Assembly: GCF_029953285.1 (NCBI RefSeq)
Contig: NZ_JASAOI010000010.1
Coordinates: 186,001-250,000, forward strand
Length of the DNA: 64,000 bases
From: Yinghuangia seranimata
Lineage (GTDB): Bacteria; Actinomycetota; Actinomycetes; Streptomycetales; Streptomycetaceae
Direction of reading: 5' to 3'
Within the stretch, counting starts at the first letter, position 1; each line of letters begins with the position of its first letter. Below the pieces are notes generated by a model that saw only the letters and a program-made list of their open reading frames with translations, ran no database searches and was not told the origin of the DNA. Below are positions 1-64,000 of this stretch, piece after piece. A program made the position numbers and the translations under genes.

Positions 1-99
1 GATCGCGTGGATCGGTTCGATCGCGCCCCACAGCCGGCGTGCGGGGTGGTCGTCGACGGTGGCGGCGCCCGCGGCGGGTCCGGTGTGCTCGGCGGTCAT
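1..99 (-). CDS. N-terminal fragment of a probable SCO6745-family protein
   Basis: Only the first 33 codons are in the window. The ATG lies 2 bp beyond the stop of the upstream MFS gene, and GGAGAG precedes it, so the two genes form one transcription unit. The visible residues end with the pattern RRLWGAIEPIHA, which resembles the start of SCO6745-type actinobacterial proteins (about 280 aa, function unknown). That assignment rests on a short recalled motif. The rest of the gene lies outside the window. Confidence 0.6.
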   Translation of the reverse strand, partial: MTAEHTGPAAGAATVDDHPARRLWGAIEPIHAI

Positions 100-101
100 G
101 G

Positions 102-1598
102 TCATCTCTCCGTACCGGAGGTCGTCAGGTCGGCGCCGGCCGCGGCGGTCCCGGACGTGGCCCTGCCGGGTGCCGAGGCGGCTGCCTTCGACCCTATGCG
201 ATCGGTCCCACGCGGCCGCGCGAGGAGTAGGGCGACGGCCGCGGCGGCCAGTGCGGCGCCGCTCTGGAGGTACCAGACGCGGTCGAAGCCGTTGAGGACG
301 CCCGCGGTGGTCGTGGGGGTGCCGAGCAGGACGACGACGAGTGAGACGCCGAGCACGGAGCCGAGTTGCCGCAGCATGGTCGCGACGCCGGAGCCGGTCG
401 CGGCGAACTGCGGCGGCAGCGCGGTGGTGGCTGCGGCGACCAGGGTGGGCAGCATCAGGCCGACGCCGACACCGGTGGCCATCATGCCGGGCAGCATGCT
501 CGACGCGTACGGGGAGCCGGTGTCGAGCGAGTAGGCCCACCACAGCGTCCCGGCGGCGAAGACCACCGCGCCGCTGGAGGCGAGCGTGGCGGCGCCGAGC
601 CGGGCGGCCCACCTGCCGGACAGGATCGAGGTGGGCGGCACCAGGAGCGGTCCGGGGGTGATGGCCAGGCCGGTGCGCAGCGCGGACCAGCCCCACACGT
701 CCTGGCACCACAGGGTGATGCCCAGCAGCATCGAGGCGAAGGCGACGCCGAACAGCACCGAGGCGGCGCCGGCGACGCTGAACGCGCGGACGCGGAGCAT
801 GCCGGGCGCGACGAGCGGCCGCGGGTGGCGGGCGGTGCGCACCGCGAACCAGGCGGCGCCGAGTGCGGCGACGGCCCACGCGGCGTCGGCGCGGGGCGAC
901 GCCCAGCCCCAGTCCTCGGCCTTGACCAGGCCGAGGGACAGCGCGCCGATGGCGACGACGAAGAGCAGGGCGCCGAGCAGGTCGGGCAGCGGGGCGCGCT
1001 CGGCGGCGGGCGTTCCGGCGGGCAGGACGCGGGCGCCGATCAGCACGGTGGCGACGCCGATCGGCAGGTTGATCAGGAACACCCAGCGCCAGCCGGGTTC
1101 GACGAGGAGTCCGCCGAGGACGGGGCCGACGGCCGCGGCGAGGCCTCCGACGGCGGCCCACACGCGCACGATCCCGGCGCGCTTCTCGGGCGGGAACGAG
1201 GTGAGCAGGAGTCCGAGCGAGCTGGGCACGAGCAGCGCTCCGCCGGCGGCCTGGAGGAGGCGCGCGGCGACGAGGAAGCCCACGTTGGGCGCGGCGGCGC
1301 ACAGCGCGGAGGCGGCGGTGAACAGCGCGGTGCCGCGCAGGAACGCGGCGCGGTGCCCGCTGCGGTCGGCGAGGCGTCCGGCGGGGACGAGCAGTGCGGC
1401 GAAGACGACGGCGTAGCCGTTGAGGACCCAGGACAGGTCGGCGAGGTCGGCGCCGGACCATGTGCGGGCCATGGCGGGCACGGCCACGTTGACGATGAAC
1501 AGGTCGATGTTGACGAGGACGACTCCGGCGCAGACCACGGCGGCGACGAGGGCGCGGCTCCGGGGCGGTTCCGGGGTGCGCGGGGCGGCTTGGGACAC
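102..1598 (-). CDS. MFS drug exporter, EmrB/QacA (DHA2) type
   Basis: A 498-residue integral membrane protein, a usual length for 14-helix DHA2 proton-coupled exporters. The first helix (about residues 15-37) is followed by a D-x-x-I-V-N-V-A-x-P stretch typical of the family, then the loop GRLADRSGHR, the MFS signature between helices 2 and 3. Helices continue to the C-terminus. The GTG start is chosen because GGGGAG sits 6 bp upstream; the frame stays open further upstream through the promoter region and part of the divergent gene without a plausible start. It is divergent from an HxlR regulator, and the intergenic repeats make it the likely regulatory target. It probably exports a toxic compound or antibiotic; the substrate cannot be read from sequence. 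Confidence 0.9.
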   Translation of the reverse strand: MSQAAPRTPEPPRSRALVAAVVCAGVVLVNIDLFIVNVAVPAMARTWSGADLADLSWVLNGYAVVFAALLVPAGRLADRSGHRAAFLRGTALFTAASALCAAAPNVGFLVAARLLQAAGGALLVPSSLGLLLTSFPPEKRAGIVRVWAAVGGLAAAVGPVLGGLLVEPGWRWVFLINLPIGVATVLIGARVLPAGTPAAERAPLPDLLGALLFVVAIGALSLGLVKAEDWGWASPRADAAWAVAALGAAWFAVRTARHPRPLVAPGMLRVRAFSVAGAASVLFGVAFASMLLGITLWCQDVWGWSALRTGLAITPGPLLVPPTSILSGRWAARLGAATLASSGAVVFAAGTLWWAYSLDTGSPYASSMLPGMMATGVGVGLMLPTLVAAATTALPPQFAATGSGVATMLRQLGSVLGVSLVVVLLGTPTTTAGVLNGFDRVWYLQSGAALAAAAVALLLARPRGTDRIGSKAAASAPGRATSGTAAAGADLTTSGTER

Positions 1599-1624
1599 AG
1601 GTCTCCCCTGGTGCTCACGAACGG

Positions 1625-1665
1625 TGAGTTCTATGACGAAACTCAATGTAGGGACAGTGAGTTTC
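1625..1665. promoter_or_regulatory. Candidate HxlR operator with three half-sites
   Basis: GAAACTCA at 1638-1645 and TGAGTTTC at 1658-1665 form a perfect 8-bp inverted repeat, 20 bp centre to centre. A third copy, TGAGTTC at 1625-1631, lies one turn away. The set sits between the divergent MFS and HxlR genes, 27 bp from each start codon at closest. This is the position and geometry expected for a dimeric winged-helix regulator controlling both genes. Confidence 0.6.
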
Positions 1666-1691
1666 TTGACGCAACCCACTAGGATCGCGGT

Positions 1692-2171
1692 ATGCGCCGC
1701 AAGTCGTTCGAAGACGTGCCCTGCTCGGTCGCCCAGTTCCTGGAGGTCGCCGGGGAGTGGTGGACGATGCTCGTGATCCGCGACGCGTTCCTCGGCGTGA
1801 CCCGCTTCGACGACTTCCAGACCCGCCTGGGCATCTCCCGCAACGTGCTCACCCAGCGGCTGGAACACCTGGTCGGGCACGGCGTGTTCGAGCGCGTGGC
1901 GTACCAGGAGAACCCGCCGCGCTACGACTACCGGCTCACCGACAAGGGCCGGGCGATGTGGACGGTCGTCAACGCCATGCGGCAGTGGGGCGACGACTGG
2001 GCCGCGCCCGACGGCCCCCCGGTCGTGGCCACCCACAAGGCGTGCGGGCACCAGGTCAACGCGGTCACTGTGTGCGACCACTGCGGCGAACGCCTCGGCC
2101 CGCACACGATGACCGTGTCCGCCGGTCCTGGCGATCCCGAGGGCACGATCCTGCCGCCGCACCTGCGCTGA
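1692..2171 (+). CDS. HxlR-family winged-helix regulator
   Basis: A 159-aa regulator. Residues about 12-95 form the HxlR/DUF24 winged helix (GEWWTMLVIRDAF, then LGISRNVLTQRLEHL as recognition helix and wing). The C-terminal tail has a small zinc-ribbon-like pattern, CGH-x8-CDHC, beyond the core domain; similar tails occur in actinobacterial HxlR proteins. It is transcribed away from the MFS exporter and probably represses it and itself through the TGAGTTTC repeats. The inducer is unknown. The two-Cys tail could make it metal or thiol responsive, which is inference. Confidence 0.9.
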   Translation: MRRKSFEDVPCSVAQFLEVAGEWWTMLVIRDAFLGVTRFDDFQTRLGISRNVLTQRLEHLVGHGVFERVAYQENPPRYDYRLTDKGRAMWTVVNAMRQWGDDWAAPDGPPVVATHKACGHQVNAVTVCDHCGERLGPHTMTVSAGPGDPEGTILPPHLR

Positions 2172-2211
2172 CGCCCCGCCGCCCGGCGGGTCCGGGTGCT
2201 CCCCGACACCA

Positions 2212-2240
2212 TTGACTGTGCCAAATATCGGCGATAGCTT
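2212..2240 (+). promoter_or_regulatory. Sigma-70-type promoter for the SRPBCC gene
   Basis: TTGACT at 2212-2217 and TAGCTT at 2235-2240 are separated by exactly 17 bp of unusually AT-rich sequence. The next start codon downstream is 2375, giving a leader of roughly 130 nt. It is among the best matches in the window to a housekeeping (HrdB-type) promoter. Confidence 0.6.
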
Positions 2241-2374
2241 CGCGGCAGCCCGGTTCCGTCGGGACGCTCGTGCGCGGGTACGCGCGCCGGGCCTCGCGGA
2301 GCCACCAGCAGCGCCCGAGGACTGCGATAACCGCACGCGGCGGTCCGCCCGCCCCCGTGCCGAGCAGAAGGACC

Positions 2375-2809
2375 ATGAGCATGCCTGTCATCAACGAGCA
2401 GATCGAGATCGCCGCCGCGCCCGAGGCGGTCTGGGCCCAGCTCACCAACTTCGCCGACTTCGGCAAGTGGATGGTCCCCCACGTCGAGTTCCCGGCCGGC
2501 GGCCCGGAGAAGCTCGAGGCCGGCGTCGCGTACGACGAGAAGATGAAGCTCATGGGCTTCCCGGCGGACATCAAGTGGACGATCAAGAACGTCGAGGAGG
2601 GCGTCCGCATCGACCTCGACGGCAAGGGCCCGATGGGCGTCTCGATGATCGAGTCGTTCATCGTCGAGGCCAACGGCGAGGGCACCCTCTTCAAGATCGA
2701 CTCCGAGGTCAAGGGCGGCGCGGTCTCGATGATGGCCGGCAAGGTCACCAAGGCCACGCAGGAGGCCCTGGTCGAGTCGCTCGCCAAGTTCTCGGCGCTG
2801 TTCGCCTGA
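2375..2809 (+). CDS. SRPBCC (START-like) family protein
   Basis: A 144-aa single-domain protein. It begins with the hallmark of the polyketide cyclase/dehydrase SRPBCC fold: a first strand followed by AAPEAVWAQLTNFADFGKW. The final long helix (about 118-142) is the C-terminal helix that closes the hydrophobic pocket. Such proteins bind lipids or other hydrophobic ligands and some act as cyclases or toxin partners; nothing here fixes the ligand. The start is the ATG of an ATG-AGC-ATG run, preceded by AGAAGG. It appears monocistronic, behind a clear promoter at 2212. Confidence 0.85.
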   Translation: MSMPVINEQIEIAAAPEAVWAQLTNFADFGKWMVPHVEFPAGGPEKLEAGVAYDEKMKLMGFPADIKWTIKNVEEGVRIDLDGKGPMGVSMIESFIVEANGEGTLFKIDSEVKGGAVSMMAGKVTKATQEALVESLAKFSALFA

Positions 2810-3026
2810 ACCGGTAGCACGACCGGTCGCTGACCGCCGCCCTCGTCGGCCGCGGCACCGACCACCCGAAGCACCCGCGCCCCGCACCGGCGCGCCCCTC
2901 CGCCTGTGATACTGGCGACTTCGCCGTCCACGTCCGTGGACAGCGTCGCCACATCGCAGGATTCGAGGTGGGCCGCCGGTGCGGGGCGCGATGCCGTGCG
3001 CGGGGCGTCCCGGGGAGGGGCCTACC

Positions 3027-4391
3027 GTGACCGACACCGCGACCGACGCATCGACCGATTCCGCGCCCGACGCGTACCCGTGGCCGATCCACCAGACCAC
3101 GCTGGCCAACGGGCTGCGGGTGGTGGTCAGCCCCGACCCCGCCGTGCCGCTGGCCGCGGTCAACCTCTGGTACGACGTCGGCGCCCGCCACGAACCCCCG
3201 GGCAAGCACGGCTTCGCGCACCTCTTCGAACACCTCATGTTCGAGGGCTCCGCGCACGTCGCCAAGAGCGAGCACTTCGCGCTGATCCAGGCGTGCGGCG
3301 GCGACTCGGTCAACGCCACCACCAACCCCGACCGCACGAACTACTACCAGACCGTGCCGTCCGGGCAGCTCGAACTCGCGCTCTGGCTCGAGGCCGACCG
3401 CATGGGCTCGCTCGCCCTCACCCAGGAGACCCTCGACAACCAGCGCGAGGTCGTCAAGAACGAGCGCCGCCAGCGCTACGACAACGTGCCCTACGGCCGC
3501 TGGACCGAGGTCATGGTCGGCCTCGCCTACCCCGAAGGCCACCCCTACGCGCACTCCACGATCGGCTCGATGGCCGAGCTCGACAGCGCCTCCCTCGACG
3601 ACTTCACGGCCTTCCACGCCGCCTACTACACGCCCGACAACGCCGTGCTGACCGTCGTCGGCGACGTCGACCCCGACCACGTCGTCGCCCTCGCCGACCG
3701 CTACTTCGGCCGCCTCGTCCCCGTCGGCACCTTCCCCGCACCCGAACCCCCGCCGCTGCCACGCCGGTTCGGAGCACCCCTGGAGGTCACCCTCGCCGAG
3801 GACGTCCCGATGCCGCGCGTGTTCCTGTGCCACCGCGGACCCGCCTGGGGCACCGACGACTCCCCCGCCGTCGAACTGCTCGCCGCCGCCCTCGGGCGCG
3901 GCCGCGGCTCGCGCCTGTACCGCACGCTCGTCACCGAGCGCGGACTCGCCCAGTCCGAGGGCGGGTTCATGGCCGCATGGGGCCTCATGCACCACGCGTC
4001 GATGGTCATGGGCGCGTGCGCGCCGCGCGTCGGCGTCACCCCCGAAGAGGTCGCCGCCGCCTACGCCGACGTCTGCGACGAGGCCGCCCGCGACGGCGTC
4101 ACCGACGCCGAACTCGAACGCGCCCGCACCATGCTGACCGCCGACTGGCTGCGCGAACTCGGCACCGTCAACCGGCGCGCCGACCTCCTCGGCCAGTACG
4201 CCACCCGGTTCGGCGACGCCGAGACCGTCCGCGAACGCGTCGCCCGCCTCGACGCCGTCACCACCGACGACCTGCGCCGCGTCGCCGCCGACACGTTCCA
4301 CCCCGACAACCGCATCGTGCTCACCTACCTGCCCGCCGACGCCGCCTCCGGCGCCGCGGGCGCCGCGCCCGACGAGGAGGACGCCGCGTGA
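3027..4391 (+). CDS. M16 zinc metallopeptidase, catalytic subunit
   Basis: A 454-aa M16B peptidase. The inverted zinc motif H-x-x-E-H is intact (H65, E68, H69), and the third zinc ligand is E146 in NERRQR, at the classical distance. The second half contains GSRLYRTLVTERGLAQS in place of the usual C-terminal R/Y element. The GTG start follows GGGGAGGGG with a suitable gap. Its stop codon overlaps the start of the next gene (GTGA), so the two subunits should be made in equal amounts. It has no signal peptide, so it is likely cytoplasmic, degrading or processing peptides. Confidence 0.9.
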   Translation: MTDTATDASTDSAPDAYPWPIHQTTLANGLRVVVSPDPAVPLAAVNLWYDVGARHEPPGKHGFAHLFEHLMFEGSAHVAKSEHFALIQACGGDSVNATTNPDRTNYYQTVPSGQLELALWLEADRMGSLALTQETLDNQREVVKNERRQRYDNVPYGRWTEVMVGLAYPEGHPYAHSTIGSMAELDSASLDDFTAFHAAYYTPDNAVLTVVGDVDPDHVVALADRYFGRLVPVGTFPAPEPPPLPRRFGAPLEVTLAEDVPMPRVFLCHRGPAWGTDDSPAVELLAAALGRGRGSRLYRTLVTERGLAQSEGGFMAAWGLMHHASMVMGACAPRVGVTPEEVAAAYADVCDEAARDGVTDAELERARTMLTADWLRELGTVNRRADLLGQYATRFGDAETVRERVARLDAVTTDDLRRVAADTFHPDNRIVLTYLPADAASGAAGAAPDEEDAA

Positions 4392-5794
4392 CCACCGAAC
4401 GCCTCGTCGCCGCAGGCCCCGACACCGACCCGTACGCCGACCGGCTGATCGCCGAACGCCCCGCCGGCGCGCCCCCGCGCCCGTACGTCTTCCCCGAGGT
4501 GCGCCGCCTCACCGCGCCCGGCGGCGGCGCGATCGTCGCCGCGCACCTGCCGGGCCGGGCGCTCGCGTGGGCGGGCCTCGTCCTCGAGTGCGGTGCCCTG
4601 CACGAACCCGACGGCCTGGACGGTCTCTCCCGGGTCACCGCGGGCCTCGTCGACGAGGGCACCCGCGGCTACTCCGCCGACGACTTCGCGCTCGCCCTCG
4701 AAGGCCTCGGCGCGCGCTGGACGTGGAGCCACGACTGGGAGACCCAGTGCATCGGCGTCGACGTCCCCGCGGCCCGGGCCGCCGACGGCGTCGGGCTGCT
4801 CGCCGAAGCCGTGCGCCGTGCCGCGTTCGCCGACGAGGACGTCGACCGCTACCTCGCCGACGTCGCGACCTCCCTCAAGCACGCCTGGGCCCAGCCCGGC
4901 ACCCGCGCCCAGATCGCCTACCGGCGCGCCCTGTTCGGCGCCGACAGCCGGTTCGGGCGGCTGCTCGACGGCACACCGGAGAGCAACGCGCGCATCACCG
5001 CCGACGACATCCGCGCCTTCCACGCGCGCCGCATGACCGCACCCGGCACCCTGCTGGTCGCCGCCGACCTGGACACCGTCGACCCGGTCGCGCTCGGCGC
5101 CCTGGTCTTCGCGGACGCCGACCCCGGCGCGCCCGACCGGCCCGCCGCCGTGCCGGCGATCCCCGACGACCCCGACCGCACCCGGGTGTTCCTCGTCGAC
5201 CGGCCCGGCGCCGTGCAGTCCGTGCTGCGCCTCGGCCACACCGCGCCGCCGCGCTCCACCCCCGACCTCGTCGCGATCGACCTGTTCTCCGAGGTGCTGG
5301 GCGGGTCGTTCACGTCGCGCGTCAACCACCAGCTGCGCGAGGTCAAGGGCTACACGTACGGCGCGGGCGCGTCGTTCGCGCACGGCCGCCGCATCGGCTC
5401 GTTCGCCGTCGCCGCGTCCGTGCACACCGAGGTCACCGCGGCCGCGCTCGCCGACGCCCTCGCCGAGGTCCGCACGATGCACGAAGGCGGCGTCACCGAG
5501 GAGGAGTTCACGACGACTCGGGCGCACGCGCTGGGCAGCATGCCGATCGGCCTGCAGTCGCCCCGTGCGATCGGGGCACGGCTGCGCGAGGCCGTCGTCC
5601 ACGGGCTGCCCGACGACCACGTCACGCGCGAGTACGAGGCCATCGTGGCCGCCGAACGCGCCGACCTCGACCGCGCCGCGGCCACCTATCTGCGGCCCGA
5701 CGCACTGACCGTCGTGGTCGAGGGCGACGCGGAAGCCGTCCTGCCGGGCCTCGAGGCGAACGGCTTCGAGGTCGTGCGGGCGGACGACGTCTGA
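4388..5794 (+). CDS. M16 peptidase family, non-catalytic partner subunit
   Basis: A 468-aa M16 fold protein that lacks the zinc motif: the region aligned to HGFAHLFEH reads GLDGLSRVTAGLVDEGT. It keeps the R/Y substrate-binding element in the second half (LREVKGYTYGAG), which the upstream subunit lacks. In characterised two-chain bacterial M16B enzymes, one chain supplies zinc and the other supplies R/Y, and this pair fits that pattern. The GTG start overlaps the previous stop by four bases. No signal peptide is visible. Confidence 0.9.
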   Translation: MTTERLVAAGPDTDPYADRLIAERPAGAPPRPYVFPEVRRLTAPGGGAIVAAHLPGRALAWAGLVLECGALHEPDGLDGLSRVTAGLVDEGTRGYSADDFALALEGLGARWTWSHDWETQCIGVDVPAARAADGVGLLAEAVRRAAFADEDVDRYLADVATSLKHAWAQPGTRAQIAYRRALFGADSRFGRLLDGTPESNARITADDIRAFHARRMTAPGTLLVAADLDTVDPVALGALVFADADPGAPDRPAAVPAIPDDPDRTRVFLVDRPGAVQSVLRLGHTAPPRSTPDLVAIDLFSEVLGGSFTSRVNHQLREVKGYTYGAGASFAHGRRIGSFAVAASVHTEVTAAALADALAEVRTMHEGGVTEEEFTTTRAHALGSMPIGLQSPRAIGARLREAVVHGLPDDHVTREYEAIVAAERADLDRAAATYLRPDALTVVVEGDAEAVLPGLEANGFEVVRADDV

Positions 5795-5895
5795 CCGAAC
5801 GCGCGAAGGCGCGGACGGACATCGGCGGCGGGCCCGCACCCGCGGGACCGCCGCCCCTCGCCGACCACTTGGGGTTCCGAGGAGCCGCAGCGGCC

Positions 5896-6624
5896 TCACT
5901 CGCCGGGCGCGTTGCGCACGTACTCCTGCCGGTACGCGCTCCACACCGCCGGCCCGAGGTCGTGCGCGACGGGAGGCGGCAACGGCCATATCGGCCCCTG
6001 GAGTTCGCACAGCACCACGTGCCGGCCTTCGCCCGCGTCGAACCAGCGCACGCCGACCGCGCCGAGCGCGGGCAGCAGCGTCGGGACGGCCTCCTCGTCC
6101 AACCAGCGCTCCATCGCGGCCCGTTCCCCCTGGACGGCGAGGTGCAGCAGCTTGTCCCCCGCCGGGAACAGCCGGGCGATCGACACGCGCGGCCAGCGGC
6201 AGCGTTCCAGGCACACCAGGCGCAGGCCGTCCAGGCCGCCCCGCAGCCCGCAGGGCGGCTCGTCCGGCGGCTCGGCCGGCACCACCGCGGCGTCGGCGGT
6301 GTCGACGGCCCGGAACGCGGGGGTGTCCAGCACACCCGGATGCTTGAGGTCGTACAGCGTCAGGAACCGCGCGGGCTCCGGCGGTTCGCCGACCGACACC
6401 GGCGCGGCACCCGGTTCGCCGCTCGCCGCGAAAGCGCCCGCGAGCTCGAACCGCCGCACCCGGCGCACGCCCGGAACCCGCAGCACCTGCCCGTGGTACG
6501 GGTCGCTCCGCGGGGCCAACGAACCGTCCGTCACGACCGGTAGGTCCGAGCGCACATGGAGCAGTCCCGCCCCGAACTCGAACCGCCGCAGTGCGTCCCA
6601 GGTGTCCGGCCCGTCGCCGCCCAT
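5896..6624 (-). CDS. Conserved hypothetical protein, 242 aa
   Basis: I do not recognise this family. The protein is acidic and soluble-looking, with no membrane segment or signal. It has several aromatic stretches (LHVRSDLPVV, HPGVLDTPAFRAVDT, LPPPVAHDLGPAVWSAYRQEYVRNAPGE). A purine-rich stretch with GAGGAGG precedes the ATG. It lies 33 bp downstream of the ankyrin gene on the same strand and is probably co-transcribed with it. Confidence 0.7.
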   Translation of the reverse strand: MGGDGPDTWDALRRFEFGAGLLHVRSDLPVVTDGSLAPRSDPYHGQVLRVPGVRRVRRFELAGAFAASGEPGAAPVSVGEPPEPARFLTLYDLKHPGVLDTPAFRAVDTADAAVVPAEPPDEPPCGLRGGLDGLRLVCLERCRWPRVSIARLFPAGDKLLHLAVQGERAAMERWLDEEAVPTLLPALGAVGVRWFDAGEGRHVVLCELQGPIWPLPPPVAHDLGPAVWSAYRQEYVRNAPGE

Positions 6625-6657
6625 CGCGCTCGCCTCCGCCTCCTCGGCGGTCCGTAC

Positions 6658-7092
6658 CTACCCGGCGGGGCGCGAAAGCATGTCCTCTTTGCCGAACATG
6701 CGCGCAGTGTCCGTTGCCGACGGGGTGCCGGCGTCCGGGTCGGCGCCCGCGTCGAGCAGCGCCCGCGCGATCTCCGGCTCGTTCTTGAACACGGCGCCGG
6801 CCAGCGGCGTCTGGCCCCGGTCGTTCGCGCGGTTGGCGTCCGCGCCACGCTTCAGCAGCACCTGCACGGAGGCCAGATGGCCGTGGTAGGCCGACAGCAT
6901 CAGCAGCGTGTCGCCGGAGTCGTTCGCCAGGTCGACCGGCAGGCCGGCGTCGACGTAGCTGGCCAGCATCTCGGCGTCCCCGCCGCGCGCCGCCCCGAAC
7001 ACGCGGGCCGCCAGCTCCTCCATGGCGGCCTCCTCCTCCTTGGCGACGTCCGGCCGCTGGTTCCACGGCTCGTTCGGGTTGCTGTCGGTCAT
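6658..7092 (-). CDS. Ankyrin-repeat protein
   Basis: A 144-aa protein made almost entirely of about three ankyrin repeats: one around residues 30-60 (AARGGDAEMLASYVDAGLPVD), one with SGDTLLMLSAYHGHLASVQVLLKRGAD, and one with RGQTPLAGAVFKNEPEIARALLDAGAD. Such repeats mediate protein-protein contacts. An acidic N-terminal stretch precedes them. The ATG follows GAAAGG. It is probably the first gene of a two-gene operon with the hypothetical protein at 5896. The bacterial partner is not predictable. Confidence 0.9.
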   Translation of the reverse strand: MTDSNPNEPWNQRPDVAKEEEAAMEELAARVFGAARGGDAEMLASYVDAGLPVDLANDSGDTLLMLSAYHGHLASVQVLLKRGADANRANDRGQTPLAGAVFKNEPEIARALLDAGADPDAGTPSATDTARMFGKEDMLSRPAG

Positions 7093-7265
7093 GTCCGCGC
7101 CTTTCGCTCGGTGTTCCCCCGGGCCGGTGCCGGGGTCCGGGGCGCCCGCGCGCTCCCGTGACCATCCTGGCGGATCGGGGCCCGGATCCCGGGGACCGCC
7201 CCGTGCGGCTGGCAGGATCACCGTGGCGGCCCGCGCACGGGCGCGAGCGCCGGACGGGAGGACCC

Positions 7266-7928
7266 ATGACCGCGTCGAAGAACGTCCAGATCACGGACGA
7301 GCTCTACGCCTACATCCTGGCGCACAGCACACCCCCGGACAGCGTCCAGCAGGACCTCATCACGCGCACCCACGAGGTGCTGCCGGACCACGCGGTCATG
7401 CAGGTCCCCCCGGAGCAGGGGGTGTACCTGACCATGCTCACCCAGTTGGCGGCGCCGCAGTTCGCCGTCGAGGTCGGGACGTTCACCGGCTACTCGTCGC
7501 TGGCGATCGCACGGGGCCTGCCGGAGGGCGGCCGCCTCCTGTGCTGCGACGTCTCCGACGAGTACACCTCCATCGCCCGCGAGACCTGGCTCAAGGCGGG
7601 CGTCGCCGACCGCGTCGAACTCCGCATCGCCCCGGCACTGGACACGCTGAACGCGCTCCCGTCGTACCCGCACATCGGCCTGGCGTTCATCGACGCCAAC
7701 AAGGACGGCTACGTGGGCTACTGGGAGGCACTCGTCCCGCGCATGCTTCCGGGCGGGCTGATCCTGGCCGACAACGTCCTCTACAGCGGCCGCGTCGCCG
7801 ACGCCCACCCGGAGGGCCCCGCGGCGGACATCCACGTGTTCAACCAGCACGTACGCGACGACCCGCGGGTGGACGTGGTGATCCTGCCGATCGCGGACGG
7901 CTTGACGTTCGCCCGCGTAAAGAGCTGA
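7266..7928 (+). CDS. SAM-dependent O-methyltransferase, caffeoyl-CoA OMT type
   Basis: A 220-aa class I methyltransferase of the metal-dependent O-methyltransferase_3 family. Motif I is VEVGTFTGYSSLAIA, the acidic ribose contact is in CCDVSD, and the metal-binding region is FIDANKDGYVGYW with the following LADNVLYSG. The length is normal. The ATG is preceded by GGGAGG. It is divergent from the ankyrin gene and is followed by a very strong hairpin. Likely substrates are small catechol-like compounds; none is indicated by neighbours. Confidence 0.92.
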   Translation: MTASKNVQITDELYAYILAHSTPPDSVQQDLITRTHEVLPDHAVMQVPPEQGVYLTMLTQLAAPQFAVEVGTFTGYSSLAIARGLPEGGRLLCCDVSDEYTSIARETWLKAGVADRVELRIAPALDTLNALPSYPHIGLAFIDANKDGYVGYWEALVPRMLPGGLILADNVLYSGRVADAHPEGPAADIHVFNQHVRDDPRVDVVILPIADGLTFARVKS

Positions 7929-7937
7929 CCCCGGCCC

Positions 7938-7979
7938 CGACCGGGCGCGCGGCAACAAAGTCCCCCGCGCGCCCGGTCG
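7938..7979 (+). terminator. Long GC-rich hairpin after the O-methyltransferase
   Basis: A perfect 15-bp stem (7938-7952 with 7965-7979) encloses a 12-base A-rich loop, starting 9 bp after the stop. There is no U tract, as usual for actinobacterial terminators. Confidence 0.8.
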
Positions 7980-8072
7980 CGACGACAGGCGGCACGCACC
8001 GACAACGGCCGCCCCGCCCCGCCGTCTTCGGTCAGCGCGCACCCACGTCGGCGCCTGAGCAGGCGCCGCCCC

Positions 8073-8331
8073 AAGCACACGCCGACGCACGCGGCCGCGG
8101 TTCGTGCGCCGGAGGCCGCGACCGCCGGTCACGCGGCCGACGCCGTCGCCCGTCGAGTCGCGCCCGCACTCCTCGGCGCAGGGCCCGCCGGTCGGAGCGG
8201 CCTCAGAGCGTCACCGCACTGAAACCGCTGTGCCTCGGGGCGGTCTCAGGCCGTCAGCGCCTCCTGCAGGCGCTTCGCCTCGCGGACCGCCCTCGAACCG
8301 CCCTTCGCCGCGGCGAGGGCGGCCAGCCCGG
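8073..8331. repeat. Tandem repeat unit 1: displaced copy of a gene 3' end
   Basis: Part of a roughly 1.9-copy tandem repeat. Block A (8073-8160) matches 8333-8420. Block B (8246-8331) matches 8521-8606, the 3' end of the DUF6493-like gene. Read on the minus strand, block B still encodes the last 27 residues and stop of that protein. Its four base differences all fall at third codon positions and change no amino acid. The spacer between the blocks is diverged. No complete gene is seen here. Confidence 0.85.
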
Positions 8332-8332
8332 C

Positions 8333-8606
8333 AAGCACACGCCAACACGCGCGGCCGCGGTTCGTGCGCCTGAGTCCGGGGACCGCCGGTCACGCGTCTG
8401 CGCCGTCGCCCGTCGAGTGGCCGCCGCGCTCCTCGAGGCGCGAGCGGGTGACCCGGCAAGCACCTACGCCCGTCAGCTCGGTCCCCGCGTCGGGGGGCGA
8501 GTCCGCCGGTCGGGGCGGACTCAGGCCGTCAGCGCCTCCTGTAGGCGCTTCGCCTCGCGGACCGCCCTCGAACCGCCCTTGGCCGCCGCGAGGGCGGCCA
8601 GGCCGG
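8333..8606. repeat. Tandem repeat unit 2, overlapping the DUF6493-like gene end
   Basis: Block A copy 2 (8333-8420), a spacer of about 100 bp, then block B copy 2 (8521-8606), which is the functional C-terminal coding end of the neighbouring gene. Compared with unit 1, block B differs at four positions and block A at about a dozen. Confidence 0.85.
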
Positions 8607-11328
8607 GGAGTTCGGCCTTGGCGCCGGACCTCGTCGCGCAGGTTGCGGCCAGGGCCAGGAGGTCGGCGAGGGCCGGGTTGCGGCGGGGTTCGGCGAGGAG
8701 GCGGGGCAGGAGGCCGGTCAGCAGGCGCCAGGTCGCTTCGTGGGCGTCGGCGGCCACGGCCTGGGTCAGCGCGGTCGCGACGCGGCCGGCCTTCATGCGG
8801 CCCAGCACGACGGCCTGGGCGATCGTGACGCCCAGTTCGGCCGGGTCCCAGTCGTCGCCGCCGCGCGCGGCCAGCGTCAGGTAGCCGTCGACCGCGTGCG
8901 CCCGGTCCTCCTCGTCGCGGGCTCCCAGGCCGTACGCGAACGCGAGCGCTGTCCCGGGCCCGGTCCGGCCGTCGGCGGCCGCGAGGAGCGGCAGGACGCC
9001 GGTGCCTCCGTCGCCGTTGTCGGCCAGCGACACCAGCGCCATCGACGCGTGCGCCGCGATCAGGTCGCGGTGCCCGGGCGCGACCAGGACCCAGTACGCC
9101 ATCTCGGTGCGGTCCTGGAACCAGTCCCGCCGCCGGTTGGCGCTCTCCCCCGGGTCCTCGACGCCGCACAGCGCAGAGGCGACCATGTCCTCGGCCATCG
9201 ACGCGTCCGCGGGCCCCACCGTCGCCAGGAGGTCGAACCCGTAGAGGTGCGCCGACCGCTCGGCCAGCCACACGCGGGCCGCCGCGATCCGCTCGTCGAG
9301 CGTGCCTGTGATCGCCGGCCGGTTGCTCGAGCCCGGCAGGTCCGAACGCCACTGGTAGGGCCACGACGTCAGGAACATCTGTACGGCGACCTCGGGCCCG
9401 GTGTAGCCGCCCGCGCGCATCAGCGCCGCCGTGCGCTTGCCCTCGGGCGAGGTCAGTTCGTCCGCGCGTGCGAGCACCGCGGGGTCGATGTCCTTCGGGA
9501 GCCGCAGCAGTGCCTGGCCGAGGTCGTACGGCCATGGCGTGCGCCCCGCGGCCTCGTACGCGGCCAGTCCCGTGACGAGCGCGTCCGGGTCGACGTACCC
9601 GGCGGCGTCGGCGGGCCGGGCCAGGTGCGGGTCGGCCTGCGGCGTGCGGAGCCGGCGGGCGACCTCGTGCAGGCGCATCAGGTGGACGCGGTGCGGTCCC
9701 GGCAGGGCGTCGTGCGGTGTCAGGGCCGGCCCGTCGCCGGCGAACAGCCTGCGGAACCAGCCCATGGCCCCGCCGAGCCGGCTCGCGGCGGCGACCAGGG
9801 CGCCGAGCGCGCCCACCGTGCGGTTCGCCTGCCAGTCGTTGTGGCTGAGCGGCCGGTGCTTGGCGTCCAGCGGTGCCACGGCCTCGGCGAGCGCCTCGCG
9901 GTCGCGGGCGTGTTCGCGCAGCAGGCCGTCGACGACGCGTTCGAGCGCCCACGGGTCGGCGTTCGCCGTTGCCCTGCCGGACCACGGATTCTGCATCGTG
10001 GTCGCGAACAGGACGGTGAGCTCCTCCGTCAGTTCGTCGAGCCCGTCGATCGGCTGCGGCAGTTCGCGCGGCGCGGGCAGCGGCGGGCGCACGGGCCCGG
10101 CGAGCTTATCGGCGGCCGGCACCGGGTCGCCGACGAGGGCGGCGAGGTCGGCCCGCAGGGTGTCGTCCACCAGTTCGGCCGAGGCCCGCAGTTCGTCGCG
10201 CAGCACGGCCGCCTGATCGGCCGACAGCTTCGGCAGGTGCTTGGCCGCCGTGTTCAGCGCCCGCTCCTGGAGGTCCGCGCTCTCGTGGGTGAACACGGTC
10301 GTCACGGTCGCCAGCACCTCGCCCGCGCGGTCGCGGTGCCGGGCGGCGGCCTTGTCGAGCCAGGTCAGTTGTGCCCGGACCAGCTTCTTCTCGGGCCGGA
10401 ACAGCACCGCGCGGCCGGCCTCGACGAGTTGCTCGACGGTCAGGCCGCCCGCTTCGTCGAGGCGGCGCAGTGCGGCCTGCGCGATCTCGGCGAACGCGGC
10501 CGGGCTGTCCGGCAGCAGCCGCAGGTACACGGTGACGCGGGCGGCGGCCTCGGCGTCGGTGACCTCCAGGCCGTCGTACAGCCGTCGGAAGCCGCGTACG
10601 TCCACGGCCGCAGACACCCCGAGCAGGAACCGGGTGAGCAGCGCGTCGAGGTAGCCGCCGCGGTCGACGACGTCGTGGTCCGCGAGCGTGCGGAGCGCGC
10701 GCGACCAGCACCGTTCCGGGCGTTCCTCGTTCCCGCGCTCGTCGCTGTCGACGCGGCGGCCGAGCTGCTCGACGCCGCACAGCAGCGGCACGAACTCGCG
10801 GGCCCGCCGGTCGGCGTGGAGCGCCTGGACGAGCGTGCCCCGCATGCGCTTGATGCCCATCGAGTCGTACCAGCCGCGCACATAGCCGTCGGTCCGCGGG
10901 ATCGGGATGCCGGCGGCGACGACGAAGAGGTCGGCGAGCTCCCAGTCGGCGAACAGGCTGTCAAGGGTCAGCCGATTTGCGAGGCGTTGCGCGATGTCGG
11001 GCAACCAGGCGGCGTTGCGCTGCGTTATGACGGTCATGACGGCGTCTTTGGCGGCCCGGGTGTCCGCGAACCCGCGCAGGTCGCGGCGGGTGAGCCATTG
11101 ACTGACGCCTGCCGCCCCGCCGACGCACGCCGCGCCCACGACGCCGAGTTGGACGAGGACGTCGCGGCGGGTCTGCCACGTGGCCGTGTAGTCCTTGAGC
11201 GCCGCTTTGAGGTCCGGCACCAGTGTGCGCCGTTCGGCCTCGGTCAGCCCGTCGAACAGCGGCGGCAGCGCGGCGGCGCCGCCGGTCCCGTACGCGGCCT
11301 GGACGTCGCTCCACGTCGGCGCGGTCAC
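8521..11328 (-). CDS. DUF6493-like large helical-repeat protein
   Basis: A 935-aa protein with no signal or membrane anchor beyond a short hydrophobic run (VVGAACVGGAAG, about residues 63-75). The body is rich in Leu/Ala helices, suggesting an alpha-solenoid. Based on size, composition and its SWIM partner it resembles DUF6493 proteins; I cannot confirm this by search. The GTG start overlaps the stop of the SWIM gene (GTGA), implying translational coupling and a physical partnership. Its 3' end has been duplicated downstream. The function is unknown. Related SWIM-associated operons have been suggested to act in cellular conflict, which is inference here. Confidence 0.75.
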   Translation of the reverse strand: MTAPTWSDVQAAYGTGGAAALPPLFDGLTEAERRTLVPDLKAALKDYTATWQTRRDVLVQLGVVGAACVGGAAGVSQWLTRRDLRGFADTRAAKDAVMTVITQRNAAWLPDIAQRLANRLTLDSLFADWELADLFVVAAGIPIPRTDGYVRGWYDSMGIKRMRGTLVQALHADRRAREFVPLLCGVEQLGRRVDSDERGNEERPERCWSRALRTLADHDVVDRGGYLDALLTRFLLGVSAAVDVRGFRRLYDGLEVTDAEAAARVTVYLRLLPDSPAAFAEIAQAALRRLDEAGGLTVEQLVEAGRAVLFRPEKKLVRAQLTWLDKAAARHRDRAGEVLATVTTVFTHESADLQERALNTAAKHLPKLSADQAAVLRDELRASAELVDDTLRADLAALVGDPVPAADKLAGPVRPPLPAPRELPQPIDGLDELTEELTVLFATTMQNPWSGRATANADPWALERVVDGLLREHARDREALAEAVAPLDAKHRPLSHNDWQANRTVGALGALVAAASRLGGAMGWFRRLFAGDGPALTPHDALPGPHRVHLMRLHEVARRLRTPQADPHLARPADAAGYVDPDALVTGLAAYEAAGRTPWPYDLGQALLRLPKDIDPAVLARADELTSPEGKRTAALMRAGGYTGPEVAVQMFLTSWPYQWRSDLPGSSNRPAITGTLDERIAAARVWLAERSAHLYGFDLLATVGPADASMAEDMVASALCGVEDPGESANRRRDWFQDRTEMAYWVLVAPGHRDLIAAHASMALVSLADNGDGGTGVLPLLAAADGRTGPGTALAFAYGLGARDEEDRAHAVDGYLTLAARGGDDWDPAELGVTIAQAVVLGRMKAGRVATALTQAVAADAHEATWRLLTGLLPRLLAEPRRNPALADLLALAATCATRSGAKAELPGLAALAAAKGGSRAVREAKRLQEALTA

Positions 11329-12704
11329 GCCTTCACCTCCACGGTGCTCCGGTCGTCGGCCGCGGCGCGCGCGGTCAGTTGGGCGGCGAGGACATGCTTG
11401 CAGGGGCCGCGCCCGCCGCGGTGCCCGGCCCACCATTCACATGTGCAAGAGCCGTCTCCGCTTAGCCGGACGGCGTACGTAGCGGTGTCGCCGATGACGC
11501 GCGCGGTGTCCCCTGCGAGGCTGACGCGGTGTTCGGCGACGAGTCGGCGGGCGTGCCGCAGCCGCGGGTTCATGTGCTCGACACGGCCGGTGTCGTACGG
11601 CAGTTCCCGGTGGAAGTACGCGGCCTCGGAGACGTCGTACCCGATGCGCCCGGCGGTACCGAGCCGCGTCAGTGCCGCGCGGACCCGCTCGGGGGTGAGC
11701 CCGGACTCGAGCGCGAGCGCGCCGATCTCGACGCGGGGTTCCCAGGCGAGCAGTGCCGCGACGAGGTCGGCGTCGTCGGCGGCGTGCGGGTCCGCGAGGC
11801 CGGCGAGGACGGCGCCTTCTCCGGAGAATCCGCGCGCGGCGTCGGGCGAGACGGTCAACGTGAGCCGCATGCCGGGGAGTTCGACCTCCCAGGCGGACGC
11901 CTGCGGCCCTTCTCCGGCGCGTACGGCGGGCCCGTACACGCGCAGGGCGGTGGCGTGCCGCAGGACGCGCGTGAGGGCGCGCAGCCGGTCGGGGCCGGCC
12001 AGGCACACGGCGCCGGGGCTCGCGGCGGACGCGGCGCGGAGCGTGCCGGCGGCGGGGACCGCCCACAGCACCTGGCGGGTGTTCCTGGGCAGGCTCCGCA
12101 GGAACCGCGCCGCGGCGGCCGCGCCGAGTTCCGCGCGCAGGTCGAAGCGGGAGGCGATGACCTGGACTTCGGCGAAGCCGCGCAGCCAGCGTTCGGGCAG
12201 CGGGACCTTCTTCTCCACGACCGGGCCGTCGAACGTGGTGACGGTGACGTCGTCGGGGCCGACGGCGACGTGCAGCGGATCGCCGCCGCCGACCATGGCG
12301 AGGGCTTCGCGCAGCGGCGCGTTGACGTCGACGTTGGTGGTGCCGGTGCCGAGCATCTCGCCGTCGATACCGGCGGCCAGGACGTCGAGGCGGGCGTAGA
12401 CGCCGCCGCAGCCGGAGAACGACTCGAAGCGCAGCCGGTCGCCGTTGCCGGTGACCACCGGGTCGAGTGAAGCCCGGTTCTGCGGCTGCCAGTAGCGGGT
12501 CGCGGCGACGTCGGCGACGGCGAGCAGTCCGCCCGCGGCGGCCTGCGGCGCGGTGAGGAATCCGGAGAAGAACCGCGGGAACGGCGCGAGTCCGTGCGAC
12601 GTGAGGCCGCCGCCGGTCTCCAGCGCGAGCGCGGGGGCGCCGTCCGAAGCGGCGCGGACCGCCGACGGGCGCAGATAGGTCAGGGAGTGCGTGGTGGACG
12701 CCAT
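11325..12704 (-). CDS. SWIM zinc-finger family protein
   Basis: A 459-aa protein. Near the C-terminus it has the SWIM signature C-x-C-x(n)-C-x-H, seen as CTCEWWAGHRGGRGPCKH around residues 418-435, predicted to bind zinc and then nucleic acid or protein. The preceding 400 residues have no recognisable enzyme motifs; a winged-helix-like stretch occurs about 330-370 (LALESGLTPERVRAALTRLG). The ATG (MASTTHSLTYLRP) is chosen over upstream alternatives because the longer frame runs into the intergenic region. It is first in a two-gene operon with the DUF6493-like gene, overlapping it by four bases. Confidence 0.85.
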   Translation of the reverse strand: MASTTHSLTYLRPSAVRAASDGAPALALETGGGLTSHGLAPFPRFFSGFLTAPQAAAGGLLAVADVAATRYWQPQNRASLDPVVTGNGDRLRFESFSGCGGVYARLDVLAAGIDGEMLGTGTTNVDVNAPLREALAMVGGGDPLHVAVGPDDVTVTTFDGPVVEKKVPLPERWLRGFAEVQVIASRFDLRAELGAAAAARFLRSLPRNTRQVLWAVPAAGTLRAASAASPGAVCLAGPDRLRALTRVLRHATALRVYGPAVRAGEGPQASAWEVELPGMRLTLTVSPDAARGFSGEGAVLAGLADPHAADDADLVAALLAWEPRVEIGALALESGLTPERVRAALTRLGTAGRIGYDVSEAAYFHRELPYDTGRVEHMNPRLRHARRLVAEHRVSLAGDTARVIGDTATYAVRLSGDGSCTCEWWAGHRGGRGPCKHVLAAQLTARAAADDRSTVEVKA

Positions 12705-12994
12705 GTCCGCAACGTACGGCGGGAGTCCGACAGAAGCGGCACCGGCGCAGGTCACCGCGCCGCCGCGGGGCCGATCGGCACGCGCCCGGCGTACGCCCCG
12801 TGGCGTACCCTGGCGCAACCTTTCGGCCGTTTCACCGGTCTCACTCACGACACACCGTCAGGTCGGCGATCCCCCACGGGGATCAACGACCCGGGCAAGA
12901 TGGCGTAAAGCAACCGTTGATCCCGCGGTTCGGGGGACACGCGAGATGGCGCTGTCATACTATGCGCTGGTCCATTCTGCCGGAGGTAGGACGT

Positions 12995-13861
12995 ATGCCC
13001 ACAGCGCAGCCGGGGAGCGGCTCGACGGTTCGCCGTATTCTCCTCGGTTCCCAACTCCGCCGACTCCGCGAGGCCAAAGGCATTTCGCGCGAGGAGGCGG
13101 GGTATGAGATCCGCGCCTCCGAATCGAAGATCAGTCGAATGGAGCTGGGCCGTGTCAGCTTCAAAGACCGCGACGTCGCGGACCTGCTGACGATGTACGG
13201 CGTGACGGACGAGACGGAGCGTGAGGCTCTGCTGAACCTTACCCGGGAGGCGAACGCCACGGGCTGGTGGCACAGTTACGGTGACATCCTGCCGAGCTGG
13301 TTCCAGGTGTACGTAGGCCTGGAAGAAGCGGCGTCGGTCATCCGTACCTACGAAGTGCAATTCGTACCCGGTCTGTTGCAGACCCCGGACTACGCGCGGG
13401 CGGTGGTGGTCGCGGGGCAGCCCAACGCCCCCGTGTCCGAAGTCGAGCGCCGGGTGGGGCTGCGGACGCAGCGTCAGCTGATCCTGAACCGGGACCGGCC
13501 GCCGCGCGTGTGGGCGGTACTGGACGAGGCGGCACTGCGCCGGCCGATCGGCGGGCGCGAGGTGATGCGCGGTCAGATCCAGCACCTCATCGACTCGGCG
13601 GCGCTGCCGAACGTGACGGTGCAGGTGATGCCGTTCCGGTTCGGCGCGCACGCGGCCGAGGGCGGCCCGTTCACGCTGCTGCGGTTCCCGGAGCCGGATC
13701 TGCCGGACGTGGTCTACCTCGAGCAGCTGACGAGCGCGCTGTACCTCGACAAGCGCGACGACGTCGACCAGTACACCGAGGTGATGGAGCGGCTGAGCGT
13801 CGACGGCCTGCCGCCGGACCGCAGTGTCGACCTGCTCGCGAGGATCCTCAAGGAGACCTGA
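12995..13861 (+). CDS. XRE-family regulator with DUF5753 domain (WhiJ-like)
   Basis: A 288-aa regulator. Residues about 13-70 are an XRE helix-turn-helix (LGSQLRRLREAKGISREEAGYEI then SESKISRMELG). The rest is DUF5753 (QVYVGLEEAASVIRTYEVQFVPGLLQTPDYARAV), the ligand- or partner-binding domain of WhiJ-type proteins. GGAGG precedes the ATG by 7 bp. A DUF397 gene and an RsbW-like ATPase gene follow on the opposite strand, completing the trio typical of WhiJ/AbaA loci that modulate development and antibiotic production in Streptomyces. The convergent arrangement is less common than the tandem one. Confidence 0.92.
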   Translation: MPTAQPGSGSTVRRILLGSQLRRLREAKGISREEAGYEIRASESKISRMELGRVSFKDRDVADLLTMYGVTDETEREALLNLTREANATGWWHSYGDILPSWFQVYVGLEEAASVIRTYEVQFVPGLLQTPDYARAVVVAGQPNAPVSEVERRVGLRTQRQLILNRDRPPRVWAVLDEAALRRPIGGREVMRGQIQHLIDSAALPNVTVQVMPFRFGAHAAEGGPFTLLRFPEPDLPDVVYLEQLTSALYLDKRDDVDQYTEVMERLSVDGLPPDRSVDLLARILKET

Positions 13862-14026
13862 CCGGCCGGGCCGCGCCGAGGTGTTACCGAGTGCGCTGAA
13901 GTGCGCTGAACACCTTCCGACGCGACCCGGGCGCGTTACCCGGCCCGAAAGCACGGTGGGCGTTTCGCCGTGCCCGCGTTTCGCCGTGCGGGCCATGTGC
14001 GGCCCGGAGCGGAGGGTCGTGGACGG

Positions 14027-14263
14027 TCAGGCGATGAGGTTGTCGAAATCGCCGTCCTTGGCGCCCAGGATGAGCGCGACGATCTCGGCGCGGGTGTAGA
14101 TCAGGGCGGGCCCGTCAGGGAACCGCGAGTTCCGCACGGCTATGTCTCCGTCGGGCAGCTGGGCCATCTCGACGCAGTTGCCCTGCGAGTTGCTGCGCCG
14201 GCTCTTCTGCCACGCGACTCCGTGCAAAGACCCGGCCGGCATCCCGTTGTGCGTTCCGTGCAT
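14027..14263 (-). CDS. DUF397 small protein
   Basis: A 78-aa protein with the DUF397 core: W-x-KS-x-RS-x-x-x-GNCVEMA (residues 18-34), then D-x-x-x-V-R-x-S and FPDGPAL, and a C-terminal helix ending in GDFDNLI. These proteins are the small partners of WhiJ-type XRE regulators. AGGAGAG precedes the ATG by 5 bp. A second in-frame ATG seven codons later is possible. A palindromic element at 14407 lies about 145 bp upstream. Confidence 0.92.
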   Translation of the reverse strand: MHGTHNGMPAGSLHGVAWQKSRRSNSQGNCVEMAQLPDGDIAVRNSRFPDGPALIYTRAEIVALILGAKDGDFDNLIA

Positions 14264-14406
14264 GACATCTCTCCTGGACCTCTTGCCGGGCGAACCGGCG
14301 ACGATTGCCCACCCCCGGTGGTACGACCTGTGCCGTTCGTCGCGCCCGAGTCCGGGGCCTGCCTGGGCTGCCCCGGCATCGTTCGCCGTGTCCCTGCCTC
14401 TTGTAT

Positions 14407-14421
14407 CTGCACGTGCATCTG
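14407..14421. promoter_or_regulatory. Palindromic element upstream of the DUF397 gene
   Basis: CTGCACGTGCATCTG contains the perfect palindrome TGCACGTGCA (14408-14417). The identical 15 bases occur in reverse orientation at 15573-15587, upstream of the ATPase gene of the same cluster. It is followed by ATGCAAATGCA. A likely operator for the cluster's XRE regulator. Confidence 0.5.
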
Positions 14422-14719
14422 ACCATGCAAATGCAGCGTACGGTGTGATGATAGCGCACGGCCCCAGGCCGCCACGCAAGCTCGGGAAGCCCTATATCCA
14501 GCATTACAGGAAGGCCCTAAGAAGGGCTTAAGAATGCCGGGCCGAAGGGCGCCGAAAACGTTCACAACGAACCTGCGGCGGCAAAATCGCCCAAGCCGGA
14601 CGGAATTTTCGGACAAGCCACCGCACAACCCGCAGGGCCGCTTCGCGCTAATCACGGAACGCGAATACGCAAATACCCGGAGCGGTGTTCCCGCCCCGCG
14701 CTTCCTATATACAACGCGC

Positions 14720-14749
14720 GGGAAGTGCGGTCCCGTTGCCGCACTTCCC
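14720..14749 (-). terminator. Terminator hairpin after the ATPase gene
   Basis: A perfect 11-bp stem (14720-14730 with 14739-14749) with an 8-base loop, 46 bp beyond the stop of the minus-strand ATPase gene. Confidence 0.75.
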
Positions 14750-14795
14750 CGGATGTGATGAATTCCTCTTCACCACGGCCGCCGACCGGGGCGGA

Positions 14796-15368
14796 CTATT
14801 GCCCGGGTATCTGGAACATCGCCCAGACCACTTTCCCGGTCCGTCCGGCCACGCCGGTCAGCGGAAACCAGCCCCACGAACTACTGAAACATTCGACGAT
14901 GTGAAGTCCGCGGCCGGTTTCCGCGCCGTCGCCGAGGTCCTGCGGCGCGGGCAGTCCCGCACCGGGGTCCTGGACGGCGCACATGACCCTGCGCCCCTTG
15001 CGCAGCATGGCGAGCTGGACCGGGTGGCCGGCGGTACCGGGGTCGGCGGCGGTGTCCCGCGCGCCCCCCGTGTCCGTCGCGGCACCCGGCTCGCCCGACG
15101 CGCCGACGCCGTGGCACAGCGCGTTGGTCACCAGCTCGGAGACCACGAGGGCCAGGTCGTCGGACAGCTGGGCGGCTCCCCAGCGGGCCAGCGTGTCCTG
15201 CGCGAAGTCTCGGGCGGCCTTGACCGAGTCGCGGCGCGGCCCGAGGGCGCGTACCGCGATGTCGGTGACCGGTCCGGACTCGGCCGCGAGCGCGTCGTCG
15301 TCGCCCAACGGGTCCATCCGGAAGAGGGTGGCCACGGAGAAGCCCGCGGCGGCACTGGCGGCGGTCAT
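14796..15368 (-). CDS. RsbW-like ATP-binding protein (HATPase_c_2)
   Basis: A 190-aa GHKL ATPase of the anti-sigma/serine kinase type. The N box is LVVSELVTNALCHG, the G1 box is DPGAGLP, and GRGLHIV forms the G2 region. Conserved residues are present, so ATP binding is likely; kinase activity is not shown. Start: the ATG lies 5 bp from a perfect GGAGG, while the GTG two codons upstream would be inside that site. Together with the XRE-DUF5753 and DUF397 genes it forms a WhiJ/AbaA-type module. A cluster of palindromes lies 200-270 bp upstream. Confidence 0.9.
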   Translation of the reverse strand: MTAASAAAGFSVATLFRMDPLGDDDALAAESGPVTDIAVRALGPRRDSVKAARDFAQDTLARWGAAQLSDDLALVVSELVTNALCHGVGASGEPGAATDTGGARDTAADPGTAGHPVQLAMLRKGRRVMCAVQDPGAGLPAPQDLGDGAETGRGLHIVECFSSSWGWFPLTGVAGRTGKVVWAMFQIPGQ

Positions 15369-15789
15369 ATGCACCTCCGGGCGGGCACCCGACCCGGACG
15401 CGCCGTCCGTGTCCCTCGTAACAACACCGGGCCCGCTCCGGTGCCGCGGTGGGACTTGCCGACCACCGTCATGCCTCCCGTGAATCGACCCGGATCCGAT
15501 GCGTATCCACGCGTGTACATACCCGCGTGTGCACCCTGTTCATTATGTCGATGCTCACGGCGGGTGCAAGACCAGATGCACGTGCAGTCTCGTAAATTGC
15601 AGCTGCAAGCCTCGGATGCACGTGCATCCAAAGCATGCACGCGACCTCTGGACCGCATTTCCGGCGAGATTTCCGATTTGTTGACGCGTGGTCGCCGTCA
15701 CACCCCGCAACGCGAACGGGCGGCCCCGCGGATGCGGGGCCGCCCGTCGGCGGAGTGGGCTCTGGCCGGGCGCACGGCCCGTCCCGGCG
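15369..15789. promoter_or_regulatory. Regulatory gap upstream of the ATPase gene
   Basis: No gene seen. The 60 bp from 15573 to about 15638 are packed with palindromes: CAGATGCACGTGCAG (15573-15587), TTGCAGCTGCAA (15597-15608, perfect), GGATGCACGTGCATCC (15614-15629, perfect 16 bp) and GCATGC (15633-15638). Shorter GTGCA-type repeats lie at 15520-15570. The terminator of the next gene is at 15718-15745. Confidence 0.6.
15718..15745 (-). terminator. Terminator hairpin after the membrane protein gene
   Basis: A perfect 12-bp stem (15718-15729 with 15734-15745) with a 4-base GGAT loop, 44 bp past the stop of the gene at 15790. Confidence 0.85.
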
Positions 15790-16863
15790 TCAGACCGCGG
15801 ACGCCGCCCGGTTCGCCGGAGCGTCCGAGGAACCGCTCGCGGAGGCGCCGCCGCGGCCCAGCGGCAGCAGGGCGATGCCCGGGACCAGGATCAGCGCGAT
15901 GCCGGGGATCAGGATGTACCAGGGCACCTGCTCGACCTTGCTGTTCTTCGCGTCGTACGACGGGATGCTGTCGGCCTGGTGGAAGCTGTCCACGTTCGTG
16001 CCGATGTCGTTGACCATGCTGTCGAAGCGGTGCAGGATCCGCGGCGTCTGCGCGAGGCCCTTGCCGACCTCCTGGTACTGCGACGAGAGGCCCGCGGTGT
16101 ACTGCTCCGGGGTCTGCTTCGCGGCGGCGGCCAGGAACGGGATCGCCTTGGTCTGCATCTCGTCGGCGAACGCCTTGAGGGTGTTCATGTCGTCACGCGA
16201 CTGCGTGTAGCCCTCCTGCGTGAAGGTGGGCCGGAACGCGTCGAACATCTCGGCCGCCGCCTTGGTCTTGCCGAGCTGGTCGGTGGCCAGCGTGCCGGCG
16301 ACCATCACCACGCCCAGCGCGACCGAGGTCGCCAGCGCGATCGTCGGGACGACCGAGCGGCCGGGGCGGAACGAGAAGAACAGGCCCGCCGCGCCGACCA
16401 CGGTCAGGATGATGCCCGGCACCAGGAACAGGTAGGTCACGCCGGTGTTGGGCACGTCCGCGGTGGGGATCTCGTCGGCGGTGCGGAAGTTCGGGCCCTG
16501 CTGCTCCATGACGGTCACGAGGTGCTCGAACCGCGGCATGATCGTGTCGACGTCCTTGAGGCCCTTGCCGACCGCCGGGAACACGCTGCCGAGCAGCACC
16601 TGCAGCTGCTCGGGCGTCTGACCGTTGCGCGCCGCGAGCTGCGGGAGGGTCTCGGTCTTCAGCTGCTTGAGCATCAGCTGCATGGTGACCAGGTCGTCGC
16701 GGCTGGTCTTGAGGCCCTCCTTCGACATCGCGTCACGGAACGTGTCCTGGACGTTGTCGACGCCCTGGGTCTTCTTGGGCAGGCCGTCGGCCAGCGGGAA
16801 GACGATCAACCCGATGCCCAGCAACAACACCAGTGCCAACGCCACACGGCGGAACGTACGCAC
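15790..16863 (-). CDS. Membrane protein with two tandem homologous halves
   Basis: A 357-aa membrane protein of unknown function. The halves are repeats of each other: half 1 has GLKTSRDDLVTM...TPEQLQVLLGS...VGKGL, half 2 has GYTQSRDDMNTL...TPEQYTAGLSS...VGKGL. Each half is an extracytoplasmic-looking helical domain followed by a hydrophobic segment (about 140-165 and 315-340). Further helices lie at 7-25 and 172-192. The GTG at 16863 is chosen because GGGAG lies 9 bp upstream; a GTG 16 codons earlier has no binding site. Monocistronic, with a strong terminator. Confidence 0.8.
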   Translation of the reverse strand: MRTFRRVALALVLLLGIGLIVFPLADGLPKKTQGVDNVQDTFRDAMSKEGLKTSRDDLVTMQLMLKQLKTETLPQLAARNGQTPEQLQVLLGSVFPAVGKGLKDVDTIMPRFEHLVTVMEQQGPNFRTADEIPTADVPNTGVTYLFLVPGIILTVVGAAGLFFSFRPGRSVVPTIALATSVALGVVMVAGTLATDQLGKTKAAAEMFDAFRPTFTQEGYTQSRDDMNTLKAFADEMQTKAIPFLAAAAKQTPEQYTAGLSSQYQEVGKGLAQTPRILHRFDSMVNDIGTNVDSFHQADSIPSYDAKNSKVEQVPWYILIPGIALILVPGIALLPLGRGGASASGSSDAPANRAASAV

Positions 16864-17053
16864 AGCCGGAATCTCCCTTCGCCCACCGCGCGGGCCCTTC
16901 GGCCGGGGCACGGGGTGGCCGTGCGGACCGGGCCGGGCGCAGGAGCGTTACTTCGCGGATGAGTCACTCGCAGGTAGGAGATCCTTGCAGCCGTTCACCA
17001 CGAGGTCACCTACCGGCGGGTAATGTCACGTGATCGAGATCTTCGAACACATT

Positions 17054-17066
17054 TGACCATGTCAAC
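17054..17066. promoter_or_regulatory. Inverted repeat upstream of the acyl-CoA dehydrogenase operon
   Basis: TTGAC-CAT-GTCAA, a perfect 13-bp interrupted palindrome about 28 bp before the GTG start. TCACGTGA lies about 25 bp further upstream. It is well placed for a TetR-type repressor, but no regulator gene is adjacent. Confidence 0.4.
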
Positions 17067-17094
17067 GTAAGACGCCCGGTTGTACGGTGCCCCG

Positions 17095-18144
17095 GTGGAC
17101 TTGGAACTGACGACGGACGAGAAGACCGTCCGGGACGCGTTCGCGCGCTTCTTCGCGGACCGCTGCCCCGTCTCCGTGGTCCGGGACGCCGAGCCGCTGG
17201 GCCACGCCCCGGCGCTGTGGGCCCGCCTCCGCGAGACCGGCGCCCCGGGTATGGCGGTCCCCGACAAACACGGCGGCGGCGGCGCGACCGCGCTCGACCT
17301 GGTGCTGCTGATGCAGGAGGCCGGCCGCGTGCTGGCCCCGCTGCCGCTGGCCGAGCACCTCGCCGCCACCCGTACCCTCGCGCGCACCCCCTCCGGACTC
17401 GCCGCGCCGTGGTTCGCGTCCCTCGTGGACGGCGACACCGTCGCGGCCGCCGCGCCCCGCCCGGCCCGGGACGGCGTCGCCCGCCTCGTGCCCGGCGGCG
17501 CCGTCGCCGACGTCGTGGTCGCCCTGGACGACGACCAACTCGTCGCGGTGCGCTCCGACGCCCCCATGGAAGCCCCGCCCAACCACGCCAGTGCCCCGCT
17601 CGCCGACCGCGACCTGCGCACCGGCGAGCGCGTCGTACTCGCCGACGGCGCCGAAGCCGCCGCCCTGTTCGCGCGCATGGTCGCCGACTGGCAGCTGCTG
17701 ACCGCCGCCGCACTCGGCGGACTCGCTGCCCGCGCACTGGAGATCGGCGTCGAGTACACCCTCGAACGCCGCCAGTTCGACCGGCCGATCGCCGCGTTCC
17801 AGGCCGTACAACAGGGCCTCGCGGACCTGGTCGGCCCGATCGACGGCGTCACCTTCCTCACCGCGCGCGCCGCGTGGACGCAGGACGAGGGCGACCAGGC
17901 CGAGTCCGAGCGGCTGGCCTCCATGGCCTTCCTGGCCTCCGCCGAGGTCGCGCGCGACGCGACGTACGCGGCACTGCACTACCACGGGGGCTACGGCGTG
18001 ACCTTGGAGTACGACATCCAGCTGTTCTTCCGCCGGGCCCGCGGCTGGCCGCTGGTGCTGGGCGATCCCGAGGACGAGTACCTGCGGCTCGCCGACCGGC
18101 TGTTCGGTCCCGTCGGCGCGGCGGGCACGGAGGTGGCGGGCTGA
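17095..18144 (+). CDS. Acyl-CoA dehydrogenase-like protein, subunit 1
   Basis: A 349-aa member of the acyl-CoA dehydrogenase fold: helical N-terminal domain (1-110), a shortened middle domain, then the C-terminal helical domain with LERRQFDRPIAAFQAVQQGLADL and LHYHGGYGVTLEYDIQLFFRRAR. The middle beta domain is reduced and the usual catalytic Glu region is not obvious, as in the smaller chain of heteromeric FadE enzymes of steroid and CoA-ester degradation. The GTG has no ribosome binding site, but TACGGT ends a few bases upstream, so the mRNA may be leaderless. Its stop overlaps the next start (TGATG). Confidence 0.85.
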   Translation: MDLELTTDEKTVRDAFARFFADRCPVSVVRDAEPLGHAPALWARLRETGAPGMAVPDKHGGGGATALDLVLLMQEAGRVLAPLPLAEHLAATRTLARTPSGLAAPWFASLVDGDTVAAAAPRPARDGVARLVPGGAVADVVVALDDDQLVAVRSDAPMEAPPNHASAPLADRDLRTGERVVLADGAEAAALFARMVADWQLLTAAALGGLAARALEIGVEYTLERRQFDRPIAAFQAVQQGLADLVGPIDGVTFLTARAAWTQDEGDQAESERLASMAFLASAEVARDATYAALHYHGGYGVTLEYDIQLFFRRARGWPLVLGDPEDEYLRLADRLFGPVGAAGTEVAG

Positions 18145-19331
18145 TGGACTTCGCACCCAAGCCGTCCGTCGAGGAGTTCCGCGCCTCGATCCGCCGCTTC
18201 ATCGCCGACCACCTCACCGCCGAGATGGTCGAACGCGCGCACCGCACCGGCACGTTCCACGACTGGGACTTCCACCGCACGCTCGCCGCCACCGGCGTCA
18301 TCGCCGAGGGCATGGCCGGCCCGGGCCGCGCCACCGGGCGCGACCCGCTCGAACTGTACGTACTGTTCGACGAGCTCGGCCTCGCCGGCGCCCCCTTCTA
18401 CGGACTCGCCAACGCGATGCTGGTGGCCGGGATCATCGAGCAGATCGGCAGCGACTTCCACATCCGCGAGGTACTGCCGAAGTTCCACAGCGGCGAGGCG
18501 ATCGCGGCACTCGGCTACTCCGAGCCGGGCTCCGGGTCCGACGTCGCCGCCGCGGCCACCCGCGCCGAACGCGTCCCCGGGCACCCGGGCGACGAGGCGG
18601 TGTGGCTCGTCAACGGGCAGAAGATGTTCACCACCCTCGTGCACGAGGCCGGGTACGTCATCCTCCTCACCCGCACCGACCCCGACCTCCCCAAGCACCG
18701 CGGCCTGACGATGTTCCTGGTGCCGATGGACCTGCCGGGCATCGACTTCCAGGCCATCGAGACGATGGGCGGCGACCGCACCAACATCACCTACTTCACC
18801 GACGTGCACCTGCCCGACCGGTGGCGGCTCGGCGAGGTCAACGGCGGCTGGGACGTCATGAAGGTCGCCCTGGCGTACGAACGCGGCGTGTTCGGCAACA
18901 TGAACCAGGGCGTGACGCTGCTGCGCCGCTTCGCGGAGTGGGCGCGCACCGCCGAACGCTCCGACGGCACCCGGCTGATCGACGATCCCGGCGTGCGCCG
19001 CCGCCTCGCCCGCATCGCCGTCGACAACGAGATCACCGGACTGCTCGCGCTGCGCCCCGCGCTGCTCGCCAGCCAGGGGCGGCTGCCGACCACCGAGGGA
19101 TCGGTCGCGAAGCTGTTCGCGAGCGAGGCCTACAACCGCGCGGCCGAGGCGTGCCAGGAGATGGCGGGCACGGCCGGACTGCTGTCGCCGGTGCGCGGGG
19201 ACGGTGGGGACTGGGGGTTCGTCGACCTGGCGGCGCGCGACGCGCCGGTCACCGCGATTTACGGCGGGACGAGCGAGATCCAGCGCAACAACATCGCGGA
19301 ACACCGGCTGGGCCTGCCTCGGGCCCGGTGA
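18144..19331 (+). CDS. Acyl-CoA dehydrogenase, subunit 2
   Basis: A 395-aa flavoprotein with the complete fold. The FAD/substrate motif is LGYSEPGSGSDVA, the middle domain includes VNGQKMFTTLVHEAGYVILL, and the C-terminal domain contains LAYERG and the FAD-binding end AIYGGTSEIQRNNIAEHRLG. It oxidises the alpha-beta bond of a CoA thioester; the substrate is unknown. The ATG shares a base with the stop of subunit 1. In actinobacteria, adjacent ACAD pairs like this often form alpha2beta2 enzymes acting on steroid side-chain CoA esters. A strong hairpin follows. Confidence 0.92.
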   Translation: MDFAPKPSVEEFRASIRRFIADHLTAEMVERAHRTGTFHDWDFHRTLAATGVIAEGMAGPGRATGRDPLELYVLFDELGLAGAPFYGLANAMLVAGIIEQIGSDFHIREVLPKFHSGEAIAALGYSEPGSGSDVAAAATRAERVPGHPGDEAVWLVNGQKMFTTLVHEAGYVILLTRTDPDLPKHRGLTMFLVPMDLPGIDFQAIETMGGDRTNITYFTDVHLPDRWRLGEVNGGWDVMKVALAYERGVFGNMNQGVTLLRRFAEWARTAERSDGTRLIDDPGVRRRLARIAVDNEITGLLALRPALLASQGRLPTTEGSVAKLFASEAYNRAAEACQEMAGTAGLLSPVRGDGGDWGFVDLAARDAPVTAIYGGTSEIQRNNIAEHRLGLPRAR

Positions 19332-19366
19332 GGCGGGCGCTCCGCACTGCGGCGGGGCCTCACGAC

Positions 19367-19401
19367 ACGGGCGCGGACGGGTGGTTTCCGTCCGCGCCCG
19401 T
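19367..19401 (+). terminator. Terminator of the acyl-CoA dehydrogenase operon
   Basis: A perfect 14-bp stem (19367-19380 with 19388-19401) around a 7-base loop, 35 bp after the stop. Confidence 0.85.
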
Positions 19402-19778
19402 TGCGGTGCGGCCCGGCCGGGTTCGCCGCCGTGGAGGACCACGGGTTCCCGCCACACCGCGTGATCTCACGCACACCTCGGACACCCCGCCCGCGTCCGG
19501 GCGTTCGGGCCCGGGCCGGGCGATGCGCCCGATGCGTCACGGCGGCCCGGCCGGTGGTGCTTTCACCCGATCCGGCGTGATGCGCGACAGCTCCGACCGG
19601 GTGGCATATGCCAATTGCCCCGGTTACCCGACGCCAACCCGGCGCCCACACGGTGGTTGGCCCAACTGCCTTGCGGCGCCCGTGTTCCGGAGTGCGGAGC
19701 TACCCGCCGGTATAACGGATCGTCAACACGCGATGAACTGACGGTGCCCGACGATGGCGCATAAGCCGGTCTTAACTT

Positions 19779-19791
19779 CTGGCAGACTGCG
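19779..19791 (+). promoter_or_regulatory. Extended -10 element shared with the second kinase gene
   Basis: CTGGCAGACTGCG is identical to 29145-29157, and the following bases (CCC, GTC) are also shared. TGG-CAGACT fits an extended -10 promoter; no good -35 is seen at either copy. Confidence 0.5.
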
Positions 19792-19938
19792 TCCCCGTCC
19801 GGTGGGACAGTCGCCTGACGGCCTGTGCGTGGCACGCACGCGTGGGGCGCGTACCCACGAGGTGGCCTCGATCGCAGGTCCGGCGCGGCGGTGGCCGCGG
19901 CGCCCGTCCGCGCGGTCCGGGCCGAACGAGGGAGTGCG

Positions 19939-22900
19939 ATGCGGCCCCTGCACAAGGACGATCCACGCCAGATCGGCGGCCACCGCCTCGTCGCGGTGCT
20001 CGGCGAGGGCTCGGTCAGCCAGGTCTTCCTCGGTGCGACGCCCGCCGGCCGGCCGATCGTACTCAAGGCCGTGCGGCCGCTGCCCGCCGCCGACCCGAAC
20101 TTCCGCGCGCGCTTCGCGCAGGAGGTCACCGCGGCGCGCAAGCTGGCCTGCCCATACGCCGTCCCCGTCGTCGACGCCGACACCGACGGTCCGGTGGCGT
20201 GGATCGCCACCGCGTACATGCCGGGCCCCCCGCTGGGCGAGGCCGTCGAGGCGTACGGTCCGCTCCCGCCGCAGACCGTCCAGGTCCTGGCCGCGGGACT
20301 GGCCGACGCGCTCGACGCCATGCACACCGTCGGGCTCACCCACGGACGCCTCGCCCCGAACCAGGTCGCGCTGGCGCCCGACGGACCGCGCGTGGTCGAC
20401 CTCGGCGTCGCCCGCTCCCCCGACGGGCCCGCCGTCACCGAGACCGGGCTCATCATCGGATCGGTGCTGCCGGCACCGGCGTTCCGCGCCCCCGAACAAC
20501 TGGACGGCGGCGTCGCCGGGCCCGCGGCCGACGTGTTCTCGCTCGGCTGCGTCCTGGTGCACGCGGCGACCGGGCGCGGCCCGTTCGGCAACGACGACAC
20601 CCCGGGCGTCCGCGAACGCGTCGTGCGGGGCACCCCCGACCTCGACGGCCTGCCGTCGTGGCTGCGCGAGTTGGCGGCCGCCTGCCTCGACAAGGACCCC
20701 GACCGACGCCCGACCGCCGACCGCGTCCACGCCGCTACGACCGGCGGCCTCGACGGACCCGGCTGGCTGCCCAGGCCTCTCGCGGCCGAAGTCGCCCAGC
20801 GGGCGGCGACGTTGTGGTCGTACGTCTCGATGCAGACCGACGACGAGGGCGTCCCGACCGGCAACGCCACCCCGTTCGCGGCCCCACCGACCTCGGGCGC
20901 GGCCGAGGCCCGGCAGGGCCCCGGTGTCGGTCCGACGAGCCAAGGTGCCGGAACGGCCGCAGGGTTCGCCGACATGCCGGACGCGGGAACGGGCCCGGGC
21001 GCGCGTGCAGGCATGCCGACGAGCACACCCCCGACGGCCGGACGCCCCGCCACACCGCCGCCTCCACCAGGACCGCCCCCGAGCCCAGGCACCCGCGCCC
21101 GGACGAACAGCGCGTCGGTACCCAGCCCGGCACCACCGGTCGACGGACGACCTGTCGTACCACCGGCCCCGCCGACGCCGCCCCCGGTCCCCGGCGGAGC
21201 GGCAGCGGGCAACCCCTCGACGCCGAACCGCCCGACGACGCCGCCACCGCCGGCCGCCGGCGCGGGAGCACACGCGCAAGCGGCGGCGAACACGAACCGT
21301 CCACCGGCCCCGCCGATGCCCCCGACCCCGCCGCCTCCGGTCGGCCCACAGGGAGCGACGGGACCAGCCGCGCCCCCGAACCCCGCAGTGAGTCCAGCTA
21401 CCCCGGCGGCACGCCCGACCGCCCCGCCGCCGCCCCCGCCCGGCCCGCCACCGGTCGTCACAGACGCGGCTCCCGCCGGCCGACCGACCGGCGCGGGCGG
21501 AGCCGCAGGCGTCTCCTCACCTACCGGACCGGCGAGCACGCCCATCCCCCAGCCGAGTTCCGCCGCGCCTGCGGGAACTCCTGCGGCAACGCCGCCGCGT
21601 CCCGACGCACAGCCGCCCAACGCGCCGACCCGCACCCCGGCGACGCCGCCCCGGCCCGGCACGGCGGGGCGTTCGGGCGCACCCCCGGCCGGCAGACCGA
21701 CGAGTCCGGCCGAGAACACCGCACCGCTGCCCGCCCCTTCCGACGCCGCCGCAGACGCCGCGTCAACCGGAACCCCGTCCGCCGGACAGGCGGGTCGATC
21801 GACCTCACGGCCGGCTTCCGCGTCGGGCTCTGGCGCTCACCCGAGTTCCGGCACAGCCCCCGCGTCGGCATCGGGCCCCGCGAACCCGGGCGCGAACGCG
21901 GCGGACAGCGCGTCGCCGCCGGCACCGCGCGGAGGCCTGCCCACCGGATCCGCACCCGCGTCGCGCACGCATGCGCCCGATCACGCCGCAGCGCCGCACG
22001 CTCCGGGCCAGGAGCCCCCGGACTCGCGCACCGCGACCACGCCGCCTGCGGCCCCTGTGTCGCGATTCGGCGCTCCAACGAGTTCGAGCACCGACACCGC
22101 GCCTGCCTCGGGACCCGCGAACCCGGCCGCGGACACCGCAGCGAGCGCGACATCCTCCGCACAGCACTCAGGACCCCTTACCAGATCCGCGACCACGCCG
22201 CCCGCGGCTCACACGTCGACTCCTGGCGCTCCGTCGAGTTCAGCCCCAGATGCCACGCGGTCCGGCGGCCCGCGCGACGCGGTGCCACACGCACCGTCTA
22301 CCGACACGCCCTCTTCGGCGGCATCCCGAGGTCGACGCTCGGGCGACGCTCCGCCTGGCGCGACTTCGTCCGGCGAGGTGCTACCTCCCCGTTCGGTCAC
22401 ACCGCCGGGCGACAGCCGTGGTCGAGCGCAAACCGCCGCAAGTGCGCCGCCTGCGTCCACGCCGTCTGCGGGTTCTGCCTCCGTGTCGTCCAGCGCCTCG
22501 TCCTCGTCGAGAGCCTCGCAGGCAGGTCCCGTCGACGACGCGGGCGGTCCGGGGCGTAGGCGTGCTGGTCGGCACTCCGGTCAGCCAGGCACGCCTTCGG
22601 CCCCCGACACCGGCCGGAACGCCGACACCACGGTCCAGCCCGGCGGGACCACTCAGCCCGTCGTGACGCCGCCGTCCCCTGGTTCCCCCGCCTCGTCGCC
22701 CACGGCGGGCCCGGCCGCCGAGGCGGCGGTCGGCGGCGCGTCTGAGTCCGTCGTACCGCCGTCGTCTGCCGGGCCGTCGGATGCGGCCTCCTCGGCCGCC
22801 CCGTCCGGCGGACGGCGACGTGCCCGGTCGGGGGCCGGTTCGTCCGACAGCGCCACACCGGACGGCACAGCGAACTCGATTCCCCACCCCGCGACTTCGC

Positions 22901-24753
22901 CGGAGGACGACGCCCCCACCGGCAGGCGTCGGGCCGGCGCCTCGTCGGGCGAACAGAACGTCGGACGCCCGGCGAGCCCGCCGGATTCCCCCACGTCGCT
23001 CGGCGGCGGTTCGGATCCCGGTGCCGCGGGCTCGCGTGGTTGGGGCAAGGGTCGGCGACGACGTACAGACCACAGCTCCACTGCTTCGTTCGGGGGCGCG
23101 GCGGAGGCGTTCCCGGGCGACGGCTCCGGCGGCGTGGGCGGCACGGGCGGCATCGGCGGCGCCAACGGGTCGTGGCACGACGACCCGCTCGACGACGAGA
23201 TCATCGAGGCCGAACTCGTCGATGACGACGAGCCGTTGCCGCCCCGCGCGGCCGCCGGTCCCGCCGAGGGCCCGTCGGGCCATCGGCGTCCGGGCCGGGC
23301 AGGAGGCGGCGCTTCGGCTCCCCCACCGGGCGGACGTCGTGCGTCCACGCCGCCCCCGTCGGAACCCCGGCACGCGGCGAAGCCGGAGCAACCGGAGGAA
23401 CCCTCGGGCACTCCCCCGGTCGTGAACCGGCGCCGGTTCCTGACCTGGGCGGCCGGCGGGGCCGCGGTGATCGCGGGTGCTTCGACGGGGGCGATCCTGT
23501 GGGGCGGTGGCGACGGCGGTACGTCCGTGCGCGCCGATCCCGCGGGGGCGCCGCCGACGTACTTCCCGCCCGCGCCTCCGGTGGCTCCGCTGCGCCTGTC
23601 GCTGATGGACTCGTCGCTGCCGAACGACCAACTGGCCGCCCTGCAAAGCGATTTGCAGCAGAGCGGCGGGCGCGTCCGGCTCGACGTGGAGTCGCTCCCG
23701 GCGGCCGGCTACGCCGAGGGCCTGCTCGGCCGACTACGCGGTCCGCAGCCGCCGGACGTGTTCGAGGTCGACCTGCTGTCCCTGGCCGGGCATTTCGCGG
23801 CGGGGCGGATCGCCGACATGACCGCGTTCCAGGGCCGGTTCGACACGGACGCGTGGCTGCCCGCACTGCGTTCGGCGGCGCGGGTCGGGGACAAGCTCGT
23901 GGCGCTGCCGATGACGGCGTCGGTCCCGGTGGTGCTGTACCACGTCGGCCTGTACGCGGCGGCGGGTGTCGCGGTGCCGCGTACCCGCGAGGAGTGGGTG
24001 GACGGCCTGGAGCGGCTGCGGGTCGCGAACGCCGCGAACCCGGCGTTCCGCAGCCTGTACCTGCCGGGCAAGGCGTGGCCGGTTCTGTCGTCGTTCATGT
24101 GGGAGGCGGGCGGTGCGCTCGCACTGCGTGAAGGGGACACCTGGCGGGGCGCGTTCGATCTGCCCGGCTCGATCGAAGGGGTGCGGTTCTTCCGGGAGTT
24201 GCAGAGCTACGCTCCCGAGGCTCGGGATCTGACGGAGGGCGATTTCCTGCCGGGCGACTGGTTCCGGAGCGGGGCGACGGGGTCGATGATCGGCAGTGCC
24301 GCGCTGCACACGGCGGCGATGTCGTCCGTTCCGTCGCTGGAGGGCACGCTGGGCGCGTTCCCGATGCCGGGGCCGCTGCCGGACAAGCCGGGCGCGGTGG
24401 GGGTGCGCGGGACGGCGCTCGTGGTGTCGTCGAACTGCCATGACCTGCACGGCGCGGCGGAGGTGCTCGCGGCGCTGGCGTCGGATCCCTGGCGGGCGAA
24501 GGTGGCGGCGCTGGGGCGCGTGAACTCGCCTCGGACGGTCCCCGAGTCGGCGGTGCCAGGGCAGAACCCGATGCTCCGGGCGGGTGCGGTGGCGGCGGCG
24601 CAGAACGGCCACGCGTACCCGGTCGCGCCGGGCTGGTCGGAGCGGCCGGTGGTGGACTTCGGGCACGCGGTGCTGACCGGCGGGGACGCGCTGGTCGCCG
24701 CGGCCGCGGCGAACCAGGTCGTGGCGGCGGAGTTCGGGAAGGCGTCGGCCTAG
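19939..24753 (+). CDS. Predicted pseudokinase receptor with solute-binding domain
   Basis: A 1604-aa membrane protein. Residues about 10-275 have a Ser/Thr kinase fold: glycine loop LGEGSVSQVF (21-30), Lys43 and DLG Asp154 are present. The catalytic loop, however, reads HGRLAPNQ (135-142) where an active kinase has HRDLKPSN, so the catalytic Asp, the following Lys and the metal-binding Asn are all changed. Residues about 310-1160 are a low-complexity Pro/Ala/Ser/Thr linker. RRRFL at 1164-1168 begins a hydrophobic segment that fits a Tat-type signal-anchor. Residues about 1205-1604 form a family-1 solute-binding-like domain, predicted outside the cell. GGAG precedes the ATG. No permease genes are adjacent, so it is probably a sensor or scaffold. 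Confidence 0.85.
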   Translation: MRPLHKDDPRQIGGHRLVAVLGEGSVSQVFLGATPAGRPIVLKAVRPLPAADPNFRARFAQEVTAARKLACPYAVPVVDADTDGPVAWIATAYMPGPPLGEAVEAYGPLPPQTVQVLAAGLADALDAMHTVGLTHGRLAPNQVALAPDGPRVVDLGVARSPDGPAVTETGLIIGSVLPAPAFRAPEQLDGGVAGPAADVFSLGCVLVHAATGRGPFGNDDTPGVRERVVRGTPDLDGLPSWLRELAAACLDKDPDRRPTADRVHAATTGGLDGPGWLPRPLAAEVAQRAATLWSYVSMQTDDEGVPTGNATPFAAPPTSGAAEARQGPGVGPTSQGAGTAAGFADMPDAGTGPGARAGMPTSTPPTAGRPATPPPPPGPPPSPGTRARTNSASVPSPAPPVDGRPVVPPAPPTPPPVPGGAAAGNPSTPNRPTTPPPPAAGAGAHAQAAANTNRPPAPPMPPTPPPPVGPQGATGPAAPPNPAVSPATPAARPTAPPPPPPGPPPVVTDAAPAGRPTGAGGAAGVSSPTGPASTPIPQPSSAAPAGTPAATPPRPDAQPPNAPTRTPATPPRPGTAGRSGAPPAGRPTSPAENTAPLPAPSDAAADAASTGTPSAGQAGRSTSRPASASGSGAHPSSGTAPASASGPANPGANAADSASPPAPRGGLPTGSAPASRTHAPDHAAAPHAPGQEPPDSRTATTPPAAPVSRFGAPTSSSTDTAPASGPANPAADTAASATSSAQHSGPLTRSATTPPAAHTSTPGAPSSSAPDATRSGGPRDAVPHAPSTDTPSSAASRGRRSGDAPPGATSSGEVLPPRSVTPPGDSRGRAQTAASAPPASTPSAGSASVSSSASSSSRASQAGPVDDAGGPGRRRAGRHSGQPGTPSAPDTGRNADTTVQPGGTTQPVVTPPSPGSPASSPTAGPAAEAAVGGASESVVPPSSAGPSDAASSAAPSGGRRRARSGAGSSDSATPDGTANSIPHPATSPEDDAPTGRRRAGASSGEQNVGRPASPPDSPTSLGGGSDPGAAGSRGWGKGRRRRTDHSSTASFGGAAEAFPGDGSGGVGGTGGIGGANGSWHDDPLDDEIIEAELVDDDEPLPPRAAAGPAEGPSGHRRPGRAGGGASAPPPGGRRASTPPPSEPRHAAKPEQPEEPSGTPPVVNRRRFLTWAAGGAAVIAGASTGAILWGGGDGGTSVRADPAGAPPTYFPPAPPVAPLRLSLMDSSLPNDQLAALQSDLQQSGGRVRLDVESLPAAGYAEGLLGRLRGPQPPDVFEVDLLSLAGHFAAGRIADMTAFQGRFDTDAWLPALRSAARVGDKLVALPMTASVPVVLYHVGLYAAAGVAVPRTREEWVDGLERLRVANAANPAFRSLYLPGKAWPVLSSFMWEAGGALALREGDTWRGAFDLPGSIEGVRFFRELQSYAPEARDLTEGDFLPGDWFRSGATGSMIGSAALHTAAMSSVPSLEGTLGAFPMPGPLPDKPGAVGVRGTALVVSSNCHDLHGAAEVLAALASDPWRAKVAALGRVNSPRTVPESAVPGQNPMLRAGAVAAAQNGHAYPVAPGWSERPVVDFGHAVLTGGDALVAAAAANQVVAAEFGKASA

Positions 24754-25024
24754 CGGGCGGCGCGGGCGTGCGGGCCGCTTCTCCGTCGGCCCGTACGCCG
24801 ACCCCGTGGCCGGAACTCGCCGCCGCCGCACCCCAGCCGAGCCCGACACCGGCAACCGACCCACGTTACGCCGCCCGGGGCCGGGTCGTCTCCTATCCCT
24901 GGGAAACGGGGGTTACCGCCCGTATCGCCACCCTACGGTCGAGGTGCTTCGTCGCTTCGTCCTCGACCGGCACCCGTGCGCTTTGGGCCGGTCACGCTCC
25001 GAGTCCACGAGGGTGCGGTACGCC

Positions 25025-25054
25025 ATGCTCACGCTGTTCGAGTGCACCATATGA
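25025..25054 (+). CDS. Possible 9-codon leader peptide before the flavohemoglobin
   Basis: The frame ATG-CTC-ACG-CTG-TTC-GAG-TGC-ACC-ATA-TGA encodes MLTLFECTI. Its stop overlaps the ATG of the flavohemoglobin-like gene (ATGA). That gene has only a poor ribosome binding site of its own, so translational coupling through this leader is plausible. GAGGG lies about 11 bp upstream. Very short, so chance is possible. Confidence 0.35.
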   Translation: MLTLFECTI

Positions 25055-26706
25055 GTGCTTTGGCTCCACAGGATCCTTCTGGGCCACGGGGGTTGGCCCC
25101 GGTGCCGGCGCACGGTGGCGCGGTGTCCGGGTACGCCGTACCGCGTCTGCCCTTGCTGTCTCCGCCGCTGGGCGCCTCCGTGCCGGAGCCCGCCGGTGAC
25201 CCCGTCCGCGCGGACGACAGCGCCGGAGCCGCGGGCCCGGCCGGAGCCCTCGACGTCGCCCCCGTGTGCGCAGCCGCCGCGTCCCCGACCCCCGACGGGT
25301 TCGGTGCTCCGCGCTGGGAGGTGTCCGACGGCAGCTTCACCGGTCCGGGCTTCCAGCCTGTGCCGGGCTCGGATCCGGACCTCCCGGCCGGCCCTGACGG
25401 GGCCACCGGCGCCTCGTACGGCTCCTCATACGGCTCCTCGTACACACCCCCGCCCACCGGCTCGTACACAACCGCGGACCCCGACCCGTCCCTGCCCCCG
25501 CCCCCGCCCCCGCCCCCGCCCCAGGACACGCTCCCCCCGCGGCCGGCCGCGCCGGTGGATCCGCTGGGTCCGCGGCTGATCCAGGAGAGCCTGGCGGTCG
25601 TCGCGCCGCGCGCGGACGCCGTGTTGTCGCACTTCTACGCGCTGCTGTTCATCGAGCGCCCGGATCTGCGGTCGATGTTCCCGCCGATGATGGACGCGCA
25701 GCGTGACCGACTGCTGGCCGCCCTGCTGCGGCTGGGGGCAAGCGCGGGCGATCCCGAATCGCAGCGGGGCTTCCTGCGCCAGCTGGGCCGGGACCACCGC
25801 AAGTACGGCGTGCTCGCCGAGCACTACGCGGCCGTCGGTGTCGCGCTGATCGGCGCGCTGGCGCGCTTCTCGCGCGACCGCTGGAACGAGGCGACGCAGG
25901 AGGCGTGGCTGGGCCTCTACTCCTGGGCGTCCCGGGTCATGATCGAGGCGGCGGAGGAGGACGCGATGGTGTCGCCGCCGTGGTGGGACGCGCGGATCAT
26001 CGTCCACGAGCGGCGCGGCCCGGACATCGCGATCCTGACCGTCGCGCCGGACCGGCCGCTGCCGTACCGGCCCGGTCAGCACGTGACCGTCGAGACGCCG
26101 TGGTGGCCGCGGGTGTGGCGGCACTACTCGATCGCCAACGCGCCGCGCCCCGACAACCTCCTCGAGCTGCACGTGCGCGCGGTCCCGGCGGGGTGGGTCA
26201 GCCAGGCGTTGGTGCACCGGGCCCGGGTCGGGGACCATCTGCGGCTCGGCCCGGCGCGCGGGGCGCTCGTCATGCGCGGGGAGTCGCTGCGCCGGGCGCT
26301 GTGCGTCGCGGGCGGCACGGGGCTGGCACCGATCAAGGCGCTGGTGGAGCACATGGCGCAACGTCAGCTCGCGCATGATGCGCATGTGTTCATCGGGGCG
26401 CGGCGTACCTCGGAGCTGTACGACCTGCGGGCGCTGAGTCAGATGGCGGAGATGTACTCGTGGCTGCACGTCGTCCCGGCGGTGTCGGAGGACCTGTCGT
26501 TCTCGGGTGCCCGGGGCACGCTGCCGGACGTTCTGGCGCGCTACGGCGACTGGCGCGACCACGACGTGTACATCAGCGGCTCGTCGGCGATGGTCAGCGC
26601 GACACGGCTGCGGCTCACCGGGGAGCTGGGCGTGGAGCCCGGCCGACTGCTGACCGAGAGCCTGGACGCGGTGTCCCAGGGCGACCGTCTGCTGGAGGCG
26701 CGCTAG
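25051..26706 (+). CDS. Flavohemoglobin-like globin reductase with long N-terminal extension
   Basis: A 551-aa protein. Residues 1-165 are an unusual disordered extension rich in Pro, Gly and Ser, ending in a run of ten prolines. Residues about 170-310 are a globin: a B-helix Tyr in HFYALLF, QRDRL in the E-helix region and a proximal His249 in RDHRKYGV. An FAD domain follows (RHYSIAN), then an NAD(P)H domain (GGTGLAP, YISGSSAM). This is the flavohemoglobin layout, used for nitric oxide dioxygenation; the extension is not part of standard enzymes. The start is uncertain because the binding site is weak. It lies between the pseudokinase and the molybdoenzyme, all on one strand. Confidence 0.85.
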   Translation: MSALAPQDPSGPRGLAPVPAHGGAVSGYAVPRLPLLSPPLGASVPEPAGDPVRADDSAGAAGPAGALDVAPVCAAAASPTPDGFGAPRWEVSDGSFTGPGFQPVPGSDPDLPAGPDGATGASYGSSYGSSYTPPPTGSYTTADPDPSLPPPPPPPPPQDTLPPRPAAPVDPLGPRLIQESLAVVAPRADAVLSHFYALLFIERPDLRSMFPPMMDAQRDRLLAALLRLGASAGDPESQRGFLRQLGRDHRKYGVLAEHYAAVGVALIGALARFSRDRWNEATQEAWLGLYSWASRVMIEAAEEDAMVSPPWWDARIIVHERRGPDIAILTVAPDRPLPYRPGQHVTVETPWWPRVWRHYSIANAPRPDNLLELHVRAVPAGWVSQALVHRARVGDHLRLGPARGALVMRGESLRRALCVAGGTGLAPIKALVEHMAQRQLAHDAHVFIGARRTSELYDLRALSQMAEMYSWLHVVPAVSEDLSFSGARGTLPDVLARYGDWRDHDVYISGSSAMVSATRLRLTGELGVEPGRLLTESLDAVSQGDRLLEAR

Positions 26707-26775
26707 GGAATACGGTGGGGGGTGCGGCGGCCCGCGGGGGCCCCGTGTACCTGGGCACCGAGAGGCGGCGGAGAG

Positions 26776-29070
26776 ATGGTCGGCAAGGCACCGGTCGGAG
26801 ATGTCGACGACAGCGGTATGCGGGTGTCGGCGCCGAAACGGTACGCCGCAGGGGTCCCGGCCATCATGTCGACGCTGAAGCACGCGGGCCGTGAGATGGG
26901 GGTCCGCCGGACCGCCCTCACGCTGCTGAAGGTGAACCAGAAGGACGGCTTCGACTGCCCCGGCTGCGCGTGGCCCGAGGGCGACCACCGGAGCCCGATC
27001 GGCGAGTACTGCGAGAACGGGGCCAAGGCGGTCGCCGAGGAGGCGACGCTGCGGCGCGTGACGCCGGAGTTCTTCGCCGCGCACTCCGTGGAGGACCTCG
27101 CGGGGCGGACGGACTTCTGGCTCGGGCAGCAGGGCCGGCTGACGCATCCCATGTACCTGGCGGAGGGCGCGTCGCACTACGCGCCGGTCGGGTGGGACGA
27201 GGCGTTCGGGATCGTCGCTGAGGAGCTGGCGAAGCTCGGCTCGCCGGACGAGGCGGCGTTCTACACGTCGGGCCGGACGAGCAACGAGGCCGCGTTCGCG
27301 TACCAGTTGTTCGTGCGGGCGTTCGGGACGAACAACCTGCCGGACTGCTCGAACATGTGCCACGAGTCGTCGGGTTCGGCGCTGTCGGAGACGATCGGCG
27401 TCGGCAAGGGCAGCGTGTCGCTGGAGGACCTGCACAAGGCCGACCTGATCCTGGTCGTCGGGCAGAACCCGGGCACGAACCACCCCCGGATGCTGAGCGC
27501 CCTGGAGAAGGCGAAGCGCGCGGGCGCGCACATCGTCGCGGTGAACCCGCTGCCTGAGGCCGGCCTGCTCCGCTTCAAGAACCCGCAGAAGCCGAACGGC
27601 CTGGTGGGCGGCGGCACTTCGCTCACGGACGAGTTCGCGCAGATCCGGCTGAACGGCGACCTCGCGCTGTTCCGGGCCCTGAACCGCATGCTCCTCGAGG
27701 CCGAGGACGCCGCGCCGGGCACCGTGCTGGACCGCGCGTTCATCGACGAACACTCGCACGGTTTCGAGGAGTTCGCGGACGACGTCCGCAAGACCGACTG
27801 GGCGGACGTGCTGGAGGCCACCGGCCTGCCGCGCACCCAGATCGAGCGGATCCACGAACGCGTGCTGCGGTCCGAGCGCGTGGTGGTGTGCTGGGCGATG
27901 GGCCTGACGCAGCACCGCAACTCGGTGCCGACGATCCGCGAGGTCGTGAACTTCCTGCTGCTGCGCGGCAACATCGGCCGCGAGGGTGCGGGCGTGTGCC
28001 CGGTGCGCGGGCACAGCAACGTGCAGGGCGACCGCACGATGGGCATCTACGAGAAGCCGTCGGCGGCGTTCCTGGACGCGCTGGAGGCGGAGTTCGGGTT
28101 CGCGCCGCCGCGCGAGCACGGGCACGACGTGGTCGACGCGATCCGGGCCATGCGCGACGGCAAGGTCAAGGTGTTCCTCGCGGTCGGCGGCAACTTCGTG
28201 GGCGCGACGCCCGACACGGCGGCCACCGAGGCGGCGCTGCGGAACACGGCGCTGACCGTGCAGGTCTCGACGAAGCTGAACCGGTCGCACGCGGTGACCG
28301 GGCGCCGGGCGCTGATCCTGCCGACGCTGGGCCGCACCGAGGCCGACGTACAGGCGTCGGGGCCGCAGTTCGTGACGGTCGAGGACTCGATGAGCGCGGT
28401 GCACGCGTCGACGGGACGGCTCGAGCCGGCGTCCCGCGAGCTGCGCTCCGAGGTGGCGATCGTGTGCGGGATCGCGGAGAAGGTGCTCGGCGACCGCGTC
28501 GCGGTGCCGTGGGCGGCGTTCCGGGACGACTACGACGTGATCCGGGACCGCATCGAGCGGGTCGTGCCGGGCTTCACCGACTTCAACCGGCGGGTGCGGG
28601 TGCCGGGCGGGTTCGTACTGCCGCACGGGCCGCGCGACGAGCGCCGGTTCCCGACGGCGACCGGCAAGGCCAACTTCACCGTGAACGCGCTAGAGGTGCT
28701 GCGGGTCCCGGCCGGGCGGCTGATCCTGCAGACGGTACGCTCCCACGACCAGTACAACACCACGATCTACGGGCTCGACGACCGCTACCGCGGCATCAAG
28801 GCCGGCCGCCGCGTGGTGTTCGTGAACCCGGCCGACCTCGCGCAGCTCGGCTTCGCGGACGGCCAGATGGTCGACCTCGTCAGCGAGTGGGCGGACGGGG
28901 AGCGGCGCGCGCCCGGGTTCCGGGTCGTGGCGTACCCGACGGCGGAGGGCTGCTGCGCGGCGTACTTCCCGGAGACCAACGTGCTGGTCCCGCTCGACAG
29001 CACGGCCGAGGTCAGCAACACGCCGACGTCGAAGTCCGTGGTGGTCCGGCTGGTGGCCGCGGAGGCGTAG
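26776..29070 (+). CDS. FdhF/YdeP-family molybdopterin oxidoreductase
   Basis: A 764-aa enzyme of the YdeP branch of formate-dehydrogenase-like proteins. A short Cys pair (CPGCAWPEGD, about 56-65) lies at the N-terminus. The molybdopterin fold follows, with GRTSNEAAF, the active-site region NMCHESSGSALSETIGVGKG, the cofactor contact GQNPGTNHPRM and later HRNSVPTIREVVNFLLLRGNIGREGAGVCPVRGHSNVQGDRT. The C-terminal molydop-binding domain begins near RSHDQYNTTIYG. GGAGAG precedes the ATG. No electron-transfer subunit is adjacent, and the substrate is unknown (YdeP has been tied to acid resistance in E. coli). Probably co-transcribed with the flavohemoglobin. Confidence 0.92.
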   Translation: MVGKAPVGDVDDSGMRVSAPKRYAAGVPAIMSTLKHAGREMGVRRTALTLLKVNQKDGFDCPGCAWPEGDHRSPIGEYCENGAKAVAEEATLRRVTPEFFAAHSVEDLAGRTDFWLGQQGRLTHPMYLAEGASHYAPVGWDEAFGIVAEELAKLGSPDEAAFYTSGRTSNEAAFAYQLFVRAFGTNNLPDCSNMCHESSGSALSETIGVGKGSVSLEDLHKADLILVVGQNPGTNHPRMLSALEKAKRAGAHIVAVNPLPEAGLLRFKNPQKPNGLVGGGTSLTDEFAQIRLNGDLALFRALNRMLLEAEDAAPGTVLDRAFIDEHSHGFEEFADDVRKTDWADVLEATGLPRTQIERIHERVLRSERVVVCWAMGLTQHRNSVPTIREVVNFLLLRGNIGREGAGVCPVRGHSNVQGDRTMGIYEKPSAAFLDALEAEFGFAPPREHGHDVVDAIRAMRDGKVKVFLAVGGNFVGATPDTAATEAALRNTALTVQVSTKLNRSHAVTGRRALILPTLGRTEADVQASGPQFVTVEDSMSAVHASTGRLEPASRELRSEVAIVCGIAEKVLGDRVAVPWAAFRDDYDVIRDRIERVVPGFTDFNRRVRVPGGFVLPHGPRDERRFPTATGKANFTVNALEVLRVPAGRLILQTVRSHDQYNTTIYGLDDRYRGIKAGRRVVFVNPADLAQLGFADGQMVDLVSEWADGERRAPGFRVVAYPTAEGCCAAYFPETNVLVPLDSTAEVSNTPTSKSVVVRLVAAEA

Positions 29071-29144
29071 CGGCGCACCGCTACGAGCGTGTGACGGCGC
29101 GCGGCGACGCGGGGGTCCTCCCCCACGCCGCGCGCCGTTCGGCT

Positions 29145-29157
29145 CTGGCAGACTGCG
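29145..29157 (+). promoter_or_regulatory. Extended -10 element of the active kinase gene
   Basis: CTGGCAGACTGCG, identical to 19779-19791. With CAGACT as -10 (29149-29154), transcription would begin near 29161, leaving a short leader that contains GGGGAGG. Confidence 0.55.
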
Positions 29158-29184
29158 GACCCAGTCGACGGTACGGGGAGGGTC

Positions 29185-32043
29185 ATGCAGCCGTTGGAGG
29201 CGTCGGATCCGGAGCGGATCGGGTCCTACCGGCTGACCGGCCGGCTCGGCGCGGGCGGAATGGGCCTGGTGTACCAGGGGCGGTCACCGAGCGGCCGGAT
29301 GGTCGCGATCAAGGTCGTGCGCCCTGACCTGGCCGGCGACGAGGAGTTCCGGGTCCGGTTCGCGCGCGAGGTCGCCGCGGCGCGCCGGGTCGGCGGGTTC
29401 TACACCGCGCCGGTGGTGGACGCGGACACCGACGGGCCGCTGCCGTGGCTGGCCACGGCGTATCTGCCGGGGCCGAGCCTGCAGGCCGCCGTACGCGACC
29501 ACGGGCCGCTGCCCGAGCCGTCGCTGCGCGTGCTCACGGCCGGGCTGGCCGAGGGGCTGCAGTCGATCCACGCGACGGGGCTCGTGCACCGGGATCTGAA
29601 GCCGTCCAACGTTCTGCTCGCACTGGACGGGCCGCGCGTCATCGACTTCGGCATCGCCCGCGCGGCCGACGAGACGAGCGTGACCGCGACGGGACTCGTG
29701 GTGGGATCGCCCGGGTTCCTGTCGCCGGAGCAGGCCAACGACCACGAGGTGGGGCCGCCGTCCGACGTGTTCTCGCTGGCGTCGGTGGTGGTCTTCGCCG
29801 CGACGGGCGCGGGCCCGTTCGGCGGCGGCTCGGTGCCGGGGCTGCTGTTCCGCGTGGTGCACAACCCGCCGTCGCTGGACGGCGTACCGGAAGGCCTGCG
29901 GGACCTGCTGTCCCGCTGCCTCGCGAAGGACCCGGCGGCCCGGCCCAGGGCCGGACAGGTGCTGGCGGAGGCCCTGGCCCCGGGCGACGCGACGGCGGTA
30001 CGCGGCCCGCGCGGCTGGCTCCCGGAGCCCGTCGCGGCGGCGGTGGCCGCGGCGACGGCGGAGTGGGGCTACGGGGAGCCGGGACGCGCGGCCGACGCGG
30101 CTTCGGTGTCGGCCTCGGGGCTGGCTTCGGGGCCGGCTTCGGGGCCGGCTGCTCGGCCGGCTGCTCGGCCGGCGGACGCGGGGGCACCGTCGGTGCCGTC
30201 CTCGCAGCCGTCGTCCGGCCCGGCGGACGCGGTGCCGGTGTCAGGCCCGGCCGACGCGGCGCCCGGTTCGGGCCAGCCCGACGCGGTCCCGTCGATCCCG
30301 GGGCCGCCCACGCTCCCGCCCCCGCCGTCGGTGTTCGACAGCGCGCCGCACTCGCCCGTGCCCACGCCGCCCCCGTCCCCTGCGCCGTACCTGCCGACGA
30401 TGCCGCGGCACCCCGCGGGGCCTCCCCCGATGCCCGCGAGCCCGCCCGTGCAGGGCACGCCTCCCGCGCAGCAGGGCCCGCCTCCCGCGGCGGTGTGGCA
30501 ACCGCCGACGCCGGGCCCGCAGCCGGGCATCCCGCAACCGCCCAGCTCGCAGCCGCCGAACGTGGGGCAACCGCACGCCCCGCAGCCCGGATTCCCGCCG
30601 CCCGGTATCCCGGGCCCGCCCGTACCCGAGCCCCGACCCGGGGTGTCGCGGCGCCGGTTCATCGCCATCGGATCGGCCGCGGCGACGGTCGCGGCCGGCG
30701 GCGGGATCGCGGCGTGGCTGCTCGGGCGCTCCGACGGCGGTGACGGGGCCAAGAACTCCTCCTCCGAGAAGATCAGCTCACCGAACCCGCCCGGACCGAC
30801 GACCAACCCGCCGCCGGTCGCACCCGCGCCCAAGCCTTCCGGCCCGTACACGCTCACCTGGCTGACCGAGTCGTTCGGCGACCCGTCGGACACGGACGTC
30901 AAGTCGGCCATGGACGGGCTCAACTCGGACGTGGGCAAGCTGTCGCCGTCGGGCAAGCTCACGTACACGCTGTCCCCGTTCGACCAACTCGAGGCCAAGC
31001 GCACGAATATGCTGGCCGCAGGGGCCGCCCTGGACCTGTTCGACGTCCAGGCCTCGCAGCTGGCGCAGTTCGCCGAGGCCGGGCAGCTCGCGGACCTGAC
31101 GCCGTACCAGGAGCTGTTCCACGTCGACTCGTGGATCCCCGGGCTGCGCGACGCATGCACGTACAACGGCAAGTTGGTGGCCGTGCCGATCGGGAACTCG
31201 ATCCCGGTCGTCGTCTACCGCAAGGACCTGTGCGACCCGGCCGGGTTCACCGTGCCGAAGACGCAGGACGACTGGCTCGCCGGCCTGGAGAAGGTGCGCG
31301 CGAAGAACACCGGAACGCCGGGATTCCAGGCGATCCTGTTGCCGGGTCAGGCGTGGCAGGTCATCTCGTCGTGCGTGTGGGCGGCGGGCGGCCAGATCGC
31401 CGAGCGGGTCGGCGGCAGGTGGAAGGGCCAGCTGGACACCCCCGAGGCCCTGACGGGGATCCGGTTCTTCCAGAAGCTGCAGGGCTATTCGACCGCGCTG
31501 AAGACCGACACCGACTACATGGTGAACAACCCGCCGAACCAGATCCTCGCCAAGCAGGCGACGGGCATGGCGGTCGCGTCCGACTGGCTCTACGACACGG
31601 TGGTGTCGGACGACCCCACCATGGCCGCCAAGCTCGGCGCGTTCCCGCTGCCGGGGCCGCAGGCGGGCATTCCCGCGCCGGTCGGCTCGACCGGGACGCT
31701 GCTGTGCGTCTCGGCGAAGAGCCAGAGCGTCGCGGGTGCGGCGCAGTTGCTGGCGTTGGCGCTCGCCGACCGGTTCCAGGCGTCGTGGGGGAAGGCCGCG
31801 GGCCTGCTCCCGGCGCGCAAGGGCCTGCCCTCGGACCGCTCGGCGAAGAACCCCATGGTGAAGGCGGGGATGGAGGTCGCCGACCTGGCGACCCGCGCGT
31901 ACCCGACCGCGTCGGGCTGGACGGTCCAGCCCCTGCGCACGTTCGCGACGAACGTGCTCCAGGGGATGGACCCGGCCACGGCGGCGGCCCAGGCCAACGC
32001 GCTGATCGACCAGAAGTTCAACGAGTCGAAGCCGAGTACGTGA
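29185..32043 (+). CDS. Ser/Thr receptor kinase with Tat-type anchor and solute-binding domain
   Basis: A 952-aa paralogue of the pseudokinase at 19939. Its kinase domain (about 10-275) is complete: glycine loop LGAGGMGLVY, Lys43, HRDLKPSN (135-142), DFG at 154-156 and GSPGFLSPEQ as the activation segment end. Residues about 285-485 are a Pro-rich linker. SRRRFI (R489-R491) opens a hydrophobic segment fitting a Tat signal-anchor. Residues about 540-952 are a family-1 solute-binding-like domain, similar along its length to that of the pseudokinase (for example LPGQAWQVISS against LPGKAWPVLSS). GGGGAGG precedes the ATG. It likely senses an extracellular ligand and phosphorylates cytoplasmic targets, perhaps including its neighbour. 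Confidence 0.9.
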   Translation: MQPLEASDPERIGSYRLTGRLGAGGMGLVYQGRSPSGRMVAIKVVRPDLAGDEEFRVRFAREVAAARRVGGFYTAPVVDADTDGPLPWLATAYLPGPSLQAAVRDHGPLPEPSLRVLTAGLAEGLQSIHATGLVHRDLKPSNVLLALDGPRVIDFGIARAADETSVTATGLVVGSPGFLSPEQANDHEVGPPSDVFSLASVVVFAATGAGPFGGGSVPGLLFRVVHNPPSLDGVPEGLRDLLSRCLAKDPAARPRAGQVLAEALAPGDATAVRGPRGWLPEPVAAAVAAATAEWGYGEPGRAADAASVSASGLASGPASGPAARPAARPADAGAPSVPSSQPSSGPADAVPVSGPADAAPGSGQPDAVPSIPGPPTLPPPPSVFDSAPHSPVPTPPPSPAPYLPTMPRHPAGPPPMPASPPVQGTPPAQQGPPPAAVWQPPTPGPQPGIPQPPSSQPPNVGQPHAPQPGFPPPGIPGPPVPEPRPGVSRRRFIAIGSAAATVAAGGGIAAWLLGRSDGGDGAKNSSSEKISSPNPPGPTTNPPPVAPAPKPSGPYTLTWLTESFGDPSDTDVKSAMDGLNSDVGKLSPSGKLTYTLSPFDQLEAKRTNMLAAGAALDLFDVQASQLAQFAEAGQLADLTPYQELFHVDSWIPGLRDACTYNGKLVAVPIGNSIPVVVYRKDLCDPAGFTVPKTQDDWLAGLEKVRAKNTGTPGFQAILLPGQAWQVISSCVWAAGGQIAERVGGRWKGQLDTPEALTGIRFFQKLQGYSTALKTDTDYMVNNPPNQILAKQATGMAVASDWLYDTVVSDDPTMAAKLGAFPLPGPQAGIPAPVGSTGTLLCVSAKSQSVAGAAQLLALALADRFQASWGKAAGLLPARKGLPSDRSAKNPMVKAGMEVADLATRAYPTASGWTVQPLRTFATNVLQGMDPATAAAQANALIDQKFNESKPST

Positions 32044-32052
32044 GGGAGGGCC

Positions 32053-32077
32053 GGGCCGAGCGGGCTCGTGTCGGCCC
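32053..32077. terminator. Hairpin between convergent kinase and DUF5685 genes
   Basis: GGGCCGA (32053-32059) pairs with TCGGCCC (32071-32077) across an 11-base loop, 10 bp after the kinase stop. A modest bidirectional terminator. Confidence 0.5.
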
Positions 32078-32133
32078 ACCCCGCGCACGCGCCCTAGCGA
32101 CGCACCCCGCCCCGGCCCACGGCCTTCAGCCCG

Positions 32134-33534
32134 TCAACAACCGCAGTCGCAGCCGCAGTCGCAACAGTCGCAGTCCCCGCAGCAATCGCAGCAGTCGCAG
32201 GCCGAGCAGCAGTCGCAGTCACAGTCGCAGTCCCGGCACGCGCCCTTGTGCTGGCGGCCGGTGCACGGGTTCGTGTACTCCTCGCGGCAGCACGCCTGGC
32301 AGGTGCAGCACAGCCCGACCCAGATCAGGCACCCGATGAGCGGGTTGTGGCGGCGTCCGCGCGGAGGCTGACCACCGGGCGGAGTGCCCCACGGGCCGCC
32401 CTGGTTGGGGTCGGATCCGGGGCCGCCGGGGTTCGGGCCGAACGGGTTGCCGTGGCCGGGGCCGGGGCCCGTCGGCGGGGGCTGCCAGCCGGGCGGGCTC
32501 TGCTGCGGCCACGAGGCGGCGGTGTCGGTGCCGTCGGCGATGCCGAACGCGACGTCTCCGTCGCGCTGCATGCCGATCGTCCCCTGCCCGCTGCCGCTGC
32601 CCGCGCGTCCTTCGGCCTTCTTGTGCTCGTGCCCCTTCACCGAGCACGAGTTGCCGCGCTTCGGCACCGGGTAGCCCGCGTGCTCGAACGTCCGGTCGAC
32701 GGCGCGCTCGACCTCGTGGACCAGCAGCGTGTGCACGAGCCGCTTGTCCTCGAACTCGACGTCACGCAGGGCGAGTTTGATGCCGTGTGCGGCGTCGCGG
32801 CACAGCCGGTACGCCTCGTCGGGCCCGGTCTCGGTGGCCAGCAGCGGGTTCCAGGAGCCGGATTCGCGGTCCGCCCAGACGTCCTCGACGGCGTCCAGCA
32901 GGTGCGCGAGCCGCCCGAACAGCCGGCCCGCCTCAGCGAGGGACTCGGCGTTGTCGGGCCGTCCGGCGAGCACGGCGGTGTGCGCGAAGGCGGCGCCGGT
33001 CGCGGTCTCGGTCGGCTCGGTGACGGTCAGCACGGACGTGCCGGGGCCGGCGAGCGCCTCGATCTCCCCCTGGCGGCCGACGGCTTCGGTGAGGAGAGCG
33101 GTGTCGAACCCGAGGTCGTGGCCGGTGTCGCCGCCCTGCCGGGCCCAGCGTCCGGCGATGCGCCGCGCGCCGCCGGCGACCGGCTTGCGGGCGAACACGC
33201 CGTCGCCGTCCTCGACATGGTCGCGCATCTTCGCGGACGCCAGCACCAGCGACACCGCCGCGGCCAGCCGCGCGCCCTCGCCGCGCGCCACCTCCGCGGT
33301 GCGCATGCCGCGCAGCGGGCACGGTCCGGCCTTGCGGCGCCCGGCCTTTGCGGTCTGCCCGGCCTGCGCCTCGACGAGGACGGAGATGATCAGGCCGTCG
33401 TAGTTGGTGGCGACGCGCGCCGCCTGGCCGTGGTCGTCACGCAGGGCGAGGCACAGGCCGCACAGATGCGCCATCCAGGCATCCCGCAGGCCCTCCGAAA
33501 GCCGATGACGGCACGGTCTGATGATGCCGAACAA
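32134..33534 (-). CDS. DUF5685 family protein with Cys/Asp-rich tail
   Basis: A 466-aa protein. The N-terminal three fifths match DUF5685: conserved Cys at 8, 25 and 28 (CRHRL, HLCGLCLALR) and CPLRG, probable metal ligands. Then comes a Gly/Pro-rich linker, a short hydrophobic stretch (PLIGCLIWVGLCCTC) and a C-terminal tail in which 18 of the last 34 residues are Cys and most others Asp. The start is TTG: GGGGAGGA lies at the right distance, and the first Cys would be lost from any downstream ATG. The tail is encoded by a hexanucleotide-like repeat and may vary in length. The function is unknown. Confidence 0.8.
   Translation of the reverse strand: MFGIIRPCRHRLSEGLRDAWMAHLCGLCLALRDDHGQAARVATNYDGLIISVLVEAQAGQTAKAGRRKAGPCPLRGMRTAEVARGEGARLAAAVSLVLASAKMRDHVEDGDGVFARKPVAGGARRIAGRWARQGGDTGHDLGFDTALLTEAVGRQGEIEALAGPGTSVLTVTEPTETATGAAFAHTAVLAGRPDNAESLAEAGRLFGRLAHLLDAVEDVWADRESGSWNPLLATETGPDEAYRLCRDAAHGIKLALRDVEFEDKRLVHTLLVHEVERAVDRTFEHAGYPVPKRGNSCSVKGHEHKKAEGRAGSGSGQGTIGMQRDGDVAFGIADGTDTAASWPQQSPPGWQPPPTGPGPGHGNPFGPNPGGPGSDPNQGGPWGTPPGGQPPRGRRHNPLIGCLIWVGLCCTCQACCREEYTNPCTGRQHKGACRDCDCDCDCCSACDCCDCCGDCDCCDCGCDCGC
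32137..32240. repeat. Imperfect GCAGTC-type microsatellite encoding the Cys-rich tail
   Basis: About 100 bp built from GCAGTCGCA/GCAGTC-like units, all in frame with the DUF5685 tail (TGC/TGT and GAC codons on the minus strand). Such arrays can expand or contract by slippage. Confidence 0.8.
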
Positions 33535-33774
33535 CGCGTGTGTCCTCCCCGCTTCCCCGATACCGGTCCCTCCGACACCGTTCCCGCAGGTCGCCCCCCG
33601 GACCGGCAGGGGTCAAGGGTAGCGATCCGGCGCAACCCCCGCGTGGGGCGGCGGGGCGTCCGCACGGACGCATGGCGGAGTGCGGTTCCGCCCCTCGGTG
33701 TTGGACGGGCCGGGCGTCGGGGGCATCAGGGCGACGCGCGTCGCCGAGCCTCGGTCACACGGCTTCGGCGGCCG

Positions 33775-34044
33775 CTAGACCGACGCGGTTCGGGCGTCCG
33801 GGTTCGCCCGCCAGGCCTCCCGCCCGGCCCGTGCCGCGTCCGCGGCCCGGTGGGCCGTGACGGCCACCCGGGAGTTGCGTTCGCGGTGGCGCACCCAGTG
33901 GCGTGCCGCGGCGGCCACCGCGACGGCGCACATCGCCACCCCTACGGACGCCAGTGCCGCGCCGCCGACCGCCAGCAACGCTCCGGTTCCGAGCAGGCGG
34001 GTGTCGACGTCGATTGCTCGATCTGAATCACGGTGAAAGTCCAC
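33775..34044 (-). CDS. Small membrane protein, 89 aa
   Basis: One or two hydrophobic segments (LLGTGALLAVGGAALASVGVA and MCAVAVAAAA, about residues 18-48) are followed by a basic, Arg/Ala-rich cytoplasmic tail. The GTG start is preceded by GTGGAAAT, a weak site. No family is recognised. It is divergent from the phosphatase gene, and the start could lie further in. Confidence 0.55.
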   Translation of the reverse strand: MDFHRDSDRAIDVDTRLLGTGALLAVGGAALASVGVAMCAVAVAAAARHWVRHRERNSRVAVTAHRAADAARAGREAWRANPDARTASV

Positions 34045-34209
34045 ATTTCCACGATGACCGAAGCCGCCGGACCCCGCACCTGCGCGGCCACCGCATCGTC
34101 GGGGCTTCACCCGTCCGGGCGCGTGCCAGGGGCGGCGCGTACGGAACATCGGGCGCGCGGCCGGGGGACCGGCACACCCGCCGAGCATGATCCCCAGTAC
34201 CCTCGCGCC

Positions 34210-34767
34210 GTGATCCTCGTCGTCTGCACCGGAAACATCTGCCGCTCGCCGATGGTCGAGGCGATGCTCCGCCACCGCCTCACCGCCGCGGGCCTGACCG
34301 GTGACGCGTGGGCGGTCTCGTCCGCCGGCACGCTCGGTTGGGGCGACGCGCCGATGACCGACGAGAGCGCGGCCGTCCTGCGCGAACACGGCGTCGTCCC
34401 GCACGCCCACACCTCGCGCCGCCTGTCGGCCGACATGCTCGACGCCTCGGACGTCGTCCTCGGCATGACCCGCGAGCACATCTGGGGCGTCACCGCCCGC
34501 TCCGCCGCCGCCGAGCCGCGCGCCTTCGTCCTCGGCGAACTCGCGCGCCTGGGCGCGAAAGCGGGCCCGCGCAGGCCCGACGAGCCGCTGCGCGACTGGG
34601 TGGCGCGCGTCGACGCCCTGCGCGACGCCCGCCGCATGGCCCGCTCGGACGACGAACTGGCCGACCCGCTCGGCGAGCCGATCGAGACGTACCGCAAACT
34701 CGCCGACCGCGCCGAGGACCAGGTCACCCGCCTGGTCGCGCTGCTCGCGCCGCCCGCCGCGGACTGA
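34210..34767 (+). CDS. Low-molecular-weight protein-tyrosine phosphatase-like protein
   Basis: A 185-aa LMW-PTP fold. The P-loop Cys-x5-Arg is at the very N-terminus (C6-TGNIC-R12-S), and the general acid Asp is in DPLGEP near the C-terminus. It removes phosphate from phosphotyrosine, or acts as an arsenate reductase in some family members. The GTG start has no binding site, but TACCCT lies 7 bp upstream, the spacing of a leaderless transcript. The P-loop position fixes the start closely. Confidence 0.88.
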   Translation: MILVVCTGNICRSPMVEAMLRHRLTAAGLTGDAWAVSSAGTLGWGDAPMTDESAAVLREHGVVPHAHTSRRLSADMLDASDVVLGMTREHIWGVTARSAAAEPRAFVLGELARLGAKAGPRRPDEPLRDWVARVDALRDARRMARSDDELADPLGEPIETYRKLADRAEDQVTRLVALLAPPAAD

Positions 34768-34934
34768 ACCGCGTTCGCAAAGAGCCCCGATCACGACTCG
34801 GCGCCCGAAAGGCCGGCGGACGCAACCCCGCCAACGGCCCGTCACCCCAACGGCTTAGGATCGCCCTCCAGCTTCAGCAACCAGTCGGTCGCGTGAGCAG
34901 AGGCGACCACACGGGGGAACGGAGATCGACCGGC

Positions 34935-36086
34935 ATGCCCAAGCCGACGACCACACAGCGCGCCAAACGCATATCCGTCACCGCCCTGAGCAGCGTGCTC
35001 CTCGCGGCCGCCGTCTCCGGCTGCGGCCTGTTCGGCGGAGACGACGACGGCGCGAAGAACACCTCCGCGGAAAGCCAGTCCCCGACCGCCGCGGTCGCGC
35101 CCCCGGCCGCCCCGGCGACCTCGGCACCGCCGGTCACCAGCGCCCCGCCCTCCTCCGCGGCCCCGTCCCCGAGCGCGACGACGCCGGACACCGGGCCCGG
35201 CTCGTCCACGATCGTCGACGCGCTCCAGAACGCCGCGGTCACCGCCGTCGGCAACGACGGCTCCGCGTCCCTCGTCGCGCTCAACATGAAGAACGGCGAG
35301 ATCGTCGCCACCGTGCACCGCCAGAACGGCATGTCCGGCAACCTGGCGCCCGGCTCCACCTTCAAGATCGTCACCTCGGCGCTGCTGCTCTCGAAGGGCG
35401 CGGTGACACCGGGCACCAAGGCACCCTGCGCCAAGACGCTGACCGTCAACGGCCAGGCCTTCAAGAACGTGCACGACATGGAACTGTCGAACGCGACCTT
35501 CCGCGAGGACTTCGCCAAGTCCTGCAACAACGGCCTGATCGCGTTCTACGACAAGATCGGCGACAAGGAGCTGTCCGAGTTCTCGACGAAGTACTTCGGG
35601 CTCAACAGCAACGCCTGGAAGGTCGGCGCCGACGCCGGGACCACCGACGGCGTCGTCCCACCCGCGAGCAGCCTCAACGACCGCGCCGCCCAGATGATCG
35701 GGCAGAGCTCCCTCAAGATGAACCCGATGACCATGGCCTCCGTCGTCGCCACCGCCGTCACCGGCCAGTTCCACCAGCCCGTCCTCAAACGCGGCCAGGA
35801 CGTCTACACCGTCTCCTCGAAGCTCCCGGCGAGCGTGTCACGCGACCTCAAGACGATGATGGTCGACTGCGCCACCGGCGGCGGCACCGGCGCCGAGGTC
35901 CTGCGCGGCATGTCGAACGTCGGCTGCAAGACCGGCACCGCGGAGGTCGGCACCACCTCGACGAACGCCTGGATGGTCGCCTACCGCGGCGACATAGCCG
36001 TCGCCGTCCTCGTCGAAGGCGGCACCTCGGGCTCGGGCGCGGCGGGCCCGATCATCAAGCAGTTCCTCGCGGCCGTCCCGAGCTAG
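34935..36086 (+). CDS. Lipoprotein penicillin-binding transpeptidase
   Basis: A 383-aa secreted lipoprotein. The signal peptide ends at the lipobox AVSGC (Cys30), followed by a Ser/Pro/Thr linker to about residue 95. The transpeptidase domain has all three motifs: S141-TFK, S196-C-N198 and K332-TG. It lacks the N-terminal dimerisation or transglycosylase domain of ordinary class B PBPs, so it is a minimal, lipid-anchored form. It would cross-link peptidoglycan at the outer membrane face, or act as a beta-lactam sensor or low-affinity PBP. GGAG lies upstream of the ATG. A terminator follows. Confidence 0.9.
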   Translation: MPKPTTTQRAKRISVTALSSVLLAAAVSGCGLFGGDDDGAKNTSAESQSPTAAVAPPAAPATSAPPVTSAPPSSAAPSPSATTPDTGPGSSTIVDALQNAAVTAVGNDGSASLVALNMKNGEIVATVHRQNGMSGNLAPGSTFKIVTSALLLSKGAVTPGTKAPCAKTLTVNGQAFKNVHDMELSNATFREDFAKSCNNGLIAFYDKIGDKELSEFSTKYFGLNSNAWKVGADAGTTDGVVPPASSLNDRAAQMIGQSSLKMNPMTMASVVATAVTGQFHQPVLKRGQDVYTVSSKLPASVSRDLKTMMVDCATGGGTGAEVLRGMSNVGCKTGTAEVGTTSTNAWMVAYRGDIAVAVLVEGGTSGSGAAGPIIKQFLAAVPS

Positions 36087-36096
36087 CCGATAGGCG

Positions 36097-36124
36097 CGGG
36101 GCCCGGCCTCGACGCCGGGCCCCG
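36097..36124 (+). terminator. Terminator after the transpeptidase gene
   Basis: A perfect 11-bp stem (36097-36107 with 36114-36124) with a 6-base loop, 10 bp after the stop. Confidence 0.85.
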
Positions 36125-36267
36125 ACCACCCGGACCTGCGCACCGCGGCCCCGAAGCCGACGCATCGCTCCCCGAGCCGCTCCGTAGCGCAACCCGCCCA
36201 CGCGTCCCGAACCCAACACGGAAGCCGCGCCCTCCCCTCCCTCGCCCCCATCTGGCACCATGACCCG

Positions 36268-37149
36268 GTGAGCGATCTTTCTGAGGACCGGCCGGCCTCG
36301 TTCGCCGGCGGCCGTGCCGAGACCTTCGTCGACCTCCTCGCCCTCGACGAGATCGAGCAGAACATCTTCCGCGGCACGTGCCACGCCGGCGCCCCGCTGC
36401 GTGCCTTCGGCGGCCAGGTGGCCGCGCAGGCCCTGATCGCGGCGGGCCGTACGGTCGTCTCGGACCGGCACGTCCACTCGCTCCACAGCTACTTCCTGCG
36501 CCCGGGGCGCACCACGACCCCGATCGTCTACCTGGTCGACCGGGTCCGCGACGGGCGCTCCTTCACCACGCGCCGCGTGACCGCCGTCCAGAACGGCGAG
36601 ACGATCTTCGCGCTCTCCGCGTCCTTCAAGGTCCCGGAGACCACCCCCGAGCACCGCCGCGCCATGCCGGAGGTCCCGCGCCCCGAGGACCTGCCCGACC
36701 CGTACGAAGGCCTCCCCCGCGAAGCCCGCCGCCACTACGAGGTCTCGCAGACCCGCCTCGTGATGGACCTCCGCTTCGTCCCCACCTCCGCCGACCCGGC
36801 CACCCACCTGACCGACGGCATCCCCCACCAGCGCGTCTGGATGAAGGCCGCCGAAAAGCTCCCGGACGACCCGCTGCTCCACGTCTGCGCGATGGCCTAC
36901 ATGTCCGACCTCACCCTCGCCGGCACCGCGGCCGCCCCCCACATCACCGACCCCCAGAACCTCCAGATGGCGTCCCTCGACCACGCCATGTGGTTCCACC
37001 GCCCCTTCCGCGCCGACGAATGGCTCCTCTTCGCCCAGGCCTCCCCCACCGCCCAGGACGCCCGAGGCTTCGCCATGGGCGAGTTCTACGACCACAACGG
37101 CACCCTCGTAGCCAGCGCCGTCCAAGAAGCCGTAATCCGCCAACACTGA
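36268..37149 (+). CDS. tesB: Acyl-CoA thioesterase II
   Basis: A 293-aa double hotdog protein of normal TesB length. N-terminal hotdog: FGGQVAAQALIAAGRTV and HSLHSYFLRPG. C-terminal hotdog: MASLDHAMWFHRPFRADEW, which carries the catalytic Asp of the Asp-Thr/Ser-Gln triad. It hydrolyses acyl-CoA to free acid and CoA in the cytoplasm. The GTG start lacks a binding site, and CACCAT about 7 bp upstream would suit a leaderless mRNA. No operon partner. Confidence 0.95.
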   Translation: MSDLSEDRPASFAGGRAETFVDLLALDEIEQNIFRGTCHAGAPLRAFGGQVAAQALIAAGRTVVSDRHVHSLHSYFLRPGRTTTPIVYLVDRVRDGRSFTTRRVTAVQNGETIFALSASFKVPETTPEHRRAMPEVPRPEDLPDPYEGLPREARRHYEVSQTRLVMDLRFVPTSADPATHLTDGIPHQRVWMKAAEKLPDDPLLHVCAMAYMSDLTLAGTAAAPHITDPQNLQMASLDHAMWFHRPFRADEWLLFAQASPTAQDARGFAMGEFYDHNGTLVASAVQEAVIRQH

Positions 37150-37197
37150 CGCCACGCAGCAGCGCGACCCGCATGACGCGGAGCTACGTCGAGCCGC

Positions 37198-37452
37198 TCA
37201 CGCCTGCCGGATCAGCGTGATCGTGGTCCCTATCGCACCGATTGTGAACACGGCGGCGACCACCCTGAGAGGCCCGACGCGCCGCTCCATGAACTCCCTT
37301 TCATCAGGCCCCATCTCGGGCATACGCCGCTTTGCGTAGCGAAGGAATCGCCACGCAAGGAGCGTGAACACCCACGCGGCGGCCAGCACGACCCACCAGG
37401 CGCCGGATACTCCTTGGCTCTCCTCTGCCGCCCGTTCGGCCACCCCGAGCAT
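37198..37452 (-). CDS. Small two-helix membrane protein
   Basis: An 84-aa protein with two predicted helices: about 18-35 (WWVVLAAAWVFTLLAW) and 62-80 (VVAAVFTIGAIGTTITLI). Between them lies a charged loop (YAKRRMPEMGPDEREFMERR). The ATG overlaps the stop of the upstream mini-lipoprotein gene (TGATG), and GAGG lies 8 bp upstream within that gene. Function unknown. Confidence 0.7.
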   Translation of the reverse strand: MLGVAERAAEESQGVSGAWWVVLAAAWVFTLLAWRFLRYAKRRMPEMGPDEREFMERRVGPLRVVAAVFTIGAIGTTITLIRQA

Positions 37453-37601
37453 CAGCACGCCTCATTCCGCCCCGTCAGAGCCGACGCCATTTTCCGCCCC
37501 TTAGCGCTCCCACCGCCGCCGCCCGAGCACCCGGCCACCGCTGTCAGCGACAGGACGGCGGCGGCGGTCGTGAGGGCGAGGGTGCGGCGGGGGTGGTGCA
37601 T
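37452..37601 (-). CDS. Mini-lipoprotein of 49 aa
   Basis: It begins MHHPRRTLALTTAAAVLSLTAVAGC: a basic n-region, hydrophobic core and textbook lipobox AVAGC with Cys25. The mature part is only about 25 residues, Gly/Ser-rich and ending in Cys. Its TGA shares a base with the ATG of the two-helix membrane protein. GGAAAG lies rather far (12 bp) upstream of the ATG. The signal peptide makes chance unlikely, but a truncated remnant of a larger lipoprotein is possible. Confidence 0.6.
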   Translation of the reverse strand: MHHPRRTLALTTAAAVLSLTAVAGCSGGGGGSAKGRKMASALTGRNEAC

Positions 37602-37744
37602 GGGTGCGACTGCTTTCCGGGGAGACACGCGAGGGGGATGAGAAAGGAAGGGAGGGGTGTGACTACTGGGGGACGAGAGAGGAACCTAACAGTCGGTTTT
37701 TCGAGGGGCGGCAGCACCCCGTGCGGCCCACCTTCGGGGTCGTT

Positions 37745-37761
37745 TTGTAGGGTCTCTACAA
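37745..37761. promoter_or_regulatory. Candidate operator before the acyl-CoA carboxylase
   Basis: TTGTAG-GGTCT-CTACAA is a perfect 6+5+6 palindrome in a T-rich patch, overlapping a possible -10 (TAGGGT). It lies about 140 bp before the carboxylase start and about 145 bp before the mini-lipoprotein start on the other strand. A TetR- or GntR-type site is likely. Confidence 0.5.
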
Positions 37762-37898
37762 CATCAGGGCTCCGGCACGCGTGGTTGAGGCATTGGTATC
37801 GACGACCGCGATCAAGCAGGGTGGAGACACATGTGCAGGTGGGCGACCTAACCCGGATCCGTCACCTGTGATGCGCAGGCGCTTGGGAGGCCCAGTCC

Positions 37899-40800
37899 GT
37901 GTTTCGTCGTATCGCCATCGTCAACCGTGGAGAGGCCGCGATGCGGCTCATTCACGCGGTGCGGGACCTTTCCGCGGAGACCGGAGCCCGGATCGAGACG
38001 GTGGCGCTGTACACCGATGCCGACCGTAACGCGACGTTCGTCCGGGAGGCCGATGTCGCCTACCCGCTGGGCCCCGCGTCGGCGCGGCCGTATCTGAACC
38101 ACGAGCTGCTGGCCCGCGCGCTGCGGGAGACCGGGGCGGACGCCGCCTGGGTCGGGTGGGGCTTCGTCGCCGAGGACGCCGGGTTCGCGGAGCTCTGTGA
38201 CCGCATCGGCGTGACGTTCGTCGGCCCGAGCCCCGAGGCGATGCGCCGGCTCGGCGACAAGATCGGCGCGAAGCTGCTGGCCGAGGAGGTCGGCGTCCCC
38301 GTCGCGCCGTGGAGCCGCGGCGAGGTCGCGACGCTGGAGGAGGCGCTGCGGGCCGGCGGCGAGATCGGCTACCCGCTGATGCTCAAGGCGACCGCCGGAG
38401 GCGGCGGCCGCGGCATCCGCATGGTGGCGTCGCCCGACGACCTCGCGGACGCCTACGAGCGCACCAGCCAGGAGGCCCTGCGCGCGTTCGGCTCCGGCAT
38501 CGTGTTCCTGGAGCGCCTGGTCACCGGCGCCCGGCACGTCGAGGTGCAGGTCATCGCGGACGGCCAGGGCACCGCGTGGGCGCTCGGCGTGCGCGACTGC
38601 TCGGTGCAGCGCCGCAACCAGAAGATCATCGAGGAGTCCGCCTCCCCGGTGCTGGCCCCCGAGCAGGCCGACGAGCTGAAGGCCTCGGCCGAGCGCCTGG
38701 CGCTGGCCGTCGGGTACCGCGGCGCCTGCACCGTCGAGTTCCTGTACCACCCGGGCGAGAAGCTGTTCGCGTTCCTCGAGGTCAACACGCGCCTCCAGGT
38801 CGAGCACCCGATCACCGAGGTCACCACGAGCACCGACCTCGTACGCCTCCAGCTGCACGTCGCGAGCGGCGGCCGCCTGGAGGGCGAGCGTCCGGCCGAG
38901 CTCGGCCACGCCGTCGAGGCACGGCTGAACGCGGAGGACCCCGACCGCGACTTCGCGCCGTCCCCGGGCCACATCGCGCGCCTCGTGCTGCCCGCCGGCC
39001 CCGGCATCCGCGTGGACACGGGCGTCAGCGAGGGCGACGACATCCCCGCGGACTTCGACTCGATGATCGCGAAGATCATCGCGTACGGCCGCGACCGCGA
39101 GCAGGCGCTCGGCCGCCTGCGCCGCGCGATGGCCGAGACCACCGTCGTCATCGAGGGCGGCGCGACCAACAAGAGCTTCGTCCTCGACCTGCTCGACCAG
39201 CCCGAGGTGATCGACGGCTCCGCCGACACCGGCTGGATCGACCGGGTCCGCGGCGAAGGCCGGCTGGTCTCGCACCGGCACTCCGGTGTCGCCCTGGCGG
39301 CCGCGGCCGTCGAGGCGTACCAGGAGGAGGAGCGCGTCGAGCGCGCCCGCCTGCTGTCCACGGCGTTCGGCGGCCGCCCGCAGGTCCGCCACGAGTCGGG
39401 CCGCCCGCTCGACCTGCGGCTGCGCGGCGTCGCCTACCGGGTGCGCGCCACCCGCGTCGGCGCGGACCGCTTCCGCGTCGGTATCGAGGCGGGCGGCGAG
39501 GTCCACACGGCCGACGTCGAGCTGCAGCGCTTCGACGAGCACTCCGGCCGCATCGTCGTCAACGGCACCCGCTTCCGCCTGCTCGTCGGCACCCACGGCC
39601 CGACCTACCTGGTCGAGGTCGACGGGGTGGCGCACCGGGTCAGCCTGGACGAGGGCGGCGTAGTCCGCTCCCCCGCCCCCGCGCTCGTCGTCGCGACCCC
39701 GCTGGAGGTCGGCGCCGAGGTCGAGGCCGGCGCGCCGGTGCTGGTGCTCGAGAGCATGAAGATGGAGACCGTGCTGCGGGCGCCGTTCAAGGCGCGCCTG
39801 AAGGAGTGCGTCGTCTCCGTCGGCAGCCAGGTCGAGACCGGCGCCCCGCTGCTGCGCCTGGAGCCGGTGGGCGACGGCGCCGAAGAGGAGGCCACGGCCG
39901 CCGAGGCCGTCGCGCCGGACCTGCCGGGCCGTCCCGGCGACGTCGCCGCCGCCGCGCGCGCCGCCCGCGGCCTCGAGGACCTGCGCAGCCTGCTGCTGGG
40001 CTACGACGTCGACCCGTACGACGACCGCCGCGTGCTGGACGACTACCTGGCCGCGCGCCGCGAGCTCGCCGCCGCCGGGCGCCGCCCGCTCGCCGAGGAG
40101 ATGGAGCTCATCGGCGCGTTCGCCGACCTCGCCGAGCTGAGCCGCAACCGCCCCGCGAGCGAGGACGTCGGCGACGGCCACGCCTACAGCGCCCGCGAGC
40201 ACTTCCACCGCTACCTGCAGAGCCTCGACGTCGAACGCGCCGGCCTGCCCGCCGCGTTCCAGGCCCGCCTCACGAAGGCCCTCGGCCGCTACGGCGTCAC
40301 CGGCCTGGACCGCACGCCCGAGCTGGAGTCCGCGGTGTTCCGCGTCTTCCTCGCGCAGCGGCGCGCGTCCGCCGACGCCGAGTTCGTCGCGGCGCTGCTG
40401 CGCGAGTGGCTCGACGACATGCCGCCGGAGGAGAGCCTGCGCGAGCCGGTCGGCCGCGCGCTCGAGCACCTGGTGACCGCGACGCAGGTCCGTTTCCCGG
40501 TGGTGTCCGACCTGGCGCGCGGCGTGGTGTTCGCGTGGTTCGCCCGTCCGCTGCTGCGCCGCAACCGGGCGCGCGTGTACGCGGGGATCCGCGCGCACCT
40601 GCGCCACCTCGACGCGAACCCGGCGGCGCCGGACCGCGACGAGCGCATCGCCGACATGGTCCGCAGCACCGAGCCGCTGGTGCGCCTGCTCGGCCAGCGC
40701 CTGGTCCGCGACGGCCTGGACAACGCCGACATGCTCGAGGTGCTGACCCGCCGCTACTACGGCAACAAGAGCCTGATCTCGGTCGCCACCCGCGAGTCCG

Positions 40801-43370
40801 CCGGCTGCACGTTCGTGGTCGCCCAGCGCGCGGAGGCCGACGTTGCGTCCGCCGCGGTGCGCTTCGACGGGCTCGGGGACGCGCTGCGCGGCCTCGCGGA
40901 GCTGGCCGAGGGCGCGCAGCCCATCGACGCCGACATCTACCTGGCGTGGGAGAGCCAGCCGCGCGACTTCGACGCGATGGCCGCCGCGCTGCGCGACGTC
41001 CTCGCCGCGCACCCGCTGCCGGGCTCGGTCCGCCGCATCACCGCGACGGTCGCCGGCCGCGGCGGCGCCGTGATGCACCACCACTTCACGTTCCGCCCGT
41101 CGGAGTCCGGGATGGTCGAGGAGCGGCTGATCCGCGGCCTGCACCCCTACATCGCGCAGCGGATGCAGATGGAGCGGTGGAGCGGCTTCGACCTGACCCG
41201 CCTGCCGTCGTCGGACGAAGAGGTCTACCTCTTCCAGTGCGTGGCACGCGAAAACCCGGCGGACGACCGGCTCGTGGCGTTCGCCCAGGTCCGCGACCTG
41301 ACCGAACTCCGCGACCACGAAGGCAACCTGGTCTCGCTGCCGACCGCCGAGGACACCGTCGCGGCGTGCCTGGACTCGATCCGGCGCGCCCACGCGGGCC
41401 GCCCGGCGCAGCGCCGCTTCCACACGAACCGCGTCGTGGTGTACGTGTGGCCGCCCATCGAACTCACGCGCGCCGAGGTCGAGATGATCGGCCGCCGCAT
41501 GATGCCGACGACCGCGGGCGCGGGCCTGGAGGAGATCCTCTTCATCGCGCGGCAGCGCGACAAGGAGACGGGCGCGCTGCGCAAGGTCGCGGTGCGGTTC
41601 TCCTTCAGCGGGGCCGGCGGCGCCGAACTCATCATCGGCGAACCGCCCGTCGACGCGGTCGAGCCGCTCGACGACTACCGCCTGAAGGTGCTGCGCGCCC
41701 AGGCCCGTAACACCACGTACCCGTACGAACTGACCGACATGCTCGGGGACTTCGTCGAGCACGACCTCGACGCCGAGCACCGCCTCGTCCCGGTCGACCG
41801 GCCGAAGGGCCGCAACAAGGCCGGGATCGTGGCGGGCGTCGTCACCAAGCGCACCGAACGGCACCCGCAGGGGGTCACCCGCGTCGCGCTGCTCGGCGAC
41901 CCGATCAAGGCGCTCGGCGCCGTGTCGGAACCCGAGTGCCGCCGCATCATCGCCGCACTCGACCTCGCCGAGCAGATGCGCGTCCCGCTCGAGTGGTACG
42001 CGCTTTCCGCCGGCGCCCGCATCTCCATGGACTCGGGCACCGAGAACATGGACTGGGTGGCCGCGGCGCTCAAGCGGATCATCGAGTTCACGCAGAACGG
42101 CGGCGAGATCAACATCGTCGTGGCCGGCATCAACGTCGGCGCGCAGCCGTACTGGAACGCCGAAGCCACGATGCTCATGCACACCAAGGGCGTTCTCGTG
42201 ATGACGCCGGAGTCGGCGATGGTGCTCACCGGCAAGCACTCGCTGGACTTCTCCGGCGGCGTGTCGGCCGAGGACAACCACGGCATCGGCGGCTACGACC
42301 GCGTCATGGGCCCGAACGGCCAGGCGCAGTACTGGGCGCCGAACCTGCCGGCCGCGCACGACGTGCTGATGGCGCACTACGAGCACAGCTACGTCGCCGC
42401 GGGCGAGTCGGTGCCGCGCACCGCCGCGACCACGGACCCGGTCGACCGCGACGTGTCGGACTTCCCGCACGCGGTCGAGGGCAGCGACTTCACCCGGGTC
42501 GGCGAGATCTTCTCGGCGGCGCACAACCCGGACCGGAAGAAGCCGTTCGACATCCGCACCGTGATGCGCGCGCTCGCCGACCAGGACCACCCGGTGCTCG
42601 AGCGGTGGTCCGGCATGGCGGACGCGGACACCTCGGTCGTCCAGGACGTGCACCTCGGCGGCCGCCCGGTGTGCCTGATCGGCATCGAGTCGCGGGCCGT
42701 GCCGCGGCGCGGCTTCCCGCCCACCGACGGCCCCGACACGTACACCGCGGGCACGCTGTTCCCGCAGTCGTCGAAGAAGACCGCGCGGGCGCTCAACGCG
42801 GCGTCGGGCAACCGGCCCGTGGTGGTGCTGGCGAACCTGTCCGGGTTCGACGGCTCGCCGGAGTCGATGCGCAAGCTCCAGCTGGAGTACGGCGCGGAGA
42901 TCGGCCGGGCGGTCGTCAACTTCGACGGACCGATCGTGTTCTGCGTGATCTCGCGGTACCACGGCGGCGCGTTCGTGGTGTTCTCGAAGGCGCTCAACCC
43001 GAACATGACGGTGCTCGCGCTGGACGGCTCGTTCGCGTCCGTGCTCGGCGGCGCGCCCGCGGCGGCCGTGGTGTTCTCGGGCGAGGTCGACAAGCGCACC
43101 GCCAACGACCCGCGCGTCACCGAGCTGCAGGCCCGGGCCGGCGCGGCCGAGGGCACAGCGCGCGCCGCGCTGCACGCGCAGCTGGCCGAACTGCGGCCCA
43201 CCGTACGGGCGGAGAAGCTCGGCGAGGTCGCCGCGGAGTTCGACGGCGTGCACAGCATCCGACGCGCGGTCGAGGTCGGCTCGGTCGACGCGGTGATCAA
43301 CGCCGCGGAGCTGCGGCCGCGCATCGTCGAGGCGGTCGAGGACGGCATGAAGCGCTGGTCGACGCGCTAA
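37899..43370 (+). CDS. Single-chain multi-domain acyl-CoA carboxylase
   Basis: An 1823-aa fusion containing everything for biotin-dependent carboxylation. Biotin carboxylase, about 1-450: ATP loop KATAGGGGRGIRMV and the signature FLEVNTRLQVEHPITE. Biotin carrier, about 585-660: LESMKMET with biotinylated Lys621. A long central region, about 670-1250, resembles the central domain of eukaryotic-type ACC. Carboxyltransferase, about 1290-1810: VAGVVTKRTERHPQG, SGARISMDSGTENMDWV, then ANLSGFDGSPESM. It would carboxylate acetyl-, propionyl- or a longer acyl-CoA; actinobacteria normally use separate subunits, so its substrate may be specialised. The GTG follows GGGAGG. Confidence 0.92.
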   Translation: MFRRIAIVNRGEAAMRLIHAVRDLSAETGARIETVALYTDADRNATFVREADVAYPLGPASARPYLNHELLARALRETGADAAWVGWGFVAEDAGFAELCDRIGVTFVGPSPEAMRRLGDKIGAKLLAEEVGVPVAPWSRGEVATLEEALRAGGEIGYPLMLKATAGGGGRGIRMVASPDDLADAYERTSQEALRAFGSGIVFLERLVTGARHVEVQVIADGQGTAWALGVRDCSVQRRNQKIIEESASPVLAPEQADELKASAERLALAVGYRGACTVEFLYHPGEKLFAFLEVNTRLQVEHPITEVTTSTDLVRLQLHVASGGRLEGERPAELGHAVEARLNAEDPDRDFAPSPGHIARLVLPAGPGIRVDTGVSEGDDIPADFDSMIAKIIAYGRDREQALGRLRRAMAETTVVIEGGATNKSFVLDLLDQPEVIDGSADTGWIDRVRGEGRLVSHRHSGVALAAAAVEAYQEEERVERARLLSTAFGGRPQVRHESGRPLDLRLRGVAYRVRATRVGADRFRVGIEAGGEVHTADVELQRFDEHSGRIVVNGTRFRLLVGTHGPTYLVEVDGVAHRVSLDEGGVVRSPAPALVVATPLEVGAEVEAGAPVLVLESMKMETVLRAPFKARLKECVVSVGSQVETGAPLLRLEPVGDGAEEEATAAEAVAPDLPGRPGDVAAAARAARGLEDLRSLLLGYDVDPYDDRRVLDDYLAARRELAAAGRRPLAEEMELIGAFADLAELSRNRPASEDVGDGHAYSAREHFHRYLQSLDVERAGLPAAFQARLTKALGRYGVTGLDRTPELESAVFRVFLAQRRASADAEFVAALLREWLDDMPPEESLREPVGRALEHLVTATQVRFPVVSDLARGVVFAWFARPLLRRNRARVYAGIRAHLRHLDANPAAPDRDERIADMVRSTEPLVRLLGQRLVRDGLDNADMLEVLTRRYYGNKSLISVATRESAGCTFVVAQRAEADVASAAVRFDGLGDALRGLAELAEGAQPIDADIYLAWESQPRDFDAMAAALRDVLAAHPLPGSVRRITATVAGRGGAVMHHHFTFRPSESGMVEERLIRGLHPYIAQRMQMERWSGFDLTRLPSSDEEVYLFQCVARENPADDRLVAFAQVRDLTELRDHEGNLVSLPTAEDTVAACLDSIRRAHAGRPAQRRFHTNRVVVYVWPPIELTRAEVEMIGRRMMPTTAGAGLEEILFIARQRDKETGALRKVAVRFSFSGAGGAELIIGEPPVDAVEPLDDYRLKVLRAQARNTTYPYELTDMLGDFVEHDLDAEHRLVPVDRPKGRNKAGIVAGVVTKRTERHPQGVTRVALLGDPIKALGAVSEPECRRIIAALDLAEQMRVPLEWYALSAGARISMDSGTENMDWVAAALKRIIEFTQNGGEINIVVAGINVGAQPYWNAEATMLMHTKGVLVMTPESAMVLTGKHSLDFSGGVSAEDNHGIGGYDRVMGPNGQAQYWAPNLPAAHDVLMAHYEHSYVAAGESVPRTAATTDPVDRDVSDFPHAVEGSDFTRVGEIFSAAHNPDRKKPFDIRTVMRALADQDHPVLERWSGMADADTSVVQDVHLGGRPVCLIGIESRAVPRRGFPPTDGPDTYTAGTLFPQSSKKTARALNAASGNRPVVVLANLSGFDGSPESMRKLQLEYGAEIGRAVVNFDGPIVFCVISRYHGGAFVVFSKALNPNMTVLALDGSFASVLGGAPAAAVVFSGEVDKRTANDPRVTELQARAGAAEGTARAALHAQLAELRPTVRAEKLGEVAAEFDGVHSIRRAVEVGSVDAVINAAELRPRIVEAVEDGMKRWSTR

Positions 43371-43844
43371 GTCGGCACAGGAGGCCGCCGTGTCCGCCCC
43401 TACGGGGGACGGACGCGGCGGCCTCCGGCGTTTCGCGGACGGGCGGACGGGGGGCCGCGGCGTGAGCGGGCGGCCGCCGGGTGAGCGGACGCGTGGCCGC
43501 GGCGTGGATCGGACGGCGGCGAGACGCGCGGACGGCCGCGAGGGAGCGTTGACGGCGAGGTTCGAGGCGGTGACGGCCACGCAAGGCGCGCAAGGCGCGC
43601 AGCGACGGCTTACCGAGAACGACCGCGCGACGCCGATCTTGCCCGTCACGGCACTCGGCCGCGGCGCCACCGCGACCGACGCCACCCCCGGGTGCGCCGG
43701 CAGGGGCCGAGCAACAACGTCCGCATCCCGCGTCGGCGGAAAGCGGGGGCATCAGGCCGGAGGCGCGCCGGCTCCGCGTCGGCATCCCGCGTGCGGCGGG
43801 ACCCCGCCCCGAGCCGCCCCTCCCCGTGGTGGGACGATCCGCCG
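43371..43844. other. Intergenic region after the carboxylase
   Basis: It holds the terminator at 43380-43426 and then about 400 bp of extremely GC-rich sequence, with GGCCGCGGCGTG repeated and other short direct repeats. No gene supported on either strand. Confidence 0.6.
43380..43426 (+). terminator. Terminator of the acyl-CoA carboxylase
   Basis: A 17-bp stem (43380-43396 with 43410-43426) with one G-U pair and a 13-base loop, 9 bp after the stop. Confidence 0.85.
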
Positions 43845-44561
43845 GTGGAGCTTCTGGCGGTGGCCTCCGTGGTGCTGGTCGCGGCCGCGTTGCAGCGCGC
43901 GACCGGGCTCGGGTTCGGCCTGGTGGCCGGGCCCGGCCTCGTCGTGCTCCTGGGGCCCGCGGCCGGGGTCGGGGCGTCGAACGCGGCCGCCGGGGCGATC
44001 AGCGCGGCCGGACTCGCCGTGACGTGGCGCCGTGTACGGCTGCGCGCGATGCTGCCGCTGGTCGCGGCGGCCGTGGTCACCGTTCCGGTCGGGGCGTCGC
44101 TGGTACGGGTGCTGCCCGAGCCCGCGCTGCTCGCGGCGATCGGCGCCGTCGTGGTGGCCGCGGTCGCGGTGACGGCGGCCGGGATACGGGTGCGCTCGCT
44201 GAAGGGCCGTCGCGGCGCGGTCGCCGCCGGGGCCGCCAGCGGGGTCATGAACGCCGCGGCCGGCGTGGGCGGCCCGCCGGTGGCGCTGTACGCGGTGAAC
44301 GCCGGCTGGCAGGGACCCGAGTTCGTCGCGAACGCCCAGTTCTACGGCGTCCTGGTGAACGCGGCCTCCCTCGCCGCGAGGGGCACGCCCGACCTCTCGA
44401 CGGCCGTATGGCTGTGGTGCGCCGGAGCGGTCGCCGCGGGCATCACCCTGGGCCAACTCCTGGCCCGCCGCCTCCCCGCGCACCGGTTGACCGCGGTCGT
44501 CCTCGCACTCGCCTTCGCGGGCGGAGCGGGGACGTTGGCGAAGGGCCTGCTGCGGATCTGA
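43845..44561 (+). CDS. TSUP (TauE/SafE) family membrane permease
   Basis: A 238-aa integral membrane protein. The family features are a first helix with ALQRATGLGFGLVAGP and, in the second half, the mirrored AGAASGVMNAAAGVGGPPVALYAV. About seven helices are visible. TSUP proteins move sulfite, sulfonates or other organic anions. The GTG start lacks a good binding site; GACGAT about 7 bp upstream suggests a leaderless message. No sulfur genes are adjacent. Confidence 0.88.
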   Translation: MELLAVASVVLVAAALQRATGLGFGLVAGPGLVVLLGPAAGVGASNAAAGAISAAGLAVTWRRVRLRAMLPLVAAAVVTVPVGASLVRVLPEPALLAAIGAVVVAAVAVTAAGIRVRSLKGRRGAVAAGAASGVMNAAAGVGGPPVALYAVNAGWQGPEFVANAQFYGVLVNAASLAARGTPDLSTAVWLWCAGAVAAGITLGQLLARRLPAHRLTAVVLALAFAGGAGTLAKGLLRI

Positions 44562-44621
44562 GTATCTCGCCACCGGTCGACGTCCTGACGCAACATCCCT
44601 CAAGACCGGGCCCGTTCATAA

Positions 44622-44640
44622 GGGTGTCCGCAACACACCC
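44622..44640. promoter_or_regulatory. Inverted repeat before the SigE-family sigma gene
   Basis: GGGTGT (44622-44627) and ACACCC (44635-44640) form a perfect inverted repeat with a 7-base spacer, 21 bp before the ATG and just after a possible -10 (CATAAG). It could be an operator or a leader hairpin. Confidence 0.35.
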
Positions 44641-44661
44641 GACCCCCCGGGGGAACGCACG

Positions 44662-45174
44662 ATGAAGCCCGCGCTGGAGCGCCAGTTCGAGGAGTTCGTG
44701 GCGGCGCGCAGCCGTCCGCTGCTGCGCACGGCCTATCTGCTGTGCGGCGACTGGCACTTGGCGGAGGACCTGGTACAGACGGCGCTCGCCAAGCTCTACG
44801 CCGTCTGGCACCGCGTCCACGACACGGAGTCCGTCGAGGCGTACACGCGCCGCGTCCTGGTGCGCGTGTACGTCGACACCCGGCGCAAGCGCAGCAGCCA
44901 GGAACTCCCGTCCGCGGACATCCCGGACCCCGGCGTGCCTCCCGGTGCCGGCGAGGACAGCGCCCGGCGGCTGGCGCTGCTGGCCGCCCTGGCGCGGGTG
45001 ACTCCCGTCTACCGCGCGGTGCTCGTGCTGCGGTTCTGGGAGGACCAGAGCGTCGAGGAGACCGCGGCGCTGCTGGGCAAGAGCTCGGCGGCGGTGCGGT
45101 CCGCGACCACCCGCGGGCTCGAGCAACTGCGGCGCGTGCTCGGGGAGTCCGTGCACGACATCGCCCGTGCCTGA
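44662..45174 (+). CDS. SigE-family (SACE-type) ECF sigma factor
   Basis: A 170-aa ECF sigma factor. Region 2: LLRTAYLLCGDWHLAEDLVQTALAKLYAVWHRV. Region 4: RAVLVLRFWEDQSVEETAALLGKSSAAVRSATTRGLEQLR. The length and the F-E-E-F-V-A-A-R-S start are typical of the actinobacterial SigE-like group. GGGGG precedes the ATG. The membrane protein 30 bp downstream is its probable anti-sigma factor. Confidence 0.92.
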   Translation: MKPALERQFEEFVAARSRPLLRTAYLLCGDWHLAEDLVQTALAKLYAVWHRVHDTESVEAYTRRVLVRVYVDTRRKRSSQELPSADIPDPGVPPGAGEDSARRLALLAALARVTPVYRAVLVLRFWEDQSVEETAALLGKSSAAVRSATTRGLEQLRRVLGESVHDIARA

Positions 45175-45204
45175 CCGGCATCGACGACTACGGAGACAAC
45201 GACC

Positions 45205-46035
45205 ATGCGTGACGAGAACGAGCTGAACGCGATGTTCGACGACCTGCTCACCGACGACCCGCCGGTGATCGTGAACGTGGCCGCGGTGAAGGCGCGCGGC
45301 GCGCGGGTACGGAGGACCGCCCGCATCCGGCTCGCGGCCGGCTCCGTGGCCGTGGCGGCGGTGTTGGGCGGCGCGGTGGTGGGGGCGACCGTGCTGGCGA
45401 AGGGGCCGGCGTCCGAGACCAATCCCGCGGCGGTCCCGCCTTTTGCCGGGCTGCCGTCCCCGTCGGCACCCGCCGGCGGCGGCGCGCCGAGCGGCAAACC
45501 CGTCTCGCCCATGGATTCGAGCGTCCGCCTGTTGGCCGCGGTGTCCGCGCATCTGCCCGCGGGGATCGTCAGCGCCGAGCCCAAGCCCGGTTCCCCGTAC
45601 AGCATGATCCTCACCCGCGAGGACGGTTCCAAGTCCGTCCTGTCCTTCACGGTGGGCAACGCGAAGGCACCCGGCTCCGAGCCCGACGACATGTGCGACC
45701 CGTCGTTCATGCCTGACCGCAAGGGCGCCCCGCTGCCGACCGGCTGCAAGCGGGACACGCTGCCGAACGGCGCCAAGACCATCAGCAGCGACTGGCGCGA
45801 CGGCGAGGGCAAGCGCATCATCTCGCTCGGCCTGATCGCGCCTGGGGGCACGTCCCGCGGCCTCGACAGCAACAACAACCTGGTCGAGGGCCCCGGCGGC
45901 CCCGACGTCCAGCTCCTCACCGTCGCCCAGTTGACCCAACTGGCGTCGCAGCCCGACGTGTACGCCGCCATGGTCGGCGCGGCCTCGGACGCGGTCGAGA
46001 CGCCGCCCGGCTCCACCGGCCGCCCGGCGTCCTGA
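45205..46035 (+). CDS. Probable membrane anti-sigma protein
   Basis: A 276-aa single-pass protein: a cytoplasmic N-terminus (1-38; MRDENELNAMFDDLLTDDPP and basic VRRTARIR), one helix at about 40-62, then a Pro/Ser linker and an extracytoplasmic domain. Two Cys in the outer domain (CDPSF, GCKRDT) may form a disulfide. Its place directly after the sigma factor gene is the main reason for the role. GGAGA precedes the ATG. It ends at a bidirectional terminator. Confidence 0.75.
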   Translation: MRDENELNAMFDDLLTDDPPVIVNVAAVKARGARVRRTARIRLAAGSVAVAAVLGGAVVGATVLAKGPASETNPAAVPPFAGLPSPSAPAGGGAPSGKPVSPMDSSVRLLAAVSAHLPAGIVSAEPKPGSPYSMILTREDGSKSVLSFTVGNAKAPGSEPDDMCDPSFMPDRKGAPLPTGCKRDTLPNGAKTISSDWRDGEGKRIISLGLIAPGGTSRGLDSNNNLVEGPGGPDVQLLTVAQLTQLASQPDVYAAMVGAASDAVETPPGSTGRPAS

Positions 46036-46046
46036 ACAACCGCAGG

Positions 46047-46081
46047 TCCGCGCACCCGCCGCCCTCCGGCGGGTGCGCGGA
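46047..46081. terminator. Bidirectional terminator
   Basis: A perfect 14-bp stem (46047-46060 with 46068-46081) and a 7-base loop, filling the 51-bp gap between convergent genes. Confidence 0.9.
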
Positions 46082-46086
46082 CGCGC

Positions 46087-47067
46087 TTACGGCACGAGCA
46101 CCGTCTTCCCCACGGTGCCCCGCCCCTGCGCCGCGATGTGCGCCTGCGCCGCCTCGCGCAGCGGGAAGGTCTGGAACGCCGGGACCAGCCGGCCCGCCGC
46201 CGCCTCGGCCAGGGAGCGTTCCTCCAGGCCGCGCAGCCCTCCCGGGGCCGACAGCAGGCGCGGGCCGAGGGCGACCGTCGCGCTCAGGACCTTGTCGTAG
46301 AGGTCCTTGCCCGTCAGCTCGGTCGGCTTCCCCGCGGACCAGCCGAACATGATGAACCGGCCGCCGAAGCCGAGCAGTTCGAGGCTCGCGCGGCCCGCGT
46401 CGCCGCCCACGCCGTCGAACGCGACCGTCACGTCGCGGCCGTCGAGCACCTCGCGCACGCGCTCCGGCCAGTCCGCCCGCGTGTAGTCGACGGCGTGCGC
46501 GCCGAGCGCCCGGACCCGCTCGACCTTCGCGTCGCCGCCCGCGATGCCGACGACGGTCGCGCCGACGCCGAGCGCGGCCTGCACCAGCAGCGTTCCGACG
46601 CCGCCCGCCGCCGCGGTGACCAGCACGACGTCGTCGGGGGTCGGCTGCGCGACGTGCAGGATGCCCAGCGCGGTGCGGCCCGTCCCGATCATCGCCACCG
46701 CGGCCTCGAAGCCGAGCCCGTCCGGTATCGGGTGCACGGCATCGGCCTCGCGCACGGCGAGTTCGGCGTAGCCGCCGTTGGCGGTCCCGAGGTGGGCGAC
46801 GACGCGGCGGCCGAGCCACGACGGGTCGACGCCGTCGCCGACCCGGTCGACGACCCCGGCGACCTCGCGCCCGGGCACGATCGGCAGCTCCGGCAGCGGG
46901 AACGGCAGGCCGGCCGCGTCGCCTTCGCGCAACGCGGCGTCGAGCAGGTGGACTCCCGCGGCGCGGACGGCGATGCGGAGCGCGCCGGGGCCCGGCTCCG
47001 GGTCGGGGACTTCGGCGTGGACGAGGTTCTCGGCGGGGCCGAAGGCGCTGAGTGTGATGGCGTGCAC
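46087..47067 (-). CDS. Zinc-binding-dehydrogenase family quinone oxidoreductase
   Basis: A 326-aa MDR-family protein. GroES-like domain (1-115) with VPGREVAGVVDRVGDGVDPSWLGRRV. Rossmann NAD(P)H domain with the quinone-reductase form of the nucleotide loop, AAAGGVGTLLVQAA (about 157-170). The structural and catalytic zinc Cys of alcohol dehydrogenases are absent, as in quinone oxidoreductases. It likely reduces quinones or enones with NADPH. It is divergent from a second enzyme of the same superfamily. Confidence 0.9.
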   Translation of the reverse strand: MHAITLSAFGPAENLVHAEVPDPEPGPGALRIAVRAAGVHLLDAALREGDAAGLPFPLPELPIVPGREVAGVVDRVGDGVDPSWLGRRVVAHLGTANGGYAELAVREADAVHPIPDGLGFEAAVAMIGTGRTALGILHVAQPTPDDVVLVTAAAGGVGTLLVQAALGVGATVVGIAGGDAKVERVRALGAHAVDYTRADWPERVREVLDGRDVTVAFDGVGGDAGRASLELLGFGGRFIMFGWSAGKPTELTGKDLYDKVLSATVALGPRLLSAPGGLRGLEERSLAEAAAGRLVPAFQTFPLREAAQAHIAAQGRGTVGKTVLVP

Positions 47068-47170
47068 GGGTCCTCCGTGAGGTGTGCGGAACTGCGGTGA
47101 TCAACTCCACCAACGCCAACCGCGCAGGGTGCCGGCGGATTTCCGTCGGATGACCGGGATTGCGCGCGGC

Positions 47171-47188
47171 ATCGACCGGGTTGTCGAT
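47171..47188. promoter_or_regulatory. Inverted repeat between two divergent oxidoreductases
   Basis: ATCGAC-CGGGTT-GTCGAT, a perfect 6+6+6 repeat near the middle of the 245-bp divergent region. A candidate shared operator; no regulator gene is adjacent. Confidence 0.4.
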
Positions 47189-47312
47189 ACCCGTCACGCG
47201 ACCTGGGGTTCTCCGCCGCGCCGCGGCCTACCGTCCACGGGACGGCCGCGGCGGCAGCCGACCGCGCCCGAGGCCGCGCCGTGACCGCGTCGGACGAAAG
47301 GACGGAAAGACC

Positions 47313-48239
47313 ATGAAGGCAGCGCTGTTCACCACCTTCGGCGGCCCCGAGGTGCTGCGGCTCGCGGAGACGCCCGCGCCGGCCATACGCCCGGGGGCGG
47401 TACGCGTCGCGGTCCGCGCGGCGGGTGTGCTGCCGTTCGACACGGGCCTGCGCGCGGGCAAGTTCCCGCCGACGATGACACCGGGGTTCCCCGACAAACC
47501 TGCTGTTCCGGGCAACGAGTTCGCGGGCGTCGTCGCGGAGGTCGGCGACGGGGTGACCGGGTTCGCGCCCGGCGACGAGGTCCTGGGGTTCTCGACGACG
47601 GGCGGGTACGCGGAGGAGATCGTGGTGCCGGCCGACCAGCTGGCCGCGAAACCGGCCTCGATGCCGTGGGACGTGGCGGCGGCGCTGTCCGGGAACGGGC
47701 AGGGCGCGTACCTGGCGCTGCGTCAGCTCGCCGTCGGGCCGGGCGACACCGTGCTCGTGCACGGCGCGGCGGGCGGCCTCGGCACGATCGTCGTCCAGCT
47801 GGCACGGGCGTGGGGCGCGGCCCGGGTGGTCGGGACGGCGAGCGAGGCCAACCACGACTACCTGCGCTCCCTCGGCGCGGTGCCGGTGACGTACGGTCCG
47901 GGCCTGGCGGACCGGGTCAGGGCGGTGGCACCGGACGGCGTCGACGCCGCCCTGGACACCGCGGGCCCCGACGCGCTGTACGCGTCGGTCGAGGTGGTCG
48001 CCGACCGCGGCCGGATCCTGACGATGGTCGCGGACGAGACCGCCCGCGACCTGGGCCTGCCGGAGTGGTCGGGTGTGCGTTCCGGCGCGCTGCTGGGCGA
48101 GTTGGCGCAGTTGTGGGTGGACGGCGCGTTCACGCTGCACATCCGCGCGACGTACCCGCTGGAGCGGGCCGCGGACGCGCACCGCGACGTCGAGCGCGGA
48201 CACGGGCGCGGCAAGGTCGTGCTGACCGTGGCGGGCTAG
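47313..48239 (+). CDS. NADP-dependent oxidoreductase, quinone oxidoreductase type
   Basis: A 308-aa MDR-family protein. GroES-like domain with VPGNEFAGVVAEVGDGVTGFAPGDEV, nucleotide loop GAAGGLGTIVVQLARAWGAARVVGTAS, C-terminal RGHGRGKVVLTV typical of this subfamily. No zinc ligands. GAAAGGACGG lies upstream of the ATG. It is divergent from the related gene at 46087, which suggests an old duplication and shared control. Confidence 0.9.
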   Translation: MKAALFTTFGGPEVLRLAETPAPAIRPGAVRVAVRAAGVLPFDTGLRAGKFPPTMTPGFPDKPAVPGNEFAGVVAEVGDGVTGFAPGDEVLGFSTTGGYAEEIVVPADQLAAKPASMPWDVAAALSGNGQGAYLALRQLAVGPGDTVLVHGAAGGLGTIVVQLARAWGAARVVGTASEANHDYLRSLGAVPVTYGPGLADRVRAVAPDGVDAALDTAGPDALYASVEVVADRGRILTMVADETARDLGLPEWSGVRSGALLGELAQLWVDGAFTLHIRATYPLERAADAHRDVERGHGRGKVVLTVAG

Positions 48240-48253
48240 CGAAGCGAAGGGGC

Positions 48254-48281
48254 GGCGGCCCGGTCAGTGCCCCGGGCCGCC
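48254..48281. terminator. Terminator overlapping the end of the SpoIIE-type gene
   Basis: A perfect 10-bp stem (48254-48263 with 48272-48281) and an 8-base loop. It starts 15 bp after the plus-strand stop and overlaps the last codons of the convergent gene. Confidence 0.7.
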
Positions 48282-49499
48282 CTCTGGTGCGTGCCCGTCA
48301 CCCGTCGGCGCGTGCCCGTCACCCGCCGGGGCGTGCCCGTCGCCGGCCGGGCCGGCCGCCGCGCGGGCGAGCGCGATGATCAGCGCGTCGTCGGTGAAGG
48401 GCAGCCAGCCGACGTGCCGGCTCAGGTCGTCGCCGAGCCGTTCGACCGCGACCGCGGGGTCGTGCACGTACGCGGTGCCGCCGAGCAGCTTGGTGATGCG
48501 CTCGACCAGCAGGTAGTCGCAGCCGTCCGCGTTGCGCGCGTCGGCGACCCCGTCGGTGACGAGGACGAGCAGGTCGCGGCCGCCGAACGGCACCGCCCAC
48601 GCTTCGGAGCCGTTCGCCGCGGCGAGTTCGGTCAGGCCGAGCGGCAGGCCGGGGTCGGGGGGTTCCAGGACGCGCACGCCGCCGTCCGCGCCGATGAGCA
48701 CGGGCTGCTCGTGGCCCCGGTGCAGGAACTCGACCTCCCCGTCCCTGACCTCGACGAGCAGCGCGGTGACGAACTGTTCGGCGGGCGCGTTGCGGACGAT
48801 GCTCTCGTCGATGAGCCGCGCCACGTCGGCCAGCTCCGGCTGGTTGTAGGCGGCTTCGCGGAACGCGCCGATGGTGATCGACGCGGTGCGGACCGCGCCG
48901 AGGCCCTTGCCCAGCACGTCCCCGATGATCATGCGCATGCCGTGCGGCGTGTCGAGCGCGAGGTACAGGTCGCCGCCGAGTTCGGCCTCGTCGGCCATCG
49001 CGAAGTAGCGCACGGCGAGCCGTACGCCGCCGAGCCCGTCGGGCGGCGGCAGGAGGATCGCGCGTTGGGCGGCGACGGCGACCTGGGACAGCGCGACCAG
49101 CGACCGCTCGTACCGCAGGCGCGCGGCCGACAGGTACATGGCCAGGCCGGTCGCCATGACGTATATCCAGGTGCTGACCTGGAAGAGCTCGGTGTTCTGG
49201 TAGCCGTCCTCGGACGCGAGCCAGTAGCGCAGCGGCAGCGACACGCTCCCGATCGCCAGGATGGCGAGGGGCCGCGCGGTGGCGGCGGCGAGGGTCGGGG
49301 CGAGCAGGAGGAACGGGTAGTAGACGGTGTCGGGCCCGGTCGCCAGGTCGACGACGGTGACCACGACGAGGATGGCGACGGGCAGCCCGACCTGCCGCAA
49401 CAGCGGCCGTGTGGCGGTTGCGGTCGCACGCTGCGCGTCGAGACCGATCATCTGTCCCATGGTCGCCAACGACGGCGCCCCTGCCGCGCTTTGCGGCAT
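48264..49499 (-). CDS. Membrane-bound SpoIIE/PP2C-type serine phosphatase
   Basis: About 411 aa. Four helices (roughly residues 35-130; VGLPVAILVVVTVVDL, YYPFLLLAPTLAAATA, PLAILAIGSVSLPL, WIYVMATGLAMYL) lead to a SpoIIE phosphatase domain. Metal ligands are visible in ELGGDLYLA, IGDVLGKG, LVTDGVADAR and FTDDALIIAL. It should dephosphorylate an anti-anti-sigma factor. The start is uncertain: ATGs at 49499 and 49460 and a TTG/GTG further upstream all lack strong binding sites. The C-terminal tail holds three GDGHAP heptads from a 21-bp repeat. Confidence 0.88.
   Translation of the reverse strand: MPQSAAGAPSLATMGQMIGLDAQRATATATRPLLRQVGLPVAILVVVTVVDLATGPDTVYYPFLLLAPTLAAATARPLAILAIGSVSLPLRYWLASEDGYQNTELFQVSTWIYVMATGLAMYLSAARLRYERSLVALSQVAVAAQRAILLPPPDGLGGVRLAVRYFAMADEAELGGDLYLALDTPHGMRMIIGDVLGKGLGAVRTASITIGAFREAAYNQPELADVARLIDESIVRNAPAEQFVTALLVEVRDGEVEFLHRGHEQPVLIGADGGVRVLEPPDPGLPLGLTELAAANGSEAWAVPFGGRDLLVLVTDGVADARNADGCDYLLVERITKLLGGTAYVHDPAVAVERLGDDLSRHVGWLPFTDDALIIALARAAAGPAGDGHAPAGDGHAPTGDGHAPEGGPGH
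48286..48348. repeat. Three 21-bp tandem repeats in the phosphatase gene tail
   Basis: Units at 48286-48306, 48307-48327 and 48328-48348 share GCGTGCCCGTC and are in frame, encoding three near-identical heptads (A-x-GDGHAP). Copy number may vary between strains. Confidence 0.85.
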
Positions 49500-49608
49500 C
49501 CGCCGATCGGGTGACGCGCGGCCGTCCCCGCGAATCAGCCCCCGGAATGACCGGGAATCGCGCACGAACAAACGGCGGGAACGAACGGGAGCGAACGGGA
49601 ACGACCTA

Positions 49609-49644
49609 AGGGGTCCAGGCGCCCCCTACAGCGCCTGGACCCCT
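49609..49644 (-). terminator. Terminator of the 60-aa basic protein gene
   Basis: A perfect 14-bp stem (49609-49622 with 49631-49644) with an 8-base loop, 57 bp beyond the stop. Confidence 0.85.
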
Positions 49645-49700
49645 GTGTGGTCCGACCGGTCCTCGCACCCCGCGTGGCTGCGAACCGGCCGGCTGCCGGC

Positions 49701-49883
49701 TCACGCCGCGCGGCTGGTTGCTCGCGCGAGGCCACCGGCTACCCGTGCGTCGGAATCGACCTCGGCGCGCTGCGTGCGGCGGGCGGCGCGGCGGCCGCGC
49801 AGGGCGAGGGTGACGACGCGCTCGTGCTGGGCGTCGCGGTGGAGCTCCTGCTGGCGGGCCTGGAAGAGCTGGTACTGCATCAT
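49701..49883 (-). CDS. Small basic protein, 60 aa
   Basis: MMQYQLFQARQQELHRDAQHERVV followed by an Arg/Ala-rich stretch. It looks like the small conserved proteins of actinobacteria that begin M-x-QY and end in a basic helix, with no known function. AAGGAG 8 bp before the ATG is one of the best binding sites in the window and decides that this is a real gene. It has its own terminator. Confidence 0.7.
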   Translation of the reverse strand: MMQYQLFQARQQELHRDAQHERVVTLALRGRRAARRTQRAEVDSDARVAGGLARATSRAA

Positions 49884-49953
49884 CTCGGTGACTCCTTATG
49901 GCGTTTCCCCCGCCCGGTTGTCCGTCCGGGGGCTTCCCCGGCGTCCGGGGCAT

Positions 49954-50063
49954 GCCTTAAGGTTCGCGCCCCAGAGGGGCCCGGGGCATCGGGCGGATGC
50001 CCGATCTTGACGGCCCGGGGGGCCTTAGACGCCTCCTAAGGCACCTCAGAACGCGCCTAAGGC
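49954..50063. promoter_or_regulatory. Cluster of GCCTWAGGC-type sites in a divergent promoter region
   Basis: Four related sites: GCCTTAAGG (49954-49962), GCCTTAG (50022-50028) and CTAAGGC (50036-50042) as a 7-bp inverted repeat, and GCCTAAGGC (50055-50063, perfect palindrome). They lie between the small basic protein gene (start 49883) and the DUF2079 gene (start 50157). Confidence 0.5.
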
Positions 50064-50156
50064 CCCTGCCGATTTCGCCCGAAAGAGTGCTTCCGGCGGG
50101 CTGTCGGCCGCAGTCGCCCGCGCGGGCCCGCGGGCCGCCGTAGGGTCCCAGCCACC

Positions 50157-51683
50157 ATGGCCACCACACCTCCTCGCACCCCGTCCGACGCCCGGTCGTC
50201 CGCCCTGGCGAAGGTCGGACGACCGCGTCCCGGAACGGCGCTGGTGCACGTTCCGCGGACGCCGCCGAAGCCGCGGCGCGGCCCGCTGTTCCGGGCGGCG
50301 GACGTGCCGTACTTGATCGGGCCGGCGGCGTTCGTCCTGTACGCGACGTACTCGCTGCTCAAGCACCGCCGCATGGAGACGCACGCCTACGATCTGGGCC
50401 TGTTCGAGCAGGTGGTGCGCAACTACGCGCACTTCCGCGCGCCCGTCTCGGACATCCGCGAGCCGGGTTTCAACGTGCTCGGCGAGCACTTCCACCCGGT
50501 CCTCGCGCTGCTGGGCCCGGTGTACCGGCTGCTCCCGTCGGCCGACACGCTGCTGGTGGCGCAGGCGATGCTGATCGCGCTGTCGGCTGTGCCGATGACC
50601 CGGATCGGGCAGCGGGCGTTCGGGCCGTTGGGCGGTGCGGTGTTCGGGGCGGCGTACGCGCTGTCGTGGGGCCTGCAGAGCGCGGTGTCGTTCGAGTTCC
50701 ACGAGGTCTGCTTCGCGGTGCCGATGCTGGCGTTCGGCCTGGAGCGGTTCCTCAAGGCCGAGTACGGCGCGGGGATGGCGTGGCTGTGCGCGTCGATGCT
50801 GGTGAAGGAGGACCTGGCGCTCGCGGTGGCGGCCGCGTCGGTGTTCCTGGCGGTGCGCCGCCAGTGGCGGTGGGCGGTGGTCGCGGCCGTTGCCGGGGTG
50901 GCGGTGTTCACGCTGGTGGTGTTCGTCGTGCTGCCGGCGATCAACCCGCACGGCGCGTACCCGTTCTGGGAGAGCATGGACGGCGGCGGCGCCCGCATCG
51001 GGTCGGCGGCGGCCGGCAACCGGGACCACGACGTGCCGGTCGGGACGCTGCTGCTGGGGCTGCCGCACAACATGCTGCTGCCGTCGCAGAAGTGGATGAC
51101 GCTGTTCACCCTTCTGCTGCCGACGGGATTCCTGGCGCTGCGCTCGCCGCTGCTGGCGATGGCGGTGCCGACGCTGCTGTGGCGGTTCACGTCCAGCAAC
51201 CAGCTGTACTGGGGGCCGTGGTTCCACTACAGCGCGGTCCTGATGCCCATCGTGTTCGCGGCGTTCGCCGACGCCGTGGTGACGCTGCGCGCGTCGCGCC
51301 GCGACTGGCTGCGCCGGTACGCGGCCAAGGCCGCGATCGTGCCGCTGGCCGTGTCGCTCGCGCTGTGCCGGGACTTCCCGATGCTGGAGCTGGCGCACAA
51401 GCGCGCGTGGGCGGTCGAGGACAAGGTGGAGCGGGCGTACCGGATCGTCGCCCTGGTGCCGGACGACGTCCAGGTCACCTCGACCGAGCGGCTGGCGCCG
51501 CACCTGACGTCCCGCACCCGGGTCACGAACTTCCCGGTGGTGCTGCCCGGGCCCGGCTGGGCGGTGGTGGACGTGTGGGACGGCAAGCAGGAGTGGGTGT
51601 CGGCGTGGACGGCCGAACTGGAGCGCAACGGCTTCCGGCCGGTGGCGTCGGACGCGGGGGTGACGCTGCTGCGGCGGGACTGA
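50157..51683 (+). CDS. DUF2079 polytopic membrane protein
   Basis: A 508-aa membrane protein. After a basic, Pro-rich N-terminus of about 45 residues come roughly nine helices. The loop after the first helix has the family motif HAYDLGLFEQVVRNYAHFRAP and GEHFHPVLALLGPVYRL, and later ASMLVKEDLALAVAAA. DUF2079 proteins resemble glycosyltransferase GT-C enzymes with an acidic motif in the first loop, so a lipid-linked sugar transferase role is possible. TAGGGT lies about 10 bp before the ATG. Confidence 0.88.
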   Translation: MATTPPRTPSDARSSALAKVGRPRPGTALVHVPRTPPKPRRGPLFRAADVPYLIGPAAFVLYATYSLLKHRRMETHAYDLGLFEQVVRNYAHFRAPVSDIREPGFNVLGEHFHPVLALLGPVYRLLPSADTLLVAQAMLIALSAVPMTRIGQRAFGPLGGAVFGAAYALSWGLQSAVSFEFHEVCFAVPMLAFGLERFLKAEYGAGMAWLCASMLVKEDLALAVAAASVFLAVRRQWRWAVVAAVAGVAVFTLVVFVVLPAINPHGAYPFWESMDGGGARIGSAAAGNRDHDVPVGTLLLGLPHNMLLPSQKWMTLFTLLLPTGFLALRSPLLAMAVPTLLWRFTSSNQLYWGPWFHYSAVLMPIVFAAFADAVVTLRASRRDWLRRYAAKAAIVPLAVSLALCRDFPMLELAHKRAWAVEDKVERAYRIVALVPDDVQVTSTERLAPHLTSRTRVTNFPVVLPGPGWAVVDVWDGKQEWVSAWTAELERNGFRPVASDAGVTLLRRD

Positions 51684-51694
51684 CGGACCGGCCG

Positions 51695-52609
51695 TCAGGC
51701 CGCGCCGACCTCCGGGAGGATCGTCTCGGCGGTGTCGCGCACGGCCTCCATGTACGCCCGCATGCGCGCGTTCTCGGCGGAGGTCAGCCACACCAGCGCG
51801 TGCTCGATGCGGCGCGCGTCCAGCAGCGGGACGTACACGACGTCCGGCCGCGTGTAGAAGTCCAGCACCTGGCTGTCACCGACGCACACCGCCTGCCCGG
51901 AGGCGACCAGCGCGAGGAACTCGGGGTAGGTCGCGCAGCGCTGCGAGGTGCGCCCGATCGACCGGCCGCCGGGCGTCCAGCGCGGGTGGTACGGCTCGAT
52001 CCAGTAGTCCGGGACGCCTTCGACCAGCGACGGGAACGCCATTCCGGCGAGGTCCTCCAGCACCAGCGACTCGCGCTGGGCGAGCCGGTGCCCGGACGGC
52101 AGGCCCGCGTACGTCTGGCGGCGCGGCAGGATCAGCCCGACGGTGACGTCGGGCTCGACGAGCGGCGAGAGCGTGATCATCATGTCGAGCTCGCCGTCGC
52201 GCAGCGGGAAGATGTACTCCCCGATCTGCACCTCGTTGATCTCGACGGTGCAGTCCGGGTGCCGTTCGCGGAACACCCGGGCGGCGGCGTGCGCCTGGGC
52301 GCCGGCGAGGTCGCCGAGGAAGCCGATGCGCAGCGTCCCGGCGATGCCCTTGGCGGTGATGGCGGCGCGGCCGACGGCCTGCTGGATGCCGACGTAGTGC
52401 GGGTGCAGGTCGTCGTACAGCTGCCTGCCGAGCGCGGTCAGCTCGACCTTGCGGCTGGTGCGTTCGAACAGCGGCCCGCCGAGCCGCCGCTCGACCTTCT
52501 TGATGGTCTGGCTGACCATGGCGGCGGACACGTGGAGGCGCTCCCCGGTACGTCCGAAGTGGAGCTCCTCCGCGAGGGTCAGGAAGATCTCGATCTCGTG
52601 CCGCTCCAT
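51695..52609 (-). CDS. LysR-family transcriptional regulator
   Basis: A 304-aa regulator. The N-terminal winged helix is MERHEIEIFLTLAEELHFGRTGERLHVSAAMVSQTIKKVERRLG, followed by a type-2 periplasmic-binding-like effector domain (GTLRIGFLGDLAG). GGAGA precedes the ATG by 6 bp. The molybdopterin oxidoreductase gene lies directly upstream on the same strand, with a terminator between, so the regulator may control that enzyme although not arranged divergently. Paired 14-bp inverted repeats upstream are candidate binding sites. Confidence 0.92.
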   Translation of the reverse strand: MERHEIEIFLTLAEELHFGRTGERLHVSAAMVSQTIKKVERRLGGPLFERTSRKVELTALGRQLYDDLHPHYVGIQQAVGRAAITAKGIAGTLRIGFLGDLAGAQAHAAARVFRERHPDCTVEINEVQIGEYIFPLRDGELDMMITLSPLVEPDVTVGLILPRRQTYAGLPSGHRLAQRESLVLEDLAGMAFPSLVEGVPDYWIEPYHPRWTPGGRSIGRTSQRCATYPEFLALVASGQAVCVGDSQVLDFYTRPDVVYVPLLDARRIEHALVWLTSAENARMRAYMEAVRDTAETILPEVGAA

Positions 52610-52631
52610 CAATGGTCTCCCTCCGGACCGA

Positions 52632-52754
52632 TAACCGGTGATGAATGGTGCATCCGGCGTCTTGCCGTGGATCACCTTAATGTGATCTTCGGCCGCCGGT
52701 GGAGGTCAGGCCCGTCCGCGCGAAACGGACGGGCCCGTCGTTCATCACCGGTTA
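52632..52754. promoter_or_regulatory. Widely spaced 14-bp inverted repeats upstream of the LysR gene
   Basis: TAACCGGTGATGAA (52632-52645) and its exact reverse complement (52741-52754) are 95 bp apart and enclose the terminator hairpin at 52709-52735. One copy is 22 bp from the LysR start. Confidence 0.6.
52709..52735 (-). terminator. Terminator of the molybdopterin oxidoreductase gene
   Basis: A perfect 10-bp stem (52709-52718 with 52726-52735) with a CGCGAAA loop, 34 bp after the stop. Confidence 0.8.
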
Positions 52755-52769
52755 ACGATCAGGCGGGGG

Positions 52770-55022
52770 TCACACGGCGGTCACCGTGACCGCGACGCCG
52801 TTGACGGCCGCGTTCCCGGAGATCGCGTCGACGAACGTGCCGGGCGCGAGCACGTTGGAGTTGACGCCGGCGTGCGCACGGGCGGTCGCCATGCGGGTGC
52901 CGGGGTCGTCGTGGCCCCAGCCGTGCGGCATCGACACGACGCCGGGCATCATCTCGTCGCTCACCTGGACGGCCACCCGCAGGCTGCCGGCCTCGGACGC
53001 GACCTCGGCCGTGCCGCCGTCGGCGAGCCCGGCGCGGGCCGCGTCGTCCGGGTGCATGATCAGCGTGCACCGGTTGCTCCCTCCGACCAGCGCGGGGACG
53101 TTGTGCAGCCACGAGTTCTTCGACCGCAGGTGGCGGCGGCTGACCAGGACCAGCCCGCCCGGCTCGTCCGCGCCGCCCCGGTCCAGGTGGGCGCGCAGCC
53201 GGGGCAGGTCGGCGGTGATGTACGCGGGGGCCAGCTCGACGCTGCCGGAGTCGGTGGCGAGCACCTCGGCGACGCGCGGCACCATCGGCCCGAGGTCGAT
53301 GCCGTTCGGCGCGGCCTTGAAGTCGGCGAGCGTCAGGCCGCCTTCGACCCGCCCGTACCGGTCGCCCCACGGGCCGGTGCGCACCGACAGGTCGACGATC
53401 CGCTCGGGGCCGCCCTCGGTGTAGTGCGGCAGCACCTCGTCGGGGTCGAGGCCGCACGCCCGGACGAGCACCGAGAACCACATGTCGTCCAGCGCCTTGA
53501 CGTCGACCGCGTCGGCCTTCTGCCCGGCGGCGATGCCGGCCAGGCGCAGCACGATCTCCCACTCCGCGGGCCGGTCGGGGTCGGCGGGCGGCAGCACGGG
53601 CTCGGACCACTTGCCCGCGCTGCCGACCGCGAAGTTCCACATCAGGTCGTCGAAGTGCGCCGTCTCCAGCGGGCCGGGCCCGGGCAGCACGACGTGGGCG
53701 TGCCGGGTCGTCTCGTTGAGCCAGTTGTCGATGCTGATCATCGCGTCGAGGCGGGGCAGCGCGGCGCGCAGCCGGTCGGCGCCCGGCGCGCTGACGGCCG
53801 GGTTCCCGGCGATGGTGACGAGCGCGCGGATACGCCCTTCGCCGTCGGTGTCGATCTCCTCGGCGAGGCACGACGCGGGGACCTGGCCGAGCACCTCGGG
53901 GGCGCCGCGCACACGCGAGTGCCAGCGTCCGAACGGCGCGCCCTCGGCCTTCTTGGCGTGCTGCGTGAGCGTCGCGACGGACCAGTTGACGGGCTTGGGG
54001 AACATCAGCCCGCCCGGCGTGTCGAAGTGGCCGGTCAGGATGTTGACGACGTCGACGAGCCAGCTGGCGAGCGTGCCGAACTCCTGGTTGCACAGCCCGA
54101 TCCGGCCGTAGACCACGGCCGAGCGGGCGGCGGCCAGTTCGTGCGCGAGCCGGCGGATGCGGTCGGCCGGGACGCGGCAGGCGCCGGCCACCGACTCGGG
54201 CGTCCAGTCACGCGCCAGCTCCTCGAGGTCGGCGAGCCCGGCGATGTGCGGCGCGGCCGGGCCGAGGTCGACGAGGCCGTCGGCGAACAGCACGTGGACG
54301 ACGGCCATGAGCAGCGCCGCGTCGGTGCCGGGCACGATGGGCAGCCACTCGTCGGCGGCGTCCGCGGTGCCGGTGCGGCGCGGGTCGACCACGACGACCT
54401 TGCCGCCGCCGCGCCGGATGCGCTTGATCTCGCCCATCACGTCCGGGCAGGCGAGCAGCGAGCCCTGCGAGGCCTGCGGGTTGGCGCCCATGACGACGAA
54501 CAGGTCGGAGGTGCGGCGCAGGTCGGGGACGGGGATGGTCCACATGCCGCCGTACATCAGCAGCGACGAGACGTTCTTGGGCCACTGGTCGACGGTGCCG
54601 GAAGAGTAGATGTGGTGGATCCCGGCCATCCCGATGAGGATCCCCGAGTAGCGGGCCAGCGCCATGTTGTGCGCGAGCGGGTTGCCCAGGAACGCGGTCA
54701 GCGCCTGGTTCCCGTGTTCCTCGAGGACCGGGCGCAGCAGGCGCTCGCACTCGGCGAACGCCTCGTCCCACGTCACCTCGCGCCACGTGTCGCCGGTACG
54801 GATCACGGGCGCGCGCAGCCGGTCCGGGTCGTCCTGGAGCGCGCCGAGGGTGGTGCCCTTCGGGCAGATGTGGCCCTTGCTCCACGCGTCGGCGCGGTTG
54901 GGGCGGATCTTGTGCACCCGGCCCTCGGAGACGTGGACCTCCAGGCCGCACATGGCCTCGCAGAGATGGCAGGTGCGGTGGTGGACGGTGCTGTTCCCCG
55001 TGCTGTCGGGTGCGCTGCTCAT
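52770..55022 (-). CDS. Molybdopterin oxidoreductase with 4Fe-4S cluster
   Basis: A 750-aa DMSO-reductase-family enzyme. The N-terminal cluster site is C-x2-C-x3-C (CHLCEAMC, about 19-26) with a fourth Cys in GHICPKG. Cofactor domains follow (FLGNPLAHN, MGANPQASQGSLLA, DPRRTGTADAADEWLPIVPGTDAALLMAVVHVL), and the C-terminal molydop-binding domain (SWLHNVPALVGG; MPHGWGH). No other subunits are adjacent, so it is probably a soluble formate-dehydrogenase-like or nitrate-assimilation-like enzyme. GGGGAGG precedes the ATG by 8 bp. It is divergent from the two-component system. Confidence 0.92.
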   Translation of the reverse strand: MSSAPDSTGNSTVHHRTCHLCEAMCGLEVHVSEGRVHKIRPNRADAWSKGHICPKGTTLGALQDDPDRLRAPVIRTGDTWREVTWDEAFAECERLLRPVLEEHGNQALTAFLGNPLAHNMALARYSGILIGMAGIHHIYSSGTVDQWPKNVSSLLMYGGMWTIPVPDLRRTSDLFVVMGANPQASQGSLLACPDVMGEIKRIRRGGGKVVVVDPRRTGTADAADEWLPIVPGTDAALLMAVVHVLFADGLVDLGPAAPHIAGLADLEELARDWTPESVAGACRVPADRIRRLAHELAAARSAVVYGRIGLCNQEFGTLASWLVDVVNILTGHFDTPGGLMFPKPVNWSVATLTQHAKKAEGAPFGRWHSRVRGAPEVLGQVPASCLAEEIDTDGEGRIRALVTIAGNPAVSAPGADRLRAALPRLDAMISIDNWLNETTRHAHVVLPGPGPLETAHFDDLMWNFAVGSAGKWSEPVLPPADPDRPAEWEIVLRLAGIAAGQKADAVDVKALDDMWFSVLVRACGLDPDEVLPHYTEGGPERIVDLSVRTGPWGDRYGRVEGGLTLADFKAAPNGIDLGPMVPRVAEVLATDSGSVELAPAYITADLPRLRAHLDRGGADEPGGLVLVSRRHLRSKNSWLHNVPALVGGSNRCTLIMHPDDAARAGLADGGTAEVASEAGSLRVAVQVSDEMMPGVVSMPHGWGHDDPGTRMATARAHAGVNSNVLAPGTFVDAISGNAAVNGVAVTVTAV

Positions 55023-55133
55023 GGTCGGTGCCTCCCCGGGCGCGTCGCGGCGGAGGCCGACTATGGCAGAGAAGCCCACCGGGTTAAAGACATCCTTTAA
55101 ATGCCCTCGGGGCGCCTCGGGTACGTTGGCGCC

Positions 55134-55871
55134 GTGACCCGCCCGACACCGGACACCCGGCGGCCCTCCGTGCTGCTCGCCGACGACGACACCGCCATCA
55201 CCGAACAGCTCGGGCCGCTCCTCGAACGCTCCGGGTTCGATGTCCGGACCGCGCACGACGGCACCGCCGCCCTCGCCGCCGCGACCGGCGCACCGGCACC
55301 CGACCTCGTCGTCCTCGACGTCCTCATGCCGCATATGGACGGACGCGAAGTCCTGCGCCGCATACGCGCCGACGGGGCCTGGATCCCGGTCATCCTGCTC
55401 ACCCAGGTCGGCGAGTCGACCGAACGCGCCATGGCCCTGGAGGAAGGCGCGGACGACTACCTCAACAAGCCGTTCGACCCCTACGAACTCATCGCCCGCA
55501 TGCGGGCCTTGCTGCGCCGCTCCCGCACCGGCCTTCCACCGCTGGCCTCGTCGCGCGTGCTACGCGCCGGCGCGCTGCGCGTCGACCGCACCGCCCGCCG
55601 CGCCTGGCTCGCCGACCGCGAACTGGTCCTGACCCCGAAGGCCGGCGCGCTGCTCGACTACCTCGTCACCCACCCCGACGAACTCCTGTCGCGGGAACGG
55701 CTGATGGAGGTCCTGTGGGGCTGGGAGTCCGCCAGCACCACCCGCGCCGTCGACAACCGCGTCGCCGAACTCCGCCGAGCCCTGGGCGACGACCCGGCGG
55801 CACCGGCGTGGATCGAAACGGTGACGGGCGAGGGCTACCGCTTCGTCCCGAGGGTGGAGGCCGAACGATGA
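55134..55871 (+). CDS. OmpR-family response regulator
   Basis: A 245-aa regulator: receiver domain (12-125) with the acidic triad D17-D19, phospho-acceptor Asp62 (VVLDVLMPHMDG) and Lys112; winged-helix DNA-binding domain (about 145-240; ELVLTPKAGALLDYLVTHP, VDNRVAELRRALGDD, GEGYRFV). The GTG has no binding site; TACGTT 7 bp upstream suggests a leaderless transcript. An ATG 11 codons upstream is possible but lacks a binding site too. Its stop overlaps the histidine kinase start (ATGA). Confidence 0.93.
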   Translation: MTRPTPDTRRPSVLLADDDTAITEQLGPLLERSGFDVRTAHDGTAALAAATGAPAPDLVVLDVLMPHMDGREVLRRIRADGAWIPVILLTQVGESTERAMALEEGADDYLNKPFDPYELIARMRALLRRSRTGLPPLASSRVLRAGALRVDRTARRAWLADRELVLTPKAGALLDYLVTHPDELLSRERLMEVLWGWESASTTRAVDNRVAELRRALGDDPAAPAWIETVTGEGYRFVPRVEAER

Positions 55872-56950
55872 CGGGCCAGGACGGAACGCCGCCCGACGAG
55901 TTCCCGGGCGGAACGCCGCCCGGCACGGCGCCTGCCGAAGGCGCGGGGCGGCCGCTCGCGCTGCACGAACTGCCGCCTCCCGTACCGCGACCGAGGACGG
56001 CGCCCGCATCGCCCTCCCCCGCCGGCAAGCCGCCGGTCGCGCGACGCGCACGGATCTCGCGGCGGGCCGTTCCTTACGCGGTCGCGCTGGGCGTCTGGGG
56101 CGCGGCCGTCGCCGTCACGGGCGTGTTCGCGTCGGACTACCGCGTGTACCTGCGGTTCGCGCCCGTGCTCGCGGTGGCCGTCCTCGGGCCGCTCGTCGCC
56201 GCCGGGTTCGGTGTCCGGCTGCTGTTCACCAGGCGGGTCGTGGAAGCCCGGGCGCAGGTGGCCGCGGAGGCCGCCGCCGAGCACCACCGGTTCCTGCGGC
56301 GGCTGGACCACGAGCTGAAGAACCCGCTGACGGCGATCCGGCTCGGACTGGCCAACGTCTCGGCGTCGGGCCGCCTGGACGCGCAGGGCGACGGGACCGT
56401 GCGCAGCGTCGAGGAGCAGGTCGCACGGCTGACCCGGATCACCGGGGACCTGCGCAAGCTGGCCGACGTCGAGTCGCGCCCGCTGGAGCGTCTGCCCGTC
56501 GACGTCGGCGTGCTGCTCGAGGACGCCGGCGAGACCGCCCGCGAACTGCCGGGCGGGGCCGAGCGGGACGTGTCGGTGTCGGTGCCGCGCGTGCCGTGGC
56601 CGCTGCCGACGGTCGCCGGCGACCCGGACCTGCTGGAGCTGGCGTTGGAGAACCTGGTCGGCAACGCGCTGAAGTACAGCGGCCCCGGCAGCCGCATCGA
56701 GCTGCGCGCGTTCGAGGAGGACGGCTACGTCGTCGTCGAGGTCGCCGACACCGGGCACGGCATCCGCGCCGACGAACTCCCCTATGTGTGGGGCGAACTG
56801 GTGCGAGGCAGCGATGCCCGGGGCACCCCCGGGAGCGGGCTGGGCCTGGCCCTGGTGCACGCCGTCGTCGACCGGCACGGCGGCCGGTGCGAGATCCGCA
56901 GCCGTCCGGAGTCCGGAACGGTCGTACGGCTGCGACTGCCGAGCGCCTGA
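55868..56950 (+). CDS. Sensor histidine kinase
   Basis: A 360-aa membrane kinase. A Pro-rich cytoplasmic N-terminus of about 65 residues is followed by two helices (about 69-87 and 95-118) with almost no outer loop, so it may sense membrane or internal signals. Dimerisation box LDHELKNPL has His148. ATPase motifs: N box ENLVGNALKYS, G1 DTGHGI, G2 GSGLGLAL. It pairs with the overlapping response regulator gene. No signal is known. Confidence 0.93.
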   Translation: MTGQDGTPPDEFPGGTPPGTAPAEGAGRPLALHELPPPVPRPRTAPASPSPAGKPPVARRARISRRAVPYAVALGVWGAAVAVTGVFASDYRVYLRFAPVLAVAVLGPLVAAGFGVRLLFTRRVVEARAQVAAEAAAEHHRFLRRLDHELKNPLTAIRLGLANVSASGRLDAQGDGTVRSVEEQVARLTRITGDLRKLADVESRPLERLPVDVGVLLEDAGETARELPGGAERDVSVSVPRVPWPLPTVAGDPDLLELALENLVGNALKYSGPGSRIELRAFEEDGYVVVEVADTGHGIRADELPYVWGELVRGSDARGTPGSGLGLALVHAVVDRHGGRCEIRSRPESGTVVRLRLPSA

Positions 56951-57130
56951 CACGCGCCACGAGGCGTCGGCGGGCATCGGGGGCGGGTCGGGCGTGCCTC
57001 GACGGGCGTCGGGCTGCGTGTACAGGCGTGTCTCAGGGCTGGTAGATCGCCGCCACATCGCCGCGACACGCGGTCTCTAGCGTTGTGTGCAGCGGCCGAG
57101 GGGGCCGCGGCCAACCATGGGGGGATTCCA

Positions 57131-57766
57131 ATGCGTATTCGTACCGTCCTGCCGTCCGCCGTCCTCGTCGGTGCCGTCGTGTTCGGCGCCACGGCGTGCG
57201 AGGCGGGCGTGGAGAAGAAGGACAACGGGGCCGCCTCACAGAGCGGTTCGAACACCGGTGCGGCGGCGGGGGCGTCGGCCGGGAACTCCGCGGGTTCCGT
57301 CGCGGGCTCGGCGGCCGGGGCGTCCGCCGGGGCGGGTTCGGGCGCAAGCACGGGTGCGTCGGCCGGTGCCGGCACGCCCGCGACGCCGACCGGCGCCGGC
57401 AAGTCCACCACCGCGACCGGCGACACCACCGCAGGCGGCGGCAGCGGCACCGGCAAGCCCAAGTCCGGCACGACCGTCAAGCCCACGGGTACCGGCACGA
57501 TCTCGATCACCGCCGACGGCGACCAGCCCACGACGGACTGCACGGGCCGTGACGTCAGCATCGTGGCCAGCACGGTGTCGATGAGCTTCGTCGGCACCTG
57601 CAAGTCGCTGACCGTGATCGGCAACGACAGCAGCATCGAGACCGGCTGGTTCGACACGATCACCGTGACCGGCTCGGACAACCTGGTCCTCTACGGCGTC
57701 AAGGGCGACGGCACCGCGCCGACCGTCAAGGACACCGGCACGAGCAACCAGCTGCACAGCAAGTAG
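57131..57766 (+). CDS. DUF3060 lipoprotein
   Basis: A 211-aa secreted protein. Signal peptide with probable lipobox GATAC (Cys23), then a Gly/Ala/Ser/Thr low-complexity stretch (about 35-125), then the DUF3060 beta-rich domain: CTGRDVSIVASTVSMSFVGTCKSLTVIGNDSSIETGWFDTITVTGSDN. DUF3060 proteins are cell-surface proteins of unknown role. GGGGGG lies before the ATG. It follows the two-component genes by about 180 bp with its own probable -10 (TAGCGT near 57078), so it may be a target of that system. Confidence 0.85.
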   Translation: MRIRTVLPSAVLVGAVVFGATACEAGVEKKDNGAASQSGSNTGAAAGASAGNSAGSVAGSAAGASAGAGSGASTGASAGAGTPATPTGAGKSTTATGDTTAGGGSGTGKPKSGTTVKPTGTGTISITADGDQPTTDCTGRDVSIVASTVSMSFVGTCKSLTVIGNDSSIETGWFDTITVTGSDNLVLYGVKGDGTAPTVKDTGTSNQLHSK

Positions 57767-57922
57767 CGCCCACGCCGCGGGGGCGCACGCCACTCGCACG
57801 AAGGACCGAGACCACGCCCGGATCCCCTGCGCGCCCACCCTCCGTTGTGGCCGCAGGGGGTGCCTCATCCGGCGGTCGGGCCACGTGCGCCCCGCGCACC
57901 CGCCAACCTGCGGGCTCTCGCG

Positions 57923-58156
57923 TCAGGCCACCGGCACGACCGCCAGCAACTGCCCTTGGTACTCGTCCGCTCCCGCCACCACCTGGGCCACGTCGCCCGT
58001 GACGCGGACGACGAGTGTGCCGTCCTCGGCGGCGTATTCGGGCTCGCCCTGCGGGCCGGTCCCGCCGGTCAGTCGCACGATGACGGCGGTCGGCGCGGCG
58101 TGTGTGCCGGGTCGGCCGGGCAGGCTGACGGCGCAGCGCTCGGGGGCATCGGTCAT
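57923..58156 (-). CDS. Small hypothetical protein, 77 aa
   Basis: A soluble protein with predicted beta strands (TAVIVRLTGGTG, GTLVVRVTGDVAQVV, QLLAVVPV). No family recognised. AAGGTGG precedes the ATG. It lies on the same strand as, and downstream of, the frameshifted FAD oxidoreductase, with a gap of about 125 bp from its own start to that gene's end. Confidence 0.6.
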   Translation of the reverse strand: MTDAPERCAVSLPGRPGTHAAPTAVIVRLTGGTGPQGEPEYAAEDGTLVVRVTGDVAQVVAGADEYQGQLLAVVPVA

Positions 58157-58283
58157 GGCACCACCTTCACCCGGACCCGGCGGGTCCGCATCCGGCGGCG
58201 TCGAACCCCGAGCGCCGCGCGGATCCGCCTACCCGGTCCCCCACCGGGTCCCGTGGCCCCCGTCCCGTCCGTCGGGCCGGGGG

Positions 58284-59539
58284 TCACGCGGCGGCACGGG
58301 AACAGACGCGGCCGCCGTACGCACGCAGCAGTGTCCCGGCGGTGAAGTAGCGGTCCGGTCGGGTGATTCCGGCGAACGCGCCGAGGCAGCGGCTGATCTC
58401 GTCGGGGCGTCCGGCCAGCGCGGCGAAGAACAGCCGTTCCGTACGCCCGGCCGTGTGACGCGCGAGGTCGGTCGTGAAGCCGTACATCGGGGCGATGCCG
58501 CGGTCGCGCAGCCGGTGGTACGCCGCGAACGGCGCCGCTTCGCCGTGCGGGCCCGGGGCGGGCGGGTCCAGGAGCGCCGCCCCCGCCGCGTCCGCGAGCA
58601 GTTCGGCGTCGCGCAGCGCGTTGCTGATGCCCTGCGCGCTGACGGAGTCCATGACCACCCCGGCGTCGCCGACGAGCGCCCAGCCGGGGCCGTACGGCAC
58701 GCGGAAGCGGTTGGGCTGGTCGGGCGTGGTGCGGAGCCGTTCGACCCGTTCGGCGGCGGCCAGCCGCTCACCGAGGTCCCCGCAACGCGCGAGCCTAGCC
58801 CGGTAGTTGCCTTCCAGGTTGGTGCGGAAGGCGTCGAACTCGGCGATCGGGCACGACAGGTACACCATCGTCAGGTCGTCGTTGGTCGGGAACACCGCGA
58901 CGGCCTGTCCGCGCCGCTGGTACATCTCGCCTCCGCCCGCGACGGTCGGTAGGCCGCGCCAGTAGGTGTAGGACGCGAACGCCCGTACCGGCACCTCGCG
59001 GTAGACCCGCGCGCCGACGGCCTGCGCGACGGACGAGTGCTTGCCGTCCGCGCCGACGACCAGCCTCGCGGACTCGGTCACCGCCGCCCCGCCGCGCCCG
59101 GAGGAGAGCCGAACCCCCGTCACGCGGCCTTCGCTCCACACCAGTTCCTCGACGCGCGCGCGTTCGCGCACCTCGGCGCCGGCCGCGCGGGCGGCGTCGA
59201 CGAGTGCGCTGTCGAGCAGCGAGCGGCGGGGCGAGTACAGCGTGTCGACGCCGCCGTCGCCGGCCGGGAACTCCCCGTCGAGGACCACGCCTTGCGCGTC
59301 GAAGCGGATCCGGCGGGTCGGCGGGGTGCCGGCCTCCTGCAGCCGGTCGAGCACACCCCAGGCGGCGAGCCGGGCGACGCCGGGGATCTGCACCTGGTGC
59401 GAGGAGACGGTGTCGCTGGGGAAGCCGGCCCGGTCCACGGCGAGGACCTCAGCCCGCGCCGGGCGAGCAGCAGCGCGGTCGCCGCGCCGGCCACCCGGGC
59501 GCCCACCACGATCACGTCGTATCCGGTGCCGCGCTCCAT
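58284..59539 (-). pseudogene. FAD-dependent oxidoreductase broken by one frameshift
   Basis: The first 28 codons encode MERGTGYDVIVVGARVAGAA, a typical FAD-binding Rossmann start, after GGAGGAGG. The frame then shifts near 59453-59455, a run of three C (GGG on the coding strand) where four would restore it. After the shift the protein continues RAEVLAVDRAGFPSDTVSS to the normal end, including the second FAD motif (GWALVGDAGVVMDSVSAQGISNALRDAE). Adding one base gives exactly 419 codons. It belongs to the geranylgeranyl-reductase/monooxygenase group. Either a young pseudogene or a sequencing slip in a G run. A divergent TetR gene probably regulates it. Confidence 0.85.
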
Positions 59540-59555
59540 ACCGAACCTCCTCCAG

Positions 59556-59575
59556 AACATACTGGATGGAATGTT
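59556..59575. promoter_or_regulatory. Candidate TetR operator
   Basis: AACAT-N10-ATGTT, a 20-bp near-palindrome (AACATAC/GAATGTT arms) centred in the 58-bp gap between the divergent FAD and TetR genes, abutting the binding site of the former. Confidence 0.5.
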
Positions 59576-59597
59576 TTCCGTTCACTAAGGTATGGAC

Positions 59598-60182
59598 ATG
59601 ACCGACGCCACGGCAAGGCCCCGCCGCCGCAGAACCCCCGAGGACTGGGCCGACGCGGCCCTCGGACTCATCGCGGAGGGCGGACTCGCGGCGGTCACCG
59701 TCGACGCGCTCGCGGCCCGCGTGGGCACCACGAAGGGCAGCCTCTACCACCACTTCGCCGGCCGGGAGGCGCTCCTCGACGCGGCGCTGGCGCGCTGGGA
59801 GGACCGCACCACCACGGCCGTGCTGCGCGACGTCCGCGACGCGGCGTTCGACCCCGCCGCGATGCTGCGCCTGCTGATCGTGCGGGTCGTCGCGACCGCC
59901 GAGCAGGACCCCGTGGGCCTCGCGCTGCTGGCCAGCGCGCACCACCCCGCCGTCGCCCCGGTGCTGGAACGCGTCACCGACACCCGGCTCGCCGCCGTCA
60001 CCGGCCTGTTCACCGAGCTCGGCTTCGCACCTGACGAGGCCCGCTCACGCGCGCTGCTGGCCTACAGCGCCTTCCTGGGGCACGGCCAGCTCGCGCACTC
60101 GACGCCCGGCGTCCTTCCGCACGCGAAGGAGGACCGGCGCGCGTACCTGGACCAGGTGGTGCGGCTCCTCAGCGCACGCTGA
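59598..60182 (+). CDS. TetR-family regulator
   Basis: A 194-aa regulator: helix-turn-helix at about 10-55 (AALGLIAEGGLAAVTVDALAARVGTTKGSLYHHFAGREALLDAALARWE) and an all-helical ligand domain. Of two close ATGs (59592 and 59598) the second is 8 bp from AAGG and is preferred. It is divergent from the FAD oxidoreductase gene and likely represses it. Confidence 0.92.
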   Translation: MTDATARPRRRRTPEDWADAALGLIAEGGLAAVTVDALAARVGTTKGSLYHHFAGREALLDAALARWEDRTTTAVLRDVRDAAFDPAAMLRLLIVRVVATAEQDPVGLALLASAHHPAVAPVLERVTDTRLAAVTGLFTELGFAPDEARSRALLAYSAFLGHGQLAHSTPGVLPHAKEDRRAYLDQVVRLLSAR

Positions 60183-60217
60183 CCGAAGCTTGACCGAAAC
60201 GGCCCGGGCATGGGTCG

Positions 60218-60261
60218 GGGCGGGGTGCGGCAGCCGTCCCTGGGTGCCGAACCCCGCCCCA
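60218..60261. terminator. Bidirectional terminator between TetR and esterase genes
   Basis: A 10-bp stem (60218-60227 with 60252-60261), then one mismatch and a further 5 bp, in the gap between convergent genes. Confidence 0.75.
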
Positions 60262-60272
60262 GTCTCAGGGCG

Positions 60273-61295
60273 TCAGCCGCGCCGAGCGCCGATGGTCCCC
60301 ATCAGCATCGGGAACGAATCGGCCAGTCCCCGCTCGAAGTACGGCCAGGTGTGCGTGCCGGGCCCCGTCACCTCCGCCATGTCCAGGCGCAGCCGCCGCG
60401 CACGTGCCGCGAACAGCTCCGACATCCGTCCACACAGCCGCTCGATGTCGTCGGTCTTGGTGCCCGCAGGGTCCAACGGACCCGGCGCGCCGCTCCCCCA
60501 CGATACGTAGAGGCGTACGCCGCGCAGCAGCGGGGCCAGATCGTACGGGTTGAACCCCGCCCAGAGCCACCGCTGGGCCTCGACGTCGCCCCACAGGTCG
60601 GACGGGTCGAGGCCGCCGAACCCGACGAACTTACCAATGACGTCGGGCCCGGACAGGTCTCCGTCGACCATCGCGGTGTGCAGCACGCCGCTGTACGACG
60701 CGGCCGCGCGGAAGACGCCGGGGTTGCGGGCTGCGTACGTCAGCGCCCCCTGCCCGCCCATCGACAGCCCGGCCGCCGCGCGCGCGTCGCCCGCCCGGTA
60801 GCCGTGTTCGAGCAGTCGGCGCAGCTCGTGCATGTGGAACGTCTCCCACGCGGGCGCGCCCCACGCGCCCTGGTTCCACCAGTTCGAGTAGTAGCCGACC
60901 GCGCCGGCCTCCGGCATCACGACCAGGACGCCGTAGTCCTCGGTCAGCGAGCGGACGAGCGGGTGGTTCGTCCACGTGGTGTGGTCGCCGAACGCGCCGT
61001 GCAGCAGGTAGAGCACGGGCCAGTCGCGGTGCGGCTCGCGGTCCCAGCGGGTCGGCAGGAGCAGCCGGACCTTGGCGGTGCGGCCGAGCGCGGGCGAGTC
61101 GATCGTCAGGTCGAGGAGGCGTGCGTCGAGCCGCTCCTCGGCGACGACGCGGGCGCCGTGGTCGGGCCCCTTGGGGGCACCGGGCCGGGACGCCGGGGAA
61201 ACGGACGGTGCGGCGACGGCCGCGGACGCGGGCAGGAGCGCCGCGACGGGGGCTGCGGCGGTCGCGGCCAGGACGGTTCTGCGGGACAAGGGCAC
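60273..61295 (-). CDS. Tat-secreted esterase, alpha/beta hydrolase of Ag85/esterase D type
   Basis: A 340-aa protein with an N-terminal Tat signal (SRRTVLA then a hydrophobic stretch to about residue 29). Catalytic domain: LYLLHGAFGDHTTW (oxyanion region) and nucleophile Ser178 in GLSMGG; the His is in GTHTWPYF. The fold is that of the putative esterase family (S-formylglutathione hydrolase, antigen 85, feruloyl esterase). GAAAGG lies 8 bp before the GTG start. The substrate is unknown. Confidence 0.88.
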   Translation of the reverse strand: MPLSRRTVLAATAAAPVAALLPASAAVAAPSVSPASRPGAPKGPDHGARVVAEERLDARLLDLTIDSPALGRTAKVRLLLPTRWDREPHRDWPVLYLLHGAFGDHTTWTNHPLVRSLTEDYGVLVVMPEAGAVGYYSNWWNQGAWGAPAWETFHMHELRRLLEHGYRAGDARAAAGLSMGGQGALTYAARNPGVFRAAASYSGVLHTAMVDGDLSGPDVIGKFVGFGGLDPSDLWGDVEAQRWLWAGFNPYDLAPLLRGVRLYVSWGSGAPGPLDPAGTKTDDIERLCGRMSELFAARARRLRLDMAEVTGPGTHTWPYFERGLADSFPMLMGTIGARRG

Positions 61296-61541
61296 GAGCG
61301 TTGCCTTTCGGTGTGCAGGAGTGCGTGGTGCTGAGGTGCCTTGCTGCCGTGCGTGCCGTGCGCCCGGTGCGTGCCGCGTGTGCGGCGCGTACCGGGTTGT
61401 GCGGCCCGTGCCGTGTGCGGGTACGGGCCGTGCTTCTGGTGCCGCGTCCGTACGCGGACGCGCACCCGCACTCCCCCGGCCGTACCTGGCCATCCGACCG
61501 GGGGCTCCCGCCCGTGCCGTGGCGGGACGTTCAAAGGGCGG

Positions 61542-62267
61542 TCAGGCGGCCACCGTTCCGCCGACCGCCAGCAGGTCGCGCAGGGTCGCGGTGTCGGCGC
61601 GCAGCCCCGCCGGGTCGGCCGATTCGTGCACGACGCTGCCGCGCCCGATGACGACCACCCGGTCGACGCGCCGCAGCGCGAAGTCGACCTTCTGCTCGAC
61701 GAGTACCGCCGAAGTGCCGCGGCGGCGCAGTTCGTCGACGACGTCGCCGACGCGCGCCACGGTCTGCGGGTCGAGGCCCTCGGTCGGCTCGTCGAGCAGC
61801 ACCAGCCGGGCGTTGCCGACGAGCGCGCGGCCGAGCGCCAGCATCTGCTGCTGGCCGCCGGACAGGACGCCCGCCGGCAGGCCCCAGCGTTCGCCGAGGA
61901 CGGGGAACCGGGGGACGCCGTCGGCGACCGTCCCCCGCGCGCGGCCGCCCGACCGGGCGCGCCGCACCGCGACCTTCAGGTTCTCCTTGACGCTGAGCGA
62001 CGGGAACACCCGGTGCCCCTGCGGCACGAGCCCCATGCCCGCGCGGGAGATCCGCTCGGCGGACGCCCCGGTGATGTCGCGGCCGAGGAACCTGATCCGG
62101 CCGCGCCGCGGCCGCAGCAGCCCCGCGACGGTGTGCACGAGCGTGGTCTTGCCCATGCCGTTGCGGCCCAGGACGCCGAGGACCTCGCCCTCGGCGACGG
62201 TCAGCGAGACGCCTTGCAGGATGTGGCTCGCGCCGTAGTAGGTGTGCACCGCGTCGAGTTCAAGCAC
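61542..62267 (-). CDS. livF: ABC transporter ATP-binding protein, LivF type
   Basis: A 241-aa ATPase: Walker A GRNGMGKTT, Q loop VPQGHRVFPSLSV, signature LSGGQQQMLALGRAL, Walker B LVLLDEPTEGLD, H-loop region replaced by EQKVDFAL as in LivF. GGAGG precedes the GTG, which overlaps the livG stop by 8 bp. The last gene of the liv-type operon here. The exact substrate (branched-chain amino acids, urea or other) is not set by sequence. Confidence 0.92.
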   Translation of the reverse strand: MLELDAVHTYYGASHILQGVSLTVAEGEVLGVLGRNGMGKTTLVHTVAGLLRPRRGRIRFLGRDITGASAERISRAGMGLVPQGHRVFPSLSVKENLKVAVRRARSGGRARGTVADGVPRFPVLGERWGLPAGVLSGGQQQMLALGRALVGNARLVLLDEPTEGLDPQTVARVGDVVDELRRRGTSAVLVEQKVDFALRRVDRVVVIGRGSVVHESADPAGLRADTATLRDLLAVGGTVAA

Positions 62268-63036
62268 TGGTCGCCTCCCCCAGGTAGGCCTCCAGGACCC
62301 GTTTGTCGGTGGACACTTCGTCGGGTGTGCCGTCCGCGATGATGCGCCCGGCCTGCAGCACGCTGACCCGGTCGGCCAGCGCGAACGCCACCTCCATGTC
62401 GTGTTCGATCAGGACGACGGTGACCGTCCTGGGCAGGTCGGCGACCAGCCCGGTCAGCCGCCGCGCGTCGGCCGGGGACAGTCCGGCGGTCGGCTCGTCG
62501 AGCAGCAGTACCTCCGGGTCGCCGCACATCGCGAGCGCGATCTCCAGCACCCGCTGCTGCCCGTACGCGAGTTCGCGCACCGGGCGGTCGGCGGACCCGT
62601 CCAGGTCCCAGCGGGCCAGGACGTCCAGGGCCCGTTCCGCCAGCCCGTCGACGGCGCCCAGACGTCGCCAGAACACCCAGGCCGCCTTGGACCGCGCGGC
62701 CAGGGTCAGCTCGACGTTCTGCCGCACCGTCAGCTCGGCGAGCAGGTTGGTGAGTTGGAACGTGCGGGCGAGCCCGAGGCGGGAGCGCCGGTGCGCGGGC
62801 AGCCGGGTCACGTCGTGCCCGAGCAGGCTGACCCGGCCCTCGGTGGGCCGCAGTTGGCCGCCGAGGAGGTTGAACAGCGTGGACTTCCCGGCCCCGTTGG
62901 GGCCGATCAGCGCACGGCGCTCGCCGACCGGGACGCCGAGCGTGACGTCGTCGGTCGCCTTGAACGCGCCGAACCGGACGGTGAGGGACGTGGCCGCGAT
63001 GGCGTACTCAGGGGTCGTGGTCGTCGTCGTGGTCAT
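62260..63036 (-). CDS. livG: ABC transporter ATP-binding protein, LivG type
   Basis: A 258-aa ATPase: Walker A GPNGAGKST, the LivG-type ARTFQLTNLL segment, signature LAYGQQRVLEIALAM, Walker B VLLLDEPTAGLSP, and LIEHDMEVAF with the switch His. It starts with a run of seven Thr. The ATG overlaps the livM stop (ATGA) and its own stop overlaps livF. Confidence 0.93.
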   Translation of the reverse strand: MTTTTTTTPEYAIAATSLTVRFGAFKATDDVTLGVPVGERRALIGPNGAGKSTLFNLLGGQLRPTEGRVSLLGHDVTRLPAHRRSRLGLARTFQLTNLLAELTVRQNVELTLAARSKAAWVFWRRLGAVDGLAERALDVLARWDLDGSADRPVRELAYGQQRVLEIALAMCGDPEVLLLDEPTAGLSPADARRLTGLVADLPRTVTVVLIEHDMEVAFALADRVSVLQAGRIIADGTPDEVSTDKRVLEAYLGEATSA

Positions 63037-64000
63037 GTCCTCGCCTCCGCCGAAGTTCCGGATCCGGCACCGGATTTGGTGCGGGCGAGCCGCAGCAGCG
63101 ACGCGGCGCGGCCGAGGACCCCGTCGGCGAGGAACAGCGCCGTGACGACGTACACGACGCCCAGCACCGTCATCCAGCGGTCGGTGTAGGTGCTCACCCA
63201 CACCTCGAGGCCGGTGACCGCGACCGCGCCCAGGAAGGGGCCGAAGAAGTGCCGGGCGCCGCCGAGGATCGCGTAGACCAGCACGTCGGCGCTGATCTGC
63301 CACGACATCGACGCCGTCGACACCGAGCCCTGCAGGTACACCTCCAGCACCCCGGCGACCGCCGAGAAAGCGCCGGAGACCGCGAACGCCACCGTGCGCA
63401 GCGCACCCGGCCGGTAGCCGGCCGCGCTCATCCGCGACTCGCTCTCGCGGGTGCCGACGACGGACATGCCCAGCGGCGAGCGCTGGTACATCCACAGCAG
63501 CGCCACGCAGAGCACGACGACGACCAGCGTCAGCCGGTAGTAGCCGTCGCCCTCCCGGACGGCGGCGGGCAGCCCGTCCCGGGGGATGTTCGGGATGCCG
63601 TTGTCGCCGCCCGTCCACTCGGTCTGGTAGAACGCCAGCCCGAACAGCGCCTGGGCGAGCGCCAGGGTGAGCAGCAGCAGGTAGATGCCGCGCACCCGCA
63701 GGCACGCCAGCCCGAACACGGCGCCGGCCAGCGCGCCCGCGGCGAGCGCGGCCGCCAGCACCGTGCCCGGCGACCAGTCCCAGCGGGTGACACCGATACC
63801 GACGGCGTAGCCGCCGATGCCGAAGAACGCGGCGTGGCCCAGCGAGGACATGCCGCCGAACCCGAACACCGCGTTGAACGCGGTGGCCAGCAGCCCGAGC
63901 AGCAGCATGCGGGTGGCGACGAACGTGTAGAAGGAGTCGGTCGCCGCGGGCACGAACATCAGCAGCGCCACCGCGACCAGGACGCCGGCGCCGGGGGCCC
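63033..64000 (-). CDS. livM: ABC transporter permease, LivM type (5' end outside the window)
   Basis: The frame is open to the edge of the window, so the N-terminus is missing. 322 codons are visible. Family motifs: NAVFGFGGMSSLGHAAFFGIGGYAVG, then RVRGIYLLLLTLALAQ and GTRESESRMSAAGYRPGALRTVAFAVSGAFSAVAGVL. About eight helices. It forms the inner-membrane channel with a LivH-type partner that should lie just beyond the edge, along with a substrate-binding protein. Confidence 0.92.
   Translation of the reverse strand, partial: APGAGVLVAVALLMFVPAATDSFYTFVATRMLLLGLLATAFNAVFGFGGMSSLGHAAFFGIGGYAVGIGVTRWDWSPGTVLAAALAAGALAGAVFGLACLRVRGIYLLLLTLALAQALFGLAFYQTEWTGGDNGIPNIPRDGLPAAVREGDGYYRLTLVVVVLCVALLWMYQRSPLGMSVVGTRESESRMSAAGYRPGALRTVAFAVSGAFSAVAGVLEVYLQGSVSTASMSWQISADVLVYAILGGARHFFGPFLGAVAVTGLEVWVSTYTDRWMTVLGVVYVVTALFLADGVLGRAASLLRLARTKSGAGSGTSAEART

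Follow-up and report, generated by a model that had tools for sequence, protein, structure and literature searches.

A receptor-like pseudokinase gene with a sugar-type solute-binding domain, shared by Yinghuangia and Embleya

Introduction

How might a Ser/Thr kinase fold that has lost the residues of catalysis still serve in a receptor? The question is raised by the gene P0001, found in a 64,000-nucleotide window (the whole stretch of DNA that was analysed) from a soil bacterium related to Streptomyces. P0001 is receptor-like, with a degenerate kinase domain, a long linker, an internal twin-arginine anchor and a complete solute-binding domain in one polypeptide.

Krupa and Srinivasan are reportedly the authors of a listing in which a kinase of S. 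coelicolor is joined to a solute-binding protein. The entry, gi|21223285, appeared in 2005 as a Ser/Thr kinase with an extracellular solute-binding protein (PMC1262709; this and the other papers are cited for their available portions), and P0001 resembles it in joining a Ser/Thr kinase fold to a bacterial extracellular solute-binding domain. However, gi|21223285 is listed among kinases and carries a Glu/Gln-type solute-binding protein (SBP), whereas the SBP of P0001 is sugar-type and its kinase lacks the catalytic residues. SBPs that drive Ser/Thr kinases are also already known (PMC6069109, PMC9602780). In the GlnH-GlnX-PknG system, the proposal is that an SBP relays nutrient signals to a Ser/Thr kinase (PMC6069109), but this system consists of separate proteins with an active kinase, whereas P0001 is one polypeptide with a kinase predicted to be dead. 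The sequence-only reading of the window knew of no described receptor with this layout. This stands for the pseudokinase version, in that a receptor pseudokinase with an external solute-binding domain was not found in the literature searched (open-licence full texts, titles and the openings of abstracts). It does not stand for the kinase and SBP layout as such, which has been in print since 2005 and recurs in an active paralogue 4.4 kb away.

Architecture of P0001

The features of the gene are as follows, with the basis of each in brackets.

19939..24753, + strand: pseudokinase-linker-anchor-SBP receptor gene P0001, 1604 aa (translation, orthologues)
19939..20772, + strand: pseudokinase domain, residues 1-278 (PF00069, Foldseek on model)
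20065..20067, + strand: beta3 Lys43, Lys in 3/3 Yinghuangia and Arg in 3/3 Embleya (kinase alignment)
20341..20364, + strand: degenerate catalytic loop HGRLAPNQ, residues 135-142, with Asp, Lys and Asn lost (kinase alignment)
20398..20400, + strand: Asp154 of DLG, Asp in 3/3 Yinghuangia and Gly or His in 3/3 Embleya (kinase alignment)
20461..20472, + strand: 4-aa extension of the activation segment, exact insertion site alignment-dependent (alignment of 6/6 pseudokinases against the paralogue P2)
20773..23418, + strand: disordered linker rich in Pro, Ala, Ser, Gly and Thr, 882 aa (composition, domain boundaries)
23197..23250, + strand: acidic block EIIEAELVDDDEPLPPRA inside the linker (linker comparison)
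23419..23517, + strand: internal anchor NRRRFLTWAAGGAAVIAGASTGAILWGG with twin arginine (sequence, comparison with kinome anchors)
23428..23442, + strand: RRRFL of the anchor, from residue 1164 (sequence)
23518..24750, + strand: solute-binding domain, sugar-SBP fold, 411 aa (homology to P2, model, Foldseek, profile search)

P0001 is a single uninterrupted open reading frame of 1604 aa and a stop codon, and its coordinates are exactly those given in the sequence-only reading. The intact frame and the orthologues rule out a frameshift or mis-assembly as the origin of the layout. The protein had been called giant, and the size is real, but it is due to expansion of the linker alone. With boundaries set by us, the linker measures 882 aa in P0001, 485 and 341 aa in the other two Yinghuangia and 99-103 aa in Embleya. 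The long disordered linker that had been proposed is confirmed in composition, with Pro, Ala, Ser, Gly and Thr making up 75% of residues 301-1160. A tandem-repeat origin for the entire linker was considered and rejected, as just two short arrays are present. Part of the acidic block, EAELVDDD(E/A)PLPPRA, recurs in the linkers of all three Yinghuangia and in none of the three from Embleya, and lies about 77 aa ahead of the twin arginine in P0001. A looser form of it is absent from all other kinase frames among the 68 of the host, and the conserved stretch may be regarded as a candidate docking motif.

The kinase domain and its degenerate catalytic site

PF00069 matches residues 19-263 (E 1.9e-23), a full domain of the Hanks-type Ser/Thr kinase fold and of the PknB/AfsK type. 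The structural model of the domain is of moderate confidence (pLDDT 65.9, pTM 0.72), and a Foldseek search with it is led by PknB and PknA, the best match being PknB 3f69 (E 1.9e-15). Membership in two named families was not obtained: the AfsK equivalog NF053615 scores 184 of the 1300 bits needed, over model positions 2-395 of 809, and the PASTA kinase family PknB/Stk1 (NF033483) scores 117 of 450 bits, with no PASTA match in P0001.

The pseudokinase signature pointed out in the sequence-only reading is upheld by the kinase alignment, in which the HRD Asp is replaced by Arg, the loop Lys by Ala and the Asn by Gln. HGR stands in place of HRD in all six pseudokinases (three Yinghuangia, three Embleya), and the pair that marks an active kinase, the HRD Asp and the following Asn, is gone from P0001 and from its five orthologues across the two genera. 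In the glycine loop, P0001 has Ser at the third glycine position, where the six as a group have Ser or Ala. In P0001 the beta3 Lys (Lys43, in VLK), the alphaC Glu and the DFG-type Asp (Asp154, in VDLG) are retained. The retention of Lys43 and Asp154 had also been part of the sequence-only reading, and it is correct for P0001 and all three Yinghuangia but not for Embleya, where the beta3 Lys has become Arg (VVVR) and the DFG Asp has become Gly or His in 3/3. As judged from the alignment, the two retained residues are lineage-specific rather than general to the orthologues, and because Embleya has lost both, what the orthologues conserve is probably something other than ATP binding.

Such losses are infrequent in the host kinome, where 4 of 64 aligned kinase rows, P0001 counted, lack at least one of the beta3 Lys, HRD Asp, Asn and DFG Asp (the rows derive from 68 PF00069 matches, of which 4 shorter than 200 aa were dropped). 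The activation segment is 33 aa long in all six pseudokinases as against 29 aa in P2; among the 63 other host kinase rows, P2 included, it measures 29 aa in 34 and at least 33 aa in 4. The six pseudokinases form one clade in the kinase tree (support 99/95), in which the position of P2 as sister to that clade is not settled. On the sequence evidence, the catalytic residues were lost in the common line of both genera and the loss went further in Embleya.

Bacterial pseudokinases have been classified into families that include ActPs1, ActPs2 and ActPs3 (PMC12599244). These are also actinobacterial; ActPs2 and ActPs3 have C-terminal transmembrane regions and many ActPs1 members have a PQQ domain (PMC12599244). 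The ActPs1 feature that was checked is absent from 3/3 Yinghuangia and present in 3/3 Embleya, as judged from the written description of the family. ActPs2 is described as having the beta3 Lys changed to Arg, the HRD Asp changed to Asn and, in most members, the DFG deleted; about 90% have insertions of 32 and 250 aa (PMC12599244). In contrast, the present pseudokinase alignment has neither insertion and its HRD Asp is Arg in 6/6; the beta3 Arg of ActPs2 is found in 3/3 Embleya and not in Yinghuangia. ActPs3 is marked by an activation-loop deletion, whereas the activation segment of P0001 is 4 aa longer than that of the active paralogue. The word "solute" does not occur in the available text of this review (PMC12599244).

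Distribution and constraint

A query with the SBP part matched 27 of 61 genomes at E<=1e-30, the own genome counted, and fusions of kinase and SBP were read in the host, in two further Yinghuangia (G001, G002) and in three Embleya (G005, G020, G030). Named species within these two genera are Y. soli, E. hyalina and E. scabrispora. In a family-wide search, 67 of 297 genomes matched at E<=1e-45. Among the candidates scored (5 per genome, with a 615-aa frame of G231 and the Embleya-genus genome G061 left out of inspection), frames of at least 859 aa are confined to the same six genomes, and the 60 matching genomes outside Yinghuangia and Embleya have frames of 418-615 aa with 29-35% identity. A class-wide query with the anchor and SBP of P2 matched 7 of 394 genomes, and no frame longer than 571 aa was seen outside the host genome among the 4 first-look candidates scored per genome.

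Kinase and SBP dN/dS values, from a simple NG86 estimate with dS of 0.3-0.8 in most pairs and pairs that are not independent, are 0.34/0.51, 0.40/0.44 and 0.29/0.50 for the three Yinghuangia pairs and 0.28/0.27, 0.27/0.26 and 0.12/0.16 for the three Embleya pairs. The kinase value thus lies below that of the SBP in four of the six within-genus pairs and about equals it in two, both from Embleya, and all values are far below 1. The cross-genus pair of P0001 and E. hyalina gives 0.47/0.75, at high dS. These estimates indicate that the pseudokinase domain is under purifying selection, with constraint similar to that on the SBP or stronger.

The solute-binding domain

The sequence-only reading held that the C-terminal part is a complete solute-binding domain, and the model agrees: its 411 aa are predicted to fold as a full sugar-type SBP (pLDDT 81.5, pTM 0.81). 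Foldseek places the beta-glycoside-binding protein 7c63 first among PDB matches of the model (E 1e-22, TM 0.76), and CbpB and GacH are within the first 50. A 9-row SBP profile, four rows of which are standalone SBPs, matches PDB 7c6z with E 5.4e-37. Searched by itself, the P0001 domain gives no hit in Pfam at E<=0.01, but the domain of P2, with which it is homologous at 38% identity, passes as SBP_bac_1/8. By fold and profile, the C-terminal domain is a predicted extracellular SBP of the sugar type (SBP_bac_1/8), and solute binding is predicted.

The twin-arginine anchor

RRRFL from residue 1164 bears out the proposal of an internal RR-type anchor. NRRRFLT opens a weakly hydrophobic segment (best 17-aa hydropathy 1.56) and resembles the SRRxFLK-like Tat motif ahead of a weakly hydrophobic segment (consensus from PMC7317946). 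The twin arginine is present in all ten fusion or anchored SBP proteins inspected, seven of them aligned, each row starting from its last RRxF(L/I), which every row has, and three being second Embleya genes read by eye. A TatC gene is present in the host genome. From the class of the anchor and the SBP fold, we infer a topology with the C-terminus outside.

The twin-arginine anchor is not peculiar to P0001 but is a class feature of the host kinome. Because the kinases are related to one another, and because motif and 300-aa cut-off were both fixed once the list had been viewed, the following p-values are descriptive. Among 49 single-pass kinases with untruncated frames (from 68 PF00069 matches), an RR-x-hydrophobic anchor is carried by 13 of 18 with a C-terminal part of at least 300 aa and by 10 of 31 with a smaller one (p=0.009). 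The anchors before large parts have lower hydrophobicity (1.93 against 2.56, p=4e-5) and more Gly (0.20 against 0.07, p=3e-5). Over all 54 anchored kinases, 11/19 with large and 2/35 with small tails carry the stricter [STN]RRxhh form (p=4e-5). All 14 large parts behind RR anchors were scanned, as were 3 of the 11 smaller ones; the large parts comprise eight PQQ propellers, two WD40 propellers, the sugar-type SBPs of P0001 and P2, one trypsin-PDZ pair and one Peripla_BP_6 domain, the assignment for P0001 coming from evidence other than a Pfam match. An RR anchor is missing before five of the 19 large parts, including those of L089 (SBP_bac_5) and L086 (ricin-type lectin). Besides P0001 and P2, two more kinase-SBP fusions are present in the host genome, L090 (Peripla_BP_6) and L089. 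In another genome of the same family (G010), RR anchors were found in 2/3 large-tail and 0/21 small-tail kinases (p=0.011), numbers that are thin (30 of 44 kinases fetched, 24 usable). The anchors of that genome differ in the same direction as in the host, in hydrophobicity (p=0.03) but not in Gly content (p=0.08).

Among standalone SBP relatives, the 15 N-termini read are lipoprotein-type signals with Cys, and the RR anchor is therefore more likely, on this sequence comparison, to have come with the receptor-kinase side. For the same reason, fusion with an intact exported SBP gene carrying its own signal was rejected. Tooke et al. (2017, PMC5449189) associate internal Tat segments with two traits, low hydrophobicity and a positively charged far side; P0001 has the first, whereas its far-side charge is weak (one Arg) and that of Embleya is clearer. 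The actinobacterial Rieske protein and other dual Sec-Tat membrane proteins also have an internal, weakly hydrophobic twin-arginine segment followed by a folded domain (PMC5449189, PMC7317946). However, their Tat segment comes after Sec-inserted helices, whereas in P0001 it is preceded by a disordered linker and the cytoplasmic kinase fold. The literature searched (open-licence full texts, titles and abstract openings) yielded no kinase anchored by an internal Tat segment: the word "kinase" is absent from the available text of PMC5449189 and PMC7317946, and its sole mention in PMC10924467 concerns an unrelated neighbouring gene. Taken as sequence features, these properties suggest that the sensor of P0001 is probably Tat-exported.

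Paralogue and gene neighbourhood

Three genes downstream of P0001 bear on its setting.

24976..26706, + strand: globin with FAD/NAD reductase, flavohaemoprotein-like, start codon uncertain (domain matches, synteny)
26722..29070, + strand: FdhF/YdeP-family molybdopterin oxidoreductase (TIGR01701, E 3.8e-296; synteny)
29185..32043, + strand: paralogue P2, 952 aa, with an HRDLKPSN kinase, a linker, an SRRRFI anchor and an SBP (translation, Pfam, alignment)

P2, which the sequence-only reading did not mention, lies 4.4 kb downstream of P0001 and has the same layout; the kinase domains are 50% identical and the SBPs 38%. The globin-reductase and FdhF/YdeP genes sit between the two. A gene of the FdhF type is linked to the pseudokinase in all six genomes, and a globin-reductase gene follows the pseudokinase in 2/3 Yinghuangia (it is missing in G001). 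In 3/3 Embleya, a second RR-anchored SBP gene without a kinase domain lies between the pseudokinase and the globin-reductase gene. The SBP of this second gene groups with that of P2 in the tree (85/81, with a long-branch warning). In the stretches inspected, the order in both genera is Sco1979-family regulator, acyl-CoA dehydrogenases, pseudokinase, globin-reductase and FdhF-type oxidoreductase, the stretch from Y. soli ending before the regulator; local losses occur, with the acyl-CoA dehydrogenases and globin gone in G001.

At the thresholds applied, 53 of the 61 genomes have an FdhF homologue and 51 a globin homologue. Outside the two genera, 13 genomes have both on one contig, more than 160 kb apart in all; in the other genomes that have both, they lie on separate contigs of draft assemblies, where the distance is not settled. 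That the receptor gene stays linked to redox genes may point to a common physiological setting.

No P2 is present between the FdhF-type gene and the next gene at the two loci L033 and L034, and in five of six genomes no second kinase-bearing gene was found among SBP-family matches at E<=1e-30. The pseudokinase therefore persists without an active fused sister in these five, which own other kinases that could act as partners.

Proposed mechanism and alternative explanations

We regard it as moderately probable that P0001 is a single-pass, non-catalytic receptor consisting of an external sugar-type SBP, an RR anchor, a flexible linker and a kinase fold that serves as a ligand-gated contact module. 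The external C-terminal SBP would bind a small solute, and the weakly hydrophobic RR anchor and long flexible linker would join it to the cytoplasmic kinase fold. This fold would no longer phosphorylate and would instead act as a ligand-gated protein-protein module, for example as a scaffold or as an allosteric dimer partner for another Ser/Thr kinase. The kinase-less Embleya paralogue next to the pseudokinase, which has kept its anchor and SBP, supports such a role. Among the precedents found, the nearest in function for contact-based signalling is, by analogy, the MviN pseudokinase of M. tuberculosis, which does not bind ATP, is phosphorylated by PknB and recruits FhaA (PMC12599244). However, MviN is a different membrane protein with an activation-loop deletion, in contrast to the longer segment of P0001, and no SBP fold is mentioned for it in the available text of PMC12599244.

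A non-catalytic role has to be set against the retention of K43 and D154 in Yinghuangia, where residual ATP binding or weak activity may persist. P0001 could then be an atypical enzyme that uses other catalytic residues or transfers a nucleotide in another way, with ATP held by K43 and D154; the alphaC Glu, too, is retained in P0001 and both other Yinghuangia. This is improbable, as the three Embleya orthologues remain constrained (kinase dN/dS 0.12-0.28) without the Lys and Asp, the third glycine is Ser or Ala in 6/6, and the HRD position has no shared replacement acid, its Asp being Arg in all six. The stepwise disappearance of catalytic residues, with more losses in Embleya, might also be taken as the decay of a paralogue on its way to a pseudogene, and the kinase domain shows no stronger conservation than the SBP in two of the Embleya pairs. 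With orthologous frames intact in six genomes and kinase dN/dS of 0.12-0.40 over the six within-genus pairs, a decaying copy is very improbable and was rejected. An obligate heterodimer, in which the active P2 is switched on or held back by P0001 as its dead subunit, the two having sensor family and anchor in common, would fit the common layout of the two neighbours and their 50% and 38% identities, and the grouping of the P2 SBP with the second Embleya SBP (85/81, long-branch warning) suggests an old tandem pair. Yet P2 is missing from its syntenic place at L033 and L034 and the second Embleya copy has no kinase, which leaves an active partner in one genome of six. We consider this arrangement unlikely; a dedicated pair of P0001 and P2 is possible in the host strain but not general, because five of the six genomes have no active fused partner.

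How the sensor reaches the outside is the more evenly contested point. The anchor could be an ordinary Sec stop-transfer helix, with arginines that, in a genome of high GC content, merely follow the positive-inside rule, and this is a serious contender that falls somewhat short of an even chance. Twin arginines also precede the anchors of 10/31 small-tail single-pass kinases, 5/19 large-tail kinases (L089 with its SBP_bac_5 part among them) do without an RR anchor, the far-side charge of P0001 is weak, and Tat and Sec signals are described as overlapping (PMC7317946). On the other side stand the enrichment of the stricter motif before large tails (11/19 against 2/35, p=4e-5, under post hoc criteria), the lower hydrophobicity and higher Gly content of these anchors, the twin arginine in 10/10 family members inspected and the lipoprotein-type signals of the 15 standalone relatives. 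For the non-catalytic receptor, Tat export can be placed in a wider and more tentative proposal, to which we give less than even weight: in receptor Ser/Thr kinases of Streptomycetaceae, a large folded sensor (propeller, protease-PDZ or SBP) would fold first and then leave the cell by the Tat system, by means of an internal twin-arginine anchor that lies C-terminal to a cytoplasmic kinase, and P0001 would represent the branch in which the kinase has turned into a purely non-catalytic, ligand-gated interaction module.

Implications

The layout of kinase and SBP is known, and its pseudokinase version with an external solute-binding domain was not found in the print sources covered. HER3 is a receptor pseudokinase. 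If the reading of P0001 as a non-catalytic receptor is true, it would be a bacterial counterpart to HER3-like receptor pseudokinases, which link an external ligand sensor to a kinase fold whose signalling involves no phosphorylation of its own. The role of such a receptor without an enzyme becomes testable, because the loss is shared by two genera, is deeper in Embleya and stands beside a kinase-less neighbour there. Should the anchor class prove Tat-dependent, signalling receptors would be added to the proteins with internal Tat signals.

Kinases with membrane anchors and large C-terminal parts

Among the 68 kinase regions of the Yinghuangia seranimata genome (L056-L123), 19 encode a kinase with a large C-terminal part (300 aa or more); 14 of these kinases have twin-arginine (RR) anchors, which in this class are Tat-like, Gly-rich and weakly hydrophobic. 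The domains carried include PQQ, WD40, solute-binding (SBP) and trypsin-PDZ domains, the last in the following gene:

L062:2788-3873, (-) strand: kinase, RR anchor and C-terminal trypsin-like and PDZ (DegP/HtrA-like) domain

In the same genome, three kinase-like proteins besides the pseudokinase (L116, L118 and L120) lack, by alignment, at least one catalytic residue.

Neighbouring genes

In Embleya, a gene for an RR-anchored SBP with no kinase domain adjoins the pseudokinase gene at three loci:

L035:8172-10100
L036:9234-11366
L037:7395-9656

The N-terminal tail of its product is disordered, and its SBP clusters with that of P2, the active paralogue of the pseudokinase. In E. hyalina (G030), receptor-gene matches on contigs C57 and C58 (L008, L031) are identical in coordinates and scores, probably reflecting assembly or terminal-repeat duplication.

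The window also holds a gene pair:

24976-29070: globin-reductase and FdhF/YdeP-type oxidoreductase genes, side by side

The two genes also adjoin in Y. soli and Embleya. A further 13 genomes have both homologues on a single contig, but separated by >160 kb.

The pseudokinase linker

Within the linker of the pseudokinase (P0001) lies one further feature:

23197-23250: short acidic block

It is conserved in three Yinghuangia proteins, the rest of the linker aligning poorly. The block, which we take to resemble DnaK C-terminal tails, is a candidate docking motif.
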